Source of the DNA: Planctomycetia bacterium
GTDB taxonomy: Bacteria > Planctomycetota > Planctomycetia > Pirellulales > PNKZ01
Reading direction: 5' to 3'
DNA length: 64,000 nucleotides
Assembly: GCA_021413845.1 (NCBI GenBank)
Contig: JAIOPP010000006.1
Coordinates: forward strand, 124,001 to 188,000
Made by a program: the position numbers and the translations under genes
Shown here: in pieces, positions 1 to 64,000 of the stretch
Layout of the letters: each line of letters starts with the position of its first letter
Numbering within the stretch: position 1 is the first letter of the stretch
Notes under the pieces: generated by a model
Seen by the model: the letters and a program-made list of their open reading frames with translations, nothing else
Told to the model about the DNA's origin: nothing
Database searches by the model: none

Positions 1-1
1 A

Positions 2-1156
2 TTCGAGCGGCGGATCGTGCCGATCTTTAAGTCGCCGAATCCTTCGAGTTGCACGCAATGTCATCTCGCCGGCGTCGATCTCAAGAACTACATCTTGCCG
101 TCGAGCGAGAAGACGTTTCTTTCGTTGCGCGACCAAGGATTGATCGACCTCAAGAGTCCTGAGCAGTCGAAGATCTTGAAGCTGATCGCGATGCGCGACC
201 CGGAACAGACGTCGGCAGCGGCGTTGATTCACGAGAAAGTGCGTCAGGTCGAACACGAAGCGTTCGCGGCCTGGATCGCGGCCTGTGCGGCCGATAAACG
301 ATTGACGTCAGCGCCGAAGCTCGCGACTGCCGAGCTCGCCGAACCGCAGCGGCCGGTGGAAGTGATTCGCCATGCGCGAAAAGATCAGGTCTTAGAGTCG
401 TTCGAGAGCTCCGTTTGGGCGATGCGCTTTCGCTGCATGAGTTGCCACATCGAAGGGACCAAAGACAACGACAAACTACGGGCCGAACACGGCGACCAAG
501 TTGCCTGGATCAAGAAAGCCGGCTCTCAAGCAACGCTGGACTATCTCGTCGAAGCGAAGCTGATCGACCTCGAGCAACCGACCGAAAGCCTGCTGCTTAA
601 GAAGCCGCTGATGACGGTCAAGCATGGGGGCGGCAAAAAGTTCTTGATGGGAGATCAGGGCTATAAAGCGTTCCGCGGCTGGATCGAAGATTATGCCAAG
701 CTCAAGGCCGATGAATATGCGACTGCCGCGGCGCTGCCGAAGGAAAGCGACGTCGAGCGCGTCGGGTCCGACATCTGGATCAAGCTCATGAACACGCCGC
801 CGGCTTGGGGCGATGCACTCGTGCAAGTCGACATCCATGCTTGGAACGACGGAACGCAAATGTGGGAAGCGAAGCCGATCGCTTCGACCGATCGTGCCAA
901 CTTCGGCAAAGGCCGGCTCTGGCAACATAACCTTACGCTCTACAAGAATCGCGACGACAAGGCTGCGCCCCAAGCCGGCTTGCCCCCGGGCCGATACTTG
1001 CTCAAAGCGTTCGTCGATCGAACCGGAAAGCTGAGCGCCGATTGGACCGCACCGCTCGACGCGACCGACTTCGCCGGACAAACCGAATTCGAAGCGAAGT
1101 GGAAGCCCGGCTACGGCGGCATGACCGCGATCGACGGCGGGAAGCTGGCGAAGTGA
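2..1156 (+). CDS. Di-haem c-type cytochrome-like protein, 5' end outside window
   Basis: The reading frame is open to the left edge, so the true start lies upstream; the first start codon inside the window is a GTG at 17. Numbered from that GTG, two covalent haem-binding motifs are visible, CTQCH at residues 12-16 and CMSCH at 140-144. Each is followed by a few dozen residues that look like small cytochrome c folds. The last ~130 residues are rich in alternating hydrophobic positions and have no haem motif, suggesting a C-terminal beta-sandwich. With no visible signal peptide the location is inferred: covalent c-type haem attachment happens outside the cytoplasm. The substrate is not evident. 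It lies 129 bases before an SDR gene on the same strand, with no sign of functional linkage. Confidence 0.75.
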   Translation, partial: FERRIVPIFKSPNPSSCTQCHLAGVDLKNYILPSSEKTFLSLRDQGLIDLKSPEQSKILKLIAMRDPEQTSAAALIHEKVRQVEHEAFAAWIAACAADKRLTSAPKLATAELAEPQRPVEVIRHARKDQVLESFESSVWAMRFRCMSCHIEGTKDNDKLRAEHGDQVAWIKKAGSQATLDYLVEAKLIDLEQPTESLLLKKPLMTVKHGGGKKFLMGDQGYKAFRGWIEDYAKLKADEYATAAALPKESDVERVGSDIWIKLMNTPPAWGDALVQVDIHAWNDGTQMWEAKPIASTDRANFGKGRLWQHNLTLYKNRDDKAAPQAGLPPGRYLLKAFVDRTGKLSADWTAPLDATDFAGQTEFEAKWKPGYGGMTAIDGGKLAK

Positions 1157-1285
1157 TGAGAGCTGCCTAGGCGAAGGGGAGAGGTCGGGCGACGGAACGA
1201 GATGCGCGACCGTGCGCTCGACATTGCCGGCCGCTCGGCGTAAGTTATCCGCGACTTTCACTTTCGCTCAGCGGAGAACTGGATC

Positions 1286-2050
1286 ATGCGCCTCAAAAAT
1301 AAAACCGCGATCGTCACCGGCGCAGGCTCCGGCATCGGGCGGGCCATTGCCGAGTTGTTCGCGCGCGAAGGGGCCGCGGTCGTCGTCGCCGATATCGATG
1401 AAACCGGCGGTCGGGCCACGGTCGAGGCCGTTGCAAAGGCCGGTGGTCGTGCGACGTTCGCGCGGTGCGATGTCTCCAAGGAAGCGGAATGCATCGCGGC
1501 CGTCGGCGTCGCCGTGGCCGAGTTCGGCGGGTTGAACGTCGTCGTCAATAACGCAGCCGCATTCATCTACGGCAGCGTCGAACAGACGACTTACGAACAG
1601 TGGCACAAAGTTTGGGACGTCAACGTGGTCGGGCAAGCGCAGATCGTGAAGTCGGCATTGCCCGCGCTGCGCAGAGCGGGGGGCGGGGCGATCGTGAACA
1701 TCGCTTCGCAGAGCAGCTTCATTGCGCAGGCCAATTACGTCCCTTACAATTCGTCGAAGGCCGGCATTCTTCAACTCACGCGCTGTCTCGCGATGGACTT
1801 GGCCGTCGACCGCGTGCGCGTCAACGCGGTCTCGCCCGGCACGATCAAAACGCCGGCCGTAGACCATTGCATTCGCACGCTCGGCATGACGCTCGACGAA
1901 GGGTACGAGCGCTTCGGCAACGATGCCGTTCTCAAGCGACTCGGCGAGCCGATCGAGATCGCCAACGCGGTGCTGTTCCTCGCTTCCGACGAAGCGTCTT
2001 ACATCACGGGCGCGAATCTCGTGGTCGATGGCGGGGCGACGATCGACTAA
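1286..2050 (+). CDS. Short-chain dehydrogenase/reductase (SDR family)
   Basis: A 254-residue protein of classical SDR length. The N-terminus carries the dinucleotide-binding motif TGAGSGIG (residues 10-17), then an NNAA motif near residue 89 and the catalytic YNSSK (YxxxK) near residue 154, preceded by the conserved SSF serine region. The C-terminal segment ITGANLVVDGG is typical of the family. The enzyme should catalyse NAD(P)-dependent oxidation or reduction of an alcohol/carbonyl pair in the cytoplasm, but the substrate cannot be read from the sequence. The ATG at 1286 has a GGAG about 12 bases upstream and the protein begins right at the Rossmann fold, so this start is well supported. It appears monocistronic. 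Confidence 0.9.
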   Translation: MRLKNKTAIVTGAGSGIGRAIAELFAREGAAVVVADIDETGGRATVEAVAKAGGRATFARCDVSKEAECIAAVGVAVAEFGGLNVVVNNAAAFIYGSVEQTTYEQWHKVWDVNVVGQAQIVKSALPALRRAGGGAIVNIASQSSFIAQANYVPYNSSKAGILQLTRCLAMDLAVDRVRVNAVSPGTIKTPAVDHCIRTLGMTLDEGYERFGNDAVLKRLGEPIEIANAVLFLASDEASYITGANLVVDGGATID

Positions 2051-2423
2051 GTTCGCAGGACCCGACGCTTGGTGCCGTTGCCACGCTTGCTGGTTCGTGA
2101 ACCCGCAAGCGTCGCGCACTACGTTTCCGTAGGCGCCCCTACAATCGGTACGATCGGTTTCTTTCACCGGCGTTCACCAAACTCCGGCACCTTGCCGATC
2201 ATTAAGCTTGCCGGTCGGGAATAGTAGGCGACTTAGGCGATTTGATTCGTTGGACTGCTGGACTGATTAAACGATTGCACTCCCTTTGTTTCGGAGCGCG
2301 TCGTTGGCGATCAGGTGCGGCGGCGACGAAGCGATTCACAATGCGCAGGGTCCACACTGCGCTGCGCCTGCTTTGATCCAGTTCGGCATCGGCTTCGCCC
2401 GTGTCCCTCGAAGTAGAGTACCT
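2051..2423. other. Intergenic stretch, nothing recognised
   Basis: The stretch between the SDR stop and the chosen start of the GAF/SpoIIE-like gene. Open frames here have no plausible protein signature. It may hold the promoter of the downstream gene, but no convincing -35/-10 pair or terminator hairpin was seen. The true start of the next gene could lie inside it. Confidence 0.4.
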
Positions 2424-4076
2424 GTGGCTAATACCTTTGCGAATCATCTGCGACTGTTCAGCGACTTGGCTCATGGCGAAGGTCGCCGCGAGCCGGAACT
2501 CGCCGACCCGGTCGATCGCCTTTGTCGCGCGTTTACCGCAGCGACGCGTTGGAAGCTGGAGTGCCTCAGCGGCACCGAGCCCGCGCCGGGTCGATCGTCG
2601 CACATCGCTTGGACGGCACCGGTAACGCCGACGGGCAAGGCTTCGCGACGTTGGCAATTGAGCGGTGTTGCGAATGCGGGGGCATCCGCAACGTCGCCGG
2701 TGGCCGAAGAGGAAGCGCGCAACTTAGCTTCGGCCTTGGCCGATATCGTCGCCGAGTTGATGCGCACGCAACGGGCCTTGAACGAGCGCGAAGCGGAATT
2801 GGCCGCGGGCGTTCCCTTGATTCCGCATCCCAAGGCCGAGCGGCATCTGGCCGAGCGGTTGGAAGCGGTGTTGCAATCGGCGGCGCAAGCGGTCGGTTGC
2901 CGAGCGGCGGGAATCTATTTGCTCGATGCAGGCACCAGCGAGTTGAAAGTCCGTGCGCAGTGGAACCTGCCCGCCGAGCGCTATCTCGACGCGCCGCGAC
3001 CGCTGCGCGGCGCGATGGCCGATCTCGAAGCGCTCGCCGGGCATGCCGTTGCGCTAGAAGATGCGACGTTGTTCGATCATTGGAACCTGCCGGAGCCGAA
3101 CTTTGAGGCGGCTATCTGCGTTCCGATCGCATCGCCGATGGAACTACTCGGCACGCTCTGGGTCTTCGCCGACGAGAAGCGCGCGTTCACCGATCAAGAA
3201 GTGAACCTCGTCGAGATCTGCGCAGGGCGCGTCGCGGCCGATCTCGAGCGCGAGATCTTGATGACCGAGACGCACGACACCGCGCGGCTCAAGCGCCACT
3301 GGGATGATGCGGCCGAGCGCCGCAAGACGCGCGTGCCGCAAGTAGCGCCGCTCGTCGATGGTTGGGAGATTGCCGGTTGGAGCAGCCCGGCCGAAGAATC
3401 GCTCGGTGAGTTCCACGATTGGCTCGTCACACGCGACGGGGCGCTGGCCGCTGCGGTCGGCCGCGTGGAAGACTCCCACTTCGCGGCGGCGCTCTCCGTG
3501 GAAGCGCTCCGGAGTGCATGGCGCGCACACGCGCACCATGAGCCCGACATGGGCCGGCTATTGTCTCTAGTGAACGACGATCTCTGGAGCGGCTCCGCAG
3601 AAACGGTTCCTGCGCACTTGATCGGCCTGCATCTCATCGACGATGGGCGGATCACCTGGGCTTCGGCCGGTCGCACCAGCGGACTGCTGCTGCAACTACA
3701 AGCCGGCGATCGCCGCACGGCAGCCGACACGGCAATCACTTCGGGCGGAATTCTGCTGCCCGGCAAGCCGGCGATTACCGATCTCACTGCCTTCGGCGAT
3801 GCGGCCCGATACTTCGGCGATACGTTGTCGCTGGGGATCGAGTCGGATGTGCGGTATGAAGCCTGTGCGCGGAGGTTGCTGCCGGGCGACATCCTCGTGC
3901 TGACGAACAGCGCTGCACAAGCGGAGGCGCTGACGACCGCCGCGCGAGCGGGAAAACTGCCGGGCGTCGGACGACGGAGTTGCCGCGAATGGCTGGAAGC
4001 GTTCCGGTTGCTGCTGCACTCGACGGATGAACTGCTGCGACCGGCGGCGCTCGTGGTCGTGCGGAGAACACGGTAG
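2424..4076 (+). CDS. GAF domain plus SpoIIE/PP2C-like phosphatase domain, catalytic site degenerate
   Basis: About 550 residues. After an N-terminal part of ~130 residues with a short helical segment comes a GAF-like sensor domain (about 141-276), then a C-terminal region from about 313 whose order matches SpoIIE-type PP2C phosphatases. The metal-binding motifs are altered. Where the family has GDFYD the protein has GEFHD. The usual GDVxGxGxxAAL is replaced by GRVEDSHFAAAL near 346. The late TDG is replaced by TNS near 493. It may therefore be a sensor or scaffold rather than an active serine phosphatase; that is inference. The start is uncertain: the frame stays open to a TTG at 2286, but recognisable sequence begins just after the GTG at 2424. 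No partner kinase or anti-sigma antagonist gene is adjacent. Confidence 0.7.
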   Translation: MANTFANHLRLFSDLAHGEGRREPELADPVDRLCRAFTAATRWKLECLSGTEPAPGRSSHIAWTAPVTPTGKASRRWQLSGVANAGASATSPVAEEEARNLASALADIVAELMRTQRALNEREAELAAGVPLIPHPKAERHLAERLEAVLQSAAQAVGCRAAGIYLLDAGTSELKVRAQWNLPAERYLDAPRPLRGAMADLEALAGHAVALEDATLFDHWNLPEPNFEAAICVPIASPMELLGTLWVFADEKRAFTDQEVNLVEICAGRVAADLEREILMTETHDTARLKRHWDDAAERRKTRVPQVAPLVDGWEIAGWSSPAEESLGEFHDWLVTRDGALAAAVGRVEDSHFAAALSVEALRSAWRAHAHHEPDMGRLLSLVNDDLWSGSAETVPAHLIGLHLIDDGRITWASAGRTSGLLLQLQAGDRRTAADTAITSGGILLPGKPAITDLTAFGDAARYFGDTLSLGIESDVRYEACARRLLPGDILVLTNSAAQAEALTTAARAGKLPGVGRRSCREWLEAFRLLLHSTDELLRPAALVVVRRTR

Positions 4077-4186
4077 TCGATTTGACCGACTGACTCAGCC
4101 CGCTCAGAGAAGAGTCGCGAATGCGGGTGTTCCGACGCCTTGACGCGAAAAATCAATCATTTAGACTAGGTAGTCTTCGACAATTT

Positions 4187-4270
4187 GCGGTGGTGGCGAA
4201 ATTGGCAGACGCACCAGCTTGAGGGGCTGGCGGTAGCAATACCGTGGAGGTTCAAGTCCTCTCCACCGCA
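4187..4270 (+). tRNA. tRNA-Leu (anticodon GAG)
   Basis: An 84-base cloverleaf. The acceptor stem GCGGTGG (4187-4193) pairs with CCACCGC (4263-4269), with discriminator A at 4270. The anticodon stem CCAGC/GCTGG encloses a seven-base loop with GAG at 4221-4223. A long variable arm (4231-4245) marks a class II tRNA, as expected for leucine. The T-arm is GGAGG-TTCAAGT-CCTCT. The CCA end is not encoded. A strong terminator follows 15 bases later. Confidence 0.97.
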
Positions 4271-4285
4271 CTTCGTATTCTTATA

Positions 4286-4315
4286 AAAGCCCGGCGATTT
4301 CGCCGGGCTTTTTTT
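4286..4315 (+). terminator. Rho-independent terminator after tRNA-Leu
   Basis: An AAAGCCCGGCGA / TCGCCGGGCTTT hairpin with a tiny loop, followed by a run of T residues. It ends the tRNA transcript. Read on the other strand it also has a short T tract, so it may additionally stop the convergent cupin-like gene ending at 4395. Confidence 0.9.
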
Positions 4316-4329
4316 GTTTATCGAGTTTC

Positions 4330-4359
4330 CCCGGCGTATTCACGCCGGGCTATTGAACG
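4330..4359. repeat. Short palindrome with CTATTGAACG flank, REP-like
   Basis: CCCGGCG and CGCCGGG (4330-4336 and 4343-4349) enclose TATTCA and are followed by CTATTGAACG. The same plan, a GC stem around ATTCA followed by CTATCGAACG, recurs at 22481-22510. Two copies with different stems but a shared loop and flank suggest a dispersed extragenic palindrome family. Only two copies are in the window, so the family call is tentative. Confidence 0.45.
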
Positions 4360-4394
4360 GAGTGGATCGAGCGAATGAATCGCTTGAACCGATT

Positions 4395-5150
4395 CTACCC
4401 GTATAGCCGGTTCACTTCGTCGTACTTGATCTTTCTGGCGCGCACGGTTCCGTCGCTGAGTTTTTCGCCGAGCGGGTCGAGATACAGCCGGCCGGTCGAG
4501 AGGCTCGACGTCGGGTTCACGTCCATGACGTGGATGTTGAAGATGTAGCCGACGTCGTCGGTCGCCGTGAACCAGTGGATATTGTCTTTGTAGTCGGACA
4601 CGCTTGAATACTCGCCCGGCGCGAAGGGGCGATCGATCGTCGGGCGGATCAGATAATGATCCGGTTCGTCTTTCAACCGGTCGTAATGTCGGCCCTGGAA
4701 CTTCCCTTTCACGATCAAGAACGCCGTCGCCATGTTGTTGTGGCCGTGCGGCACGACGCTGCGCCCTTTCTTCATCGCAAACACTTGGCGACCGAAAACG
4801 AGCTTCGTCGGCACGCCGGCGATCTCCGCAAATTGCGGTCGCAAGCTGCGGGCACCATGCTCCGGAAAGTCGACGTTCGACGAGAGCTTGTCGAAATCGA
4901 TCAAGCGCAACAAGTCGGGCAGATCGACTTTCGCGTACAGCGCTTCGACTTGCTTTTGCCACTCGAGCTGCTTGAGCTTCTGATCTTTGACGTCTTGCCC
5001 AAGCTGGTTGAGCTGCGCAAGCCAAGCGGTCGTGATCGGTTTCACTTCGGCGGCGAAGGCATCTCGTGCGAAGAGGGTGTCGAACAGTGCGAACGTCATC
5101 ACGGAGCCGAGAGCTTCGCGCGTGAAAGCACGACGATCGAGAACTGCCAT
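4395..5150 (-). CDS. Exported cupin-like protein of unknown function
   Basis: A 251-residue protein from the ATG at 5150. The frame runs on upstream, but that extension overlaps the neighbouring HMA gene and looks non-coding. The N-terminus (DRRAFTREALG then a hydrophobic stretch ending in DAFA) resembles a Tat-type signal peptide with twin arginines. The middle has HGHNNMATAF (near 135) in a region of alternating beta-strand pattern, as in single-domain cupins, where such histidines bind metal. Substrate and reaction cannot be assigned. It lies downstream of the HMA gene on the same strand, separated by a GC-rich hairpin, and converges on the tRNA terminator. Confidence 0.7.
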   Translation of the reverse strand: MAVLDRRAFTREALGSVMTFALFDTLFARDAFAAEVKPITTAWLAQLNQLGQDVKDQKLKQLEWQKQVEALYAKVDLPDLLRLIDFDKLSSNVDFPEHGARSLRPQFAEIAGVPTKLVFGRQVFAMKKGRSVVPHGHNNMATAFLIVKGKFQGRHYDRLKDEPDHYLIRPTIDRPFAPGEYSSVSDYKDNIHWFTATDDVGYIFNIHVMDVNPTSSLSTGRLYLDPLGEKLSDGTVRARKIKYDEVNRLYG

Positions 5151-5171
5151 AAATCGCTCTCTATAATTTAA

Positions 5172-5203
5172 GACGAGCGGGGACGTCTCCATCCCCGCTC
5201 GTC
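5172..5203 (-). terminator. Perfect 12-bp hairpin between HMA gene and cupin-like gene
   Basis: GACGAGCGGGGA (5172-5183) pairs exactly with TCCCCGCTCGTC (5192-5203) around an eight-base loop, 33 bases after the HMA stop. On the minus strand it is followed by TTAAATTATAG rather than a clean T run, so it may be a weak or partial terminator or an mRNA-stabilising hairpin. Confidence 0.5.
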
Positions 5204-5236
5204 GGAAGTTCGATTTGAACTCTGCTCTTCCGAGAC

Positions 5237-5764
5237 CTACTTTACCGTGACGTGGAAGCCGGCTTCGTAAAGCGCTGCGACGACGGCCTTGGCATCGAAG
5301 TTCCCTTCGATGACGAAATCTTTCGTCTTCGGCTTGGCGGTGTCGGCTTCGACGCCCGGCACTTCTTTGATCGCGGCCTTGATGGCCTTCGTGCAAGCGC
5401 CGCAGCAGTTGTGCGCGTTCGACACCGTGAGCCGCTTGACTTTGCCGGACGGCGCGCCGCTGTCGTCTTTGATCGAGATGCCGGTTCCTTCGACCTTCGC
5501 GTGGTATCCGGCTGCTACGATCGCGTCGACGGCCTTCTGCGCCGCTTCCGGCGTGGCGGCTGTGATCGTCGATTCGCCGTTCGCTTGATCGACCGCTACT
5601 TTCGCGTCGGTCAGATCTTTCACGGCATTCTGGATTCCCTTCGTGCAACCACCGCAGCAGATATGCATTTCGGTGAGCTTCACGGTCGTTTCGGCATAGA
5701 TTGCCCCGCTGCCGCCGAGCATAAGGCCCATTGCGCCGGCAACGATTGCTGTAAACCGCTTCAT
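5237..5764 (-). CDS. Exported protein with two heavy-metal-associated (HMA) domains
   Basis: A 175-residue protein from the ATG at 5764, which has a good AGGAG ribosome site; the frame continues upstream but without support. A Sec signal peptide (MKRFTAIVAG to IYAE) precedes two tandem HMA-like ferredoxin folds, about 26-100 and 108-175. In each the usual CxxC metal site appears as CCGGC (36-40) or CCGAC (120-124), with an extra cysteine before the first ligand. Such domains bind Cu(I), Hg(II) or similar soft metals, and export implies a periplasmic metal-binding role. No copper ATPase, MerR regulator or oxidase gene is adjacent, so the partner is unknown. Confidence 0.8.
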   Translation of the reverse strand: MKRFTAIVAGAMGLMLGGSGAIYAETTVKLTEMHICCGGCTKGIQNAVKDLTDAKVAVDQANGESTITAATPEAAQKAVDAIVAAGYHAKVEGTGISIKDDSGAPSGKVKRLTVSNAHNCCGACTKAIKAAIKEVPGVEADTAKPKTKDFVIEGNFDAKAVVAALYEAGFHVTVK

Positions 5765-6119
5765 AGTGACGATCTCCTGATAAATCGCATCGATTCTTTT
5801 CGATTTGTGCAAAATCCCCTGATTCAGGCGCACTCTGACGGGTTTTGCCCGCCGAGTCAATGTTTTTCTAACGTGAATTCCGCTCCGAATCGTCCGAAAC
5901 AGGTCGATTTGCGGTTGTGGCCTGATGGGGGTGCTGCGTTAGAATTACAAGACTCGGCAGGTCGCCCCGAGGGATAGTGTGTGCGACCGGGCCCGAAGAT
6001 GCTCGCCGTTCGTAGTTCGTTCGCGTCTAGCTCGCGTCTTTCGCCCCTTCGTTTCGTCGTCCGAGCGTGCTTGAATCGAACGTGCTTGAATTAAGTTTGA
6101 ACCCTTGCCGTGAATTTTT
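5765..6119. other. Divergent intergenic region, HMA gene (-) and typA (+)
   Basis: 355 bases without a supported gene. It must carry the promoters of both flanking genes. The typA ATG at 6120 is preceded by a T-rich GAATTTTT rather than a Shine-Dalgarno sequence. I see no riboswitch-like fold or small RNA. Confidence 0.4.
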
Positions 6120-7997
6120 ATGAGCTCCGTCATCATGCCTGAAACCACTTCGCCCGCCTCGACCTCGGCTGCCGACGCACCGAAAGCCCGGCGTTCCGAT
6201 ATCCGCAACTTGGCGATCATCGCCCACGTCGATCATGGCAAGACGACTCTCGTCGATTGCTTGCTCAAAGAAAGCGGCGAGTTCCGGGCCAGCGAACTTA
6301 CCGAAACCTGCATCCTCGACTCGAACGACCTCGAGAAGGAGCGCGGCATCACGATCTTGGCGAAGAACGTGGCGATGCACTACAAGGGGATCAAGATCAA
6401 CCTCATCGATACCCCGGGACACGCGGACTTCGGCGGCGAAGTCGAGCGCGTGCTCCGGCTCGCCGATGGAGCGCTCGTGCTCGTCGATGCCGCAGAAGGG
6501 CCGATGCCGCAAACGCGGTTCGTGTTGTCGAAGGCGATCGAGTTCGGCTTGAAGCCGATCGTCGTCATCAACAAGATCGACCGCGGCGATGCCCGCTGCA
6601 ACGAAGTGCTGAACGAAGTCTTCGAGTTGTTCCTCGAGCTCGGTGCCGACGACGAGTTGGCCGACTTCCCCTACATCTTCGCTTGCGGTCGCGACGGCTA
6701 CGCCACGACCGATTGGAACGTCCCCACGGATTCGATCCGTCCGTTGTTGGACCTCGTCGTCGAACACATTCCGGGCCCGGAAATTGAGGCGGAAGCGCCG
6801 TTGCAAATGCTCGTTACCACGCTCGACTGGTCGGAGTTCGTCGGCCGGATCGCGATCGGCCGGATCTATGCCGGCACGGTGAAGAAGGGGCAACGAGTCA
6901 ACTTGATGCAGAAAGACGACAGGAACTCGGCGCTGAAAGTTCAAGCGCTCCACGTGTTCGAGAAGCTGAGCCGCGTCGAAGTCGACGAGGCGGGTGCCGG
7001 AGATATCGTAGCGATCGTCGGGCTGGAACAGGTCGAAATCGGCGACACGATCTCCGACATCGATCAACCCCGGCCGCTGCCGCGCGTGACGGTCGATCTT
7101 CCGACCCTCGAGATGACGTTCAGCGTCAACACCTCGCCGTTCTGCGGCAAGTCCGGCAAGTTCCTCACGACGCGCCACTTGCGCGATCGGTTGATGAAGG
7201 AGTTGCAACGCAACGTCGCGCTCAAAGTTCGCCAAATACCGAACTCCGATACTTACGCCGTCGCCGGCCGCGGATTGCTGCACTTGTCGGTGCTCATCGA
7301 GACGATGCGCCGCGAAGGGTACGAAATGTCGATCGGCAAGCCGCAAGTCATCACGCAAATCATCAACGGCGTCGAGCACGAGCCGTTCGAGACGCTCGTC
7401 GTCGAAGTGCCGCCGGAAAAGCTCGGCAAGGTCATGGAGCTCGTCGGCGCGCGGCGCGGCAAGATGCTCGAAATGACGCATCGGGGCAACTACTCGTTCG
7501 TGCAGTTCTCGATTCCCGCTCGCGGCCTGATCGGCCTCCGAACGCGCGTGCTCAACGCCACGCAAGGGGAAGGGATCATGCATCACCGCTTCGAAGACTA
7601 TAAGCCGCTCGAAGGAGACGTGCCGGCCCGCGCCAACGGCGTGCTCATCTCGATGGTCACGGGCAAGACCGTCGCGTTCGGGCTCGACGGCCTGCAAGAC
7701 CGGGCCGACTTGTTCGTCGGGCCGGGGGCGGAAGTGTATGAAGGGATGATCGTCGGCGAGAATGCCCGCGACAACGACATGACCGTGAATCCTTGCCGCG
7801 AAAAGAAGCTCACGAACATGCGTGCTTCGGGAACCGACGGCATCACGATTCTCAAGCCGCCGCGCCAGATCACGCTGGAAACCGCGTTGGAATACATCGA
7901 AGACGACGAGCTCGTCGAAGTCACGCCCGACGCAGTCCGCCTCCGCAAGCAACTGCTCACGGAAAACGACCGCAAGCGCGCCGGCCGTAAGGCATAA
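6120..7997 (+). CDS. typA: Ribosome-associated translational GTPase TypA/BipA
   Basis: A 625-residue protein of full family length, aligning from end to end with known BipA. After a ~29-residue N-terminal extension, the G1 loop AHVDHGKTT lies at 35-43, followed by the switch II motif DTPGHADFGGE and NKID (G4). The elongation-factor domain 2, the SVNTSPFCGK segment, the SGRG-like AGRGLLHLSV of domain III and the C-terminal VYEGMIVGENARDND and KKLTNMRASGTD motifs specific to BipA are all present. It binds the ribosome in a GTP-dependent way and assists 50S assembly and stress or low-temperature growth. It is monocistronic and ends at a strong shared terminator. Confidence 0.97.
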   Translation: MSSVIMPETTSPASTSAADAPKARRSDIRNLAIIAHVDHGKTTLVDCLLKESGEFRASELTETCILDSNDLEKERGITILAKNVAMHYKGIKINLIDTPGHADFGGEVERVLRLADGALVLVDAAEGPMPQTRFVLSKAIEFGLKPIVVINKIDRGDARCNEVLNEVFELFLELGADDELADFPYIFACGRDGYATTDWNVPTDSIRPLLDLVVEHIPGPEIEAEAPLQMLVTTLDWSEFVGRIAIGRIYAGTVKKGQRVNLMQKDDRNSALKVQALHVFEKLSRVEVDEAGAGDIVAIVGLEQVEIGDTISDIDQPRPLPRVTVDLPTLEMTFSVNTSPFCGKSGKFLTTRHLRDRLMKELQRNVALKVRQIPNSDTYAVAGRGLLHLSVLIETMRREGYEMSIGKPQVITQIINGVEHEPFETLVVEVPPEKLGKVMELVGARRGKMLEMTHRGNYSFVQFSIPARGLIGLRTRVLNATQGEGIMHHRFEDYKPLEGDVPARANGVLISMVTGKTVAFGLDGLQDRADLFVGPGAEVYEGMIVGENARDNDMTVNPCREKKLTNMRASGTDGITILKPPRQITLETALEYIEDDELVEVTPDAVRLRKQLLTENDRKRAGRKA

Positions 7998-8071
7998 GGC
8001 GGAGAATAACGATCGACTTCCGCATAGCTCGACGGGCGCTGCCACGTCGATATCTCGGAGCGCAATAAAAA

Positions 8072-8107
8072 AAAGGGAGCGAGAAGCCTAGGCTTCTCGC
8101 TCCCTTT
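8072..8107. terminator. Bidirectional terminator between typA and the desaturase gene
   Basis: A perfect 17-bp inverted repeat (AAAGGGAGCGAGAAGCC at 8072-8088 and its complement at 8091-8107) with a two-base spacer. It is flanked by an A run on the left and T-rich sequence on the right, so it works for both convergent genes. Confidence 0.9.
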
Positions 8108-8136
8108 CGATTTTATCTGCCGCGAAGTTCGACGAA

Positions 8137-9165
8137 CTAAGCGTGATCCACGGTGCCGTGCAGCTTCCGGTTCGGCACGTCGTGTACCACGTTCTTGATC
8201 AGCCCGAGCTTCTCAAGCACGCGGATTTGCATGTAGGTGACATCGAACTCCCACCAGCGGTGGCCGTGCTTCGCCATCCGTTGATACGCGTGGTGGTTGT
8301 TGTGCCAACCTTCGCCGAACGCCAACACGCCGACCCACCAGAGGTTCCGGCTATCGTCGGTCGTCTTGTAGTTGCGGTAGCCCCACATGTGCGTGGCCGA
8401 GTTGACGAACCAGGTGATGTGCAGCACATAGACCAACCGCACGAACATGCCCCACAAGAGCAGCGACATCGCCATGTTGAAGCCGCCGGTCGCATAACCG
8501 ATGCCGAAGAAGATCGCTCCCATGATGAAGTGCGACGGGAGAAACATCTTGTGCAAGAACACCATGCCCTTGTCTTTCAACAAGTCCGGACAGTAGCGAT
8601 TCATGAGATCGTCGAAGTATTTGCGTCCATATTGCGGGCACATCCAGCTAATGTGCGACCAGAGCCCGCCGTGACGCGGCGAGTGCGGGTCTTCATCGTG
8701 ATCGCTGTAAGCGTGGTGCTTGCGGTGCGTCGAAACCCATTGCAGCGCGCTCCCCTCGCCGGAAAGCCCGCCCATCAGGGCGAAGAACCAACGCATCGGC
8801 TTCGAGCAAGTAAAGCTGCCGTGCGTGAGCAACCGGTGATAGCCCATGCAGACGCCGACGCTGCCGGTGATGAATTGCATCACGAAGAAAAGGGCGAGCC
8901 CTTGCCAGGTGAAGTAAAACGGCGCGGCCAAGGCCACGAGATGCAAGATGCCGAACCAAGCGATGACCGGCCAATCCAAGCCGGTCGCGAACGGGTCGTG
9001 TCCGTCGGCCGCCGAGGTGATCGTTTCCTTGCGGCCCATCTTGGCCGGACGAATATCCAAGAGAGCGACATCCCCTTCGACGGGACCGGTCGCCATTTTT
9101 TCCATCGGGGAAGTGACGCCATGGGCATGGGTGTGCCCCTTCGTTTCTCTCGTGTCGATCGACAT
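8137..9165 (-). CDS. Membrane acyl (delta-9 type) fatty-acid desaturase
   Basis: A 342-residue integral membrane enzyme. The ATG at 9165 is chosen because TTTAGGAG stands just upstream; the longer frame to 9249 lacks support. The three histidine boxes that hold the di-iron centre are complete: HRLLTH (110-115), HRKHH (147-151) and HNNHH (288-292). Hydrophobic stretches at about 66-105 and 210-255 fit four membrane helices. This arrangement is that of stearoyl-CoA/acyl-lipid delta-9 desaturases, which insert a cis double bond using O2 and an electron donor. The ~60-residue hydrophilic N-terminus (HTHAHG) is unusual but low in information. It probably adjusts membrane fluidity; no regulator is adjacent. 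Confidence 0.92.
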   Translation of the reverse strand: MSIDTRETKGHTHAHGVTSPMEKMATGPVEGDVALLDIRPAKMGRKETITSAADGHDPFATGLDWPVIAWFGILHLVALAAPFYFTWQGLALFFVMQFITGSVGVCMGYHRLLTHGSFTCSKPMRWFFALMGGLSGEGSALQWVSTHRKHHAYSDHDEDPHSPRHGGLWSHISWMCPQYGRKYFDDLMNRYCPDLLKDKGMVFLHKMFLPSHFIMGAIFFGIGYATGGFNMAMSLLLWGMFVRLVYVLHITWFVNSATHMWGYRNYKTTDDSRNLWWVGVLAFGEGWHNNHHAYQRMAKHGHRWWEFDVTYMQIRVLEKLGLIKNVVHDVPNRKLHGTVDHA

Positions 9166-9516
9166 GCGAAAACTCCTAAAGCTGACCGGCGGGCGCTTGC
9201 TTGCGGCCACGCGTACCGAACCATCCGGAGCCGTGAGCGGCCGACACACGCGGCGCTCCTTATCTCCATCGACGGATTGTAGAAAAGGGGGCCGGTTTCG
9301 GTGTCACAGCCGCGTGAAGGCTTTGTAAAAGCTGGGTAAAACACCGGTCGGCAGGCCCCCGGAGGAACGACAATCGTCAGATTTCCCCTGTTCTCCGCTT
9401 CAGGAACGCGCTCCGCTCGCCTCGGACCTGCGGCATTTACGCATTGCTTGCGGCATCGGCCTGCGCAGCGAAAGCCCGTAATTGACGCTCGTTTTAACTT
9501 CATCCACACTGAAGCG
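9166..9516. other. Divergent promoter region, desaturase (-) and PSCyt/PSD1 gene (+)
   Basis: 351 bases with no supported gene. It carries the desaturase ribosome site at its left end and the upstream region of the cytochrome gene on the right. No clear promoter boxes, hairpins or repeats stand out. Confidence 0.4.
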
Positions 9517-12219
9517 ATGAAGAATCCAGCCCTTTCCATGCTCGCGCTGCTCTCCCTCGTTTCGTGGGCATTCGCCGGAAACTTAGCGCGAGCCGCGGAA
9601 ACACCGGTCGATTTCGCCCGCGACGTCGCTCCGATCTTCCAGCACCATTGCGTACGCTGCCATCAGCCGTCGCACAAACTCGGCGAACTTTCGCTCGCTA
9701 CGCCCGACGACCTCACGACGACCGGCTACGTCGTCGCCGGTAAGCCCGACGAAAGCTATCTGCTCGAAGTCGTCACGGCCGTGAGCGGCAAGTCGCCGAA
9801 GATGCCGAAAGAAGGGACCGCGCTAAGTGTCGAGCAATTGCAAACGCTCCGCCGCTGGATCGCCGGCGGAGCTGCATGGCCCAAGGGGGTCGTCGTTCGC
9901 GAGCAGCCGAAGGGAGACAAACATTGGTGGTCGCTGCAACCGATCGCCGATCCCAAGCCGCCGCGGATTGCGGCACCCGTTGTTCCGCAACCGGCAGGCG
10001 CAGGCTCTGCGCCGGATTGGGCTTCGAACCCCATCGATCGTTTCATCGCGGCGAAGCTTCACGACAAGCAACTCGCACCTTCGCCCCCGGCGGCGAAGGG
10101 CGAACTCCTGCGCCGCGTCACGTACGACCTCACCGGGCTACCGCCGACGCCGGAGGAGCTCGCTGCGTTCCTTGCCGATGAACGGCACGATGCGTTCGAG
10201 CGCGTCGTCGACCGCTTGCTCGCATCCCCGCGCTACGGCGAGCGCTGGGGGAGGCATTGGCTCGATGTCGTCCGCTTCGGCGAAAGCCGAGGCTTCGAGC
10301 GCAACCAGATCATCGACAATCTTTGGCCGTTTCGCGACTACGTGATTCGCTCCTTCAACGACGACAAGCCGTTCGATCGCTTCATTCGCGAGCAGATCGC
10401 CGGCGACGTGATCGGCAAAGACGATCCCGAGGTCGAAGTCGGCTCGGCCTTTCTTACCGCCGGCCCTTACGACGACGTCGGCAACCAAGACGCGGCGGCG
10501 ATGGCGCAAATCCGCGCCGACACGCTCGATGAAGTGATCCGCACCACAAGCGAAGCGTTTCTCGGGCTCACGCTCGGTTGTGCCCGCTGCCACAACCATA
10601 AGTTCGATCCCTTGCTTGCCGCCGACTATTACGCGATGTATGCGACGTTCGCCGGCGTGCAACACGGCGAGCGCACGGTCGCCACGGCCGCGGCCCGCGC
10701 CGGCCGCGAAGAGAAAACGAAACCGCTGGAAGCGGAAAAGCAAAAGCTCGCGGATGAGCGTGCGAAGCTCGATGCCGAGATCACGGCCCGCGCGAAGCAA
10801 CTGGAATCGGCGTCGGCGAAATTATGGACTCGGCCGCGCGTCAGCCGCTACGGCACGGAAGAGAATTTCGCTCCGATCGAGGCGCGCTATGTGCGGCTCA
10901 CGGTCGACTCGGTCGATGAAGAAGAGACCAAGAACCGCCAGTATCGCATCGACGAATTCGAGGTTTGGACTGCAAGCGACTCAAAAGCCCCGTCCAGTAA
11001 CGTCGCGCTCGCGTCCGCCGGCGGCAAGGCTCAAGGAGCATCGCGGGCTATTCAAGATTTCAAGAACGCCTACGGCGCCGAACTCACGATCGACGGCAAG
11101 TTCGGCGAGCGCTGGATCGCCGGCGGGCGAGAGCTCGTCATCGCGCTGGCGAAGCCCGAGCGGATCGAACGCGTTTTCTTTTCGAGCGACCGCACACGGG
11201 CCCTCAACGAAGTGAACGGCCATACGACTTTTCCCGGCGAGTACCGCATAGAAACGTCGCTCGACGGCAACCATTGGACGCACGTCGCCGACTCCTCCGC
11301 ACGACTTCCCGCGACGAAACACATCGCGCAATTGCGTACGCGCAAACAAGTGATGAAGCCCGACGAAGCCGAGCGACTCGCGCAACTCGACGCTCGGCTC
11401 GCGAAGCTCGATGTCGAACTCGCGGCCGTTCCCGCGCTCGACTCATGGTGGGTCGGCAAGCGTCAACCTGCGCCGGGGCCGTTCCCGATCTTCCTCGGCG
11501 GCGATCCCCAAAAGAAAGGCGAACTCGTCACGGCCGCGAGCCTTGCGGTGTTCGACGACTCCACCTGGAAAAAGAAACTCCCCGGCTACAAACTCGATCC
11601 GAAGCTGGATGAAGCGGCGCGGCGCATCGCCTTGGCCGATTGGCTCGTCGCACAGGAGCATCCCCTCACGGCCCGCGTGTTGGCGAATCGCGTATGGCAT
11701 TATCATTTCGGCGTCGGCATCGTCGACACGCCGAGCGATTTCGGTTTCATGGGCTCCAAGCCGACCCATCCCGAGCTACTCGATTTTCTCGCCCGACGCT
11801 TGCTCGCCGACGGCTGGCGAATCAAGCCGCTCCATCGCCTGATCGTGACCTCGCAAACGTATCGGCAATCCTCGGCATCGCGAGCCGAGGCCGCGCGCGT
11901 CGATGGCGACTCGCGCTTGCTGTGGCGCTTCCCGCCGCGCCGGCTTTCCGCCGAGGAACTGCGCGACACGATGCTCCAAGTCGCGGGCAAACTCGACCTA
12001 CGGATGGGAGGCCGTGGCTTCCGCCTCTACGAATACCAACAAGACAACGTCGCCACCTACGTGCCGCTCGACGAAGTCGGTCCCGAGACTTACCGCCGCG
12101 GGCCGAACGACTTACCAAAGAATGCCGCGATGATCCGGCAGGACAAGTACGACAAGCGTTTTCATCGGCCTTCAACCGCGCGGCGACGGAAGCGGATGTC
12201 GCAGCCGGCGCGGCGTTGA
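9517..12219 (+). CDS. PSCyt1-DUF1549-F5/8-like-DUF1553 exported cytochrome, C-terminus disrupted
   Basis: A 900-residue product from the ATG at 9517; the upstream frame precedes a clear signal peptide (residues 1-27). Haem motif CVRCH at 45-49 opens the planctomycete cytochrome domain. DUF1549 (PSCyt2) follows, with a second motif, CARCH, at 358-362 in the family signature CHNHKFDP. An insertion at about 440-590 has the pattern of a discoidin (F5/8 type C) carbohydrate-binding fold (ARYVRLTVDS to WTHVADSS). DUF1553 (PSD1) follows, but it stops being recognisable after the TYRR at 12088-12099 and ends in arginine-rich nonsense. The normal continuation reappears in another frame (see the remnant at 12096-12290), so about 50 residues are missing and the frame is shifted. 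A DUF1501 partner follows 76 bases after the premature stop. Confidence 0.85.
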   Translation: MKNPALSMLALLSLVSWAFAGNLARAAETPVDFARDVAPIFQHHCVRCHQPSHKLGELSLATPDDLTTTGYVVAGKPDESYLLEVVTAVSGKSPKMPKEGTALSVEQLQTLRRWIAGGAAWPKGVVVREQPKGDKHWWSLQPIADPKPPRIAAPVVPQPAGAGSAPDWASNPIDRFIAAKLHDKQLAPSPPAAKGELLRRVTYDLTGLPPTPEELAAFLADERHDAFERVVDRLLASPRYGERWGRHWLDVVRFGESRGFERNQIIDNLWPFRDYVIRSFNDDKPFDRFIREQIAGDVIGKDDPEVEVGSAFLTAGPYDDVGNQDAAAMAQIRADTLDEVIRTTSEAFLGLTLGCARCHNHKFDPLLAADYYAMYATFAGVQHGERTVATAAARAGREEKTKPLEAEKQKLADERAKLDAEITARAKQLESASAKLWTRPRVSRYGTEENFAPIEARYVRLTVDSVDEEETKNRQYRIDEFEVWTASDSKAPSSNVALASAGGKAQGASRAIQDFKNAYGAELTIDGKFGERWIAGGRELVIALAKPERIERVFFSSDRTRALNEVNGHTTFPGEYRIETSLDGNHWTHVADSSARLPATKHIAQLRTRKQVMKPDEAERLAQLDARLAKLDVELAAVPALDSWWVGKRQPAPGPFPIFLGGDPQKKGELVTAASLAVFDDSTWKKKLPGYKLDPKLDEAARRIALADWLVAQEHPLTARVLANRVWHYHFGVGIVDTPSDFGFMGSKPTHPELLDFLARRLLADGWRIKPLHRLIVTSQTYRQSSASRAEAARVDGDSRLLWRFPPRRLSAEELRDTMLQVAGKLDLRMGGRGFRLYEYQQDNVATYVPLDEVGPETYRRGPNDLPKNAAMIRQDKYDKRFHRPSTARRRKRMSQPARR

Positions 12220-12290
12220 TCCAAGCGCACGGCTTGCGAGCGTTTTGCCGAGCGATGTTGAACGCCAATGAATTCGTGTACGTGAGATAG
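12096..12290 (+). pseudogene. Out-of-frame C-terminal end of the preceding DUF1553 protein
   Basis: In the frame one base off from the main gene, this stretch encodes AERLTKECRDD, VRQAFSSAFNR and HGLRAFCRAMLNANEFVYVR, then a stop five bases before the DUF1501 start. That is the usual end of DUF1553/PSD1 proteins (helical tail, then a conserved ALxNxNEFxYV). It has no start of its own. It shows that the upstream gene once ran to 12290 and lost an internal block whose length is not a multiple of three. Confidence 0.8.
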
Positions 12291-12295
12291 CCGCC

Positions 12296-13792
12296 ATGCA
12301 TGATCTTCAAACCGCTCTCACACGCCGTCGCTTCTTCGGCGATGTCTCGACCGGCATCGCCGGTATAGGACTCGCGCATCTCCTAGCCGCCGAGTCAAAA
12401 AGCGCCGAAGCGAACCCCAAAGCCGCCGCGCCGCTTGCGGGTTCGCGAGCCGCCGACGCAGCACAACAAAACACCTGGCAACCCGGCATCGGGCGCGCGC
12501 ATTTCCTCCCCAAAGCGAAGCGCGTCTTGCAAATCTTCTGCCCCGGTGCGGCCTCGCACATGGACCTTTGGGAGCATAAGCCCGAGTTGGAGAAGATGGA
12601 CGGCAAGCCGTTGCCGGGGGGTGAAAACTTCGTGTCGTTTCAAGGGAAAAACGGCAACTTGATGCGCAGCCCTTGGCCTTTCGCGGCCGGGGGAAAGTCG
12701 GGCAAGAAAATTTCGTCGCTCTTCGAACACATGCGCGAGCATGTCGACGACATCGCGTTCATCCATTCGATGACCTCGAAGACCAATACGCATGGCCCCG
12801 GCTGTGTGTTTATGAATACGGGAAACGTCAGCGAAGGTTTCCCCGCGGCCGGCGCATGGCTCAGCTACGCACTCGGCAGCGCGAACGAAAACCTGCCGGC
12901 TTACGTCGCAATACCCGATATTCGCGGCGAGCCGCCGAACGGCAAGGCGAACTGGAGCAACGGCTTTCTTCCGGCCCGACATCAAGCGATCATGCTCGCT
13001 GCGCAACAACCGATTCGCAACCTCGCGCGACCGACCGCGATCGACGCCGGCGAGGAACGCTCGACGCGCGGGTTTCTCCGCATGCTCAACGACCGCGACG
13101 CCGCCGCGCATCCAGGCGAAACGGAGTTGCAAGCGCGCATCGCGGCGTATGAACTTGCGGCCCGGATGCAACTCTCCGCGCCGGAAGTTTCCGATTTCGC
13201 CTCGGAGACCACGGCGACGCACACCCGCTACGGCACCGACGACCCGAACAAACTAAAGGCCGGATACGCTCGGAACTGCTTGCTCGCGCGGCGGTTGCTC
13301 GAGCGCGGCGTGCGCTACGTGAACTTGTACTGCGCGTCGCGCGCGTCGGGCGTCGACGGCTTACTGAACTGGGACGCACACAAAACGCTCAAGGCCGACT
13401 ACGAGCGGCATGTGCCGATCTTCGACCAACCGACCGCGGCCCTGCTTGCCGACTTAAAACAACGGGGCTTGCTCGAAGATACGCTTGTGCTTTGGACGAC
13501 GGAGTTCGGCCGGATGCCGACGCATCAACTCGGTTCGGTCGGGCGCGATCACAATCCGGACGGCTTCACCTGCTGGATGATGGGAGCCGGCGTTCGCGGC
13601 GGCACGAACTACGGCGCAACCGATCCCTTCGGCCGCCGCGCCGAGCAAGACCCCGTAACCGTGTGGGACTTCTACGCCACGGCGCTGCATCTCCTAGGTT
13701 TCGATCACACCAAGCTCACGTACTATTCGAACGGCTTAGATCGACGCCTGACGAACGTACACGGCCGAGTGATTCGGGAGATACTTTCGTAG
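12296..13792 (+). CDS. DUF1501 family exported protein (Tat signal)
   Basis: A 498-residue protein with a twin-arginine leader (RRRFFGDVSTG at 10-20, then a hydrophobic stretch to LLAAES). The body shows the landmarks of DUF1501, a family in the alkaline phosphatase/sulfatase fold group: MDLWEHKP, PGCVFMNTG, ARRLLERGVRYVNLY and TTEFGRMP followed by GRDHNPDGFTCWMMG. These proteins almost always follow DUF1549/DUF1553 genes in planctomycetes, as here. No catalytic activity is established for the family. It starts five bases after the relic end of the cytochrome gene, indicating an original two-gene operon, and ends 13 bases before a convergent peptidase gene. Confidence 0.92.
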   Translation: MHDLQTALTRRRFFGDVSTGIAGIGLAHLLAAESKSAEANPKAAAPLAGSRAADAAQQNTWQPGIGRAHFLPKAKRVLQIFCPGAASHMDLWEHKPELEKMDGKPLPGGENFVSFQGKNGNLMRSPWPFAAGGKSGKKISSLFEHMREHVDDIAFIHSMTSKTNTHGPGCVFMNTGNVSEGFPAAGAWLSYALGSANENLPAYVAIPDIRGEPPNGKANWSNGFLPARHQAIMLAAQQPIRNLARPTAIDAGEERSTRGFLRMLNDRDAAAHPGETELQARIAAYELAARMQLSAPEVSDFASETTATHTRYGTDDPNKLKAGYARNCLLARRLLERGVRYVNLYCASRASGVDGLLNWDAHKTLKADYERHVPIFDQPTAALLADLKQRGLLEDTLVLWTTEFGRMPTHQLGSVGRDHNPDGFTCWMMGAGVRGGTNYGATDPFGRRAEQDPVTVWDFYATALHLLGFDHTKLTYYSNGLDRRLTNVHGRVIREILS

Positions 13793-13805
13793 AGTAAGCT
13801 GCCGC

Positions 13806-15674
13806 TTACTTCAGAAACTTCGAGAGAAACAAGGCTTCGACTCCACTAAGGTAATCGCGGTTGTCTTTCTTCGCGAAGCCGTGTCCTTCGTTATCCGCGT
13901 AGACCGTCCAAACGCTTTTGCCTGCCGTGCGGACTTTCTCCGCGATCTGCTCCGCTTCCGAAAACGGCACGCGCGGGTCGTTGACGCCGTGCGCCACTAA
14001 GAGCGCGCTCGTGATCTTCTCCGCGCGGTTCGCCGGGCTGATCTCTTCGAGAAACTTGCGCATGTCCGCATCGCGCTCGTCGCCGTATTCCGCCCGGCGC
14101 AGGTCTTGCCGATAAGGGCTCGTCCGTTCGAGAAACGTCACCCAATTGGCGATGCCGACGTTATCGATGCCGGCCCGAATGCGATCGCCGAAGTGGGTGA
14201 GCGAGGCGAGGACCATATAGCCGCCATACGAGCCGCCGCTCACGGCGACACGCTGCGGGTCGAGCTCCTTGCGCGTACCGATCCAATCCAACAGCGCGCC
14301 GATATCCTTGACGCTGTCTTCGCGCAGTCGCGCATTATCGAGAGCGAGATACGTCTTTCCATAGCCGGCCGAGCCGCGCACGTTCGGGATCACGACCGCC
14401 ACGCCGAGCCGCCCGGCGTAGAACTGCGCGAGGCCGGAAAAGTCGGGCCGATACTGACTCTCGGGCCCGCCGTGGATGCTAATCAGCACGCCGACCGGTC
14501 GAGCGGGAGCGCTTGCTTCCTGCGCGCGAGGCCGATAGTAAAACGCCGGAATTTCCCGGCCATCGAACGATTTGAAACGGATCAGCTCGGGGGTGAGAAA
14601 CGTACGTGGATCGAGTCCGCCTGCCTCGCTCATCGTCCAACGGGTGAGCTTGCCGGTCGCAAGTTCGTAGCTATACGCATCGGCCGGCGACGCCGGGCTC
14701 GACCACGTAAGCCCGAGCCGCGTGCCGTCGGGAGAAAACCTGAGCGCGCCGACGATTCCTTGCGGCAACTCCAGTGGACGACGTTCGCCGGCTCGCAGCA
14801 GGTAGAGCTTGCTATAACCTTCTTCGTTGATCGTAAACACGACCGCACCGGTCTGCTTATCGACCGTAACCCCCTCGACGTCCCAAGGGATATCGGCCGT
14901 GAGCGGCTTCATCGCGGCCGAGGCGAGATCGTATGCATAGAGTTGCGTAAACTCGCCGTCGCCGTCGTGGGTGAGATATAAGGTCTTCGCGTCGGGAGAG
15001 AACTTCATCTCGCCGATCGCGATCTTCTGCCCTTCCTTGCGGGGCAGCTTGAGCAGCGTCTTGTTTTTCGTATCGAGATCGAACAGCGCAGGATACGATT
15101 CATTGGCCGACACGTAGTGCGAGACCGCGAGCAATCGACCGTCTTGCGACCAGTCTTCGGCTTGCCAGAATTCGCTCTTCGTCTCGAACAGCAATTTTTC
15201 ATCGCCGGTCTTCGTATCGACCGTGTATAGGTCGGTGTCGCGACCGTTGCGACGGTTGTGATGCACGACCATCAGCGAACCATCGGCATTGATCGGCCCG
15301 AGCTGATGCCGGCTCTTGCCGTCGGTCAGCATGCGGTGTCGATAAGCATTCGGTTCGAGGCGATAGATCTGATTGTTTTCGTTGCCGCCGCTTCCCATGA
15401 GGAACAAGATCGCGGGTTCGCTTCCTGCGCTATCGGGAACGGCGGGCAGATAGCGTGCGCCGGCGACCGGCTCGTCGAAAAACGTCAGTTGCTCGCGCCG
15501 GCCTCCCGGCTCGGCCACGCGATGGAGTTGCGACGCGTTGCCGAAGCGCGTGTGGATCAACATGGCGTTGCCGTCCGGCGACCACGACGCGAATTGCGCC
15601 GAGCGAATGTTCTGGTACTCGCGCAACTGCGCGAAGATCTCGCGCGGCACGACCGGCACTTCTTGCACGCGCAC
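13806..15674 (-). CDS. S9 family (prolyl oligopeptidase-like) serine peptidase, start region irregular
   Basis: A 622-residue frame from GTG at 15674. The N-terminal two thirds read as a beta-propeller with repeated SPDG motifs; the C-terminal third is an alpha/beta-hydrolase with GGSYGGYM (Ser482), Asp566 in HGVNDPR and His598 in NEGHGF, the S9 triad. It should cleave peptides outside the cytoplasm. The same frame continues upstream of 15674 as a convincing signal peptide (LSFVVFATALLCGHASAQT, decoded from about 15785), but without a start codon. The only nearby ATG (15793-15791, directly after the stop of the preceding gene) is in another frame by one base. One missing base after that ATG would restore the expected exported protein. 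Confidence 0.85.
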   Translation of the reverse strand: MRVQEVPVVPREIFAQLREYQNIRSAQFASWSPDGNAMLIHTRFGNASQLHRVAEPGGRREQLTFFDEPVAGARYLPAVPDSAGSEPAILFLMGSGGNENNQIYRLEPNAYRHRMLTDGKSRHQLGPINADGSLMVVHHNRRNGRDTDLYTVDTKTGDEKLLFETKSEFWQAEDWSQDGRLLAVSHYVSANESYPALFDLDTKNKTLLKLPRKEGQKIAIGEMKFSPDAKTLYLTHDGDGEFTQLYAYDLASAAMKPLTADIPWDVEGVTVDKQTGAVVFTINEEGYSKLYLLRAGERRPLELPQGIVGALRFSPDGTRLGLTWSSPASPADAYSYELATGKLTRWTMSEAGGLDPRTFLTPELIRFKSFDGREIPAFYYRPRAQEASAPARPVGVLISIHGGPESQYRPDFSGLAQFYAGRLGVAVVIPNVRGSAGYGKTYLALDNARLREDSVKDIGALLDWIGTRKELDPQRVAVSGGSYGGYMVLASLTHFGDRIRAGIDNVGIANWVTFLERTSPYRQDLRRAEYGDERDADMRKFLEEISPANRAEKITSALLVAHGVNDPRVPFSEAEQIAEKVRTAGKSVWTVYADNEGHGFAKKDNRDYLSGVEALFLSKFLK

Positions 15675-15793
15675 GGCAGCCGGTCGACGAGGATCGACCG
15701 GCTGCGTTTCCGCTTTCGTTGCGGCCGGCGTTTGAGCCGACGCATGGCCGCAGAGCAGCGCCGTGGCGAAGACGACGAACGATAAGCGCGCAT

Positions 15794-17539
15794 CTACTTC
15801 ACCGCCGTGACCGGGGGAACCTTATACGAACCGTCGAGCATCGACTCTTCCGGCCAGTAGAGCCGTAGCATCAAGATGAACTTGCCGCTCGGAGCCGGCA
15901 GCCAATTGGCTTCTTTGTCCTTGCCCGGCGATTCGTGCTGCACGAGCAAGTCGAGCGAGCCGTCGTCGTTGTACTTGAAGTCGTAGCGCGAGCTCACCGT
16001 GTAGCGGTTGAGCGCGTTCGGGACGAAGAAGTAAGCCGCATCGTACATCGTGATCGACCAGAAGGCCTTGGCCGGCGGCAACTTGCCTTTGTCGAAGTGG
16101 ACGACGTATTTGTTCGCACCGTCGAGCGTTTTCCCGTCGCCGCCGATTTCGGCAGTCGGGTAGACGGCGTCTTGCGGACGGTTCGCACCGAGGCCGATCG
16201 CCGTGATGAAAGCGCGTTGCAAGTAGTCGGTCGCATAGAGACCGGTTTTGGTCGAGAAGGTCCAGCCGTTCACCATCACGCCGGCTTCGCGCATGTGGCC
16301 CATGATTTTCTTCTGCGCGGCGGCCGGAACCTCGGCCAAGCTCTTCGCTACGGTCGGATCGACTTTCGCGGCGTCGAAATCTTCGCCGACCTTGATGCCG
16401 ACCTGCGCCAACTTCGCAACCATCGGAGCATCTTCCGCCGTCGGCGGATTCGTCTTCAGCAACTTCGCCAGCAGCGTGAAGTAGGCGGTGGCGTCGAGGC
16501 CGTGTACTTGCTCGCGCACGGCAGTCTTCATGTCGATCTTCGGATCGACCGCGGCCTTCGCCGCCGTATAAGGCTTGCCGTAGGCGCTAAGCGGTTCGAG
16601 CTTGAGGCCGTCTTGAAATTCATGCACCGCCTTGTAGTCGTCGGGCGTGCCGGTGCAATAGGTTCGGCCGAGGATCCAGACGAGGTCGGTCGCCGACTTA
16701 TACTGCGTGAGACCTTCGGGAACCGTGCCTGTCCATTTCGGACCGGTGATTAGATACTTCTGCGCTTTCGTGCCGGTCGTGCGCTTGCCCGGCACTTGGA
16801 AGACGTTGGTAAAACCGTCGAGCATCGGCATCAAGTAGTAACGGTCCTTGGCGTCGGGAATGCCGAACACATACGGCTCGGCACCGAGATCGAGCCAAGC
16901 GAGCGAATATAAAGTGTCGGCATTCGGCGCGGTGACTTCTTTGTCGGTGGGAGATGGATAGCTCCGCAAATTCGCGAACTGGCCCATCGGCGCCAGCTTC
17001 CCTTCGGATGTCGTGACGTTCGTCATCACGCGGCGCGTGTACTCCATCGTGATCAGCGAATAGCCGTAGACGTAGGCCTCGACTGCGACGTCGGACGGAG
17101 CCGAAGTCTTCGCCGGCGTCATCTCGACAGCTTTCTCCGGTGTTTTCTCGGGTGCCTTTTCGGACGCTTTTTCGACGGCGGTAGCCGAAGGCTTGGCCGT
17201 CGGCGTGGCGGACGGAGTTGGAGTTATAGTGAGAGTTGGAGTTGAACTCGGTGTTGGTGTAGGTGTTGCAGTAGGTGTTGCAGAAGGTGTGGCGGAAGGT
17301 GTGGCGGAAGGGGATGCCGAGGGGGTAGCGACAGGCGTTGCTATGGGAGCTGGCGTTGGCGATGGAGTCGGCGTTGGAGTTACGGTCGACTTGGCGGCAG
17401 GCGTGGCCGTGGGTGTAGCAGCCACCTTCGCCGGTGTTTTTTCCGGTGCCTTCTTTTCTTCTTGGCAACCTCCGCCGAACAACAGCGACAGCGACGTCAC
17501 GGCAATCGTCCAACGTTGCGAGAAAATTCGCGAACTCAT
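15794..17539 (-). CDS. DUF1254/DUF1214 lipoprotein with long Thr/Pro/Ala linker
   Basis: A 581-residue protein. The leader ends in LLFGGGC (Cys25), a lipobox-like site, so the protein is probably anchored to a membrane. Residues about 41-120 are a low-complexity run of TP, TPTA and SATP units, and 121-145 add EK/AP-rich spacing, like an extended stalk. The remainder carries the DUF1254 signature (AYVYGYSLITMEYTRR) followed by DUF1214 (FWSITMYDA, then NRYTVSSRYDF). Members of this paired family are exported and of unknown biochemical role. It abuts the S9 peptidase (TAGATG junction), suggesting co-transcription and a shared extracellular setting. Confidence 0.87.
   Translation of the reverse strand: MSSRIFSQRWTIAVTSLSLLFGGGCQEEKKAPEKTPAKVAATPTATPAAKSTVTPTPTPSPTPAPIATPVATPSASPSATPSATPSATPTATPTPTPSSTPTLTITPTPSATPTAKPSATAVEKASEKAPEKTPEKAVEMTPAKTSAPSDVAVEAYVYGYSLITMEYTRRVMTNVTTSEGKLAPMGQFANLRSYPSPTDKEVTAPNADTLYSLAWLDLGAEPYVFGIPDAKDRYYLMPMLDGFTNVFQVPGKRTTGTKAQKYLITGPKWTGTVPEGLTQYKSATDLVWILGRTYCTGTPDDYKAVHEFQDGLKLEPLSAYGKPYTAAKAAVDPKIDMKTAVREQVHGLDATAYFTLLAKLLKTNPPTAEDAPMVAKLAQVGIKVGEDFDAAKVDPTVAKSLAEVPAAAQKKIMGHMREAGVMVNGWTFSTKTGLYATDYLQRAFITAIGLGANRPQDAVYPTAEIGGDGKTLDGANKYVVHFDKGKLPPAKAFWSITMYDAAYFFVPNALNRYTVSSRYDFKYNDDGSLDLLVQHESPGKDKEANWLPAPSGKFILMLRLYWPEESMLDGSYKVPPVTAVK
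17180..17419 (-). repeat. Degenerate short tandem repeat coding for the TP/SATP linker
   Basis: Inside the DUF1254 gene, 6- to 12-base units rich in GGAGTT, GGTGTT and GGTGTGGCGGAA (plus-strand reading) recur across about 240 bases. All keep the reading frame. Such tracts are prone to length change by slippage, which would alter stalk length rather than switch the gene off. Confidence 0.8.
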
Positions 17540-17904
17540 CGTGGTTTCCTCATAGATGCAAGACAGTGTGGTGGAAAATACTTCTTAAAACGGCGTAGCT
17601 CTTCCGTGTGTTTGCCGTGAGCATGAGGCAACGTCGAAAAACGCAGATCCGTGGTAAATACTCGCGGCCGACTTCGAGATGCTCGTATCGACTTGCAAAC
17701 TTCCTTCGATCGAAGATGCTGCTTGAACCGAGACTTCTCGGCGGTACATGTCGACGTATCCCGACGTGGGGTACTCGATGCGCCGAACAGTGTATCATTG
17801 CAGGATGCGGTTTTCATCATGGTGCGTGGTTTCGACGGGAATGCTGCCGGACGGTGAGCCGCTTCTCTGGGCGATAGTCGCCGGCGCCAGTTGTGAAGAG
17901 CCCC
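17540..17904. other. Divergent intergenic region, nothing recognised
   Basis: 365 bases between the DUF1254 gene (-) and the HEAGH gene (+). Several short frames cross it on both strands, but none shows a protein-like composition or a ribosome site. It should contain both promoters. Confidence 0.4.
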
Positions 17905-18426
17905 ATGAAGAGCCGCAACGATAAACTAATTCCTATGAGTTCCGGCCCCGGCTCGATCGAAACCGCGACCGCCTACCACGAAGCCGGCCATGCCGCGCTG
18001 GCGCTCGCGCTCGGTCGACCGGTGCAACGGGTAAGCATCTTGCCGAACCAACTCCGGCTCGGGCTGTGCGAGTTTAAGAAGGGATCGTTTCGTCCGTCGC
18101 ACGACGCGATCGAGACGGAGATTCTTATCCTTCTAGGTGGACTCGCAGCCGAGGCACGGCAGATGGGGGATTATGCCTGGGGTGGCGCATCGGCCGACCT
18201 GCGCGCAGTGCGAGGGCTCACCGAAATGCGCGCCGGCAGTGCCCGGCAAGTGGCCCGCCTCGAACGCCGGATGCTCGACAAAGCGGAGCACCTGTTAGAC
18301 CAACCGGGAGTCTGGGACGCCGTGACCCGGATTGCCGAGGAGCTCTTGAAGACAACGGTCATCAGCGGCCGGGCGGCGAAGCATCTTTTCGATCTGGCGA
18401 TGGCGCAGGCGGAGCGGCAAGGGTGA
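17905..18426 (+). CDS. Stand-alone M41-like (HEAGH) zinc metallopeptidase domain protein
   Basis: A 173-residue protein from the ATG at 17905, chosen because GAAGAG lies five bases upstream; a GTG at 17893 is also possible. The motif YHEAGHAAL is the HExxH zinc site, as in the peptidase half of FtsH (M41), and is followed by LGGLAAEAR, matching the GGRxAE region of that family. The AAA ATPase and the membrane helices of FtsH are absent, so it is either a specialised metallopeptidase fed by another unfoldase or a relic-like regulator. The third zinc ligand (usually a downstream Asp) may be in GGASADLRA. No signal peptide, so cytoplasmic. Confidence 0.75.
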   Translation: MKSRNDKLIPMSSGPGSIETATAYHEAGHAALALALGRPVQRVSILPNQLRLGLCEFKKGSFRPSHDAIETEILILLGGLAAEARQMGDYAWGGASADLRAVRGLTEMRAGSARQVARLERRMLDKAEHLLDQPGVWDAVTRIAEELLKTTVISGRAAKHLFDLAMAQAERQG

Positions 18427-18464
18427 ACTCCGGCGAACTCGATTCACTTTCAATATCCGAATAG

Positions 18465-19622
18465 CTACTCGTTCACGGATCCGAGATCCTCATACGCGAT
18501 TCTATAAACTTCCGGCGAATAGAATGTCCGAGGCTGAAAGCCCGGAAGTTCCTTCACGATCCCGATTTTTTCCAGTTCTTCCAAATGGCGTTGAGCGACT
18601 TGGTAGTAGACCTTCCATTCGATCGATAATTCCGAGATACCGATAAAAGGCCCGGTAAATAATCGCTTTGCCAATTCAACAAGCCTTGCGCGTTTGCCGA
18701 GTTTTCCGATTCGGTCTAAGTATTCTTCGTGCAGTTGCATTAAGCGATCACAACGTAGGATGGTATCCTTGGCCTGATAGATCGTTGCGCGCAGGCAAAA
18801 TGCGATCCAGGACGCCCAGTCGCCGGTGGAACTCACACGGTAAAGGTTGTCGACGTACTCTCTTCGATAGCGCTCGAAGTAATCGCTGAGATAAAGCCAA
18901 GGCTTCGTCATTTCGCATCGAGACTTCGTCATCAATGCCAATAGCAATCTACCGACACGTCCATTGCCGTCTTTGAAAGGATGAATCGTCTCAAACTGGT
19001 AATGAGCTAAGAAACAATCTACTAGGGGATCGAAACGGTTATTGTCGACGTGAAGATATTTTTCGAAGTCGTCTAAGCAGCGTGCCAGTTCAATTGGAGG
19101 CGGCGGCACGAAGCGACGGCTTTCCCCGATTGCAACCTGCACTTTGCGAAACTCGCCAGGCGTTTGATCGCCTCCTCGAACACCGGTCATTAAAGTGCGG
19201 TGCAAATCGCGAATCAATCTCAACGACAGCGGAAGGGGGTGCTCATCTCCTTGCTTGAGCGCGCGCCGATAGTTGAGGACTTCAGCGCTGCTTGACGCAC
19301 GGCCTTCGGCACTCGTGTCGTGAATTTTTTCAAACAAGAAGACTTGCCGCGGCGTGGCATAGGTTCCTTCGATCCTCGAAGATTGAAGTGCTTCTCTTGT
19401 CGCTAAGGGATTCAAGAGCATCGCTGGATTCGCGACTCGACGCCCAACTCCTTCTAAAAGGCTCAAATTGCTTCGTGCTTCTACGATCAACGGCCAAATT
19501 TCGTCCGTCAACTTGAAATCCGGCGGCAATGGATTCGGAACAAAAGCGCGGTCGGCAATTCCGTCCCATTGAATCGCGTGGAGGGTGCCAGGTGAGTTCG
19601 ATGCAAAATGGGATGTGTTCAT
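18465..19622 (-). CDS. Fic domain protein with N-terminal inhibitory motif and C-terminal winged helix
   Basis: A 385-residue protein from the ATG at 19622. The Fic core HPFKDGNGRVGR (214-225) is a complete match to HPFxxGNGRxxR, so AMP or other nucleotide transfer to a target hydroxyl is expected. The helix SSRIEGT (81-87) matches the (S/T)xxxE(G/N) inhibitory motif, placed N-terminal to the core, that blocks the ATP site in class II Fic proteins. The last ~80 residues look like a winged-helix domain. Members of this layout are usually single-gene regulators or toxins held in check internally. No antitoxin gene is adjacent. The upstream region is strikingly AT-rich compared with its surroundings, hinting at acquisition. 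Confidence 0.9.
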   Translation of the reverse strand: MNTSHFASNSPGTLHAIQWDGIADRAFVPNPLPPDFKLTDEIWPLIVEARSNLSLLEGVGRRVANPAMLLNPLATREALQSSRIEGTYATPRQVFLFEKIHDTSAEGRASSSAEVLNYRRALKQGDEHPLPLSLRLIRDLHRTLMTGVRGGDQTPGEFRKVQVAIGESRRFVPPPPIELARCLDDFEKYLHVDNNRFDPLVDCFLAHYQFETIHPFKDGNGRVGRLLLALMTKSRCEMTKPWLYLSDYFERYRREYVDNLYRVSSTGDWASWIAFCLRATIYQAKDTILRCDRLMQLHEEYLDRIGKLGKRARLVELAKRLFTGPFIGISELSIEWKVYYQVAQRHLEELEKIGIVKELPGFQPRTFYSPEVYRIAYEDLGSVNE

Positions 19623-20239
19623 ACGACCAGTGCAGATGCTAACGAAAGGGAGTCTAAGTATTATTCTCGTCCGAAAATCATAAGAGAGGAGCCTCTCTGT
19701 ATTGATTTTTACTTGAATTCGCATAAGTCATTTTATTTTAATCACTTAAATAGTATTAAAAGATAGATTTTTAGTCGTTATCCCGTTTGAAATCAGTTAA
19801 TTCGGGGGGGGTCATGAATGTGCGGTTATAAGTTGCCGCTTCGTCCAATGCTCCTTTATCTTTGCACTTCCCTCCCCTATACTGAATCGCTTATCGATCA
19901 ATGCTACTCGGGCCAGTTTCAGATTTCCCTGCCGATGTTCTTGGGCGGGCCGTGGTTCTCGAATCGTGGGTCTAACGACCGCGCACTTCGATCACGGCTT
20001 CTGAACGGTAACGACTCTGAACAGTACCTGACGCGTTCGATCAACCCGTGTGTATAGGGTAGACGGTTCCGACGGCTCGCAGCAATGTTTGCGCGAGGTC
20101 GCTCGACTGAACCGTAGAACGGCGTCTCGCCTGCGACTTTTCGTCGACGGGCTCGCGATTTGTTTCGCGCCGACGTCGGTCGCTCTTTGCGCGGAGGCAA
20201 ACCAGGTGCTCCGTTACTCGTTCTTTAGGTACATGCTGA
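19623..20239. other. Long intergenic region with AT-rich half
   Basis: 617 bases without a convincing gene. The part next to fic (about 19640-19800) is AT-rich and probably holds its promoter. The remaining ~430 bases lead to the DEAD-box helicase and may form a long 5' untranslated leader, as is common for cold-shock helicases in other bacteria. A short frame at 19818-20057 has no protein-like features. No definite promoter boxes or stable riboswitch structure could be assigned by eye. Confidence 0.45.
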
Positions 20240-22336
20240 ATGTCTTCCCCTATGTCTGAATTGAATTCCGAAGTCGAAACGGTCGTCGCCGATGCCGTCG
20301 CCGAAATCATCGCGACCGAGTCCGTAGCCGTCGAAGCGGTTACCGTCGTCGTCGACGATCCATTTGCCGAAGCGCGAGCTGCGAAGAAAGCAGCGAAAGC
20401 GGCCAAGGCCGCCGCGAAAGCTGCGCTGCAAGCGGAAGCCGCGAAAGCCAAGGAAGCCGAAATCGAAGCTTTGATGGCCGAGGCGGCACAATTGGATGCG
20501 CAAGTGAAGTCGGCTGCGGCGGCTGCCGCTCAGGCCGAAGCCGCTTCCGCCGGTGCGCTGCGCTCCGATACGGAAGGGGGCGTGAAGTTCGACGAACTTA
20601 ATCTGCATGCGCCGATTCTCGCAGCGATCAAAAACGCCGGCTATGAGATCGCCACGCCGATCCAAGCCCGCGCGATTCCGCTGTTGCTCGAAGGGCGCGA
20701 CGTGCTCGGCCAAGCGCAAACCGGCACCGGCAAGACCGCAGCCTTCGCGCTGCCGCTGTTGCAACGGATCGATCTCAAGAAGAACGTCACGCAAGTCCTC
20801 GTACTCACGCCGACGCGCGAACTCGCGATTCAAGTCGCCGAGTCGTTCGAGCGCTACGCCTCGGGCACGCCCGGCTTGCGAGTTCTCGCCGTCTACGGCG
20901 GTCAAGACTACAACGTCCAGTTCCGCGGTTTGGATCGGGGCGTGCATGTCGTCGTCGGCACTCCCGGCCGCGTGATGGATCACATGCGTCGTGGTTCGCT
21001 GAAGCTCGAAGGCCTCACCGGCCTCGTGCTTGACGAAGCGGACGAGATGCTCAACATGGGCTTCGCCGAAGACGTCGAATGGATTCTCGAGCAAACGCCT
21101 GCCGAGCGACAGATCGCACTCTTCTCGGCCACGATGCCCGAGCAGATTCGCCGCATTGCGCAAAAGTATCTACGCAACCCGGCCGAGATCACGATCAAGC
21201 AAAAGACAGCCACCGCGGATACCGTGACGCAGCGGTTCGTCGTGTCGCAACAGCACCAAAAACAGGCCGTTTTGGCGCGACTGTTGGAAGCCGAGCCGAT
21301 CGACGGAGTGCTCATTTTCGTGAAGACGAAGAGCACGACCGAGCCTTTGGCCGAGTTCCTGGCGAGCCACGGACACCGCACCGGTGCGCTTAACGGCGAC
21401 GTGCCGCAAAAGCAGCGCGAACGGATCGTCGAGAACCTGAAGGCCGGCAAGCTCGACGTCATCATCGCAACCGACGTCGCGGCTCGCGGGCTCGATGTGC
21501 AGCGCATCAGCCACGTCATCAACTACGATCTTCCGTTCGATAGCGAAAGCTATGTGCATCGGATCGGCCGGACGGGCCGCGCCGGTCGAACAGGCCACGC
21601 GATCTTGTTCCTCCATCCGCGCGAGCGCAACTTGCTCCGCCGCTTAGAGCAAGCCACGCGGCAAACGATCGAGCCGATGGAGATTCCCACGAAGCGTACG
21701 ATCAACCAGCGACGTGTCGCACGTTTCCATGAAGCCATCACCGCGAACATGGAACATCGCGACTTCAACAGCTTCGTCTCGCTCGTCGAACAGTACCGCG
21801 GCGACCATCCGGAAGTGCCGACGGAGAAGATCGCCGCAGCCTTAGCCGCGATGGTCGTCGGCGATGCGCCGATGATGTTGACCGAAGATCTGCAATCGAC
21901 GACGTTCGCCGATAGTCGCGATCGCAACAACGGCCCGCGCGGCAACGCTCGCGACGGTCGTGGTCGCGAGGGAGATGCGCGAGGCAATCGTCGTGGTCCG
22001 GTCGAAGGTCGCAGCCCGGAACGCATGGAGACGTTCCGTGTCGAAGTCGGCTACGCCCATAAGGTGAAGCCGGGGAATATCGTCGGCGCGATCGCCAACG
22101 AAACCGGCCTCGGCAGCGGTATCATCGGACGCATCGAAATCTTCGACGAGCACAGCACGGTCGACCTCTTGGCCGGGATGCCGAGCGAAATGTTCCTCGC
22201 GCTGAAGCAAGTGCGCGTCGGCGGCCGAAAGCTCAACATCACCCGTGCCGGCGAGACTCCGACTTACGCGCAAGAGGGCGAAGGGGCTCCGAAGAAGTTC
22301 AAGAAGAAGCCGAAGTTCGATAGTGCGCAAGCGTAA
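20240..22336 (+). CDS. deaD: DEAD-box ATP-dependent RNA helicase (DeaD/CsdA type)
   Basis: A 698-residue protein. Residues 1-115 are an Ala/Glu/Lys-rich, helix-prone extension not seen in standard DeaD. The helicase core is complete: Q-motif (TPIQARA), AQTGTGKT, PTREL, DEAD, SAT, ATDVAARGLD and HRIGRTGR. A helical linker and an Arg/Gly/Asn-rich stretch (about 555-600) follow, then a DbpA-like RNA-binding domain (VEVGYAHKVKPGNIVGAI) and a Lys-rich tail. It unwinds RNA in ribosome assembly and mRNA turnover, especially in the cold. The ATG at 20240 and another four codons later are both possible. It ends at a strong terminator. Confidence 0.93.
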   Translation: MSSPMSELNSEVETVVADAVAEIIATESVAVEAVTVVVDDPFAEARAAKKAAKAAKAAAKAALQAEAAKAKEAEIEALMAEAAQLDAQVKSAAAAAAQAEAASAGALRSDTEGGVKFDELNLHAPILAAIKNAGYEIATPIQARAIPLLLEGRDVLGQAQTGTGKTAAFALPLLQRIDLKKNVTQVLVLTPTRELAIQVAESFERYASGTPGLRVLAVYGGQDYNVQFRGLDRGVHVVVGTPGRVMDHMRRGSLKLEGLTGLVLDEADEMLNMGFAEDVEWILEQTPAERQIALFSATMPEQIRRIAQKYLRNPAEITIKQKTATADTVTQRFVVSQQHQKQAVLARLLEAEPIDGVLIFVKTKSTTEPLAEFLASHGHRTGALNGDVPQKQRERIVENLKAGKLDVIIATDVAARGLDVQRISHVINYDLPFDSESYVHRIGRTGRAGRTGHAILFLHPRERNLLRRLEQATRQTIEPMEIPTKRTINQRRVARFHEAITANMEHRDFNSFVSLVEQYRGDHPEVPTEKIAAALAAMVVGDAPMMLTEDLQSTTFADSRDRNNGPRGNARDGRGREGDARGNRRGPVEGRSPERMETFRVEVGYAHKVKPGNIVGAIANETGLGSGIIGRIEIFDEHSTVDLLAGMPSEMFLALKQVRVGGRKLNITRAGETPTYAQEGEGAPKKFKKKPKFDSAQA

Positions 22337-22371
22337 GCTTCGCATAGCGAACGCGATCACGTAACGAATCA

Positions 22372-22406
22372 CAGCGGCGCGAATGAATCATTCGCGCCGC
22401 TGTTTT
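22372..22406 (+). terminator. Rho-independent terminator of deaD
   Basis: A 15-bp perfect palindrome (CAGCGGCGCGAATGA with its complement at 22388-22402) followed by five T residues, 35 bases after the helicase stop. Confidence 0.9.
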
Positions 22407-22413
22407 TGCAGGC

Positions 22414-22513
22414 GATCGTTCGATAGCCGCAGATGCATATCTGCGGGGAGGCCATCGCAGAACTACGCCGCGCCGAGCTGCCGGGGATATTCATCCCCGG
22501 CTATCGAACGATC
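22414..22513. repeat. Branched inverted repeat, REP/MITE-like
   Basis: Outer arms GATCGTTCGATAGCCG (22414-22429) and CGGCTATCGAACGATC (22498-22513) are exact complements over 16 bases. Inside lie two hairpins: CCGCAGAT/ATCTGCGG (22427-22446) and CCGGGGAT/ATCCCCGG (22481-22500). The whole could fold as a three-way junction. The right half (stem, ATTCA loop, CTAT-GAACG) matches the element at 4330-4359. It has no coding capacity and is placed just after a terminator, as typical for dispersed extragenic palindromes mobilised by Y1-type transposases, none of which is in the window. Confidence 0.6.
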
Positions 22514-22644
22514 TGATTGCGCTCGAAGTCACTCGATTCTTTACGAATCGACGCCGCTAGATACGACATTTCCATCGCCTACTTCTCGCTGCATTCTCCT
22601 GCGCGGCGAGATATAATTGGGCGTTCGTTTTCGCGAGGAGCTTT

Positions 22645-23055
22645 ATGAGAACGAAGAAAGAAATTGCCCGGTCACTGCAAGACTTTGTTTTTACGAAGGA
22701 AGCCGAAGCTGATTTGCAGGTACTCGCTGAAGAGATCTCCACACATCCGAAGAAAAACGAATTGATCGAAGACGTGCTCAAGCTCTTCGAACGATTCCCG
22801 TACGAAGACTTTGGTGCCCCAGGACCGCTGGCGCACGCCGTCGAGGAGCATTACAAAAAGGGTTACGTCGATCGGCTCGCAGAATCGCTTGAGAGACAGC
22901 CGACCTCGTTGACTATCTGGCTCGCCAACCGAATCGTGAATGCCGGAGATAAGAATCACATGCGGTTCTTGAAGCTATTGGTCCAAGTATCTCAGCGAAG
23001 GGATGTGGACCGACAAGTTGCAAAACAGGCAAAAGAGTTTGCGAGTATACGTTGA
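22645..23055 (+). CDS. Small soluble protein of unknown function, possibly immunity-like
   Basis: A 136-residue, acidic and mostly helical protein with a clear AGGAG ribosome site eight bases before its ATG. No signal peptide, membrane segment or catalytic motif is visible. The central segment (FPYEDFGAPGPLAHAVEEHY, then ERQPTSLTIWLANRI) recalls small immunity proteins of polymorphic-toxin systems, but that is recollection of a pattern, not a search result, and no toxin gene is adjacent. Base composition is slightly less GC-rich than that of its neighbours. The stop is directly followed by an in-phase ATG of the next frame, though the cytochrome gene probably starts further on. Confidence 0.65.
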   Translation: MRTKKEIARSLQDFVFTKEAEADLQVLAEEISTHPKKNELIEDVLKLFERFPYEDFGAPGPLAHAVEEHYKKGYVDRLAESLERQPTSLTIWLANRIVNAGDKNHMRFLKLLVQVSQRRDVDRQVAKQAKEFASIR

Positions 23056-23127
23056 ATGTCGACGATCCTCTTGGCGGTGGCTCCATCAATCAATCCGGTA
23101 TTTCGCTTGAATCCAGAGGTACGACGA

Positions 23128-26100
23128 ATGCTCTGCCGTAGTATGCCGAAGCTCAGCTCGCTAAATTTCTTCGCGATTGCGGTCTTCCTAGTCGCGTATG
23201 GTTCCACGCTTTCCGCAGCCGAATCGTCGGCTCCCATCGAGTTCAATCGCGATATCCGGCCGATTCTGTCCGACAAATGCTTCGCTTGTCATGGGCTCGA
23301 CGCCAAGCATCGCGAAGCGGAGCTCCGACTCGACACGCTCGAAGGAGCGATCGCCGACCACGACGGACATCGAGCCTTAGTGCCGCGCGATTTGAACAAG
23401 AGCGAGCTCTGGCAGCGGATCATCACGACGGACGCCGAGAAGCGAATGCCGCCGGCCGATTCGAATAAGTCGTTGACCGCTTCGGAAAAAGATTTGATCC
23501 GGCGGTGGATCGAGCAAGGAGCCCCATATCAAAAGCATTGGGCCTTCGAGGCACCCGCGAAGGTGGAAGTGCCGAAGTTGGAATCTTCCAAGGCTGGTCA
23601 AACTTCGAACCCGCTCGATGCGTTTCTTCTCGACCGACTCCAGCGTGAAAAGCTCGCGCTGAATCCCGAGGCCTCGCGCGAGACGCTCGTGCGTCGCGTG
23701 GCGTTCTCGCTCACCGGCCTGCCGCCGACTCCGGCGGAAGTCGACGACTACGTGAACGACCGCTCGCCCGATGCTTACGAACGGATGGTCGATCGGTATC
23801 TCGCCTCGCCGCGCTTCGGCGAAGAGATGGCTCGCTACTGGCTCGATCTGGCCCGCTATGCCGACACACACGGCTTGCATCTCGACAACGAGCGGCAAAT
23901 GTGGGCCTATCGCGATTGGGTCGTCGGAGCATTCAACCGGAATCAGCCGTTCGACAAGTTCACGATCGAGCAGATCGCCGGCGACATGCTCCCGAACGCA
24001 ACGAAAGAACAGCAGACCGCGACCGGCTTCAATCGCTGCAACGTCACGACGAGCGAGGGAGGTTCGATCAACGACGAACTCTTGTATCGCTACGCCGTCG
24101 ACCGTACGAGCACCACGATGGAAGTTTGGCTCGGGCTCACCGGCGGCTGTGCCGTGTGCCACGATCATAAGTTCGACCCGATCTCGCATCGCGAGTTCTA
24201 TTCGATGTACGCGTTCTTCAACTCCGCGGCCGATCCCGGCGCCGACGGGAACCTCTTACTGACGAAACCCGTCTTGAAACTCGCCACGACCGAGCAAGAC
24301 AAGAAACTCGCCGAGCTTCAAGCTCGCATCACATCCGCGCAAAAGCAGATCGACGAAGCGATCGCGAAAGTGAAATACGTCGACCCGGCGACGATCGAGC
24401 CGAAGCCTCCGATCGAAGAAAAGGAAACGATCTGGCTCGACGACGACTTCCCGGCCGGCGCGAAGTTGCAATCGCAACCACCGACCGTCCCCGCGCAGTG
24501 GATCACCTCGACGAAGGCCGGTGATGTCGTCAGCGGCAAGCGAGCGCTGCGCCGAACCGAAGGGGGCCTCGCGCAAGACTTCTACGCCGGGGGTGCGGTG
24601 CCGTTCGACGTTCCGCCGGGTGCCGAGTTCTTCTTACACGTGCTCATCGACCCGCAAGATCCGCCCAAAGCCGTCATGCTGCAGCTACACAACAGCGGCT
24701 GGAACCAACGGGCCGTCTGGGGCAATGTCGATGCCATTGCACTAGGTGCGAAAGGAACGAGGCAGCGTGTCCACATGGGTCCGTTGCCGCCGGCCGGTGA
24801 ATGGACGCGGCTCGTCGTCTCGGCCGAGAAGCTCGGCTTGAAACCGGGCGACGATATCACGGGCTTCTCCCTCACGCTAAAAGACGGCACCGTGACTTGG
24901 GACAAAGTCGGCATGACCGGCCGCACCGATCCCGGAGCCGATCCCGAGCGCTCGCTGCTCGCTTGGCGCAAAGGCGCCGCAGGCAAGGACACGCAAGGAG
25001 TGTCGGTCGACGTAAATAAAGTTCTCAAGGCAGGGCTCGCGAAGAAGCTTACTCCGGCCGAAGAGAAACTGCTGCAAGACTATTACATTCAACAAGTATG
25101 CGTCGACACGAAGGAGTCGCTCAAGAAACCGACGGCGGAGCTCGCCGATGCCAAAGCCAAGTTCGACGCGCTCGACAAGACGATCCCGAGCACGTTCATC
25201 TACAACGATCTTCCGACGCCGCGCGATAGCTTCGTGATGATTCGAGGCCAATACAATCAGCCGGGCGAAAAGGTCGAACCGGCGGTGCTTGCGGTTCTGC
25301 CGCCGCTCAAGAAGGCCGATCCGAAAGCGCGGGCCACGCGGCTCGATCTCGCCCGCTGGCTCGTCGCGCCGGAGAATCCGTTGACGGCGCGCGTGACCGT
25401 GAACCGCTTCTGGCAACAATTCTTCGGCACCGGTTTGGTGCGCTCGAGCGCCGACTTCGGTTCGCAAGGAGAACCGCCGAGCCATCCCGAACTGCTCGAT
25501 TGGTTGGCGCTCCGATTTATGCACGGCTCGAACCCGCCGGCCGCGAAAGAGCAAGCGGCGAAAGATAGCGCCGGCCCGTGGGACGTGAAAGGCTTGATCC
25601 GACTAATGCTGACGTCGGCCGCGTTCAAACAGACGGCCCGCGTGACGCCGGCCTTGGTCGAGCGTGATCCTGAGAATCGGTTGCTCGCGCGTGGCCCGCG
25701 CTTCCGCTTGGATGCCGAACAACTCCGCGACAACGTTCTCTTCGTCAGCGGGCTCATGGATCACACGATGGGAGGCAAAGGGGTGAACCCTTACCAACCG
25801 CCGAACGTGTGGGAACCTGTCGGCTTCGTCGGCTCGAACACGCGTAACTACAAGCAAGATACCGGCTCGGCGTTGTATCGACGCAGCCTGTATACGTTCC
25901 TGAAGCGAACGGCACCGCCGCCGTTTATGGTGAACTTCGACGGCCCGAACCGAGAACAATTCTGTTCCCGGCGCGAGCGGAGCAACACGCCGCTGCAAGC
26001 CTTGCAGCTCATGAACGACGTGCAGCACATCGAAGCGGCCCGAGCGCTCGGCGAGCGCATGTTGAAAGAAGGGGGCAAGACGCCGGAAGAACGGATTCAA

Positions 26101-26334
26101 TTCGCGTTCCGTGTCGTGCTGTCGCGCAAGCCGGAAGCCGATGAGATGAAGATCGTGCTCGAGGAGCTTGCCGCGCACCGCGCGAAGTTCGCGAAAGACG
26201 AAGCAAGCGCGAAACTTGCGATCGCGCATGGAGAATCGAAGCCGGATGCCAAGCTCGCGCCGGTCGAACTGGCCGCCTACACCCTCACGGCCGGCATGCT
26301 TTTGAACCTCGACGAGACGTTGAATCGCAACTGA
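23128..26334 (+). CDS. PSCyt1-DUF1549-DUF1553 exported cytochrome with inserted beta-sandwich
   Basis: A 1068-residue protein. The ATG at 23128 has AGAGG at the right distance and opens a signal peptide ending in LSAAES; an ATG at 23056 gives an implausible extension. CFACH (51-55) is in the planctomycete cytochrome domain, DUF1549 follows with CAVCH (341-345) in CHDHKFDP. Between it and DUF1553, residues about 430-600 form a laminin-G-like beta-sandwich (WLDDDFPAGAKL to VTWDKVGM), possibly binding carbohydrate. DUF1553 is complete, including LALYRR-type and RSNTPLQALQLMND motifs and the helical tail, which makes this copy a good reference for what the broken copy at 9517 has lost. A DUF1501 partner follows 51 bases later. 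Confidence 0.92.
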   Translation: MLCRSMPKLSSLNFFAIAVFLVAYGSTLSAAESSAPIEFNRDIRPILSDKCFACHGLDAKHREAELRLDTLEGAIADHDGHRALVPRDLNKSELWQRIITTDAEKRMPPADSNKSLTASEKDLIRRWIEQGAPYQKHWAFEAPAKVEVPKLESSKAGQTSNPLDAFLLDRLQREKLALNPEASRETLVRRVAFSLTGLPPTPAEVDDYVNDRSPDAYERMVDRYLASPRFGEEMARYWLDLARYADTHGLHLDNERQMWAYRDWVVGAFNRNQPFDKFTIEQIAGDMLPNATKEQQTATGFNRCNVTTSEGGSINDELLYRYAVDRTSTTMEVWLGLTGGCAVCHDHKFDPISHREFYSMYAFFNSAADPGADGNLLLTKPVLKLATTEQDKKLAELQARITSAQKQIDEAIAKVKYVDPATIEPKPPIEEKETIWLDDDFPAGAKLQSQPPTVPAQWITSTKAGDVVSGKRALRRTEGGLAQDFYAGGAVPFDVPPGAEFFLHVLIDPQDPPKAVMLQLHNSGWNQRAVWGNVDAIALGAKGTRQRVHMGPLPPAGEWTRLVVSAEKLGLKPGDDITGFSLTLKDGTVTWDKVGMTGRTDPGADPERSLLAWRKGAAGKDTQGVSVDVNKVLKAGLAKKLTPAEEKLLQDYYIQQVCVDTKESLKKPTAELADAKAKFDALDKTIPSTFIYNDLPTPRDSFVMIRGQYNQPGEKVEPAVLAVLPPLKKADPKARATRLDLARWLVAPENPLTARVTVNRFWQQFFGTGLVRSSADFGSQGEPPSHPELLDWLALRFMHGSNPPAAKEQAAKDSAGPWDVKGLIRLMLTSAAFKQTARVTPALVERDPENRLLARGPRFRLDAEQLRDNVLFVSGLMDHTMGGKGVNPYQPPNVWEPVGFVGSNTRNYKQDTGSALYRRSLYTFLKRTAPPPFMVNFDGPNREQFCSRRERSNTPLQALQLMNDVQHIEAARALGERMLKEGGKTPEERIQFAFRVVLSRKPEADEMKIVLEELAAHRAKFAKDEASAKLAIAHGESKPDAKLAPVELAAYTLTAGMLLNLDETLNRN

Positions 26335-26385
26335 TGCTGCGCTGAATCGATACTCAAATTTTTCCTCCACCCGCCTAGCGGACGA

Positions 26386-27876
26386 ATGAATATGGACCCG
26401 ATCTTCGAGCAAAATTTATTGCACACTCGCCGTCAGTTTTTCGGCGACTCCGGCCTCAAACTCGGCGGCATCGCGCTGGCGTTGGCGAGCGGCGGCATGA
26501 GCCTCGGCGCGGCTTCACCGTCGCCGGTGTCGGGCCAAGGTCGCGTCCATCCGGCGTTGCCGGGCCTGCCGCATTTTCAGCCGAAAGCGAAGTCGCTGAT
26601 CTATCTGCACATGAACGGCGCGCCGTCGCAACTCGATCTTTGGGATCATAAGCCGAAGCTCCACGAACACTTCGACAAAGATCTACCGGCTTCCGCGCGC
26701 AAGAATCAGCGTCTTACGACGATGACCTCCGGCCAAACGCGGTTTCCGGTCGCGCCGTCGAAGTTCAAGTTCACGCAAGAAGGGAAGTGCGGCCGTTGGA
26801 TGAACTCCGAGCTGCTCCCGCACACGGCGAAGATCGTGGACGACATCGCACTGATCAAAACCGTGAATACGAACGCGATCAATCATGATCCGGCCTGCAC
26901 TTTCGTGATGACCGGCAACGAAGTGCCCGGCTACGCGAGCCTCGGCTCTTGGTTGGCATACGGTCTCGGCAGCGAAAACAACGACCTGCCGGCGTTCGTC
27001 GCGATGACGCCCCGTTTCCCCGACGGCAGCAACGGCCAAGCGCTCTTCTCGCGCATGTGGGCCAGCGGATTCTTGCCGACCCGCTTCGGAGGGGTCACGC
27101 TGCGCAACGGGGGCGACCCGGTGCTTTATCTCCCGAACCCCGCGGGCATCGACACCGAACAGCGCCGCACGATGCTCGACGCGCTCGGCAAACTCAACCA
27201 ACGGAGCTTCGCGCAACTCGGCGATCCCGACATTCAGGCCCGCATCTCGCAATACGAGATGGCGTTTCGGATGCAGCGCAGCGTGCCGGACCTGACGGAT
27301 CTCTCGAAGGAGTCGCAAAGCACGCGCGAATTGTATGGGCCCGACATCGAGAAGCCGGGCTCGTTCGCACATAGCGCGCTCTTAGCGCGGCGCTTGATCG
27401 AGCGAGGCGTGCGCGTGGTGCAACTCTTCCATCGAGGTTGGGATCAACACGCGGGCTTGCCGAAGCAACTCGGCAACCAATGCAAAGACACCGATCAAGG
27501 AACCGCGGCGCTGGTGCTCGATCTCAAGCAGCGCGGCTTGCTCGACGATACGCTCGTCGTGTGGGGGGGCGAGTTCGGGCGAACCGTTTATTCGCAAGGA
27601 ACGCTGACGAAAGAAAATTACGGTCGCGACCATCATCCTCGCAACTTCTGCATGTGGATGGCCGGCGGCGGCATCAAAGGGGGCATCTCACACGGCGAAA
27701 CCGACGACTTCTCCTACAACGTCGTCGAGAACCCCGTAAGCCTCAACGAACTGAACGCCACGATCCTGCACTGCATGGGCATCGACAACAGTCGTCTGAC
27801 GTATAAGTTCCAAGGACTGGACGCGAAAGTAACCGGCGTGGAACCGGCGCACCCGGTGAAGGCGCTGTTGGCATAG
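26386..27876 (+). CDS. DUF1501 family exported protein (Tat signal)
   Basis: A 496-residue protein with twin-arginine leader ([15 protein letters not shown], 14-28). DUF1501 landmarks are present: [47 protein letters not shown] and GGEFGRT followed by [17 protein letters not shown]. The pattern is closer to metal-dependent phosphohydrolase-like folds than to any peptidase, but no activity is known. It is coupled to the upstream cytochrome gene and likely exported folded, possibly with a cofactor, as the Tat route suggests. The spacing of 57 bases to the downstream hydrolase would allow read-through. Confidence 0.92.
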
Positions 27877-27933
27877 AGCGCCGATCGCAGACTGCGGGTG
27901 ATGAGTAACGCAACAAGACGGCATGGGAACGCA

Positions 27934-29172
27934 ATGAAAAACATAATGCTCGCGACGGTACTCGTCTTCACGTTCGCTGCGGCGGCAAGGACCGATGCCG
28001 CCGAATGGCCTCCGGAAAGAGAAAAGGAATCGGTGTTCACGGAGCGAAAGCTCGAGACCTTCAAGCATGGAGCCCGAAAGGAATGGGGCTACGAAGCGCC
28101 GCAGCAGGATACGTTCTTGGTGCTGCATCCCAAGCAGGATTTGAAAAAGGCCCCGTTGTATGTCGTGCTGCATTCCGCAGGTCACGATGTCCACTCCTGC
28201 TTGGCCTGCATGACGAAAGTCGGCAACCACGATATCTACCATGCTCCGCCGGAGTTTTTCGCGCTGTATTTGGATTGCCGTGCCAATAAAGGAGACTGGT
28301 GGTGGGGGAGCAATAAGTACAACCAGGCGGAAGTCAGCCCGACGGACAAACGAGTGATCGACACCGTGAAATGGGCGATCAAGCACTACGACCTCGATGA
28401 GAACCGAGTTTATTTGTGCGGCAACTCGATGGGAGGCAGCGGCACGCTCGGCATCGGCATGCGCCACGGCGATGTCTTCGCCGCGATCAAGGCCAACGTC
28501 CCAGCCAAGGTCGAACATGTCTCGAATCGGATGTACTTCCCTCCGCAGACGGTCCCCGTCGGCACGACGCTAGCCGATCCGCCGATCGTCGTCGACTACT
28601 CGGCCCCGAACGACACTTGGGCCAAGGGGCACGATACTTTCGCGCAGGCGATGAACCAACGGAAGTACGCCCTCTATTTCTATTGGGGCCCGTTCGGCCA
28701 TGCGAACAACCATGCGAACATCATGAAGGTCAACGACCTGATCAATTCGTTCGACTGGCTCGGCGTAAAAAAGAACGAAGCCTATCCCGTCTTCACCGAC
28801 GCTTCGACGAACGACCCGCTCCCTTGGCCGGACCACATGACCGAAACGAAGCCGGGTCAGATCAACGCCTTTTTCCGTTGGAAGAACATCTCCGACAGCT
28901 CGACGGGATTGGAGATGTCGCTGTTCCTCACTAAGCCCGCGGAGCTCAAGACGACGTTTACGATTCCCGCGGAAGCGACGAGCGACGTCAGTCTCCGCCG
29001 GTTGCAGACGTTCAAAGCCGCTCCGGGCGAAACGTTTCGCTGGACCTTCGGCACGGCTCAAGGCGAGGTCCGCGCGGATGCCACCGGTTGCATTACCGTT
29101 CCAAGGCTCAAAATTACCGCGGAACCGACGATCCTCTCGATCGTGAGTAAGTTGCAAGCGGCAAAGAACTGA
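27934..29172 (+). CDS. Exported alpha/beta-hydrolase (esterase-like)
   Basis: A 412-residue protein from the ATG at 27934, which opens a clean Sec signal peptide (to TDAAE at 20-24); an ATG 36 bases upstream is possible. The nucleophile elbow CGNSMGGSG gives Ser165 in GxSxG, LHSAGHD (80-85) looks like the oxyanion region, and HANNHAN after GPFG supplies candidate histidines. About 95 C-terminal residues form a separate beta-rich module. The layout resembles secreted carbohydrate esterases and polyester depolymerase-like hydrolases. The substrate is not identifiable. It follows the DUF1549/DUF1501 pair on the same strand and converges on the antiporter gene. Confidence 0.8.
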   Translation: MKNIMLATVLVFTFAAAARTDAAEWPPEREKESVFTERKLETFKHGARKEWGYEAPQQDTFLVLHPKQDLKKAPLYVVLHSAGHDVHSCLACMTKVGNHDIYHAPPEFFALYLDCRANKGDWWWGSNKYNQAEVSPTDKRVIDTVKWAIKHYDLDENRVYLCGNSMGGSGTLGIGMRHGDVFAAIKANVPAKVEHVSNRMYFPPQTVPVGTTLADPPIVVDYSAPNDTWAKGHDTFAQAMNQRKYALYFYWGPFGHANNHANIMKVNDLINSFDWLGVKKNEAYPVFTDASTNDPLPWPDHMTETKPGQINAFFRWKNISDSSTGLEMSLFLTKPAELKTTFTIPAEATSDVSLRRLQTFKAAPGETFRWTFGTAQGEVRADATGCITVPRLKITAEPTILSIVSKLQAAKN

Positions 29173-29182
29173 GGGTGCGCTC

Positions 29183-30775
29183 TCACTCTTCGTTAGTCGA
29201 TGGGCCGATTAAGATTTCTTCGACGCGGGCCTCATCCAAGTCGAGTATCCGTTCGATCCGCCGACACGTTTCGAGAGACACCGTTCCGGCGGCGTTGAGT
29301 TCGGCTAGTTTTCGGCGCTGCTCGGCGAGCACTTCGAGTTGCAACCGGCCTAGGTAGCCGGCGTGAGCATCGCTCGTCACTGCTACGGCGGTCAGCAAGT
29401 GTTCGTAGCGTTCGCGCAGATGCCTAACCATTCCTCTTTCCGATTCATCGGTTCGCGCGGAGCCGTCGAGATAGCTCATGCTTGCCGTTAGGATCTCGCG
29501 CCGAACTTCGGCGTCGCTATGCGTCCGATGATCGGACTCCGGCGTGACGTGGAACCAGCGAATCACGGCCGGTAATGTTTGCCCTTGGATGACCAACGTC
29601 GCCAAGACCACGGCAAACGCGACGAGCACGAGAACGTCGCGATGCGGCAACGGAGAGCCGTCGGCTTGAAGCTGCGGCAGCGCGAGCGCCGCGGCGACGG
29701 TCACGACGCCGCGCATGCCGGCCCACCCGAGTACGGCCAAGTTGCGAGCGCAAGGGGCCGCTTCATACGCACAGAGTTGATTCCAAAACAGCTTCGGCAA
29801 ATAAGCGGCCGGAAATACCCACAGCAGCCGGACGCCGATGACCGCCAAACAAACGAGCGCGGTCAGGCCGACCACATGGCCCGCCGGTCGCTGCGCGACC
29901 GCATAGACGACGTCGGGAATTTGCAACCCGATCAGGATGAAGGCGAGCCCATTGAGGAGAAACACGAGGACGTTCCAGACGGCCGTGGCATGCAGGCGCG
30001 TGGCGGGAGAAAAGATACTCGACGCATGATGCGACACGTACATTCCGGCGGCGACCGTCGCCAGCACGCCCGAAGTGCCGATCGCTTCGGCCGGAAGGTA
30101 AGCGGCGAACGGCGTGAGCAACGTCGCCACGGTCTCGACCGTCGGATCGTTGAGGTGTCGATGAAGCCGAACCGCCAGCCAGCCGACGGCGAGCCCGATC
30201 ACCAAGCCGCCGAGCGGGGCCACGATGAGCTCCAAGGCCGCCGCCGAAGGGGAGAACGTTCCCGTCACGGCAGCCGCCACGGCAACCCGATAGAGGACGA
30301 GCCCCGTGGCATCGTTGACGAGGCTTTCCCCTTCAAGAATCGTCACCAGCCGGCGCGGCAGCGGAACGTGTCTCGTAACGGCGGTCGCGGCGACGGCGTC
30401 GGGCGGAGCCACGAGCGCGCCGAGCGCAAACGCCAACGACCACGGCATGTCCGCGATGTAGTAGTGCGTCAGTGCGGCGACGGCCAACGTCGTCGCGACG
30501 ACGAGACCGACGGCAAGCATCGAGATCGGACGAAGGTTTTCGCGAAAGTCGCGCGACGGCATTTGCCAGGAAGCCGCATACAAGAGCGGCGGCAGGAACA
30601 CGAGCAAAACCGTTTCGGAATCGAACTCGATATCCGGCAGGCCCGGGATCCAACCGAACGCCGCGCCTGCCACGACCATCAACGTCGGATAAGGGATCGG
30701 CAGGCGACGCGCGGCGAAAGCCAGAACCGTCACGGCGGTGAGAAGCAGCAAGATCGTCGAGGCGGGACTATGCAC
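29183..30775 (-). CDS. Na+/H+ antiporter, CPA1 family
   Basis: A 530-residue membrane protein. The GTG at 30775 is preferred because AAAGGA lies seven bases upstream and the first helix starts at once; the frame extends to 30841 without support. About twelve hydrophobic segments precede a ~110-residue cytoplasmic tail. The diagnostic GESLVNDATG motif holds the Asn-Asp pair that binds Na+ in electroneutral CPA1 exchangers. WAGMRGVVTVAAALALP near the end of the membrane part is another family landmark. It exports Na+ for H+, setting internal pH and salt. It overlaps nothing and is followed on the same strand only by the convergent hydrolase. Confidence 0.92.
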   Translation of the reverse strand: MHSPASTILLLLTAVTVLAFAARRLPIPYPTLMVVAGAAFGWIPGLPDIEFDSETVLLVFLPPLLYAASWQMPSRDFRENLRPISMLAVGLVVATTLAVAALTHYYIADMPWSLAFALGALVAPPDAVAATAVTRHVPLPRRLVTILEGESLVNDATGLVLYRVAVAAAVTGTFSPSAAALELIVAPLGGLVIGLAVGWLAVRLHRHLNDPTVETVATLLTPFAAYLPAEAIGTSGVLATVAAGMYVSHHASSIFSPATRLHATAVWNVLVFLLNGLAFILIGLQIPDVVYAVAQRPAGHVVGLTALVCLAVIGVRLLWVFPAAYLPKLFWNQLCAYEAAPCARNLAVLGWAGMRGVVTVAAALALPQLQADGSPLPHRDVLVLVAFAVVLATLVIQGQTLPAVIRWFHVTPESDHRTHSDAEVRREILTASMSYLDGSARTDESERGMVRHLRERYEHLLTAVAVTSDAHAGYLGRLQLEVLAEQRRKLAELNAAGTVSLETCRRIERILDLDEARVEEILIGPSTNEE

Positions 30776-30883
30776 GAAATTCCTTTCTTGATGACCGCAG
30801 AGACCGGACCCAAGAGTGGCGAATACGAGCAACGAACGCAAGCGGTCAAGCCTGAAGTCGCCGAAACGGACGGCAACGTGCGG

Positions 30884-32266
30884 CTACGAGGCTTTTTTCG
30901 CCGCCGGATCGTGCCAGCCGGCGTCGGGCGTCAAGCGCGAGGCAGCGGCCGGCCCCCAAGTCTCGGGGTCGTACTCGGCGAGCGGAGTCGCGTCGTTCAG
31001 AATCGGATCGACGATGCGCCAGGCCGCCTCGACCGAGTCTTCGCGCGCGAACAACGAGGCATCGCCGTTTGCCGCGTCGCCGAGCAAGCGCTCGTACGGC
31101 TCCATTTCGTCGGGGCGTTGATGATGGGCGATCAACTCGACCCCTTCGCCTTCCATGCGCTCGCCCGGCTTCTTCACGCGCGTGCCGTAAGCCAACACCA
31201 TCTCGGGGCTCAAACGAAATCGATAATAACAGTCGGGTGCTTCGCACGTATCGTCGAGCACCGGCCTCTGCGGACGTTTGAACCGGACCAACACCTCGGT
31301 CGCCGTGACCGGCAATCGCTTGCCGACGCGCACGAAAAAGGGAACTCCCTGCCAACGTTCGTTGTCGATCATAAATCGGAGGATCGCGAAGGTCTCGACC
31401 GTCGACGTCGGGCTGACGTCTTTTTCGTCGCGATAGCCGCGATACTGCCCTCGTACGACATCGGCCGGCGTGAGCGTGCGAACCGCTTCGAGCAGTCGGC
31501 CGCGCACGTCGCGTCGCGCTTCATGATCGGTGCCGCACGGGCATTCCATCGCCAAACATGCGACCACTTGCAGCATGTGATTCTGCACGACGTCGCGAAT
31601 CGCGCCGGCTTCTTCGTAGAACTTCCCTCGTCCGACGACGCCGAAGTTCTCGGCCATCGTGATCTGCACGCTTTCGATATGCTCCTTGTTCCAACCGGCT
31701 TCGACCTGCGGGTTGGCGAAGCGGAAGTAGATCAAATTCTGCACCGGTTCCTTCCCGAGAAAGTGGTCGATGCGAAAGATCGACTCTTCGGGAAAGTAGC
31801 GATGCAGCGTCTCGTTCAATTGCTTGGCCGAAGCGAGATCGCGTCCGAACGGCTTTTCGACCACGACGCGCGCGTTCTTCACGCAGTCGGCCTGCGCGAG
31901 CCCTTCGGCGACCGTGCCGAACAGGCTCGGCGGGATCGCGAGGTAATAAAGGGGGCGCTGCGCGCCGCCGAGCGCCGCGTGCAATTGCGCGAAGGTCGCC
32001 GGGTCGGCATAGTCGCCGTCGATGTAGTTCATCCGCGCGCAGAGCTTGGCATACGTCGCTTCGTCGAACTTCCCTTTCTTCTCTAGGCTATCCTTGGCAC
32101 GGGCCTTAAGCTGATCGAGGTTCCAGCCCGACTTCGCAACGCCGATGATCGTCATCTCGAGCCGGCCGTGACGAACGAGCGCCGCGAGCGCCGGGAAGAT
32201 TTGCTTATAAGCTAGGTCGCCCGTCGCGCCGAAGAAGACGAGCGCATCGGAAGGCAAAGTTTCCAT
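30884..32266 (-). CDS. zwf: Glucose-6-phosphate 1-dehydrogenase
   Basis: A 460-residue cytoplasmic enzyme at near full family length. The coenzyme loop reads GATGDL (13-18), EKPFGRD lies at 137-143 and the active-site RIDHFLGKE at 165-173 with its catalytic histidine. The C-terminal half follows the family through GVPFFVRVGKRL. It oxidises glucose-6-phosphate to 6-phosphoglucono-lactone with NAD(P)+, the entry to the oxidative pentose phosphate pathway. Its ATG overlaps the gnd stop (TGATG), so the two are translationally coupled. The lactonase gene is not in the window. Confidence 0.95.
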   Translation of the reverse strand: METLPSDALVFFGATGDLAYKQIFPALAALVRHGRLEMTIIGVAKSGWNLDQLKARAKDSLEKKGKFDEATYAKLCARMNYIDGDYADPATFAQLHAALGGAQRPLYYLAIPPSLFGTVAEGLAQADCVKNARVVVEKPFGRDLASAKQLNETLHRYFPEESIFRIDHFLGKEPVQNLIYFRFANPQVEAGWNKEHIESVQITMAENFGVVGRGKFYEEAGAIRDVVQNHMLQVVACLAMECPCGTDHEARRDVRGRLLEAVRTLTPADVVRGQYRGYRDEKDVSPTSTVETFAILRFMIDNERWQGVPFFVRVGKRLPVTATEVLVRFKRPQRPVLDDTCEAPDCYYRFRLSPEMVLAYGTRVKKPGERMEGEGVELIAHHQRPDEMEPYERLLGDAANGDASLFAREDSVEAAWRIVDPILNDATPLAEYDPETWGPAAASRLTPDAGWHDPAAKKAS

Positions 32267-32730
32267 CAGGCACCCCCCTTCGCCGCGGCCGCTTCGACGT
32301 GACCGCCGAACTGAAAACGCATCGCCGAAAGAAGTTTATCGGCGAAGTCGGCCTCGCCGCGCGAGCTAGAGCGTTCGTACACCGCGGCGCTGAGGACCGG
32401 CACCGGAACCGATTCATCGATCGCAGCCGTGAGCGTCCAGCGTCCTTCCCCGGAATCCGAGACGCGACCGGCGAACTTCTCTAAGCCCGGACTATCGTGC
32501 AAGGCGGCGGCGGTCAGATCGAGCAGCCACGAGCCGATGACGCTTCCGCGTCGCCACACTTCGGCGATGTCGGCGAGGTTGAGATCGTAGGCGTAATGCT
32601 CGGGATTTCGCAGCGGGGTCGTCTCGGCATCGGCGTGGAGGTCGTAGGCCACGCACCGATGCCCCGCCTTGAGTAAGCGCCGGACCATGTTCGTGCCCAT
32701 CCGGCCGAGGCCGATCATCCCGAGTTCCAT
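32266..32730 (-). CDS. gnd: 6-phosphogluconate dehydrogenase, internally deleted remnant
   Basis: A 154-residue product from the ATG at 32730 with an AAGGAAT ribosome site. Residues 1-32 are the start of the NAD(P)-binding fold (MIGLGRMG, then GHRCVAYD). Residues 33-154 are the C-terminal catalytic part of the GndA-like family ([52 protein letters not shown]). The ~180 residues that normally lie between, including the rest of the coenzyme domain and the substrate-binding lysine/histidine region, are absent, yet the frame is kept. The product cannot be a working dehydrogenase. The junction is at about 32628-32640. Overlap with zwf shows the original operon. Confidence 0.9.
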
Positions 32731-32923
32731 GTGAGATTCCTTACCGCTGAGAACGCCGAGCGACCGTCCGGCAAATACGCGTTCCCCTAAGGCTATCGGG
32801 CAGCCCGTCGCTTCGCTACTCAAGAGCAAATTCTAAGTATTCTGCTGGTGAAATATTAATGCCGTGAGAAAGCCTGCGACGTTTTCCTCTTTCAATGATC
32901 GGCCTTCAGTACCTCGGCGCGCG

Positions 32924-32952
32924 CCAACGGGCGGCATGGAGCCGCCCGTTGG
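32924..32952 (-). terminator. 12-bp perfect hairpin after the NHL-propeller gene
   Basis: CCAACGGGCGGC and GCCGCCCGTTGG pair exactly around ATGGA, 40 bases beyond the propeller stop (minus strand). No T tract follows on either strand, so it may act with Rho or protect the mRNA end. Confidence 0.55.
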
Positions 32953-32991
32953 TGTTTCTGGAACTTCATTTCGATCGACGTCGAAACGACT

Positions 32992-33939
32992 TTATTCCGT
33001 GAGCTTGATGAACGCGACTGCGTTGTTGTTGTTCATCGGGATGATGAGCTGATTCTGTTTCGGGTCGTAGCCCATCGAGGCGGCGCTCGGAATGCCGGCG
33101 GCGATGATCTTCGCTTCTTGGCCGGGACGAATTTGCGATACGCTGCCGAAGCGAACGCTGCTCACATACTTGGTGCCGTCGGCCATGATGACGATGCCGT
33201 CGTTGCCCCCTTCGGCGGCGCGTTCCGTGCGGAGCAGTTTTCCGTTCGCCGGATCGAACGTCAGCACGGCGTTGTCGCCGACGTTCACGACCACGACGTT
33301 GCCGTCGTTGTCGATCGCCACGCCGTTCGGCGCCGCCAGCGGCTTACCGGCCACGAAGGTCGAGGCCTCGCCGCTCGGCGTGATCTTAAAAACGGATTCC
33401 GGCGGGCGTGTGTTCGACACGAAGATCGTGCCGTCTTTCGTCACGCCGATGCCGTTGAGAAAAGTCGCGGAGGCGACAGGGAAGGCTCGACCGGGACGTC
33501 CGGTAGCGAGATCGAACGTGCGCACGACGTCGATGTCGGCGGTGTAGAGGACTCCGTTTTGAATCACGCTGCCGAGCGGGTGGTTGAGCGTTAGGCCGTC
33601 GCGGGTCGCGCCGATCCACTTCGGCGTGTGGACCGAGCCGTCGGGATTAAGCAGCGACACGTAGCCGTCGTTCTCTTCTTGCTTCTGCGTCACGCCGGCA
33701 TTCATCACGACGATGAGGTTGCGAGTCGGATCGTAAGTAACGCTCTCGGCAAAGCGGAAGCTGCCGTAGACCTTCACGTTCGGCGTAATCGTCGTGAACT
33801 TCCCCGCTTCGTTGATCGTGCCAAGAGGTTCGCCGACTTTGAATTCTTTCGGCTTCGATTCCGTCGCAGGATTTTGCCCCAGCGCTACGCTGCCGAGCAA
33901 GAGCGCCATCCAGACGGGGGCGACAACGGATACCTTCAT
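32992..33939 (-). CDS. Exported NHL/SMP-30-like beta-propeller protein
   Basis: A 315-residue protein with AAGGAATC ahead of its ATG and a Sec signal peptide (MKVSVVAPVWM to ALGQ). Repeating strands of the type NGVAIDNDGNVVVVN and GIGVTKDGTIFVSN show a six-bladed propeller, similar to gluconolactonase/strictosidine-synthase-like folds. No lactonase metal site could be assigned. The family is often of unknown or ligand-binding function. It is transcribed towards gnd but separated from it by a hairpin and ~190 bases. Confidence 0.85.
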   Translation of the reverse strand: MKVSVVAPVWMALLLGSVALGQNPATESKPKEFKVGEPLGTINEAGKFTTITPNVKVYGSFRFAESVTYDPTRNLIVVMNAGVTQKQEENDGYVSLLNPDGSVHTPKWIGATRDGLTLNHPLGSVIQNGVLYTADIDVVRTFDLATGRPGRAFPVASATFLNGIGVTKDGTIFVSNTRPPESVFKITPSGEASTFVAGKPLAAPNGVAIDNDGNVVVVNVGDNAVLTFDPANGKLLRTERAAEGGNDGIVIMADGTKYVSSVRFGSVSQIRPGQEAKIIAAGIPSAASMGYDPKQNQLIIPMNNNNAVAFIKLTE

Positions 33940-34198
33940 GAGTGTGATTCCTTTTTATTGATGTAGTCTTCGCGCATGTCATTCGTCGCCGGACTTCGAT
34001 AGGGCCGAGCCGGCGCTCGGAAACCAGCCACCGATATAACCGATCGTTCCGCCCGCGAAAAGCATGCGGCGGTGAATTCCCCTGTCGTTTCGACAAACTC
34101 CGCCGACGAGGAATGCGTACGTCAGCGGCTAAACGAGAATCTCACTTAGATGTCCGAAAACGGCCGGCCGGTTCCGTGGTCGCGGTTACGATGAGGGC

Positions 34199-35536
34199 AT
34201 GCACTTCGACGACGACGCTTGCTACCGAGCTCTTACCGCGCGCGATACCCGTTTCGACGGGTTGTTTTTCGTCGGCGTGAAGTCGACCGGCATTTACTGT
34301 CGCCCGGTTTGCACGGCGAAAACTCCCGGCCGCAATCGCTGTCGGTTTTTCGCCGTTGCCGCGCTGGCCGAGCAAGCCGGGTTTCGACCTTGTTTGCGCT
34401 GCCGTCCCGAGCTTGCGCCGGGTCACGCGCCGGTCGATAGCGCTCGCACGATCGCGCGAGCCGCGGCGGCTCGCATCGAAGCCGGCGCGCTCAACGACCG
34501 TGGCAGCCTCGAAGAACTCGCCTCCGGCTTGGGGCTCAGCTCGCGTCAGTTGCGCCGCTCGGTGCGCAAAGAGTTCGGCGTGTCTCCCGTCGAGCTGGCG
34601 CAAACCAATCGCCTGCTCCTTGCCAAGCGTTTGATCGCCGAAACTCAATTGCCGATGGTGCAAGTCGCCTTCGCCGCCGGATTCGAAAGCGTGCGACGCT
34701 TTAATGCACTGTTTCGCAGCCACTATCGGCTCACTCCGAGCACGCTGCGGCACTCGACGTCGCAGGGGAACGCCGCCGATTGCTTACGCTTGACGCTCGC
34801 CTATCGTCCGCCGCTGGATTGGGCCGCGATGCTCGGCTTTTTGTCGGCGCTTGCTCCCGCGCTGCCGTCGCTGCTCGTTCGCCTGCGGAACTTGTTCGAT
34901 CTCGATGCCCGGCCGGATATCATCGCGGGGCAGTTGGCGCTCGATCCTCTTCTTGCACGGCTCGTCGAGCTTCGGCCCGGCTTGCGCGTGCCGGGGGCGT
35001 TCGATTCGTTCGAGCTCGGCATTCGAGCCATCCTCGGGCAGCAGGTATCCGTTCGCGGTGCATCGACGCTTGCCGGCCGCTTCGCTGAGCGGTTCGGAGA
35101 AGCGATCGAAACGCCGTGGGCTTGCTTGAATCGCGTCACGCCTACTGCCGCTGTGCTCTCGGCCGTTCGGAGCGGCACGCTCGCCGGGCTGGGTTTGCCG
35201 AGTGCTCGTGCCGAGAGCCTGCGAACTTTTGCGAGTGCGGTTTCGCGTGGCGAAATCGATCTCGATCCCGGCCCGGACCCGACTATGATCGTCGGCAAAC
35301 TCAGGGAGCTTCCCGGCATCGGGCCTTGGACGGCAGAGTATATCGCCATGCGCGCCTTGCGATGGCCCGACGCCTTTCCGACCGGCGACCTGGGACTCAT
35401 GAAAGCCTTGGGATCAAGCTCGGCGAAAGCAATGGAAAAAGCGGCCGAGCCGTGGCGCCCTTGGCGGGCCTATGCGGCGATGCATTTATGGGAAAGCCTC
35501 AAGACACTTCGAAAACGAACGTCACGAAAGGAGTAA
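34199..35536 (+). CDS. alkA: Ada-type regulator fused to AlkA 3-methyladenine DNA glycosylase, AlkA part shortened
   Basis: A 445-residue protein. The N-terminus is the Ada methylphosphotriester domain with zinc cysteines in CRPVC (34, 38) and CLRC (65, 68); the first of these takes up methyl groups. An AraC-type HTH (about 100-190) follows. The AlkA part begins with TLAYRPPLDWAAMLGFL and ends with the helix-hairpin-helix LPGIGPWTAEYIAMRAL (371-387) and catalytic Asp398. Against E. coli AlkA, roughly 45 residues of the N-terminal beta domain are missing between GFL (213-215) and SALAPALP, in frame. The methyl sensor, HTH and catalytic domain are intact. It forms an operon with ogt, seven bases downstream. 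Confidence 0.9.
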   Translation: MHFDDDACYRALTARDTRFDGLFFVGVKSTGIYCRPVCTAKTPGRNRCRFFAVAALAEQAGFRPCLRCRPELAPGHAPVDSARTIARAAAARIEAGALNDRGSLEELASGLGLSSRQLRRSVRKEFGVSPVELAQTNRLLLAKRLIAETQLPMVQVAFAAGFESVRRFNALFRSHYRLTPSTLRHSTSQGNAADCLRLTLAYRPPLDWAAMLGFLSALAPALPSLLVRLRNLFDLDARPDIIAGQLALDPLLARLVELRPGLRVPGAFDSFELGIRAILGQQVSVRGASTLAGRFAERFGEAIETPWACLNRVTPTAAVLSAVRSGTLAGLGLPSARAESLRTFASAVSRGEIDLDPGPDPTMIVGKLRELPGIGPWTAEYIAMRALRWPDAFPTGDLGLMKALGSSSAKAMEKAAEPWRPWRAYAAMHLWESLKTLRKRTSRKE

Positions 35537-35542
35537 CGAGCG

Positions 35543-36112
35543 ATGACCGAGACGACTTGCTATAGCTATGTCGATTCTCCCTTAGGGCAACTCTTCGTTC
35601 AAGGAGACGGCAAGTTCGTGACCGGTCTCTACTTGCCGCAACACAAAGGTTGGAAAGGGCCCGATGCCTCGTGGCGACGATCGGATGAATCGTTCGCCGT
35701 GGTACGCGAACAACTCGCCCAATACTTCGCAGGGGTGCGACGAACCTTCGACGTGCCGCTCAAGCTCATCGGCACGCCGTTTCAGCGGCATGTCTGGAAG
35801 GAATTGGCGCGAATTCCCTACGGCACGACGATCTCTTACGGCGGACTCGCTCAGCGGGTCGGCAACTCGAACGCTTCGCGCGCCGTGGGAAACGCCAACG
35901 GCCGCAACCCGATCTCGATCCTCGTGCCGTGTCATCGAGTGGTCGGCTCCAGCGGAAAACTCACGGGCTATGCCGGAGGCGTCGACAAGAAGCAATGGCT
36001 GCTCGCCTGGGAGCGAGGCACGACGACGACTGCCGCCGGTTATCTATTCGACGTCGATAGCGCGTGCCAAGCCGATCGAGCAAAGCACTCGAAGTCTTCA
36101 GCGCCTGGTTAA
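35543..36112 (+). CDS. ogt: Methylated-DNA--protein-cysteine methyltransferase
   Basis: A 189-residue protein. The active-site VPCHRVVG gives the acceptor Cys130; the HTH-like segment TPFQRHVWKELARIPYGTTISYGGLA and the RAVGNANGRNP arginine-finger region are standard. It transfers O6-methyl groups from guanine to itself in a suicide reaction. It starts seven bases after the Ada-AlkA gene, so the two form an adaptive-response operon, probably switched on by methylated Ada. The last ~30 residues are extra and low in conservation. Confidence 0.96.
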   Translation: MTETTCYSYVDSPLGQLFVQGDGKFVTGLYLPQHKGWKGPDASWRRSDESFAVVREQLAQYFAGVRRTFDVPLKLIGTPFQRHVWKELARIPYGTTISYGGLAQRVGNSNASRAVGNANGRNPISILVPCHRVVGSSGKLTGYAGGVDKKQWLLAWERGTTTTAAGYLFDVDSACQADRAKHSKSSAPG

Positions 36113-36389
36113 TTTCTTGCTGTGCGGTAAGCATCGCTTTCAAGATTCCGATGATCGTATGCCGTGGGAGCCTTGCTTCCGTCCGCAATACTCTTACACT
36201 CGCCAGGGTGTTAAGGCATGGCCCGATCGAGCCGCTCGAAGTTCGCCGCGCGATCGTCGAGGTCCTCGGCCGGACCTACGCCGGCCGAACCGATCGCTAG
36301 CCGTTTTCACGAAGTTGTACCTGGATTCCTGACGTAAAAAATTCCGCTGGTTCGCAACGATCTGCACCGGCGCCGCAGTAGAGAGAAAT

Positions 36390-38423
36390 ATGAAGCTGCA
36401 TCGTTTGCTCATCGTGCTCGTTACTTGGCTGAACGCAACGGCTGCGAAGGCCGAGATGCCGCCGCCCTACCTTACGGGCCTGACGAATCCGGAGTCGATT
36501 TGCTACGGCCCGCGCGGATTGTCGTATGTCACGGAGATGGGAGAGCCCGATAAAGCCGGCGACGGCAAGATCTCGGTCGTCGAAAACGGTCGAGCGCGAC
36601 CGTTCGCCGTCGGTCTCGACGACCCGAAAGGAATCGTGTTCTATCGAGACGCGTTTTACGTTACCGATCGCACGAAAATCGTCGTCGTCGACCTGCAAGG
36701 AAAGGTGACCGACTTCGCGACCCCGGAGCAGTTTCCGACACGACCGCTCTTCTTGAACGATATCGCCGTCGATCAAACGGCGGGGATCTTCTTAGTAAGC
36801 GACTCGGGCGACCTCAAGGGACAAGGGGGCGCAGTGTTTTGGATCGACATTCGGCTGCATAAGATCACGACCGTTGCCGACCAAAAATCCATTCCCGACT
36901 TGCACACTCCGAACGGTGTGCTGTTCGACGGCTCGGCGTCGGCCCTGATCACCGACTTCGGCAGCGGCGCGGTCTATCGCGTGCGCGTCTCCGATCGCTC
37001 GGCGACGAAAATCGCGGAAGGGCTCGATGGTGCCGATGGGCTCGTGTGGGACGACTTCGGGCGACTCTACATCACCTCATGGAAAACCGGCAAAGTATTC
37101 GCGATTCCGCGCACCGGCCGGCAGCCGATCCTCATCGGCGAAGGATTCCAATCGTGTGCGGACGCTTGTTTGGACGCGAGCGGCCGAAGCTTGCTCATTC
37201 CCGACATGAAGGCGGGGACGTTGACGAAGCTTTCTACGACGATCGCCGATTGGGAAGTCGACGAGCAGCCGCCGGCCGTGATGTTCGAGCCGGCTTTCAC
37301 GAAGCTTTCGTGGACCGGTTGGGACGACGGCAGCGACGTCGGTAAGACAAACGTTTTCAGGCCCATCTTGCTCACCCATGCCGGCGACGATTCGCAACGG
37401 CTGTTCGTGGCGACTCAGCAAGGGGTGATTCATTCGTTTCCGAACGACGCCGCCGCGACGGCGACGAAAGTTTTTCTCGATCTCTCCTCACGCGTGCGCT
37501 ACAGCGACAAGGCCAACGAGGAAGGATTGCTCGGACTGGCATTTCATCCGAAGTTTCGACGGAACGGCGAGTTTTTCGTCTTCTATACCGATCGCCGTGC
37601 GAAAATGTCGAATGTCGTTTCTCGCTTTCGTGTGCAACAAGACGATCCGACGATCGCCGATCCGAATTCCGAAGAAGAATTGTTGCGGTTCGAAAAACCG
37701 CACGAAAATCACAACGGAGGGACGATCGCCTTCGGTCCTGATGGCTACTTGTATATCACGCACGGCGACGGCGGTTCCGGGGGCGACCCCCATCGCAACG
37801 GCCAGAACCTTGCGACGTTGTTCGGTAAAGTCATGCGCATCGACATCGACGCTAAGAGCGGCGATAAGAAGTATGCGATCCCCGCCGACAATCCGTTCGT
37901 CTCTCGATCCGAAGCCGCTCCCGAGATCTGGTGCTACGGCCTCCGAAATATTTGGCGAATGGCCTTCGATCGCAAGACCGGGCGACTTTGGGGCGGCGAT
38001 GTCGGGCAAGGCTTTTTCGAAGAGGTCGACATTCTGACGGCTGGCGCGAACTACGGCTGGAGCCTGCGCGAAGGGCTACACCCCTTCGGCGAACGAGGGG
38101 TCGGCCCGCGCGAAGACCTAGCCGAACCGGTGTGGGAATATCATCACAATCTCGGCCCCTCGATCATCGGCGGCGTTGTGTATCGCGGCACCGCTCTGCC
38201 CGAGTTGGACGGCACCTATCTCTACGGCGACCATGTCTCGAATCGGATCTGGGCATTGCGCTACGACGACCGACTCGGCCGCGTCGTTGCGAACCAACCG
38301 ATCAAGGGCCCGGGCGTTCCGCTGTTGTCGTTCGGCGAAGATGAACGGGGCGAGGTTTACGCTCTGGGAACGACGGCGACCGGCCGCGGAATCTTCCGCC
38401 TCGTTCGTGCGGCGGCGCGGTAA
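36390..38423 (+). CDS. Exported NHL propeller fused to PQQ-type glucose/sorbosone dehydrogenase
   Basis: A 677-residue protein with signal peptide (MKLHRLLIVLVTW to AKAE). Residues about 25-300 are an NHL/SMP-30-like propeller (FLNDIAVD, LHTPNGVLFDG, DGADGLVWDDFGRLYITSW). Residues about 320-670 belong to the soluble glucose/sorbosone dehydrogenase family: NEEGLLGLAFHPKF, the HNGGTIAFGPDGYLY loop, GDGGSGGDP and NYGWSLREG. Such enzymes oxidise sugars in the periplasm with PQQ bound to an Asp/His-lined pocket. The double-propeller fusion is found in planctomycetes. It converges on the nucleoside hydrolase gene with no gap. Confidence 0.9.
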   Translation: MKLHRLLIVLVTWLNATAAKAEMPPPYLTGLTNPESICYGPRGLSYVTEMGEPDKAGDGKISVVENGRARPFAVGLDDPKGIVFYRDAFYVTDRTKIVVVDLQGKVTDFATPEQFPTRPLFLNDIAVDQTAGIFLVSDSGDLKGQGGAVFWIDIRLHKITTVADQKSIPDLHTPNGVLFDGSASALITDFGSGAVYRVRVSDRSATKIAEGLDGADGLVWDDFGRLYITSWKTGKVFAIPRTGRQPILIGEGFQSCADACLDASGRSLLIPDMKAGTLTKLSTTIADWEVDEQPPAVMFEPAFTKLSWTGWDDGSDVGKTNVFRPILLTHAGDDSQRLFVATQQGVIHSFPNDAAATATKVFLDLSSRVRYSDKANEEGLLGLAFHPKFRRNGEFFVFYTDRRAKMSNVVSRFRVQQDDPTIADPNSEEELLRFEKPHENHNGGTIAFGPDGYLYITHGDGGSGGDPHRNGQNLATLFGKVMRIDIDAKSGDKKYAIPADNPFVSRSEAAPEIWCYGLRNIWRMAFDRKTGRLWGGDVGQGFFEEVDILTAGANYGWSLREGLHPFGERGVGPREDLAEPVWEYHHNLGPSIIGGVVYRGTALPELDGTYLYGDHVSNRIWALRYDDRLGRVVANQPIKGPGVPLLSFGEDERGEVYALGTTATGRGIFRLVRAAAR

Positions 38424-39443
38424 TCATTTCGTCGCCGGCGGCGGTTCTACGCACAACTGCACGATCGCCTCACGGACCCGCGCGGTTTGTTCCGGGTTCA
38501 CCGCGAGGAAGCGATGCCGGCCTTCGCCGGCTTTGGTTCGGCGAAAGAGCGTGGCGGCGTCTTTCTCGACGGTGACGTTGCCGAGCGGCGACAACGTGAA
38601 ATAGTTTCGATCGGGCAGCACCGCATAGAGCACGGCCGTTGGATCCCACGTCGGGCGGTCGTGCGGAGGGGGGCTGTAAAGCAGGTACGCTTCCTTGAGC
38701 GGATGGTGCGGCACGTAGTCGAAGTCGCGCTCGATCGCGACATGCGGAAACGCCGCCGCAACGCCGATCTCGAAACCGCTCCACACGATCGGCGTCGGCC
38801 AATCGCGGGCCAGCTTCTGCGCGGCGGGAACGTCGAGTTGCACGTTGTATTCCAAGTGCCGCGTGTTCCAATCCACGGTCTGAAATGCGCCTGCCATGAT
38901 GCTCAACAGCTTTACTTTCTTGGCGATGAGGTCGCGGCCGACGAGCGGCGAATGCTTATCGGCCGGCGAGTCGAGCAGTTGCGCGAGGTTCGTGAAGAAG
39001 CCGACCTGCGCGATCGTGACGCTGTCGTCGGGCTGAGCGACGAGCAATTCGCGGATCAAGCTTACTGCCTGCGGAGCGTCGGCGCCGCTCAGCAGATCGT
39101 GCGGATAACGGAATGAACCATCGGCGTTCTTCTCGTCGGCCAAGCGATTGAACTTTCCCGGCTCCTTCGCCGCACCGTTGCGAACGACCCCGATCGGAGT
39201 ATTTCCGTAGCCGTAAAACGTGTTGACCGCATCGACGAACGCCGCCGCCTGCGGATGATCTTTCGTGACCGTTACGGCAAGCAACTCGCAAGCACCACGC
39301 CGTTGAAGGCTATGGATCATGGCGAGCGCCATCACGTCGTCGACATCGTTGCCCATGTCGGTGTCGAAGATCAGCTTCACCGGTGCAGCTTGAGCGAGAT
39401 CGCCGAGGATGGAAATCAGTAGCACGAGAAGGATTCGTTTCAT
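38424..39443 (-). CDS. Exported nucleoside hydrolase (inosine-uridine preferring family)
   Basis: A 339-residue protein. The metal-binding signature DTDMGNDVDD (27-36) defines the Ca2+-dependent nucleoside hydrolases, which cleave the N-glycosidic bond to give ribose and a base. A signal peptide (MKRILLVLLISILGDLAQAA) indicates export, so it probably salvages extracellular nucleosides. The second conserved Asp is likely in the region near PTWDPTAVLYAV in the C-terminal third. Several planctomycete members act on related N- or C-glycosides, so substrate range is open. Confidence 0.92.
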   Translation of the reverse strand: MKRILLVLLISILGDLAQAAPVKLIFDTDMGNDVDDVMALAMIHSLQRRGACELLAVTVTKDHPQAAAFVDAVNTFYGYGNTPIGVVRNGAAKEPGKFNRLADEKNADGSFRYPHDLLSGADAPQAVSLIRELLVAQPDDSVTIAQVGFFTNLAQLLDSPADKHSPLVGRDLIAKKVKLLSIMAGAFQTVDWNTRHLEYNVQLDVPAAQKLARDWPTPIVWSGFEIGVAAAFPHVAIERDFDYVPHHPLKEAYLLYSPPPHDRPTWDPTAVLYAVLPDRNYFTLSPLGNVTVEKDAATLFRRTKAGEGRHRFLAVNPEQTARVREAIVQLCVEPPPATK

Positions 39444-39729
39444 GACGCGTTGCTGCCGTGCGGTGATGGAAGGGAGATCGCCCGCCGAACCCGAGGGACG
39501 GGCGCAGCGAGAGCGAGATTATAATCCCTGGAACGAAAGTTAGCAGGCGTCCGCTCGTCGCAAGGCTTAGGGGTTTACGAGGGAGACGGTCGTGGTTTTG
39601 CGGCGGTGACCCTAAGAATTTTTAAGAAACGACCGGAACGTTTCCGTGCGGCTCGGGTTAAACGTCGTGGAGCGATATGAGTTAATCGCCGCTCCATTTC
39701 TTTACTCTATTCATTACAAGAAGACCATC

Positions 39730-40986
39730 ATGGTTCATCGGCTCCTGCTCACTTGTTCGATCATCTTGCTGTCGGCGGGCTCGCTCTCGGCTTTCGATGC
39801 CGTCGGAACGTTGAAGAGCCTCGATGCCGAGAACGGTGTGTTGGTCGTTTTCGCCGGCGGCCAAGATCGGACGCTCACAGCCGACAGGAACCTTCGAGTT
39901 CTCGACAAAGACGGCAAGGAACTCGCTGCGGGCTTAAAATCGTCGGAGTTGAAAGCCGACGCCCAAGTGACCGTTACGGTCGAGCCGAACAACGGCAGAA
40001 TCATTCTCCGAGCGATTCGCTTAGGAGCGAACGCGCCGCAAGGGCAGGGCCCAGGACCAGGACGCCCTCCAGGTGGAGCGCCGATGCAGCCGGGCAGAAC
40101 GTCCGTCGGGTTGAAGCCGTTGAACGAGATGACCGCCTCAGATGTTTATAAAGGTGAAGATGGCGGGCTTTATGGAGGCGGCAAGAATGAGCCGCCGTCG
40201 GCTCATGCGGCCGCGGCCAAAAAAGAAACCGCGCGCATTCTTCCTCGCAGCACCGACGGCAAGCCCTCACCCGACGGCAAGATCGTGCTGATCTCGATCA
40301 GCATGTCGAACGCTACGCAAGAGTTTTCCACCTTCAAGCGCATCGCCGACGCCGAAGAGCGGAAGTCATCGCAACTGACGATCGTCGATTGCGCACAGGG
40401 AGGGCAGACGATGGCAGCGTGGGCTCGAGCCGATGCCCGAGCGTGGGACGAAGCAGAGCGTCGTCTCACGGCGGCCGGTGTTTCGCCGGAACAGGTCCAA
40501 ATTGCGTGGATCAAGTTGGCGAACGCCGGACCGAGCGGCGAGTTGAACGAACACGGCAAGCGACTCTACGACGACACCCTCGTCGTCTTACAACTCGCGA
40601 AGGAGAAGTTCCCGAATCTGCGTATCGCTTACCTCGGCAGTCGAATCTACGCCGGGTATGCGACCACGCGCTTGAATCCCGAACCCTATGCTTATGAAGG
40701 GGCGTTCATCGTTCGTCGGTTGATTCGCGACCAAATCCAAGGAAAAGACGCTCTGAACTTCGACGCGGCTCAAGGCTCGGTCAAAACGCCGCTCGTCTTG
40801 TGGGGGCCCTATCTCTGGGGCGACGGTATGACGCCGCGCAAGCAAGACGGCCTCATCTGGGAACGGAGCGATCTCGCCGAAGACGGCACGCACCCGACCC
40901 ATGCCGGGCAAAGAAAAGTCGCCGACATACTGTTGAAGTTCTTTGCCGACGATACCGACGCCAAGACCTGGTTCGTCGGGAAGTAG
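39730..40986 (+). CDS. Exported SGNH-hydrolase-like protein
   Basis: A 418-residue protein from the ATG at 39730, which opens a signal peptide (MVHRLLLTCSIILLSAGSLSA); the upstream frame is unsupported. Residues 22-110 form a small beta-rich domain, 111-140 a Gly/Pro-rich linker, and the rest has SGNH-type features: ISISMSNATQEF as the likely nucleophile block and DGTHPTHAG near the end with the Asp-His pair. Substrates of such planctomycete proteins are unknown, probably sugar esters. It is a single gene with no close partner. Confidence 0.7.
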   Translation: MVHRLLLTCSIILLSAGSLSAFDAVGTLKSLDAENGVLVVFAGGQDRTLTADRNLRVLDKDGKELAAGLKSSELKADAQVTVTVEPNNGRIILRAIRLGANAPQGQGPGPGRPPGGAPMQPGRTSVGLKPLNEMTASDVYKGEDGGLYGGGKNEPPSAHAAAAKKETARILPRSTDGKPSPDGKIVLISISMSNATQEFSTFKRIADAEERKSSQLTIVDCAQGGQTMAAWARADARAWDEAERRLTAAGVSPEQVQIAWIKLANAGPSGELNEHGKRLYDDTLVVLQLAKEKFPNLRIAYLGSRIYAGYATTRLNPEPYAYEGAFIVRRLIRDQIQGKDALNFDAAQGSVKTPLVLWGPYLWGDGMTPRKQDGLIWERSDLAEDGTHPTHAGQRKVADILLKFFADDTDAKTWFVGK

Positions 40987-41179
40987 CGGCGCAGCGGGCT
41001 TAACGCGTCCGCCACGATAAATCTCGGTGAAGATGCCGTCGAGCGATCGAAAAGGCCGCTCCGATTCCATCGGCATAGGCGGGATCGTCTTAAGCCCAGC
41101 GTGTCGCCGATTCCACTATATTGGTGGCGGCCATTACGGCTCAAGCGCGCTTCGCCTACTTTCACTTCGGGTTCACACC

Positions 41180-42253
41180 ATGACGGCAACCGTTCCGGTC
41201 GGCATCATCGGGTCCGGCTTCATCTCCGCGATCCATGCGGAATCGCTGCGCGCGTGTTCGCAAGCGAAGCTCGTCGCGGTGGCATCTCCTACTCCCGGCA
41301 AGGCCGACGAGTTTGCGAAGCGATTCGATATTCCCCAAGCGTTCACGGACTATCGCGAGTTGCTGGCGCAACCCGAGATCCGCATGGTCGTCGTCGGCGT
41401 GCCCAACGATCTTCATTGCCGAGTCGTGTTGGATGCGGCGGCGGCGGGCAAGCATGTCGTTATCGAGAAGCCGTTGTGTTTGAGTCTCGACGAGGCCGAT
41501 CGCATGATCGCCGCGTGTCGCAAGGCAGGCGTGAAGCTGATGTATGGAGAAGAGCTTTGTTTTGCGCCGAAATACGTTCGCTTGAAACAACTGCTCGATT
41601 CCGGCGCTCTCGGAAAACCGACGCTCCTCAAACAGTCGGAAAAACACGACGGCCCGCATGCGGCACACTTCTGGGACGTCGAACGTTCCGGAGGCGGCGT
41701 CACGATGGATATGGGCTGCCACGCCATCGAGTTCTTCCGCTGGATGCTCGGGCGTCCTCCCATCAAGTCCGTCTATGCGCAGATGAACACGCAAGTGCAT
41801 GCCGACAAAACGCGCGGCGACGACAATGCGATTCTCATTCTGGAGTTCGCCGGCGGGGTCGTGGCGCTTGCGGAGGAGAGCTGGACCAAGCATGGCGGCA
41901 TGGACGACCGCGCCGAAGTGCATGGCTCGGGGGGCGTCGCTTATGCCGATCTCTTGCAGGGCAACTCCATCAAAACCTACAGCGCCGGCGGCTATGACTA
42001 TGCCGTCGAAAAAGCAGGCTCGACACAAGGCTGGAGCTTCACGATGTACGAAGAAGCCTGGAACTACGGCTTTCCGCAAGAGATGGCACACTTCGTCGAT
42101 TGCGTGCAAAACGATAAGACGCCGCTCGTTACCGGCGAAGATGCGCGAGCGGTGCTCGAGGTGCTGTTCGCCGCTTATGAATCGGCGCGCACCGGACGAA
42201 AAGTGGAGCTTCCTTTCCACACCACGGCCCGGCGACCGATTGATTTGCGGTAG
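41180..42253 (+). CDS. Gfo/Idh/MocA family oxidoreductase
   Basis: A 357-residue enzyme. The ATG at 41180 is chosen because the Rossmann motif GIIGSGFIS follows at once; the frame extends upstream to 41027 without support. EKPLCLS is the standard EKP signature for coenzyme and substrate, with the putative catalytic histidine in GCHAIEFFRW. Such enzymes oxidise or reduce sugars or inositols with NAD(P). It may join the sugar-related enzymes around it, but no operon partner is seen. Cytoplasmic, since no signal peptide is present. Confidence 0.92.
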   Translation: MTATVPVGIIGSGFISAIHAESLRACSQAKLVAVASPTPGKADEFAKRFDIPQAFTDYRELLAQPEIRMVVVGVPNDLHCRVVLDAAAAGKHVVIEKPLCLSLDEADRMIAACRKAGVKLMYGEELCFAPKYVRLKQLLDSGALGKPTLLKQSEKHDGPHAAHFWDVERSGGGVTMDMGCHAIEFFRWMLGRPPIKSVYAQMNTQVHADKTRGDDNAILILEFAGGVVALAEESWTKHGGMDDRAEVHGSGGVAYADLLQGNSIKTYSAGGYDYAVEKAGSTQGWSFTMYEEAWNYGFPQEMAHFVDCVQNDKTPLVTGEDARAVLEVLFAAYESARTGRKVELPFHTTARRPIDLR

Positions 42254-42296
42254 ACGCCGGTCTTAAGTTTCGGTGACCTCGTCCTCAGGTCCGGCG

Positions 42297-42542
42297 TTAG
42301 GGCTTCCGTGGCTGTGTCGACCATTTTTGCCAGTCGGAGTTGTTTCGATTCCGTTGGCGCATTTTTTCTTGTCGATCCGCTTCGATAATGTCGGCCGCTT
42401 CCTGGGCCTCGCGACGAACTTCTCGACGCCAAGCCACGATCGACAAGACCCCTTGAGCTAATCCGGTTCCGACGATCCCGCCGACGACGATGCCGATCAT
42501 GACCGACGAGGCTGGGAAGCGACCTTTTTTCAAGACTTGCAA
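42297..42542 (-). CDS. Small single-pass membrane protein, unknown function
   Basis: 81 residues from a TTG at 42542 that sits six bases after a near-perfect GAGGAGGT ribosome site, the strongest in the region. A longer start at 42569 is less likely. A hydrophobic helix (MIGIVVGGIVGTGLAQGVLSIV, split here as two runs of 11) is followed by a charged, helical tail (RREVRREAQEAADIIEADR). No family recognised. It is the last gene of the minus-strand run led by the ECF sigma factor, though the 96-base gap to the Gfo/Idh/MocA gene could hold its own promoter. Confidence 0.6.
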   Translation of the reverse strand: MQVLKKGRFPASSVMIGIVVGGIVGTGLAQGVLSIVAWRREVRREAQEAADIIEADRQEKMRQRNRNNSDWQKWSTQPRKP

Positions 42543-42638
42543 GCCGACCTCCTCGCAGCCACGCACCATGCCGAATCGAGCGCTCGAACGGGCATCAGTC
42601 TAGCATGAACCGAGTAGCGCCGCGGGAAGGGCGTGACA

Positions 42639-43622
42639 TTAATCGACGCTTCGCTCGGCCGAGGCCGCGAGGTTGTCCATCCATTGCTGCACCTGAAGAG
42701 CGTCGGCATACGTTGCCCCCACCGGTACGGCTTGTAAGCCACGTACCACTCGGCAAAAACAGCGCTGCTCTTCGGCCATCATACCGGTCGGCCCGTTGAG
42801 ATCGGTCCTGATTTCTAAGGCCAGCGGCCATTCCGCTTGCGCGGCCCAGAGCTCGAAAGGGCGTGGGTTCGGCTCGATGCGCGCACACCAACCGTCGCCG
42901 AATACTTCGGTTCGATCGAAGCCGCGCGGCGGCATTCCGGCCGGCGTGAGATAAGAAGCGGCGAACGAACCGATCGCGCCGTTGGGCCATTGCAGGCGCG
43001 CAACGGCTAAATCGACCTCGCCTTGCGACGTTCGATGATAGCGTCCGTGAAACAGAGTCGGCTCCGCGCGGTTCATCAACACCTGCGCAATGTACAGGTC
43101 ATGAACCATGGCGGCCTGCAACGGATTCTCGCCCGGAAACTTCGCGATAATGCTGGCCGGACGATGCCGGACCGAATCGATGTAGGCGATCGGCCCGCGA
43201 CGTTCCACTTCCTCGCGCAATTGCCGAAACTCACTGTTGAAGAGGACGATATGCCCCAGCATCAGGTTTCGGGAGTCGTGCCGAACCAACGGCGCCAGCG
43301 ATCGCGACGATTCAAGATCGTCGGCGATCGGCTTCTCGAGCAGCACCGTCTTGCCCGCCGCCAACAAGGCACGCGCGACCGCCACGTGCGAAGAGGTCGT
43401 GCAGGCCACGATCCAAGCTTCGGCCGACGACTCACGGATCGCGTCGTCGAGACTCGTCCAACCCGGAACGCCAGGTAACTCAAGCGCTAAGGCATCGAGA
43501 GCCGACTGCCGGCGAGCGACGAGTCCGACGAGTTCCGCTTCGGCCAGGCCTGCCGTCGTCAGGGCGTGCAGCCGTCCGAAACGACCGAGACCGACTACCG
43601 CGATCTTCACCGGCTCGGCCAT
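42639..43622 (-). CDS. Gfo/Idh/MocA family oxidoreductase
   Basis: A 327-residue protein. The NAD(P) loop VVGLGRFGRLHA begins at residue 9 and EKPIADD is the family's EKP signature. The usual catalytic lysine and histidine region is present around MVHDLYIAQ. It differs clearly from the other member at 41180 and is closer to plain Gfo/Idh enzymes acting on inositols or sugars. It lies 51 bases downstream of the cytochrome-WD40 gene on the same strand and is probably co-transcribed with it, linking a soluble sugar oxidoreductase to the exported haem operon. Confidence 0.9.
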   Translation of the reverse strand: MAEPVKIAVVGLGRFGRLHALTTAGLAEAELVGLVARRQSALDALALELPGVPGWTSLDDAIRESSAEAWIVACTTSSHVAVARALLAAGKTVLLEKPIADDLESSRSLAPLVRHDSRNLMLGHIVLFNSEFRQLREEVERRGPIAYIDSVRHRPASIIAKFPGENPLQAAMVHDLYIAQVLMNRAEPTLFHGRYHRTSQGEVDLAVARLQWPNGAIGSFAASYLTPAGMPPRGFDRTEVFGDGWCARIEPNPRPFELWAAQAEWPLALEIRTDLNGPTGMMAEEQRCFCRVVRGLQAVPVGATYADALQVQQWMDNLAASAERSVD

Positions 43623-43673
43623 AGTTCTAGAATCGCGCGTGAGGAAATCGATCGATCGCTACGCTACCTCATT

Positions 43674-45107
43674 CTATTTCGCCGTGATCGCCCACGAATG
43701 GAGCCGACCTGCGGAGTCGCCGGCGACGACGGTCTTTCCGTCGGCCGTGATTGCCACGCGTGTCGGAAAGATCTTCGTTCGCGCAGGCTCGCTCTGGGCG
43801 GGATCGGCGATCGAGAAAGCTTCCAGCAGCTTACCGGCAGGGCTCCAGACACGCACCTTATAATCCCGCCCGCAAGTCGCAAGTTGCCCCTGCGGCCCGA
43901 ATGTCGCATCGAGCACCCCTCCGGCGATCTTGCCGTATTCGCCCGGAGCGCGCTGTCGGGTGTGCGCTTCGGCTTGAGCCGTCATCGGCATTCCCTTCGC
44001 CACGTCCCACCAGACGATCAACCCGTCTTCGCCGCATGTGGCGAGCACCTTGCCGTCGGCTCGCCAACTCAAAGCGCGAATCGCTCCCTTGTGGTCTGCC
44101 AGCGGTAGCACGACCTGCCCGGTATGCGGATCCCAAAGATAGATATTGCCGACCCGATCGCCCGAGGCGAGCAACTTGCCGTCGGGACTAAAGGCGAGTG
44201 CCGTGACCCAATCGGTATGCTTGACCAGCGAATGCAGCGGAGCGCCATCCTTAGTCGCATAAATCTTCACGACACGTCCTGTGCCCGAGAGCGCAACTTG
44301 CCGTTCGTCGGGCGAAAGGTCGGCGGCGAGAGCCGCATCGGCTTCGTCGCCGATCGTCGCCAAGCGCTTGCCGGTGCCGACGTCGATCAAGGCGGCGATC
44401 CCTTTCTCGACGGGCCGCCCACCGGCCGCCAAGAGCAGCGAGCCGGAACGGTTGAAGCGCAGCACATGCGGCTCCCCTTCCGCGAACGGAATCGAACCGA
44501 GCGTTTCCTTCGTCGCGGCATCGATGAAGTCGATACATTCGTAAGCGGGGACCGCAAAAAACGGTGCGCGAGGTGCGGCGGCTAAAGCCAGCACCGGGAA
44601 CGGCCGTAGGACTTTTACGCGCGTAATAGGCGGAAGCTTCGAGGGGACCGGCGCCGGTTCCATGGTGCCCGACGTCGGATCTTTCGGCGTAAACTCGACG
44701 ATCTCCGGAAGATTCGCGCCGCTCTTGGCGCTCTCGCGCAGCCCTTCGGCGATCCAGTCGCGAATCTTCGCGATCTGCTCCGCCGGAACCAGCTCGCCGT
44801 TGAGAGGCATCCGCTCGGCGGGGTTCTCCGCCGTCATTAGTTCGAGCATCCGGCTCTTGCTCGCTCGTCCGGCGACGACGACCTTGCCTCCCGAACCGCC
44901 GCGCAGCACCGCTTCGTAGTTCGAGAAATCGAGCCCCGCTTTCTTTCGCGTCTCGCCGTGGCAGGAGGTGCAGTGTTGCTTAAGAATCGGAGCGATGTGA
45001 TCGGTGAAGTTCACAAGCGCGTCGGCGGGCTCGGCGCAATCGCCGACGGCAGCCGGCGCCGAAATCAACAATAAGCCCGATAGAATGGTCGGAAGCGCTC
45101 GGTTCAT
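43674..45107 (-). CDS. Cytochrome c fused to WD40 propeller, exported
   Basis: A 477-residue protein. A signal peptide (to GDCAE) precedes a planctomycete cytochrome c domain with CTSCHG at 46-51 and a distal methionine candidate in ERMPLNGE. A Pro-rich linker follows, then WD40 repeats from about 175 ([54 protein letters not shown]). It is a single-haem electron-transfer or scaffold protein. WD40 propellers on a cytochrome are typical of this phylum. Position at the end of the DUF1549/DUF1553 operon (41-base gap) suggests the same surface system. Confidence 0.9.
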
Positions 45108-45148
45108 GACGTTCTGATATCCGCTGAGATTGAAGTGCCGTATGTCGG

Positions 45149-47449
45149 TTAGTAGTTGAAGGAAAATTCGGTCGAGTTCATGAGGCTCCAGAAGATGTCC
45201 TCATAGACCGCGACATCCTTCACTCGGTCGCCGACGAGTTCCCGCATGGCCGCCATTTCCTTTGTCGTCGGACGTCGACTCAGCGCGCGGACGAAAAGCT
45301 CCTCGATAATCGGCTCCGGAGCAGACTCCGTGCTAATCAACTTTTGCAGAGTGCCGCCGGCCGCAACCCGTTGGCGAACCGTATCGCCGACGATTAGATG
45401 CAACGTCTGCGAAAGGGTCGGCTCTCGCTTCGTGGCGCAAGCGCAGATCGTATTGCGATCAGAACGGCCGAAGGTCTCGAAGAATTGGTAACCGAATTGC
45501 GGCCCCTCGGTCGCCCCTTCGCCGCGCGGATAAAAATCGATGGCGCGTGTTCCTTCCGGAAAGAACGGCAACTGTGTTTTGACACCCGACACGGCCGCGA
45601 AGGAATCGAACAGCACGTCGGCGCGCAGCCGGCGCAAGTGCGAGTGAGAGAATTGCCGCGTGTCCAGCAGGTTCGACGCGTTGGGCTTCGTCGAGAGTTG
45701 ATAGACGCGCGAGTTGCAGATATCGCGCACGAAACTTCGCAGGTTGAAGTTCGATTGCACTAAGTGTTGCGACAGCGCGGCGAGCAGCGGCGCGTTGACC
45801 GGTGGATTGCTCGCGCGCACGTCGTCGACCGGCTCCACGATGCCGCGTCCGAGGTAATGCGCCCAAATCCGATTCGCGAGATTCCGGCTGAACAGCTCGT
45901 TTTCCGGAGCGGTAAGCCATGCGGCCAGCGCCTTGCGCGGGTCGCCGTCTCCCGGCACCGACTCCACATGGCCGAGAATCTTCGCGGGCACCGGACGGCT
46001 ATCGACCAAGTGCTTCGCAGGCGGGGCTTTCACATCGAAATAGATGCGGGCATCGCGCGGCTCGGTGCCCGGCTTGCGCACGATGCCGGTGAAGAAGCTC
46101 GTAAAGCCGTAGTAATCGGTCATCGTCCAACGATCGAACGGATGATTGTGACATTCGGCGCATTGAATCTGCACGCCGAGAAACACCTGCGAGAAGTCCG
46201 CGGCGAACTCTTTCGGATTCAGCCGCGGCTTATGCACCATCATCGTGTAGAGATTCACCGGACCATTAGTGAGGTTGCTGCCGGAAGCGGTGACCATGTC
46301 GGCCACGAACTCGTTGAGAGGCCGTCCGGAGCGCATCTGCTTGCGGATCCATTCATAGAAAGCGTCGGCGGCTTTGATGAACGTCTTGTCCGGTCCATAG
46401 CCCCCCCCTTTGATGCGAAATTGCTCGGCCCACATCGACGTCCAATAGTCGGCGAAGTCGTCGGAAGCGATGAGGACGTCGATCTTGTGAGCCCGTTTGT
46501 CGGAACGCGTGTCGGCCATGAAGTCGCGATATTCTTGCGGCGTCGGGGGCCGAGCGATGAGGTCGAGCGACACTCTGCGCAAGAAGGTTTCGTCGTCGCA
46601 CAGATCCGAAGGAGCGATGCTTAGCTTCTGCAAACGATCGAACACGAGCTCGTCGATATAATTGTTGATCGGCGGATTGGGCCAAACGAAGTTCGCGTCG
46701 TTCGGCAAGACGATAACCTCGGCCCCTTGCGTGAAGCGGCTGAAACGGGCGAAGACGTTCGAGTCGCCTTGGGCGGCGGCTACCACTCGGCCGTCGGCGT
46801 CGATCTTCGCCACCGCATCGTTGTTGGAAAAGAACTTGGCGAGCTCCGTAACATCGCGGGACGAACCGTCGCTCATGCGCGCGGTAACGCGCAAGCGGTC
46901 GTTCGCGCCCGGGCTTTTGAAAACGAAGCGGTCGGCCGAGAGTTTCAGTTCCACGACTTCGGGCACCTTGTCCGCATCGTCGGGCGCCCCGGCCGCGATC
47001 CAGCGCAAGAGGGTGCGGTAATGGACGCTGTCGCGCGTAAACAGCTCGCCGCCGGTGTGATCCACGTCGCCGGTCGCTTTGAGCAACAAGAGGCTGCGCT
47101 CAGGGACCGAGGTGTTGACGCGGCGGCCGATCATCTCCGTAACGATCCGCTCGTAGTCTCCCTTCGGGTCGTAGCCGAACAACGAGAGCATGAAGCCGTC
47201 TTTGCCTCGCGCCGAGCCGTGGCATGTTCCGGCGTTGCAACCTGCACGAAAGAAGATGGGCATGATGTCGGCGCGGAAACTCGGAACGTCGGCCGCGGCC
47301 GACTCTTTGTTCTCCGCCGAGGCTACCGGCGGGGCAGCGAGCGCCGAGCCGAAGCCGAAGAGTGCGCAGAAGCAACAACACACCGCCGACAACAATCGCG
47401 GCGAGCTTGCCGAATGCGGTAGCGCACGCGAAGGGAAACCGTTCGTCAT
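45149..47449 (-). CDS. DUF1549/DUF1553 exported cytochrome with Big-like domain
   Basis: A 766-residue protein. After a signal peptide rich in cysteine (CCCFC) comes the haem-like motif CNAGTCHG (71-78), in which four residues instead of two separate the cysteines, then a Big2-like beta-sandwich ([18 protein letters not shown]). DUF1549 carries CAECH (430-434) in [12 protein letters not shown]1553 is compact and complete with [18 protein letters not shown] and ends in [12 protein letters not shown]. The domain order differs from the two plus-strand copies, so the three are separate subtypes. It lies 29 bases downstream of the PPC-domain gene in one operon. Confidence 0.92.
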
Positions 47450-47478
47450 AGGATTATTTCGAGTTAGAGCTGGAAGTC

Positions 47479-50043
47479 TTAGAGTTTCGGATCGATACGC
47501 AATGTGGCGCTACCGGAGCGTTGGTGAATCTCCTGGCCGCCGGCTTGAAGCACCACTTCGCACGAGACGCCGGCGATGGGGCCCAACAACGCTTCGTCGG
47601 TCGCTTCGATCTCGAACGCGATTTCAGCGGTCTCTTTCGTGAGTGTCGGCGGCGTGCCGATCTGGGTCACCCCTTTCGGCAGGCCGAGCAGCTTTGCCGT
47701 CGCCGAGCCATCAAACGGGTTCTTCGATTTCACGGTCCAGACGTAGCGTTTGCGTTCGCCGCGCCGCAGGCTGTCGGGCTGAGCCGCGAGTTCGACGAAC
47801 GACTCCGCGACGGTCAGAGTTACGAAGTCGGAGGTGATGGTGACGCCCGCTCGCTTCGGATCCAACACCGCGGAAGCTTTGACGGACAAAGCCCAATCGC
47901 CGAGCTTGGCGTTGCTCGCGGCGCTCATTTTCAACACCGCTTCGCTTTGACCATCGGGAATGGTCAGGGCCGCTTCCTTGCCGACGCCGGTGGGAAGCCA
48001 TAAGAAGTCGAGCGTGATCGGCTCCGTAAAACCGTTGCGGCGGCGGATTTTCACCGGCACCGCGAGTTCGCCGTTTCTGACGAGCGCCGTCGTCGGAGGT
48101 GGAACTTCGATCGAGAACGGAGCCGGATCGTTTACGGCGAAAGCCACCTGTTGCAGTTGAATTAAGTGAAACGAATCGCCGCCGACTTGATAGATGAATG
48201 GAGCTTTGGATTGAAACTCGCTGCGTACTGTTTGCGAGCCATCCACGGCTCGCGCTTCGAGCGAGATCAACGCCGAGCCGAGAGGCGCGGCGGCCGTGGT
48301 TACCAATTGCATCGGCCATTCGAAGATCGGTAGCGGAGTTCCCTTCGGAATTCGCGGACACACGAACTTGACCCCCTCCGGAAGTCCGTGCGCGACGATC
48401 TCGATCTCGCCGGCGTAAGTATTCCCCTGCATCCCTTCGACGCGAATGGACAACCCTTGGTTGCTGCCTTGATGGGCTTGCGTACCTTGCCAAAATAGGA
48501 CACAAGCCAAGCCGTCGGAAGCGGGTTCGATTTCGACGCGATAGACCGAGACCGGCGAGCCGCCGCCGGCCGTATCGGTGATTTCGAGCACGTAATCGCC
48601 GTCGGCTTTCGGAGCCCAAATGAGGGAAGGATCGAGCACGTCTTTGAAGCCGCCGCCGCTGCGCGGATAGTGGCCGAAGATATCGCGCTCTTGCGGCGTG
48701 GAATCGTCTCCTTCGAGTTCGACCGGGCCTAGGCTTCCATCCGCCTCGATCGGACGAAGGCGCACGACCGGATCGAGCGGCGAACCCAAAGCCGAAGCAA
48801 ACGCGCGAACGCGCCATCGGCTCCCCTTCTTCACCGACAGACGAAACGAGTCGAGCTCGCCGGGCTCGGCGATGATGCCGTTGAGGGCCGTGGGAAGCTG
48901 CTCGACACGGGTGGCCCGAGCCGAGGGAGGAAGCTTCGCTCGGGCTTGAAGCTGAGCAGGCGTCGGCACCGCTTCCAGCACGTTCGGATACGGGCTCGCG
49001 CGCAGCGGCAACGCCGAGGGAGCATCGGCGAAGGACTCGAACGTGCCGGGCTCGGCAGCCATCGTAACGGCCGTGGCGTGCTCGCCTAAGGGATCGCCCA
49101 AGAACTTCACGACGAAATGACTGCCGATCGGTCCACCGGGCGGATACGCGGCCAAGGGCCTGCGGTTCGTGCCGACATGCAGGCTGTATTGAATACCGCC
49201 GAAAGAAAACGCCGGAGCCGTGATCGGAGTATAAGTCGACTGCTTGACCTCGATGAAGACGAAGCCGTCGCGCGGAATCTTCACCGCGAGAATAGGATCT
49301 TGAGTATGCAAAGCGCTGTCGTCGGCGGCACCGAGCTCGACTCCGGATTCGTCTAAGATGCGCACCGCCATGTCGACTTCCGAAGCGCCGATCCGCGTGT
49401 CGGTAATGCGAACCACGTCGACTTCGACCGCGATCCGCTGGCCGGCCTTCACCGCCACGCGATACAGGTCGACATCCGGGACGGCCTGCTGCTTGATGCC
49501 GCCGCGCACCGTCACGTTCGGGACGATGTCGATCGCTTTTTCGCGTGTGTCGTTAGAGTTCAAGCCGCGCTCCATTTCATCGACGACGGGAAACGGCGTC
49601 ACATGGATGCTGCCGATCATCGTGATCGAGGTCGCGCGGCAAAGATGAAACGGGTGCTCGCCTAACGGAGCATCCAGCGCAATCTCGAATCGACAACGAA
49701 TTTCTTCGTCGATGCGCCCGCCATGCGCGAGGCCGAACTTCACCGGCAAGCCCTTATCGCTGAGAATCTCCGTGACCGGACCGATCGCCGTACAGCGGAT
49801 GCCCGGCCGGTAGAATATGATCTCGCGCGGCTCGACGAGTTGCACGCCTCGTATCACGACGTCGAGCGAGGTGCCGCGCTGCGCTACGCGCGGCAGCACC
49901 GACTCGATCTGATGAATCCGTTGCGCGCTCGCAGCGTTCGCCGAGGCGACGAGTGCCGACACGAGAAATATTCGACGTAGTGAGAGCATGCGCAGCCTCG
50001 AGGGCAAGGAAGTAAGGCCGAGAGTTCGATCGAGAAACATCAT
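47479..50043 (-). CDS. Large exported protein with bacterial pre-peptidase (PPC) type domains
   Basis: An 854-residue frame from ATG at 50043, whose ATGA overlaps the stop of the upstream DUF1501 gene. An internal ATG at 49989 with GAGG upstream opens the clean signal peptide ([17 protein letters not shown]) and may be the true start. The body consists of beta-sandwich modules; two have the PPC look ([19 protein letters not shown], then [13 protein letters not shown], and [20 protein letters not shown]). An Ig-like/COG1470-like C-terminal half follows. No catalytic domain is seen. It probably supports or binds the cytochrome complex at the surface. Confidence 0.8.
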
Positions 50044-51452
50044 GCCAACAAACCTTTCACCAATTTTCCGTCCTTGATGATTTCGATAGGCCGCGTGCCG
50101 AAAGCGACGAGTTCTTTGTCGGCATCGATGCCTAGCTGGTGATAGATCGTGAACATCAGATCTTCGAGCGGCACCGCATCACGGGCCGGTTCGGCGCCCG
50201 TCGAATCGCTGGCGCCGTAGATCTGGCCGCGCGTGAAGCCGCCGCCGGCAAGCAACATCGAGTAGCAGCGCGCCCAGTGGTCGCGGCCGCTGGTTTGGTT
50301 GATCTTCGGGGTTCGTCCGAATTCCGAGGTCAGCCAGAAGAGGGTCGTGTCGAGCATGCCGCGGCGATCAAGATCTTCGATCAGCCCGGCAATCGCATGA
50401 TCCAGTGCGGGCATCTGATCCAAACAGTTCTTTGTGAGATCGACGTGCGAATCCCAACCACCGTAGCTCAACGTGACGAACCGCGTGCCGGCTTCGACTA
50501 AGCGCCGCGCCAAGATCAAGCGCTGAGCCAAGCCCTTCGGGTGATATCGCAAATCCGGCCCGATGAGGCCGGGAACGTCGCGACCGTAGAGCTGGAAGGT
50601 TTCTTCCGTTTCCCCATCGAGCGTGAACGCTTTCTGCGCGGCCTCGGAGGTGAGCAGAGTACAGGCCTGCTTGTAGAAGCCGTCCATCGTGTCCAACGTC
50701 GTGGCATCGGCTTCTAAGTCGCGCAGACGTCCCTGCACGATGTCGCGCGCACCCAAACGGCGCTGAAATCGTTCGGGAGCGAGACCGCCGGTCGAGAAGT
50801 CGCGCACCTTGAACTTCGGCTGTGCCGCGTCGGCATTGATTTCGAACGGACCAAACGTGCTGCTGAGAAAACCGGTTCCGCCGTCGAAAGGGCCTTTACT
50901 GGGAATCGCGATATACGGAGGCAGTTCGCCGCGCGGGCCGAGCTCGTGCGAAACGATCGAGGCCATTTGCGGGTAGTCGATCACGGTCGTCGGCGTGTAA
51001 CCGGTAAACAGATGATAGGTCGCCAGCGCATGATCGGGAATCCGACCGACGACGCTGCGGACCACGGTCAGTCGATCGGCGATGGCCGACGTCTTCGGAA
51101 ACTTGTCACTAAAGATTTCGCCTCCCTTCGTCTTCACGACACCGAACGGGCCGCGATACTCGGCCGGCGCTTCCGGCTTAGGGTCGAACGATTCATGGTG
51201 AGGAAAACCGCCTCCCAAGTTGAGTTGGATGACGCTGAGTGCTTTCGCCGACGACTTCTTTTGCGAGCCCGCCGCTTGCGTAAACGCACCCGAACCGGCT
51301 GGTTCCGCGGCTTCCAATCGCAACAGGTCGCTCAGCGTCAAACCGAGTGCCCCGAACACCCCGACCTGCATGGCCTGGCGTCGCGAGACGCGGCGAAAAT
51401 CGGCGCAGCCGCGATGATTGGGAGCGGCTTGATTCGAAAGCGAAAAGTGCAT
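50040..51452 (-). CDS. DUF1501 family exported protein (Tat signal)
   Basis: A 470-residue protein with [18 protein letters not shown] (23-40) as twin-arginine leader. DUF1501 landmarks: [43 protein letters not shown] and [12 protein letters not shown] followed by [17 protein letters not shown]. It precedes its DUF1549/DUF1553 partner by one gene, the reverse order to the two plus-strand pairs. It starts 27 bases after the FecR/LamG gene stop and overlaps the PPC gene by four bases, so co-translation is likely. Confidence 0.92.
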
Positions 51453-51479
51453 GATCTCGTTTCCTTATAAGTGAACGCG

Positions 51480-53084
51480 TCACCGATGTGCCGCAACGAC
51501 AGGCGATTCCTCATTCCAGAACAACTCCGGCCGACCGGCTTCGACCAGATGTTTCAATTCGTCTTCCGACAGCGCTCGACTCCAAATCGCGACTTCATCG
51601 ACACGGCCCCGCAGCGCGCGAACCGAATCGGCCCAATTTTCTCCCGGCAGCCAATTGCCGAGGCGACAACTTCCCGGGCGAATCACGTCGTTGCCGAGAA
51701 AGGGTCGATCGCGAGCCAACTTTCCGTTCACGTAGATCCGCTGCGTCCGAGCATCGACGGAAATCGCCATCGCGACATGTGCCCATTTGCCGACCGGTAC
51801 GGGATTGCCGACGAAATGATCGTACACCGGATGACCGAGCAGTCCACCGCGCGGCAAGCCTTGCCGCGTCAATTGAAAGTGAACGTCGCCTCGATCCGAA
51901 CGATCGGAATTCAAGATCGTGTTGAGCTCGAAATCCAAGCGGTCGAGCTTGAGCCAGACGGCGATCGTCAGCTCTCGATGCTCGCCGGGAACTTCCAGTT
52001 GGACGAAATCGGAATTGCGCTCGAAGAGCAAGGCTTCCTTCCCGGGCCAGCGTCCCAAGGTCCAACGCGCTCCGACGATCCGGCCATCGCTCATGGCGTG
52101 ATTGCTCTGCGAATTCGTCAGGAGAGAGTCGTCCGTCGTGCGACGGAAAGGAAAGAAGGCCAGCAGTTCACGGTCGTCGCTCATGCGTCGTTCGTATTCT
52201 TGCCAACGGACGAAACCGATAGCGCCGGGATTCGGAAAGTCGCTCTCCTTCATCTCCGGAGCCGGACCGACCAAGCCGCCGAGCACGCATCGCGACGACT
52301 TTCCTTCGACGACCTCGGCGAGAACCCGGCCCGACCGAGGCTCGGCGATATTGACTCGGCCGTCGAACACATAGAGATCGCTGGCTCCGTCTTGCTCGAC
52401 TCGCAAACCGAATTCGGTCCCGAGGTCGACGTAGTCGGCGGTCGGCGTGCCGATCGTAAAGCCTTTCGCCGTCGGCGGAGCGATGACCCGAACCTTGCCG
52501 AAATCCAGGCGTACGTGAAGCGAGTCGGTCACGGCCAACCGGGCCGGGCCGGCGAGCACGAGGTCGGCCCCTTCGGCAAACCGCAAATGGACGACCCCTT
52601 TGAGCAATTCATATTCGCCGGGACCGACACGAACTCCTTGCGGCGCGCGCCCCGCGGCGAATTCCGCACCTGCCTCGTCGACCAACAGCGCCACGATCGC
52701 GTTCGAGCTCGCGGCGTTCGTGGCAATGGTACTCGGCGGTGGGGCGAGCGAAGTTTCGGCCTCGGCTAGTTCGAAGGGTCGCAACAATGCCGCGACCGCA
52801 ACCACGGTCGCAGCGGCAGCCATGCTCCAAGGCAACCATGCGGCGACTTTCGATTTCGGTGCCGCAACCGCTCGCGACGGCGCTGTCGAATCAGCGACCG
52901 CTTGCTCCGCGCCGTTGCGAAATTCCCAACACAACAGCGCATGCGTATCGAGATAGCCGAGATATGCGTCTTGCAGGTCGGGGCGGTTGCGTAATAAAGC
53001 CGACAACTCCGCCGCCTCGGCAGTGGCGGCCGTGCCGTCGGCGTTTCGATCTGCGAGCTGCCGCAATCGTTCGAGGTCGGTCAT
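51480..53084 (-). CDS. FecR-LamG membrane protein next to an ECF sigma factor (putative anti-sigma)
   Basis: A 534-residue protein from the ATG at 53084, which overlaps the sigma-factor stop (TAATG). The N-terminal ~80 residues are soluble and probably face the cytoplasm. A membrane helix lies at about 82-101. A FecR-type domain (175-275; PTADYVDLGTEFGLRVE, LYVFDGRVNI) and a LamG/concanavalin-like domain (about 350-520; FVQLEVPGEHRELTIAVWLKL, KWAHVAMAISVDARTQRIYVNG) lie outside. This is the standard planctomycete partner of ECF sigma factors: LamG could sense a glycan and the FecR part relay it to the sigma factor. The start at 53084 is supported by coupling; the longer frame upstream overlaps sigma coding sequence. 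Confidence 0.88.
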   Translation of the reverse strand: MTDLERLRQLADRNADGTAATAEAAELSALLRNRPDLQDAYLGYLDTHALLCWEFRNGAEQAVADSTAPSRAVAAPKSKVAAWLPWSMAAAATVVAVAALLRPFELAEAETSLAPPPSTIATNAASSNAIVALLVDEAGAEFAAGRAPQGVRVGPGEYELLKGVVHLRFAEGADLVLAGPARLAVTDSLHVRLDFGKVRVIAPPTAKGFTIGTPTADYVDLGTEFGLRVEQDGASDLYVFDGRVNIAEPRSGRVLAEVVEGKSSRCVLGGLVGPAPEMKESDFPNPGAIGFVRWQEYERRMSDDRELLAFFPFRRTTDDSLLTNSQSNHAMSDGRIVGARWTLGRWPGKEALLFERNSDFVQLEVPGEHRELTIAVWLKLDRLDFELNTILNSDRSDRGDVHFQLTRQGLPRGGLLGHPVYDHFVGNPVPVGKWAHVAMAISVDARTQRIYVNGKLARDRPFLGNDVIRPGSCRLGNWLPGENWADSVRALRGRVDEVAIWSRALSEDELKHLVEAGRPELFWNEESPVVAAHR

Positions 53085-53602
53085 TAGCCTATTCCTCTCG
53101 CGAGACGCATCGAGACGCAATCGTGCAACGTCTCGCGAATGCGATGCAAAAGCTTGTAGACGGCGTTGGGTGTCGCCGACCGCTGAGCCGCGATCTCGGG
53201 CACCGTCTTGCCGCCGTAATAGCCTTCGATGAGCAGTCGATTCGGGTCGTTCAACTGAGCGAGGCATTGTCGCAGCGCCGCAAGCTTGTCGTCGTCGGTG
53301 CGACGCAACTCGCAACTGCGCGCGGCGAGCATATCGACGACATCCAGCTCGAGTTGCACCTGCGTGTTCTGTCGCTTGCGGTGGAAGTTTCGGACGTGGT
53401 TGTGCGCGATGCCGCAGGCCCAGGGAAGAAAATCGAGAGCCGGATCGTAGCGTTCCCAATTCTCCCACAAGGTCAGGCAGGTCTGCTGAAACAACTCCTC
53501 GGCGTCGGCCCGATTAGGCACCAACGACACCAGATAGCGAAACACGCGCTGCTGGGTTCGCACCACGCGCTCGGCGAATTGTCGGTGCTTGTCGACGTCC
53601 AT
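53084..53602 (-). CDS. ECF RNA polymerase sigma factor, planctomycete type
   Basis: A 172-residue protein with sigma region 2 (about 19-78; ADAEELFQQTCLTLWENWERY, with a -10-contacting PWACGIAHNHVRNFHRK) and region 4 (about 108-165; LAQLNDPNRLLIEGYYGGKT, then an HTH ending in LLHRIRETL). No region 3, as in all ECF factors. Its stop overlaps the start of the FecR/LamG gene, so the pair is co-translated. It likely drives the operon it heads and perhaps remote genes. The 172 bases upstream are the best place to look for its own binding site. Confidence 0.93.
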   Translation of the reverse strand: MDVDKHRQFAERVVRTQQRVFRYLVSLVPNRADAEELFQQTCLTLWENWERYDPALDFLPWACGIAHNHVRNFHRKRQNTQVQLELDVVDMLAARSCELRRTDDDKLAALRQCLAQLNDPNRLLIEGYYGGKTVPEIAAQRSATPNAVYKLLHRIRETLHDCVSMRLARGIG

Positions 53603-53774
53603 GCAGCGAATATCGGGCGGAGGATCGCGATTCGTAAAGGTGGCCCGGAAATGGAGTTATGCCGGTTCCTACCGATGTATTGTCTTATTCGCCCGGCGAT
53701 TAGCCATGCCCGAAAAATTTTGCTCGAAAATGTCTCCGAAAGTCGTCGGTCGAGGGGGACGCGCTACGGCCGTT

Positions 53775-56378
53775 TTAATCCACCTTGAGCTTACGGCGGA
53801 ACACTTTGTCGCCATTGGTCACATACAGATATTCGTGGTTCGGTCCGGCGAGGACGCAACTCGTCAGAGGCATCGCTTCGTTCGGTTTCGGAAGCACCCC
53901 GCACTCGCGACCTGTCGGATCGAAGACCTGCACGCCGACGGCCGACGTAACGTAGTAGCGGCCCGATTTGTCGACGGCCATCCCGTCGCCGCGCGACGCG
54001 GCTTGGTACGGCGGAGGTTCGTTATGTTTGAACTCTCCCTGCGGGTCGATCGGGAGGCGCATCGTCATGGTCGGCATCTTCGCATCGAGCGCGCCGTCTG
54101 TATTCACGCGGAAGGTCCAAACGTTCTCGCTGCCCGAATCGGAAACCGCGAGCGTTCCTCCATCGTTGGAAAGCGTAATGCCGTTGGGGCGAGCGATGCC
54201 CGTGTCGACGGGAGTCGCTTCGCCGGTCTTGAGGTTGATGCGGGTCACGCGTTGTTGCTTCGTTTCCGTGATGTAGAGAAACCCATCGGCCGTCGCCGCC
54301 AAGTCGTTCGGCGTTACGTTCGTGGCGACCTCTTTGACAACGCCGGACTTCGGGTCGATCGAGATCACGCGACTCTTCGCTCCTTGGCAACCGTAGAGCA
54401 AGCCGTCGGGACCGAACTCCAAGCCGCTTACCGACTCCTTCACGAGTTCCGTGCGCTTGCCGTCGGCGGCGGCGACCTGATAAACCGCCGGAGCTTTCAT
54501 GTCGGAGAAATAGAAGTTGCCTTGGGCATCGGTCAGCGGAGCATCGGCGAAGCCTAAGTTCTCGGCGACGAGCTCCCACGCTTGGCCGGGAGCGAGGAGA
54601 CGAAGCAACGTCATGTCTCCTTTAAGATCTCCCTTGGTGTCCACCACGACTTGAGGCTTCTCTTTACGCCAGAGCCACTTCACGGCATCGGGAAACAGTG
54701 CGCCGCCGTGATCGCTACTGTGCGAGTATCCTTCGGCCCAATCGAATCGGGTGTCGTAGCCCATGTATTGCAGCGCGGAAGCCATCAGTTTGTTCGACCA
54801 GGGCCAGCTGCCGAAGGCATTGTCGACGTCACCGCTGGTATCGGCGAGGTACACGCGCAGCGGCTTGGGATCGGTCTTGCGAATCAACGACGGGTAGACA
54901 TTGCCCCCACGGATATTCGTGAAGCTGCCGATCGTGGAAAGGACTTTGCGGAAAGCATCCGGCCGCTCCCAGGCAACGGTAAACGAACAGATGCCGCCGG
55001 AGCTCGCACCGCAGATGGCCCGCATTTCAGGGTCTTTCGACAACGTGTAGCGTTTCTCGACTTCGGGAATGATTTCTTCCAGCAGGAATCGCGCATAGCG
55101 GTCGCCGAGGCCGTCGTATTCGAAACTGCGGTTGGAAACGCTCCACGGATTCTTCGGCTTTCCCTTCGACGCATCGTGGCCGGGATTGATGAACACGGCG
55201 ATCGTCGGCGGCATATCGCCTCGCGCGATCAGGTTGTCGAACACGACGGGCACGCGCCAGCGCCCCTTCTCGTCGCGATAGTTATGGCCGTCTTGAAAGA
55301 TCATCAGCGCCGCGGGCTGCTCTTTCTTATATTGAGCCGGAACGTAAACGGCCCAATCGCGCGTGGTGCCGGGGAAGACTTTGGATTCCCAAGCCGGCAT
55401 CGATTCCACGGTGCCGTGAGGCACGTCGTCGCGCACGACGGCATCCGGATGCGGTTGCCACTTCGGAGCGGCCGGCGCCGGCGTCGGCGGCACTACCGCA
55501 GAAGCTTGCTCGGACCATAACCAGCGCAGCGCCTCGGGAAGTCGGTCGCCGCCCCATGTTCCGCTGTGGCCGCCGTCGGTCATCACGAACTTATGTTCGT
55601 ATCCGGCGAAGCGCAAGGCCGCGGCGAGGTCTTCGTTCGCCAACGGCCAATTGCCGAAGAGGTTGTTGAGATCGTCTTTGCCGTCTTGAAGATAGATCTT
55701 GATCGGTTTCGGAGCGGCTTTCGTCTTGCGAATCAAACCGGGATAGGCCCAACCTCCGCGAATGTTCGTGAAGCTGCCGATGTGGCTGAGCACTTTGCCG
55801 AACTGCTCAGGCTTTTCCCAAGCAGCGGTGAAGGCGCAGATGCCGCCCGACGATATCCCACACACCGCGCGCTGCTTCGGATCCGTGGAGACGTTGAGAT
55901 TCTTGAGCGCCACCGGTAAGAAATCGTCGACGAGAAACTTCGCATAGCGATCTCCCATCGAATCGTATTCGAACGAACGATTGCTCCGGTCTTTCGCGCC
56001 GGGCTTCGTCGCGGCGACGGTGCCCGGGCTGACGAACACGGCGATGGTGACGGGCATCGCTTTTTGGTGGATCAGATTATCGAACACGACGGGCACGCGA
56101 AACGAACCGTCGACCTTCGCGTAGCCGTTGCCGTCCATGAACACCATCAGACTAGCGGGCTTATCGGCGTTGTATTGCGCAGGAACGTAAACGCTGTAGT
56201 CGCGACGCGTGCCCGGAAAGATACTGCTTTCCGCGAATACGCCCGACGTAACTTTTCCTTGCGGCACACCGGGCTGCACGTTGCGGTCGGGATGGTTCGG
56301 GTTGAGAACGTCGGCGGCCTGAAGCCGTGCTACGGCGCAAATCGCGACGACGAGGAGAAAGTTGAATAAGTGTTTCAT
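53775..56378 (-). CDS. Tandem esterase (two enterochelin-esterase-like domains) fused to SMP-30 propeller
   Basis: An 867-residue protein from the ATG at 56378, which starts a signal peptide; the longer frame is unsupported. Two homologous alpha/beta-hydrolase domains follow each other (about 40-290 and 325-575), each with FPGTxRDxxVYVPAQY, a GISSGG or GASSGG elbow (Ser176, Ser459) and a late His (His271, His557). Residues 600-867 are an SMP-30/gluconolactonase-like propeller (GLEFGPDGLLYG, DLAATADGFLYITE, NGITLSNDGG). The two-esterase layout implies processing of polymeric esters outside the cell, and the propeller might act on the released lactone or serve as a scaffold. It lies next to, but 172 bases from, the ECF operon. 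Confidence 0.9.
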   Translation of the reverse strand: MKHLFNFLLVVAICAVARLQAADVLNPNHPDRNVQPGVPQGKVTSGVFAESSIFPGTRRDYSVYVPAQYNADKPASLMVFMDGNGYAKVDGSFRVPVVFDNLIHQKAMPVTIAVFVSPGTVAATKPGAKDRSNRSFEYDSMGDRYAKFLVDDFLPVALKNLNVSTDPKQRAVCGISSGGICAFTAAWEKPEQFGKVLSHIGSFTNIRGGWAYPGLIRKTKAAPKPIKIYLQDGKDDLNNLFGNWPLANEDLAAALRFAGYEHKFVMTDGGHSGTWGGDRLPEALRWLWSEQASAVVPPTPAPAAPKWQPHPDAVVRDDVPHGTVESMPAWESKVFPGTTRDWAVYVPAQYKKEQPAALMIFQDGHNYRDEKGRWRVPVVFDNLIARGDMPPTIAVFINPGHDASKGKPKNPWSVSNRSFEYDGLGDRYARFLLEEIIPEVEKRYTLSKDPEMRAICGASSGGICSFTVAWERPDAFRKVLSTIGSFTNIRGGNVYPSLIRKTDPKPLRVYLADTSGDVDNAFGSWPWSNKLMASALQYMGYDTRFDWAEGYSHSSDHGGALFPDAVKWLWRKEKPQVVVDTKGDLKGDMTLLRLLAPGQAWELVAENLGFADAPLTDAQGNFYFSDMKAPAVYQVAAADGKRTELVKESVSGLEFGPDGLLYGCQGAKSRVISIDPKSGVVKEVATNVTPNDLAATADGFLYITETKQQRVTRINLKTGEATPVDTGIARPNGITLSNDGGTLAVSDSGSENVWTFRVNTDGALDAKMPTMTMRLPIDPQGEFKHNEPPPYQAASRGDGMAVDKSGRYYVTSAVGVQVFDPTGRECGVLPKPNEAMPLTSCVLAGPNHEYLYVTNGDKVFRRKLKVD

Positions 56379-56542
56379 GGAGGGGAGACCGAAAGAAGTC
56401 TCGATAAGGAATGAGGCGGGAAACGGGCGGGCGGCGCTTGCGCGCAGCTGAATGATCGTCCACTTGCCGGCAAGTAGCAAGGGTTTATTCCTAGCGGACG
56501 ATCCGGCCCGTTATGCCGTCGGCGTTCCTTCCAACGCGAGGT

Positions 56543-59500
56543 CTACCGCTTGGGCGGAGCCGTTTCTCGGACGACGGCCCCGCTTTCATCGCTCAGAATG
56601 AGTAGCGAAAACTTCCGAACTTGATCCAACTCGTTCGTATTGAGCGAGGCGTAATCGAACCGGCCCCGGATGTCGGTATAGCCGTCCTTGTAGAAGCGGA
56701 CCTCGCCGCTCTGCAGTTGCGCATAGACCTTGACGTAGGCTTTCGAGATCGGTTTGCCGGTCGCGGCATGGGTCACGCGAACTTGGCCGTAGCTCTCGAC
56801 GACCTGGATCGCGAGCGAATGCGAATAGTACGCTTGCGACTTCGTCTCTCCGCCGCCTGTGATTTCGACGAGCACGTTCTTATTGTGCAGCGACTCGGGG
56901 AGCGCAATCTTCGTCGAGCCGACCTGCTTCTCATTGCCCGTCTGCTTTTCGCTGCCGGCTGGCTTGAGTTCGACCGTTTGCGAGAAGTTCGGGCGAATCG
57001 AACTGAACTGGCCGCTGAACTGCTGCACGAACGGATTGCGGCTGAACAGCATCTCGACGTCCATCAAATAGTAGCTGACGGTGACGGATTTCAAGTTCTG
57101 ATAGTTCAACGTCAACTGTTTCGCTTCGACTTGGAAATCGAAGCTCGGCTCGGTAGCGGCGAGCGCCGTTTGCCGCTGTGCGCGATCTTCGGCATCGATC
57201 GTCGTCGGCGATTTTCCTTCCGCTTCGTCGAGCTGCGCAAGGATCGACGCGAAGGTATTCTTCCAACGATCGACCGGGTAGTCCGCGTACTTCTCGGCGA
57301 TGTTGCGAGCCCGCGCCGTTTCATCGGTGTAGAACGCAAGATAGGCGCTGAAGTAATCGTGCTGCATGCGAGTCGCCAATTTCGCGACGTCCACGCGCTG
57401 AAACTCGACCAACGCTTCCTCGACGCGATCTTGAAGCAGCAGGTAATAGGTCGCCGACAGCTCGTCGTCGTCGGTCGGTTGTCGCTGGTAACTCAGCTCT
57501 TTGAGCAGACGATGATATTGTTCGCTGAAACGGTTGTTCAGAATTTGCCGTCGTTTGCCGAGCGAATGGGCGCGCGCGTTGACGAGCGGCTTGTATTCCA
57601 AATGTTCATAGGAATGCCGTGCCACCGGATCGAGCGTAAGGAGCGGGCTATTGATGCGTCCGCCGCTCTCGGCCGCGACTTGGTTGACGTGTTGCAGGAA
57701 TTCGCGCGCCACCGGCGTTACGTCGTGCAACAAGGAATAAGACCACAGGGTCTGTTGATAAACATGCCGCGCGGCGAGCAACTTAGTTGCCGCCTCGAAG
57801 AACGCTTTGTCTCGCATACGGAAGGCGATCTTCTCGAGGTTGAGCGATTGAACGTTGTTCTTCGAGAGAAACGTTAGGACTTCCTCATCGGTACCCTGTT
57901 GCGAGACGTATTCCCACGATTGCGTATCGATCTTCGTCGGCTTGTCGACGACCTCGAACGTGAACGGCTTCGCGAACGTCACCAACTCTTCGTTCAACGC
58001 CACATGCGCCGGATATTGCTCGAACTTGCCGGCCTCCGGGAAGTAGAAGTGGTAGTCGATCGTCTGCGTGTGATAAGGCTCCAAGTTCAAATGCACGGTG
58101 CGCGTCGAGCGGCCGTTCAGCACGGGGATCGAACCTTTCGGCACCTGCAACAACACCGTCAGCTTCCGCCGCGCCGAGGTTGGATTCGTGACGACCACTT
58201 GGCAGCCGTAAACCGTGTGGACGAGGAACTCCTCCGTGACGAATTTGTCGACCTGTTCGCCGTTTTCCTGACGATGGCGATCGCCGTAGCGATAGAAGTT
58301 CTGACTGACCAAAATCGGAATCGGGTTGGCCGCCGGCTTAGCCGCTTTGATCTCTTCGTGATACACGATCATCGGGCTACCGGGCGTGAGCGTCATCTTC
58401 ACGCCGTCGAATTTCGTTTCGTGTTTACCGGCCTCGAAAGGCAAGTCGATCGCTGCGAGAGCCGTCAGCATTTCGGGGAAATTCGAGGAGGCTTCCGCGA
58501 GGTTGCGCGTATAGAACGGCTTCGCCGGATCGTGTTCGGCATAGTCGCGCCAAAACGGATTGATCGGAACGAGGTCGGCCACCTGCTTGTCGATGGTGAG
58601 GTGATAGTAATTGTTCTCGGCCCATTCCATCGTCTTATCGAGCTTCACGTAGAGCTGGCGCTGCTGATCGCGATCGGCCGCACCACGACGATAATATTGA
58701 TCGCCGGCTTTATCGGCTTTCTCGCTCAGTTGATTGGCGGCTTCTCTTTTGGCGTCGCCAAGCACGCGAGATCGTCCTTCCTTAAAGGCAACGGCGTCTT
58801 TCGCCTTTTCCATATTAGACGCCGCTTGTTCGCTCGACTTCTTCTGAGCCTCGCCGGGAGGGGCACTAGGCATGCGGGCGGCGTTAGCCATCGGCGGCGC
58901 AGCGGCAGCAGGCGCCATGCCGAAGCCGGCGCCGTCTTGAAGTTTGCGATTGGCTCGTAGCGTCGAATCCGGCATCGCCGTCGCCGCGGCGAGCTTGAGG
59001 CCGAGCTTATCGTCCAACTCCAGCGCGCTTCCTTTTACGGCCGTGTCGAACAGATGGATGAAGCGATCGATGTTCGGCGGCGACAGCGACAACTTTTCGT
59101 TGAAAAAGCGAACGGAGACGGCCCGTTCGTCGTCGATGCGCCGGGCCAGCAACGCTCGCTCGAACGCATTGAGCCGGCCGTATTGCCAAGGTTGCAGATA
59201 GTTGCGAAGGTCTTCGCCCAGCAAGAAGCGATCGACGAAGGTCTTGTCTTTTTTGTTCGCTAGATACGGCTTGATCGTCTGCGTAAAGAACTCCGGATCG
59301 CGCTCGGCGAGGAAGTAGTTCAACTCGTGACAGGCATACTTCGAATACTGTGCTCGCTTCTCTTCCGCCTTCAGCTTCGGCCAAGTCTGGATGAAGCCGA
59401 ATTCGACCAGGTGTGGATCTTTGGAAAGCGTGGCGTATAGGCCATAAGCGCGTGCCAAGCTATCGTAAGCTTCGAATTTGCTCGTAGTAATATCGACCAA

Positions 59501-62500
59501 CGTGAACGCCTCGCCGGCCGCCACGATGCTGATTTGTTTTTGCTGCGTGAAGTGCCCTTGCGGATCGAGCCCGTTCAGCAGGCGGAGGTCGATGAAGTCC
59601 ATTTCGATCTCGGGCAAGGCGACGCTGCGATACGTCGTGTTCAGCGGATCGACCGCCACGACGTGCAACTGCTGATGCGCGCCGAGGGCCTCGCGTGCGA
59701 TCGTCACGACGCCGTCCTTATCCGGCGTCAGGTTCACCATCACCGCCGCGGCTTGCGAGAGGAAATCCAAGTCGGCGAAGTTGCCGGTGGCGCTTATCCC
59801 TCCCCCTTGCTGCAGCTGCTCCCGCTCGGCTCGGCTTTGCTGTTTCGCGCCGACTGCGCCGAAGTCGTCTCCCGCCGCCGCGAGTTGTTCGCCCGTTTCC
59901 GTCGCTCGCACGGCCCAAGGGTTCAGCAGCAGCGAAGGACGATCCAAGCTATTGCCCGGAAATTTTTTCGCATACTTACGATCGATGATGTAGCGATACT
60001 CGTCGCCGATGTTGCGACCGGTCAGATACACGGACTCGCTTCGACCCGACAACAGTAGATACGGCTCTACGTCTCGCACGCGCGCAAGATGCCCGAAGGA
60101 AGAATACGCCGGCCAATAGCGCACGCCGAAAACATGCACCCGGGCATACTTCGAGACGTTCTGCAAACGAATCGTCAGCTTGTCGGCGCCGGCGTCGATG
60201 CTCTCGATCTGAATCGGCTTGAGCCGCTTCGTCTCGAGTTGCCGTAGCTTTCCGAGGATGTAGCCGTCCGCCAGCGGGCCGTCGACGATGCGGATCTTGA
60301 TGTGCGTTTCGCTCGACTTGAGCAGCAGATCGTAGTCGCCGGCCGGGAGCTTTTGGATTTGCAGCAAGCCCCCTTCGACCGTGACGTTCTCGAATCGATC
60401 GCCGATGAACGAACCGCCGCGCGTTTCAAGCAACGAGACTTCCTCGCGGGTCACGGCCTTGGCGCCGTCGCGAGGCAGATACGGCAACGTCAACGTGTCG
60501 CCGACTCGGCCGTGCAACGTGCCGGGATACGTGTGCTTATCGCCGCCTAGGATCCACGAATGCGGCGTTTGCTGCGGGCCGGTCGCGGCAATGCTTTCGA
60601 TATCCTTCAGCGCACCGAGTCGAATGCGACCGCTGGGATCCGTTTTCAGCGAAGCATAAACCTTGTTCTTGAAGTCGCGATGCTTGAACACGAACTGCAC
60701 GGGTCGCGAGATTTTCGTTTCGCCCGTCCTGCCGAGCAACTCGACCACATATTCGCTACCGATCTTCATGAGATGCAGGTCTTCGGTCTTCTCCGTCTGG
60801 TCGATCTGGTTCAACGAAAACGACTCGCTCGCGCTCAGGTCCGCTTTCTGTCCCGCCGCCGTCATCTTCTTCACTTTCGCGGTGAGCGAAAAGTCGATCT
60901 TCGCGAGCCGCGCAGGAACCTGAAATTCGTGAATGGACTCGCGATCTTCGAACAACTTAAAGTTCGGAATCTCCTGCGAAGTCGCCACGCCGTCGAGGTC
61001 GACGGAAGAGATCGTCAGCTTCACCTCTTCGAGAATGTCGAGCGAGATCGGTGTGCCGTTGATGAATAGGCCCGGTCGAACGAGCACTTGGGCTTTCTTG
61101 CGCGTCAGTAGCGATTCCCGATCGACGTAGATGCCGGCCGCGAGCGTATAGTTCTCCGCTTCGTGTTGAAAGAAGTCTAAGCCGGCGAACTCGCCGTGCT
61201 CCAGCACGATCGGCTGGCGGCCCGGTGCCGTGCTGAAGGGGACAGTGATCCGGCCCTCTTTGTCGGCGGCGTATTCATGTCCGCCGAGCCACAGCCGCGC
61301 GTCTTTGAGCGGTTGATTCCGTTCGTCGAACACGTAGAAGGCTTGTCCTGCCGCGCCTGTCGCGACGACGTGCCGCAACTTTCCTTTGCGCACCAAGGCC
61401 CGACTGCTCCGGCCGTTGCCGATGAAGTCGATGACGTAGACGCCGTTTTTGTCGAGCTTTTGGAACTCGAACTTCCGCGCGACTCGTCGCAGCGGCGCGT
61501 CCTTGTATTCGTACGTCGTCTCTTCGTTGGCGACGAGGCCGTCGAGGTTGATATCGGTGTCGACTTCGCGCAGGTTGCTGCGATAGTAATTCCGTGTGTT
61601 CAGCTCGAATACCTTCACGATCAACGTTCCGACGTTCTTCACATGCAGGTCGAGTCTTACCGGATCGTCGGTGGAAAACTCCGTGGCGTTCGTGAAGGCG
61701 AAGTCGATATCGACGCGCTCCTTCAACTGCTGAAAACGTTCGGGCGGCAGCAGCGAGGCCCACTGCTCGGGCTCTCCCAAGCCGTTCACGATCTTCGTTT
61801 CCGCGAACAGGTGCTTGAGATAAAGATCATCGACGTATAGCTCGAACTCCTTGTAGCCGGCGGCGTCGACGAAGAAGTGCGCCAGATAACTCCGCACCAA
61901 AGCCTCGTCGTTCCCGATGGGCGGCAACAACGTGTAGGGGGTGTAATCGGCATTCAGGTCGGCGAGAAAGCGGCGGCTCTCCTCGCGCTGCAGGAATTTC
62001 GGAGCCGCGTACACGACGTTGCGCGGCAATTGCAAAAAGGCGAGGAAGCGCTCCTTATCGTAGCTGCCGCGCTTCCGATCCAGCACCAGCCGCTGATAAA
62101 GCAAATGCGCTTTCAACGAGTTGTGTACCGGAGCCAAGCGCTGCGCAAATTCCCACATCCGGTCTAAGTACGCTTCCGTGATCTTCGGATCGTGCCGCCA
62201 GTCGTCGTCCGGGGCGGGCTGCAACTTCGTGAGATACGTTTGCACGAAGTTGGTCTGATTCAGTAAGTCCGGCTTGAGCTTGAGGCATTCGTCCAATTGG
62301 CTGCGCAACAGTTGTCGATGAATCCCGAACGAGCCGAAGCCCGACGAGTCGCGATAGTTCAAATCGTCGACGACAAGCTGCACCAAGTTCGGATAGTCGG
62401 GACGAGCGAGACGTTGCAAGAGCTGTCGACGTTGGTCCGGCGAAAGCTTTTCGGCGACGAGCCAGCCGAGTGCCGTATCCTCAAAGCCGTTCAAATGGCT

Positions 62501-62953
62501 ATTGTTCGCCGTGGCTTGCGCATACAGTCGGGCACGCGAAATCGATGACTCATCGAACGCCGTCGGCAAGTTCGGTTCTTGACCTAAAATTTCTTTCTGA
62601 TGATTGAACTGCAAGCCGAGTCGAGTGCGGAGATATGTCAACGATTCGGTCGGATTGCGGTCGTACGTTAAGAGCGCCATTCGCATCCGAATCTCTCGGA
62701 CTCGTTCGGTCTCGCCGTTGCGTTTGGCCCAGGCGGTTAATAGCTCGCCGACTTGCGCGAACTGCTCGGTATTCAAATAGTGGAGAGCGTGGTAGTAGTA
62801 ATAGTCTTCCGTGCCCGGAATGAGTTGCTTGAGCGGCACGGCTCGATCCGGCGCGAGCGCGAAATCTTCAATGAACCCGATCTCTCCGGCGTAAGACGGG
62901 TGATACGACGCACAGGCGAGGAGAGTTGCTAAGGCTGCTACAAACCGACGCAT
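56543..62953 (-). CDS. Giant exported protein (2136 residues), unknown function
   Basis: A signal peptide (MRRFVAALATLLACASYHPSYA) is followed by a helical, repeat-like N-terminal part (about 30-400), a long series of beta-sandwich-like modules with macroglobulin-like texture (about 430-1000; VDIDFAFTNATEFSTDDPVRLDLHVKN, then DARLWLGGHEYAADKEGRIT), a mixed central part and a second helical section around 1700-1900. A low-complexity Ala/Pro/Lys linker lies at about 1370-1470. The last ~80 residues look like a carboxypeptidase-regulatory-type beta domain (ATGKPISKAYVKVYAQ). No thioester CGEQ motif, haem site, protease triad or membrane anchor was found. It could be an alpha-2-macroglobulin-like protector or a scaffold. 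It is by far the longest gene, with no operon partner close by. Confidence 0.75.
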   Translation of the reverse strand: MRRFVAALATLLACASYHPSYAGEIGFIEDFALAPDRAVPLKQLIPGTEDYYYYHALHYLNTEQFAQVGELLTAWAKRNGETERVREIRMRMALLTYDRNPTESLTYLRTRLGLQFNHQKEILGQEPNLPTAFDESSISRARLYAQATANNSHLNGFEDTALGWLVAEKLSPDQRRQLLQRLARPDYPNLVQLVVDDLNYRDSSGFGSFGIHRQLLRSQLDECLKLKPDLLNQTNFVQTYLTKLQPAPDDDWRHDPKITEAYLDRMWEFAQRLAPVHNSLKAHLLYQRLVLDRKRGSYDKERFLAFLQLPRNVVYAAPKFLQREESRRFLADLNADYTPYTLLPPIGNDEALVRSYLAHFFVDAAGYKEFELYVDDLYLKHLFAETKIVNGLGEPEQWASLLPPERFQQLKERVDIDFAFTNATEFSTDDPVRLDLHVKNVGTLIVKVFELNTRNYYRSNLREVDTDINLDGLVANEETTYEYKDAPLRRVARKFEFQKLDKNGVYVIDFIGNGRSSRALVRKGKLRHVVATGAAGQAFYVFDERNQPLKDARLWLGGHEYAADKEGRITVPFSTAPGRQPIVLEHGEFAGLDFFQHEAENYTLAAGIYVDRESLLTRKKAQVLVRPGLFINGTPISLDILEEVKLTISSVDLDGVATSQEIPNFKLFEDRESIHEFQVPARLAKIDFSLTAKVKKMTAAGQKADLSASESFSLNQIDQTEKTEDLHLMKIGSEYVVELLGRTGETKISRPVQFVFKHRDFKNKVYASLKTDPSGRIRLGALKDIESIAATGPQQTPHSWILGGDKHTYPGTLHGRVGDTLTLPYLPRDGAKAVTREEVSLLETRGGSFIGDRFENVTVEGGLLQIQKLPAGDYDLLLKSSETHIKIRIVDGPLADGYILGKLRQLETKRLKPIQIESIDAGADKLTIRLQNVSKYARVHVFGVRYWPAYSSFGHLARVRDVEPYLLLSGRSESVYLTGRNIGDEYRYIIDRKYAKKFPGNSLDRPSLLLNPWAVRATETGEQLAAAGDDFGAVGAKQQSRAEREQLQQGGGISATGNFADLDFLSQAAAVMVNLTPDKDGVVTIAREALGAHQQLHVVAVDPLNTTYRSVALPEIEMDFIDLRLLNGLDPQGHFTQQKQISIVAAGEAFTLVDITTSKFEAYDSLARAYGLYATLSKDPHLVEFGFIQTWPKLKAEEKRAQYSKYACHELNYFLAERDPEFFTQTIKPYLANKKDKTFVDRFLLGEDLRNYLQPWQYGRLNAFERALLARRIDDERAVSVRFFNEKLSLSPPNIDRFIHLFDTAVKGSALELDDKLGLKLAAATAMPDSTLRANRKLQDGAGFGMAPAAAAPPMANAARMPSAPPGEAQKKSSEQAASNMEKAKDAVAFKEGRSRVLGDAKREAANQLSEKADKAGDQYYRRGAADRDQQRQLYVKLDKTMEWAENNYYHLTIDKQVADLVPINPFWRDYAEHDPAKPFYTRNLAEASSNFPEMLTALAAIDLPFEAGKHETKFDGVKMTLTPGSPMIVYHEEIKAAKPAANPIPILVSQNFYRYGDRHRQENGEQVDKFVTEEFLVHTVYGCQVVVTNPTSARRKLTVLLQVPKGSIPVLNGRSTRTVHLNLEPYHTQTIDYHFYFPEAGKFEQYPAHVALNEELVTFAKPFTFEVVDKPTKIDTQSWEYVSQQGTDEEVLTFLSKNNVQSLNLEKIAFRMRDKAFFEAATKLLAARHVYQQTLWSYSLLHDVTPVAREFLQHVNQVAAESGGRINSPLLTLDPVARHSYEHLEYKPLVNARAHSLGKRRQILNNRFSEQYHRLLKELSYQRQPTDDDELSATYYLLLQDRVEEALVEFQRVDVAKLATRMQHDYFSAYLAFYTDETARARNIAEKYADYPVDRWKNTFASILAQLDEAEGKSPTTIDAEDRAQRQTALAATEPSFDFQVEAKQLTLNYQNLKSVTVSYYLMDVEMLFSRNPFVQQFSGQFSSIRPNFSQTVELKPAGSEKQTGNEKQVGSTKIALPESLHNKNVLVEITGGGETKSQAYYSHSLAIQVVESYGQVRVTHAATGKPISKAYVKVYAQLQSGEVRFYKDGYTDIRGRFDYASLNTNELDQVRKFSLLILSDESGAVVRETAPPKR

Positions 62954-63143
62954 AGTCAGTTCCTTCAGGCGAGGGATCGACGACGACCGAATTACAGAAT
63001 AGTCAGGGATTCGGCTTGAGTAACTTCTTTAGATTCGAAAATCACGCTTCATCGGCCGATTTCCGAGGCCGCTCGGCCCAACCCGGCCGGGCCGTTCTCG
63101 TTCGTTCCGCGTATTTGGGTGTTCGAGGCTTGGGTACTCGAAG

Positions 63144-64000
63144 CTAGGGTCCTTTGAACACAACCCCGTCTTTCATGACGAACACGACGGACTTCATCAG
63201 ACCGATCTCAGCCAGTGGGTTTCCCTTCACAGCGACGAGATCGGCAAGTTTCTTTTCTTCGATCGAGCCGAGCCGGTCGTCGATCTTGAGCAGCCGCGCC
63301 GCGACGATCGTCGCCGCTTGAATGGCCTTCATCGGCGGCATGCCGCCGGCGACCATGAGCTCGAATTCATGAGCATTTTCCCCGTGCGGCGACACGCCGG
63401 AATCGGTGCCGAAGGCGATCTTCACTCCCGCGGCATAGCCCTTCGCGAACGTGGCGGCCATCTGCGGACCGATCGCGGCGGCTTTCGGGCGCACGATCTC
63501 CGGAAAGTAGCCTGCCTCTTCGGCCTTCTTCGCCACCCATTCGCCGGCCATGTTCGTCGGCACCCAATACGTGCCGCGATCTTTCATCAAGGTCATAATC
63601 TCGTCGGTCATGAACGTTCCATGTTCGATCGAGTCGACGCCGGCGAGCACCGCGCGTTTCATTCCTTCGCTGCCGTGGGCATGCACGGCGACGGTCATGC
63701 CGTAGTCGTGCGCCGTCGCAACGACGGCTCGCAGTTCTTCGTCCGTGAATTGCGGATTCAGCCCGTTCGCGGCCAAGCTGAGCACGCCCCCCGTCGCAGT
63801 CAGCTTGATCAGATCGGAGCCGTCTTTGTAGCGCTGACGAACGGCCTTGCGAGCATCGTCGGCCCCGTTCACGACCCCTTCGAGCGGACCGGGATCGCGG
63901 CGATACTCGCCGCGCACGGCATTGCTCGGGTCGGCATGTCCTCCGGTCGTGGCGAGGGACTTCCCCGCCGTGAAGATCCTCGGGCCGGGAATCCATTTCT
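63144..64000 (-). CDS. Amidohydrolase family protein, N-terminal part outside window
   Basis: The frame is open to the right edge, so the start is not in the window. The visible 285 residues include the metal-site motifs of the amidohydrolase/imidazolonepropionase-like group: TAVHAHG-type [25 protein letters not shown] and [17 protein letters not shown], with the last Asp of the binuclear centre. The C-terminus ([13 protein letters not shown]) is the family's usual end. Related planctomycete enzymes are exported Xaa-Pro dipeptidase-like hydrolases. Substrate unknown. Confidence 0.85.

Follow-up and report, generated by a model that had tools for sequence, protein, structure and literature searches.

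Loss of an internal segment in frame from a redundant gene, leaving a pseudogene, is a known kind of gene decay. For 6-phosphogluconate dehydrogenase of the GndA type, the nearest described case is that of the Methylophilaceae, in which the portion of PMC4109929 available to us describes a pgl-gndA-zwf cluster, reports gndA as missing in three strains and reports GndB in each new genome. The pseudogenes treated in the consulted part of PMC6558740 are nearly all of hypothetical proteins and are not gnd. A narrow literature search of titles and the starts of abstracts returned no report of gndA erosion in planctomycetes, a result that does not show the pattern to be unpublished.

Here we describe a shortened gndA directly before an intact glucose-6-phosphate dehydrogenase gene in a planctomycete genome (G000). 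The window, meaning the whole stretch of DNA analysed, has 64,000 nucleotides. Our preferred reading, to which we give a probability of about 0.8, is that the accessory gndA of a gndA-zwf2 operon has suffered a genuine deletion, that its product is inactive, that the loss is tolerated and that the remnant is either a relic or kept for the sake of zwf2.

The gndA stub and its junction with zwf2

The stub lies on the reverse strand at 32266..32730, where a frame of 154 codons runs from an ATG at 32730 to a stop at 32266; the list of open reading frames starts the same frame further upstream, at a TTG, and so gives it 187 aa. Sequence, profile scores and alignment identify it as a gene for the short form of 6-phosphogluconate dehydrogenase from which an internal segment has been deleted in frame. 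The kept N-terminal part (32626..32730, reverse strand), delimited by alignment with 14 full-length orthologs, corresponds to GndA residues 1-35, includes GLGRMG and matches PF03446 at profile positions 2-37 of 161, which is not a complete NAD-binding domain. The kept C-terminal part (32266..32631, reverse strand) comprises 121 residues from DAETTP on, plus the stop; it is 70-84% identical to 11 full-length orthologs and matches PF00393 at profile positions 169-275 of 290.

Against 14 full-length relatives, which range from 325 to 343 aa (336-343 in 13 of them), the alignment shows the stub to lack one large internal block. Residue 34 of the stub (D) aligns with residue 222 of L015, an ortholog from the same genus, and 188 codons (564 nt) are absent; the stub can be described as 35 N-terminal plus 119 further C-terminal residues, with two residues (DA) that fit both sides. 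The absent block includes GGNS at 92 as well as K188 and N192 of HFVKMVHNG (L015 numbering), which we take to be catalytic or substrate residues of the GndA family. The stub therefore has neither the catalytic Lys/Asn in HFVKMVHNGIEY nor the GGNS motif by which a short-form GndA is recognised, and it scored below the cut-offs of both TIGR00872 (165.6 bits; cut-off 297.2) and NF007161 (184.8 bits; cut-off 271). Its kept parts are orthologous to GndA and the gene is placed before zwf as L015 is; at the level of sequence, the resemblance to GndA is not one of chance. Because most of the dinucleotide fold, GGNS and the catalytic lysine and asparagine are gone, the predicted product is very probably without 6-phosphogluconate dehydrogenase function.

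An earlier note on this DNA had described a gnd reduced in frame to 154 residues, and the frame, the partial PF03446 and PF00393 matches, the sub-cut-off scores and the alignment all bear this out. It placed the catalytic lysine and the bulk of the NADP fold in the lost part, in agreement with the alignment with L015 and with the partial PF03446 match. It was also right that the N-terminal start is kept, but the length of that part is 33-35 residues and not 32, since DA fits both sides.

Downstream, zwf2 (30884..32266, reverse strand) encodes a glucose-6-phosphate dehydrogenase of 460 aa that is intact, as had been claimed. It scored 448.2 bits against TIGR00871 (cut-off 400.6; profile positions 3-478 of 486), as a full-length family member does, and it covers positions 1-460 of 461, with no stops, of a Zwf2 profile that was built with the window zwf2 included. 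The stop of the stub overlaps the start of zwf2 in TGATG (32264..32268, reverse strand), the stop/start overlap by which a translationally coupled pair is recognised. Within the last gndA codons there is a Shine-Dalgarno-like run, AAGGGGGG (32273..32280, reverse strand), which may serve zwf2.

Other features near the pair include a promoter-like match at 32859-32830 (9/12) and, on the forward strand at 34199-36112 of the window, a gene with Ada metal-binding, AraC-type HTH and AlkA N-terminal domains. An O6-methylguanine-DNA methyltransferase gene follows the latter after 6 nt, and the two look like an ordinary alkylation-repair pair.

Origin of the deletion and its metabolic setting

The deletion junction is placed at 32625..32631 (reverse strand), where GATGCCG was possibly common to both sides (4-7 nt, as judged from the flank codons of relatives). 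Among 94 relatives, in which one locus is counted twice because L092 and L015 are the same gene (of G003), the start of the C-terminal part reads DAE(T/A)(T/A)P in 82. The N side was tallied in the 65 of 94 loci readable by motif, the other 29 standing outside the tally; the position of A35 is A in 46 of these 65 and the preceding residue is D in 12. The DLHADA of the stub fits the N side, and one eroded relative (G293) has exactly DLHADAV there. L015 shares only GCCG at the junction. Joining at a shared GATGCCG would account well for the residues at the junction, as would joining at GCCG if the ancestor, which can only be reconstructed, was L015-like. If DA was shared, the repeat stood in the same frame on both sides, and the deletion is therefore in frame. 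Repeats as short as this do not collapse assemblies and are typical of slippage deletions.

The same junction bears on whether the stub is an artefact, that is, whether gndA is full-length in the organism while the contig either lost 564 bases or represents a minority strain. The genome is a draft of 167 contigs and the kept parts of the stub are as conserved as in full-length genes, both of which would fit such an error. However, the flanks probably share only ~4-7 nt, which is too little for k-mer collapse, the deletion lies inside a 257-kb contig, and other partial gndA deletions occur in other genomes. The L015 protein was used to search the assembly for the absent block (E up to 10); apart from the window locus this returned only relatives of 26-36% identity, and the block was not found on any other contig. 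Taken together, we consider an artefact improbable.

The earlier note had concluded that the oxidative pentose phosphate route is broken here unless another gnd exists, and had proposed a search of the genome for one. That search found a second, complete long-form gnd at C160:24524-25924 (TIGR00873, 722.1 bits; cut-off 426.7), with a second zwf ~1 kb from it at C160:22137-23567. The exception thus applies: the stub deletion alone leaves the route unbroken, the metabolic reading is corrected accordingly for this genome, and the broken pathway was rejected as an account of the locus. Long-form gnd is present in 18 of the 24 genomes examined, and in 7 of 7 genomes with a broken gndA (G000, G170, G293, G266, G258, G190 and G308). 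Two further genomes of the same genus, G001 and G002, have no short GndA and no Zwf2; each has a zwf, and we take their matches with frames of 555-578 aa to be long-form gnd.

We thus favour a genuine deletion, which would have removed an internal segment of an accessory short-form gndA, probably via slippage or joining at a very short repeat. The cell would tolerate the loss because it has, elsewhere in the genome, a complete long-form gnd accompanied by a zwf of its own. The stub would then be a recent relic, or it may have been kept since it is in the 3' end of gndA that zwf2 has its probable ribosome-binding site and its overlapping start codon.

The same-genus genome G003 has a full-length gndA of 343 aa (L015) with zwf2 downstream. 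Only gnd and zwf2, of ten window frames, match in the 16-kb region of G003, and the pair therefore stands in different surroundings in the two genomes. In the kept part of the stub, 2 of 69 otherwise invariant columns are changed, compared with 0-3 among 13 full-length genes and 7 for L014. Relative to L015, dN is 0.13 and dS 1.18 (near saturation), and the numbers of novel sites are 8 for the stub and 7 for L015. Clear decay or relaxed constraint in the kept part was not demonstrated by the invariant columns or by the novel sites compared with L015, the only hint of relaxation being an F-to-S change at an invariant column. Since the kept part is as conserved as full-length genes, either the deletion would be young compared with the divergence from G003, or the remnant would be constrained, and the sequence data fit both.

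An open frame and conserved kept residues, together with the low pairwise dN/dS relative to L015 (0.13/1.18), might also be expected of a 154-aa protein with a new role, for instance one that regulates Zwf2 or the other Gnd, or associates with either. Most of the divergence between the stub and L015 may, however, predate the deletion. The same form is present in no other genome of the samples of 396 (order) and 397 (class), and stubs elsewhere keep different pieces, one of them with an out-of-frame middle. We regard a new protein role as highly improbable.

Eroded gndA genes and the start of zwf2 across the class

To place the deletion among its relatives, gndA was surveyed at three levels. 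Within the order, short GndA is accessory: among 396 sampled genomes, 24 have it (E 1e-12), and of these 24 only the window copy has a frame under 340 aa. In the genome_contigs collection, the best 80 of 537 confirmed relatives comprise 79 full-length frames and 1 cut by a contig end, and the window gene alone is shortened. At class level, the C-terminal profile has matches in 99 of 397 sampled genomes (E 1e-20); large erosions were seen in G000, G170, G293 and G266, and a frameshift near the C-terminus in G258. Short frames cut by contig ends (G195, G203), genes with runs of N (G291, G371) and pieces on two contigs, judged from match rows alone (G120), were not counted as eroded.

Outside G000, an intact zwf2 follows a broken gndA in G170 and G293 (large erosions), G258 (frameshift), and G190 and G308 (tiny remnants), whereas in G266 gndA and zwf2 are both broken. 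G258 has a further open gndA on contig C218. At its frameshifted copy (L162, G258:C382:14000-24000, positions 3117-4220), the shifted frame is open and ends on ATGA at the zwf2 start.

Starting from zwf2, we found 52 Zwf2 copies in 49 of the 397 class genomes (E 1e-150); in ten calibration genomes the other zwf genes were far lower-scoring on the Zwf2 profile. The survey of upstream partners counted only gndA on the zwf2 strand within 3.5 kb. Directly upstream of the 52 copies there is a full-length gndA in 23, a large eroded gndA in 3 (G000, G170 and G293), a frameshifted gndA in 1 (G258), an N-interrupted gndA in 1 (G371, which lay outside the upstream survey and was seen separately) and a C-terminal remnant of 22 or 28 residues in 2 (G190 and G308). 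The remaining 22 have no same-strand gndA within the stretch examined, which was under 1.3 kb at L168, L171, L174 and L186; zwf2 starts were placed at all loci but L181 and L186. In G040 and G048, gndA is a few kb away on the other strand, and a gndA match elsewhere in the genome was found in G283, G201, G384, G230, G291, G160, G277, G024, G199, G308, G117 and G302. Because 14 genomes of the groups with a remnant or with no upstream gndA have gndA elsewhere, a missing upstream gndA is not always a loss.

Stop/start overlap is seen in 3 of the 23 full-length gndA-zwf2 pairs (G003, G210 and G212), the other gaps being 10-427 nt. It also occurs with a full-length gndA in 14 of the 44 genome_contigs loci with a zwf match, among the matches listed (including L092, which is the G003 gene), and overlap alone therefore does not go with erosion. 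A midpoint-rooted Zwf2 tree of 49 of the 52 loci, with L181, L186 and L189 left out, joins G170 and G293 as sisters (0.99) and places G000 with the full-length G003 (0.82). From this placement, at least two of the erosions are independent.

These loci raise the possibility, which we add tentatively to the preferred reading, that the stub has been kept by selection as a translated leader: ribosomes ending at TGATG would re-initiate on zwf2 in a putative coupling, and deletions inside gndA would be most likely to persist where they leave a frame open as far as the zwf2 start. A TGATG/ATGA overlap is found in G000, G003, G210, G212, G170, G293 and G266, and all four large erosions end on it in an open ATG frame, of 154 codons in G000, 95 in G170, 168 in G293 and 71 in G266. 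For three intact overlap-type genes, 33-34% of random internal deletions keep the frame into zwf2. The overlap type is present in 4 of 4 large eroded genes compared with 3 of 23 full-length ones (Fisher p 0.002; 0.008 without G266; 0.033 with G258, G190 and G308 added as eroded non-overlap cases), but these tests are post hoc, rest on few cases and related sequences, and ignore descent. Because G170 and G293 are sisters on the Zwf2 tree, the p values overstate the association.

In G293 the middle of the frame is out of register and GLGRMG reads GLERMG. The G266 frame begins MQIGMMG and by eye is a GndA start joined to the last ~62 residues (L189, G266:C1:5076000-5090000, positions 6865-7080 in zwf2 orientation, the reverse of the locus); there, gndA is 71 codons and zwf2 itself is broken after ~50 codons, which argues against maintenance for the sake of zwf2. 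In G160, a 44-codon frame ends on TGATG, overlapping the zwf2 start (L169, G160:C495:3000-13000, positions 4765-4899, zwf2 strand), and its ends are in register with the start and end of gndA: nt 10-29 (90%, E 0.006) and the last 11 nt (100%, E 0.025) match the G212 gene. In G201, a ribose 5-phosphate isomerase B gene (PF02502) stands directly before zwf2 with a TGATG overlap (L165, G201:C1:2493000-2503000, positions 4357-4863, zwf2 strand). Its product ends EKAAAHKGGA on TGATG, resembling the EKAAEKGGA of G212, but the two align over 11 nt (E 0.098), and an unrelated match in that comparison is at least as good.

Further observations weigh against a leader. The 22 of 52 zwf2 loci described above do without gndA directly upstream, and G283, G384, G230 and G024 have TGATG but no ORF or one of 10-25 codons. 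In G190 and G308, no open frame that reaches 20 codons contains the remnant. Furthermore, at three full-length non-overlap loci (L145, L149 and L153), the zwf2 ATGA is also reached by incidental frames, which span 241-333 codons (31-73 when counted from an ATG), and open frames into zwf2 therefore also arise by chance. The broader proposal is that, in overlap-type planctomycete operons, a redundant gndA has been cut down, on more than one occasion, to a short open leader ending on the zwf2 start, with translation conserved and not the protein. We consider it doubtful; its scope would perhaps take in differing stubs in four genomes, the 44-codon micro-frame in a fifth and the rpiB replacement in a sixth.

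Comparison with known systems

The window locus and its few relatives may form a natural series in which a redundant operon gene is worn away piecewise, with the part that touches the neighbour going last. If the leader reading were true, a regulatory role would go unseen wherever such a stub is annotated as a truncated enzyme, and from the series one could learn in what way translational coupling restricts the loss of operon genes. Overall, the locus would be accounted for by a redundant enzyme gene in the midst of being lost, in the ordinary way; the pattern in which the end next to zwf2 persists as an open leader is suggestive but unproven.

Compared with short-form GndA (TIGR00872 and NF007161), the stub is homologous over both kept parts and has the same place directly before zwf, but it is without 188 codons, comprising coenzyme fold and catalytic residues, and falls short of both cut-offs. 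As in an in-frame deleted pseudogene of a redundant gene, its catalytic core is gone and the function is present elsewhere in the genome; unlike such a pseudogene, its frame is open and has a start-stop overlap with an intact downstream gene. As far as the consulted portion of PMC4109929 describes the Methylophilaceae, the likeness is that gndA is lost from a gndA-zwf cluster and zwf is retained. There the gene is reported absent, whereas here an in-frame remnant is left, the end of which overlaps zwf.
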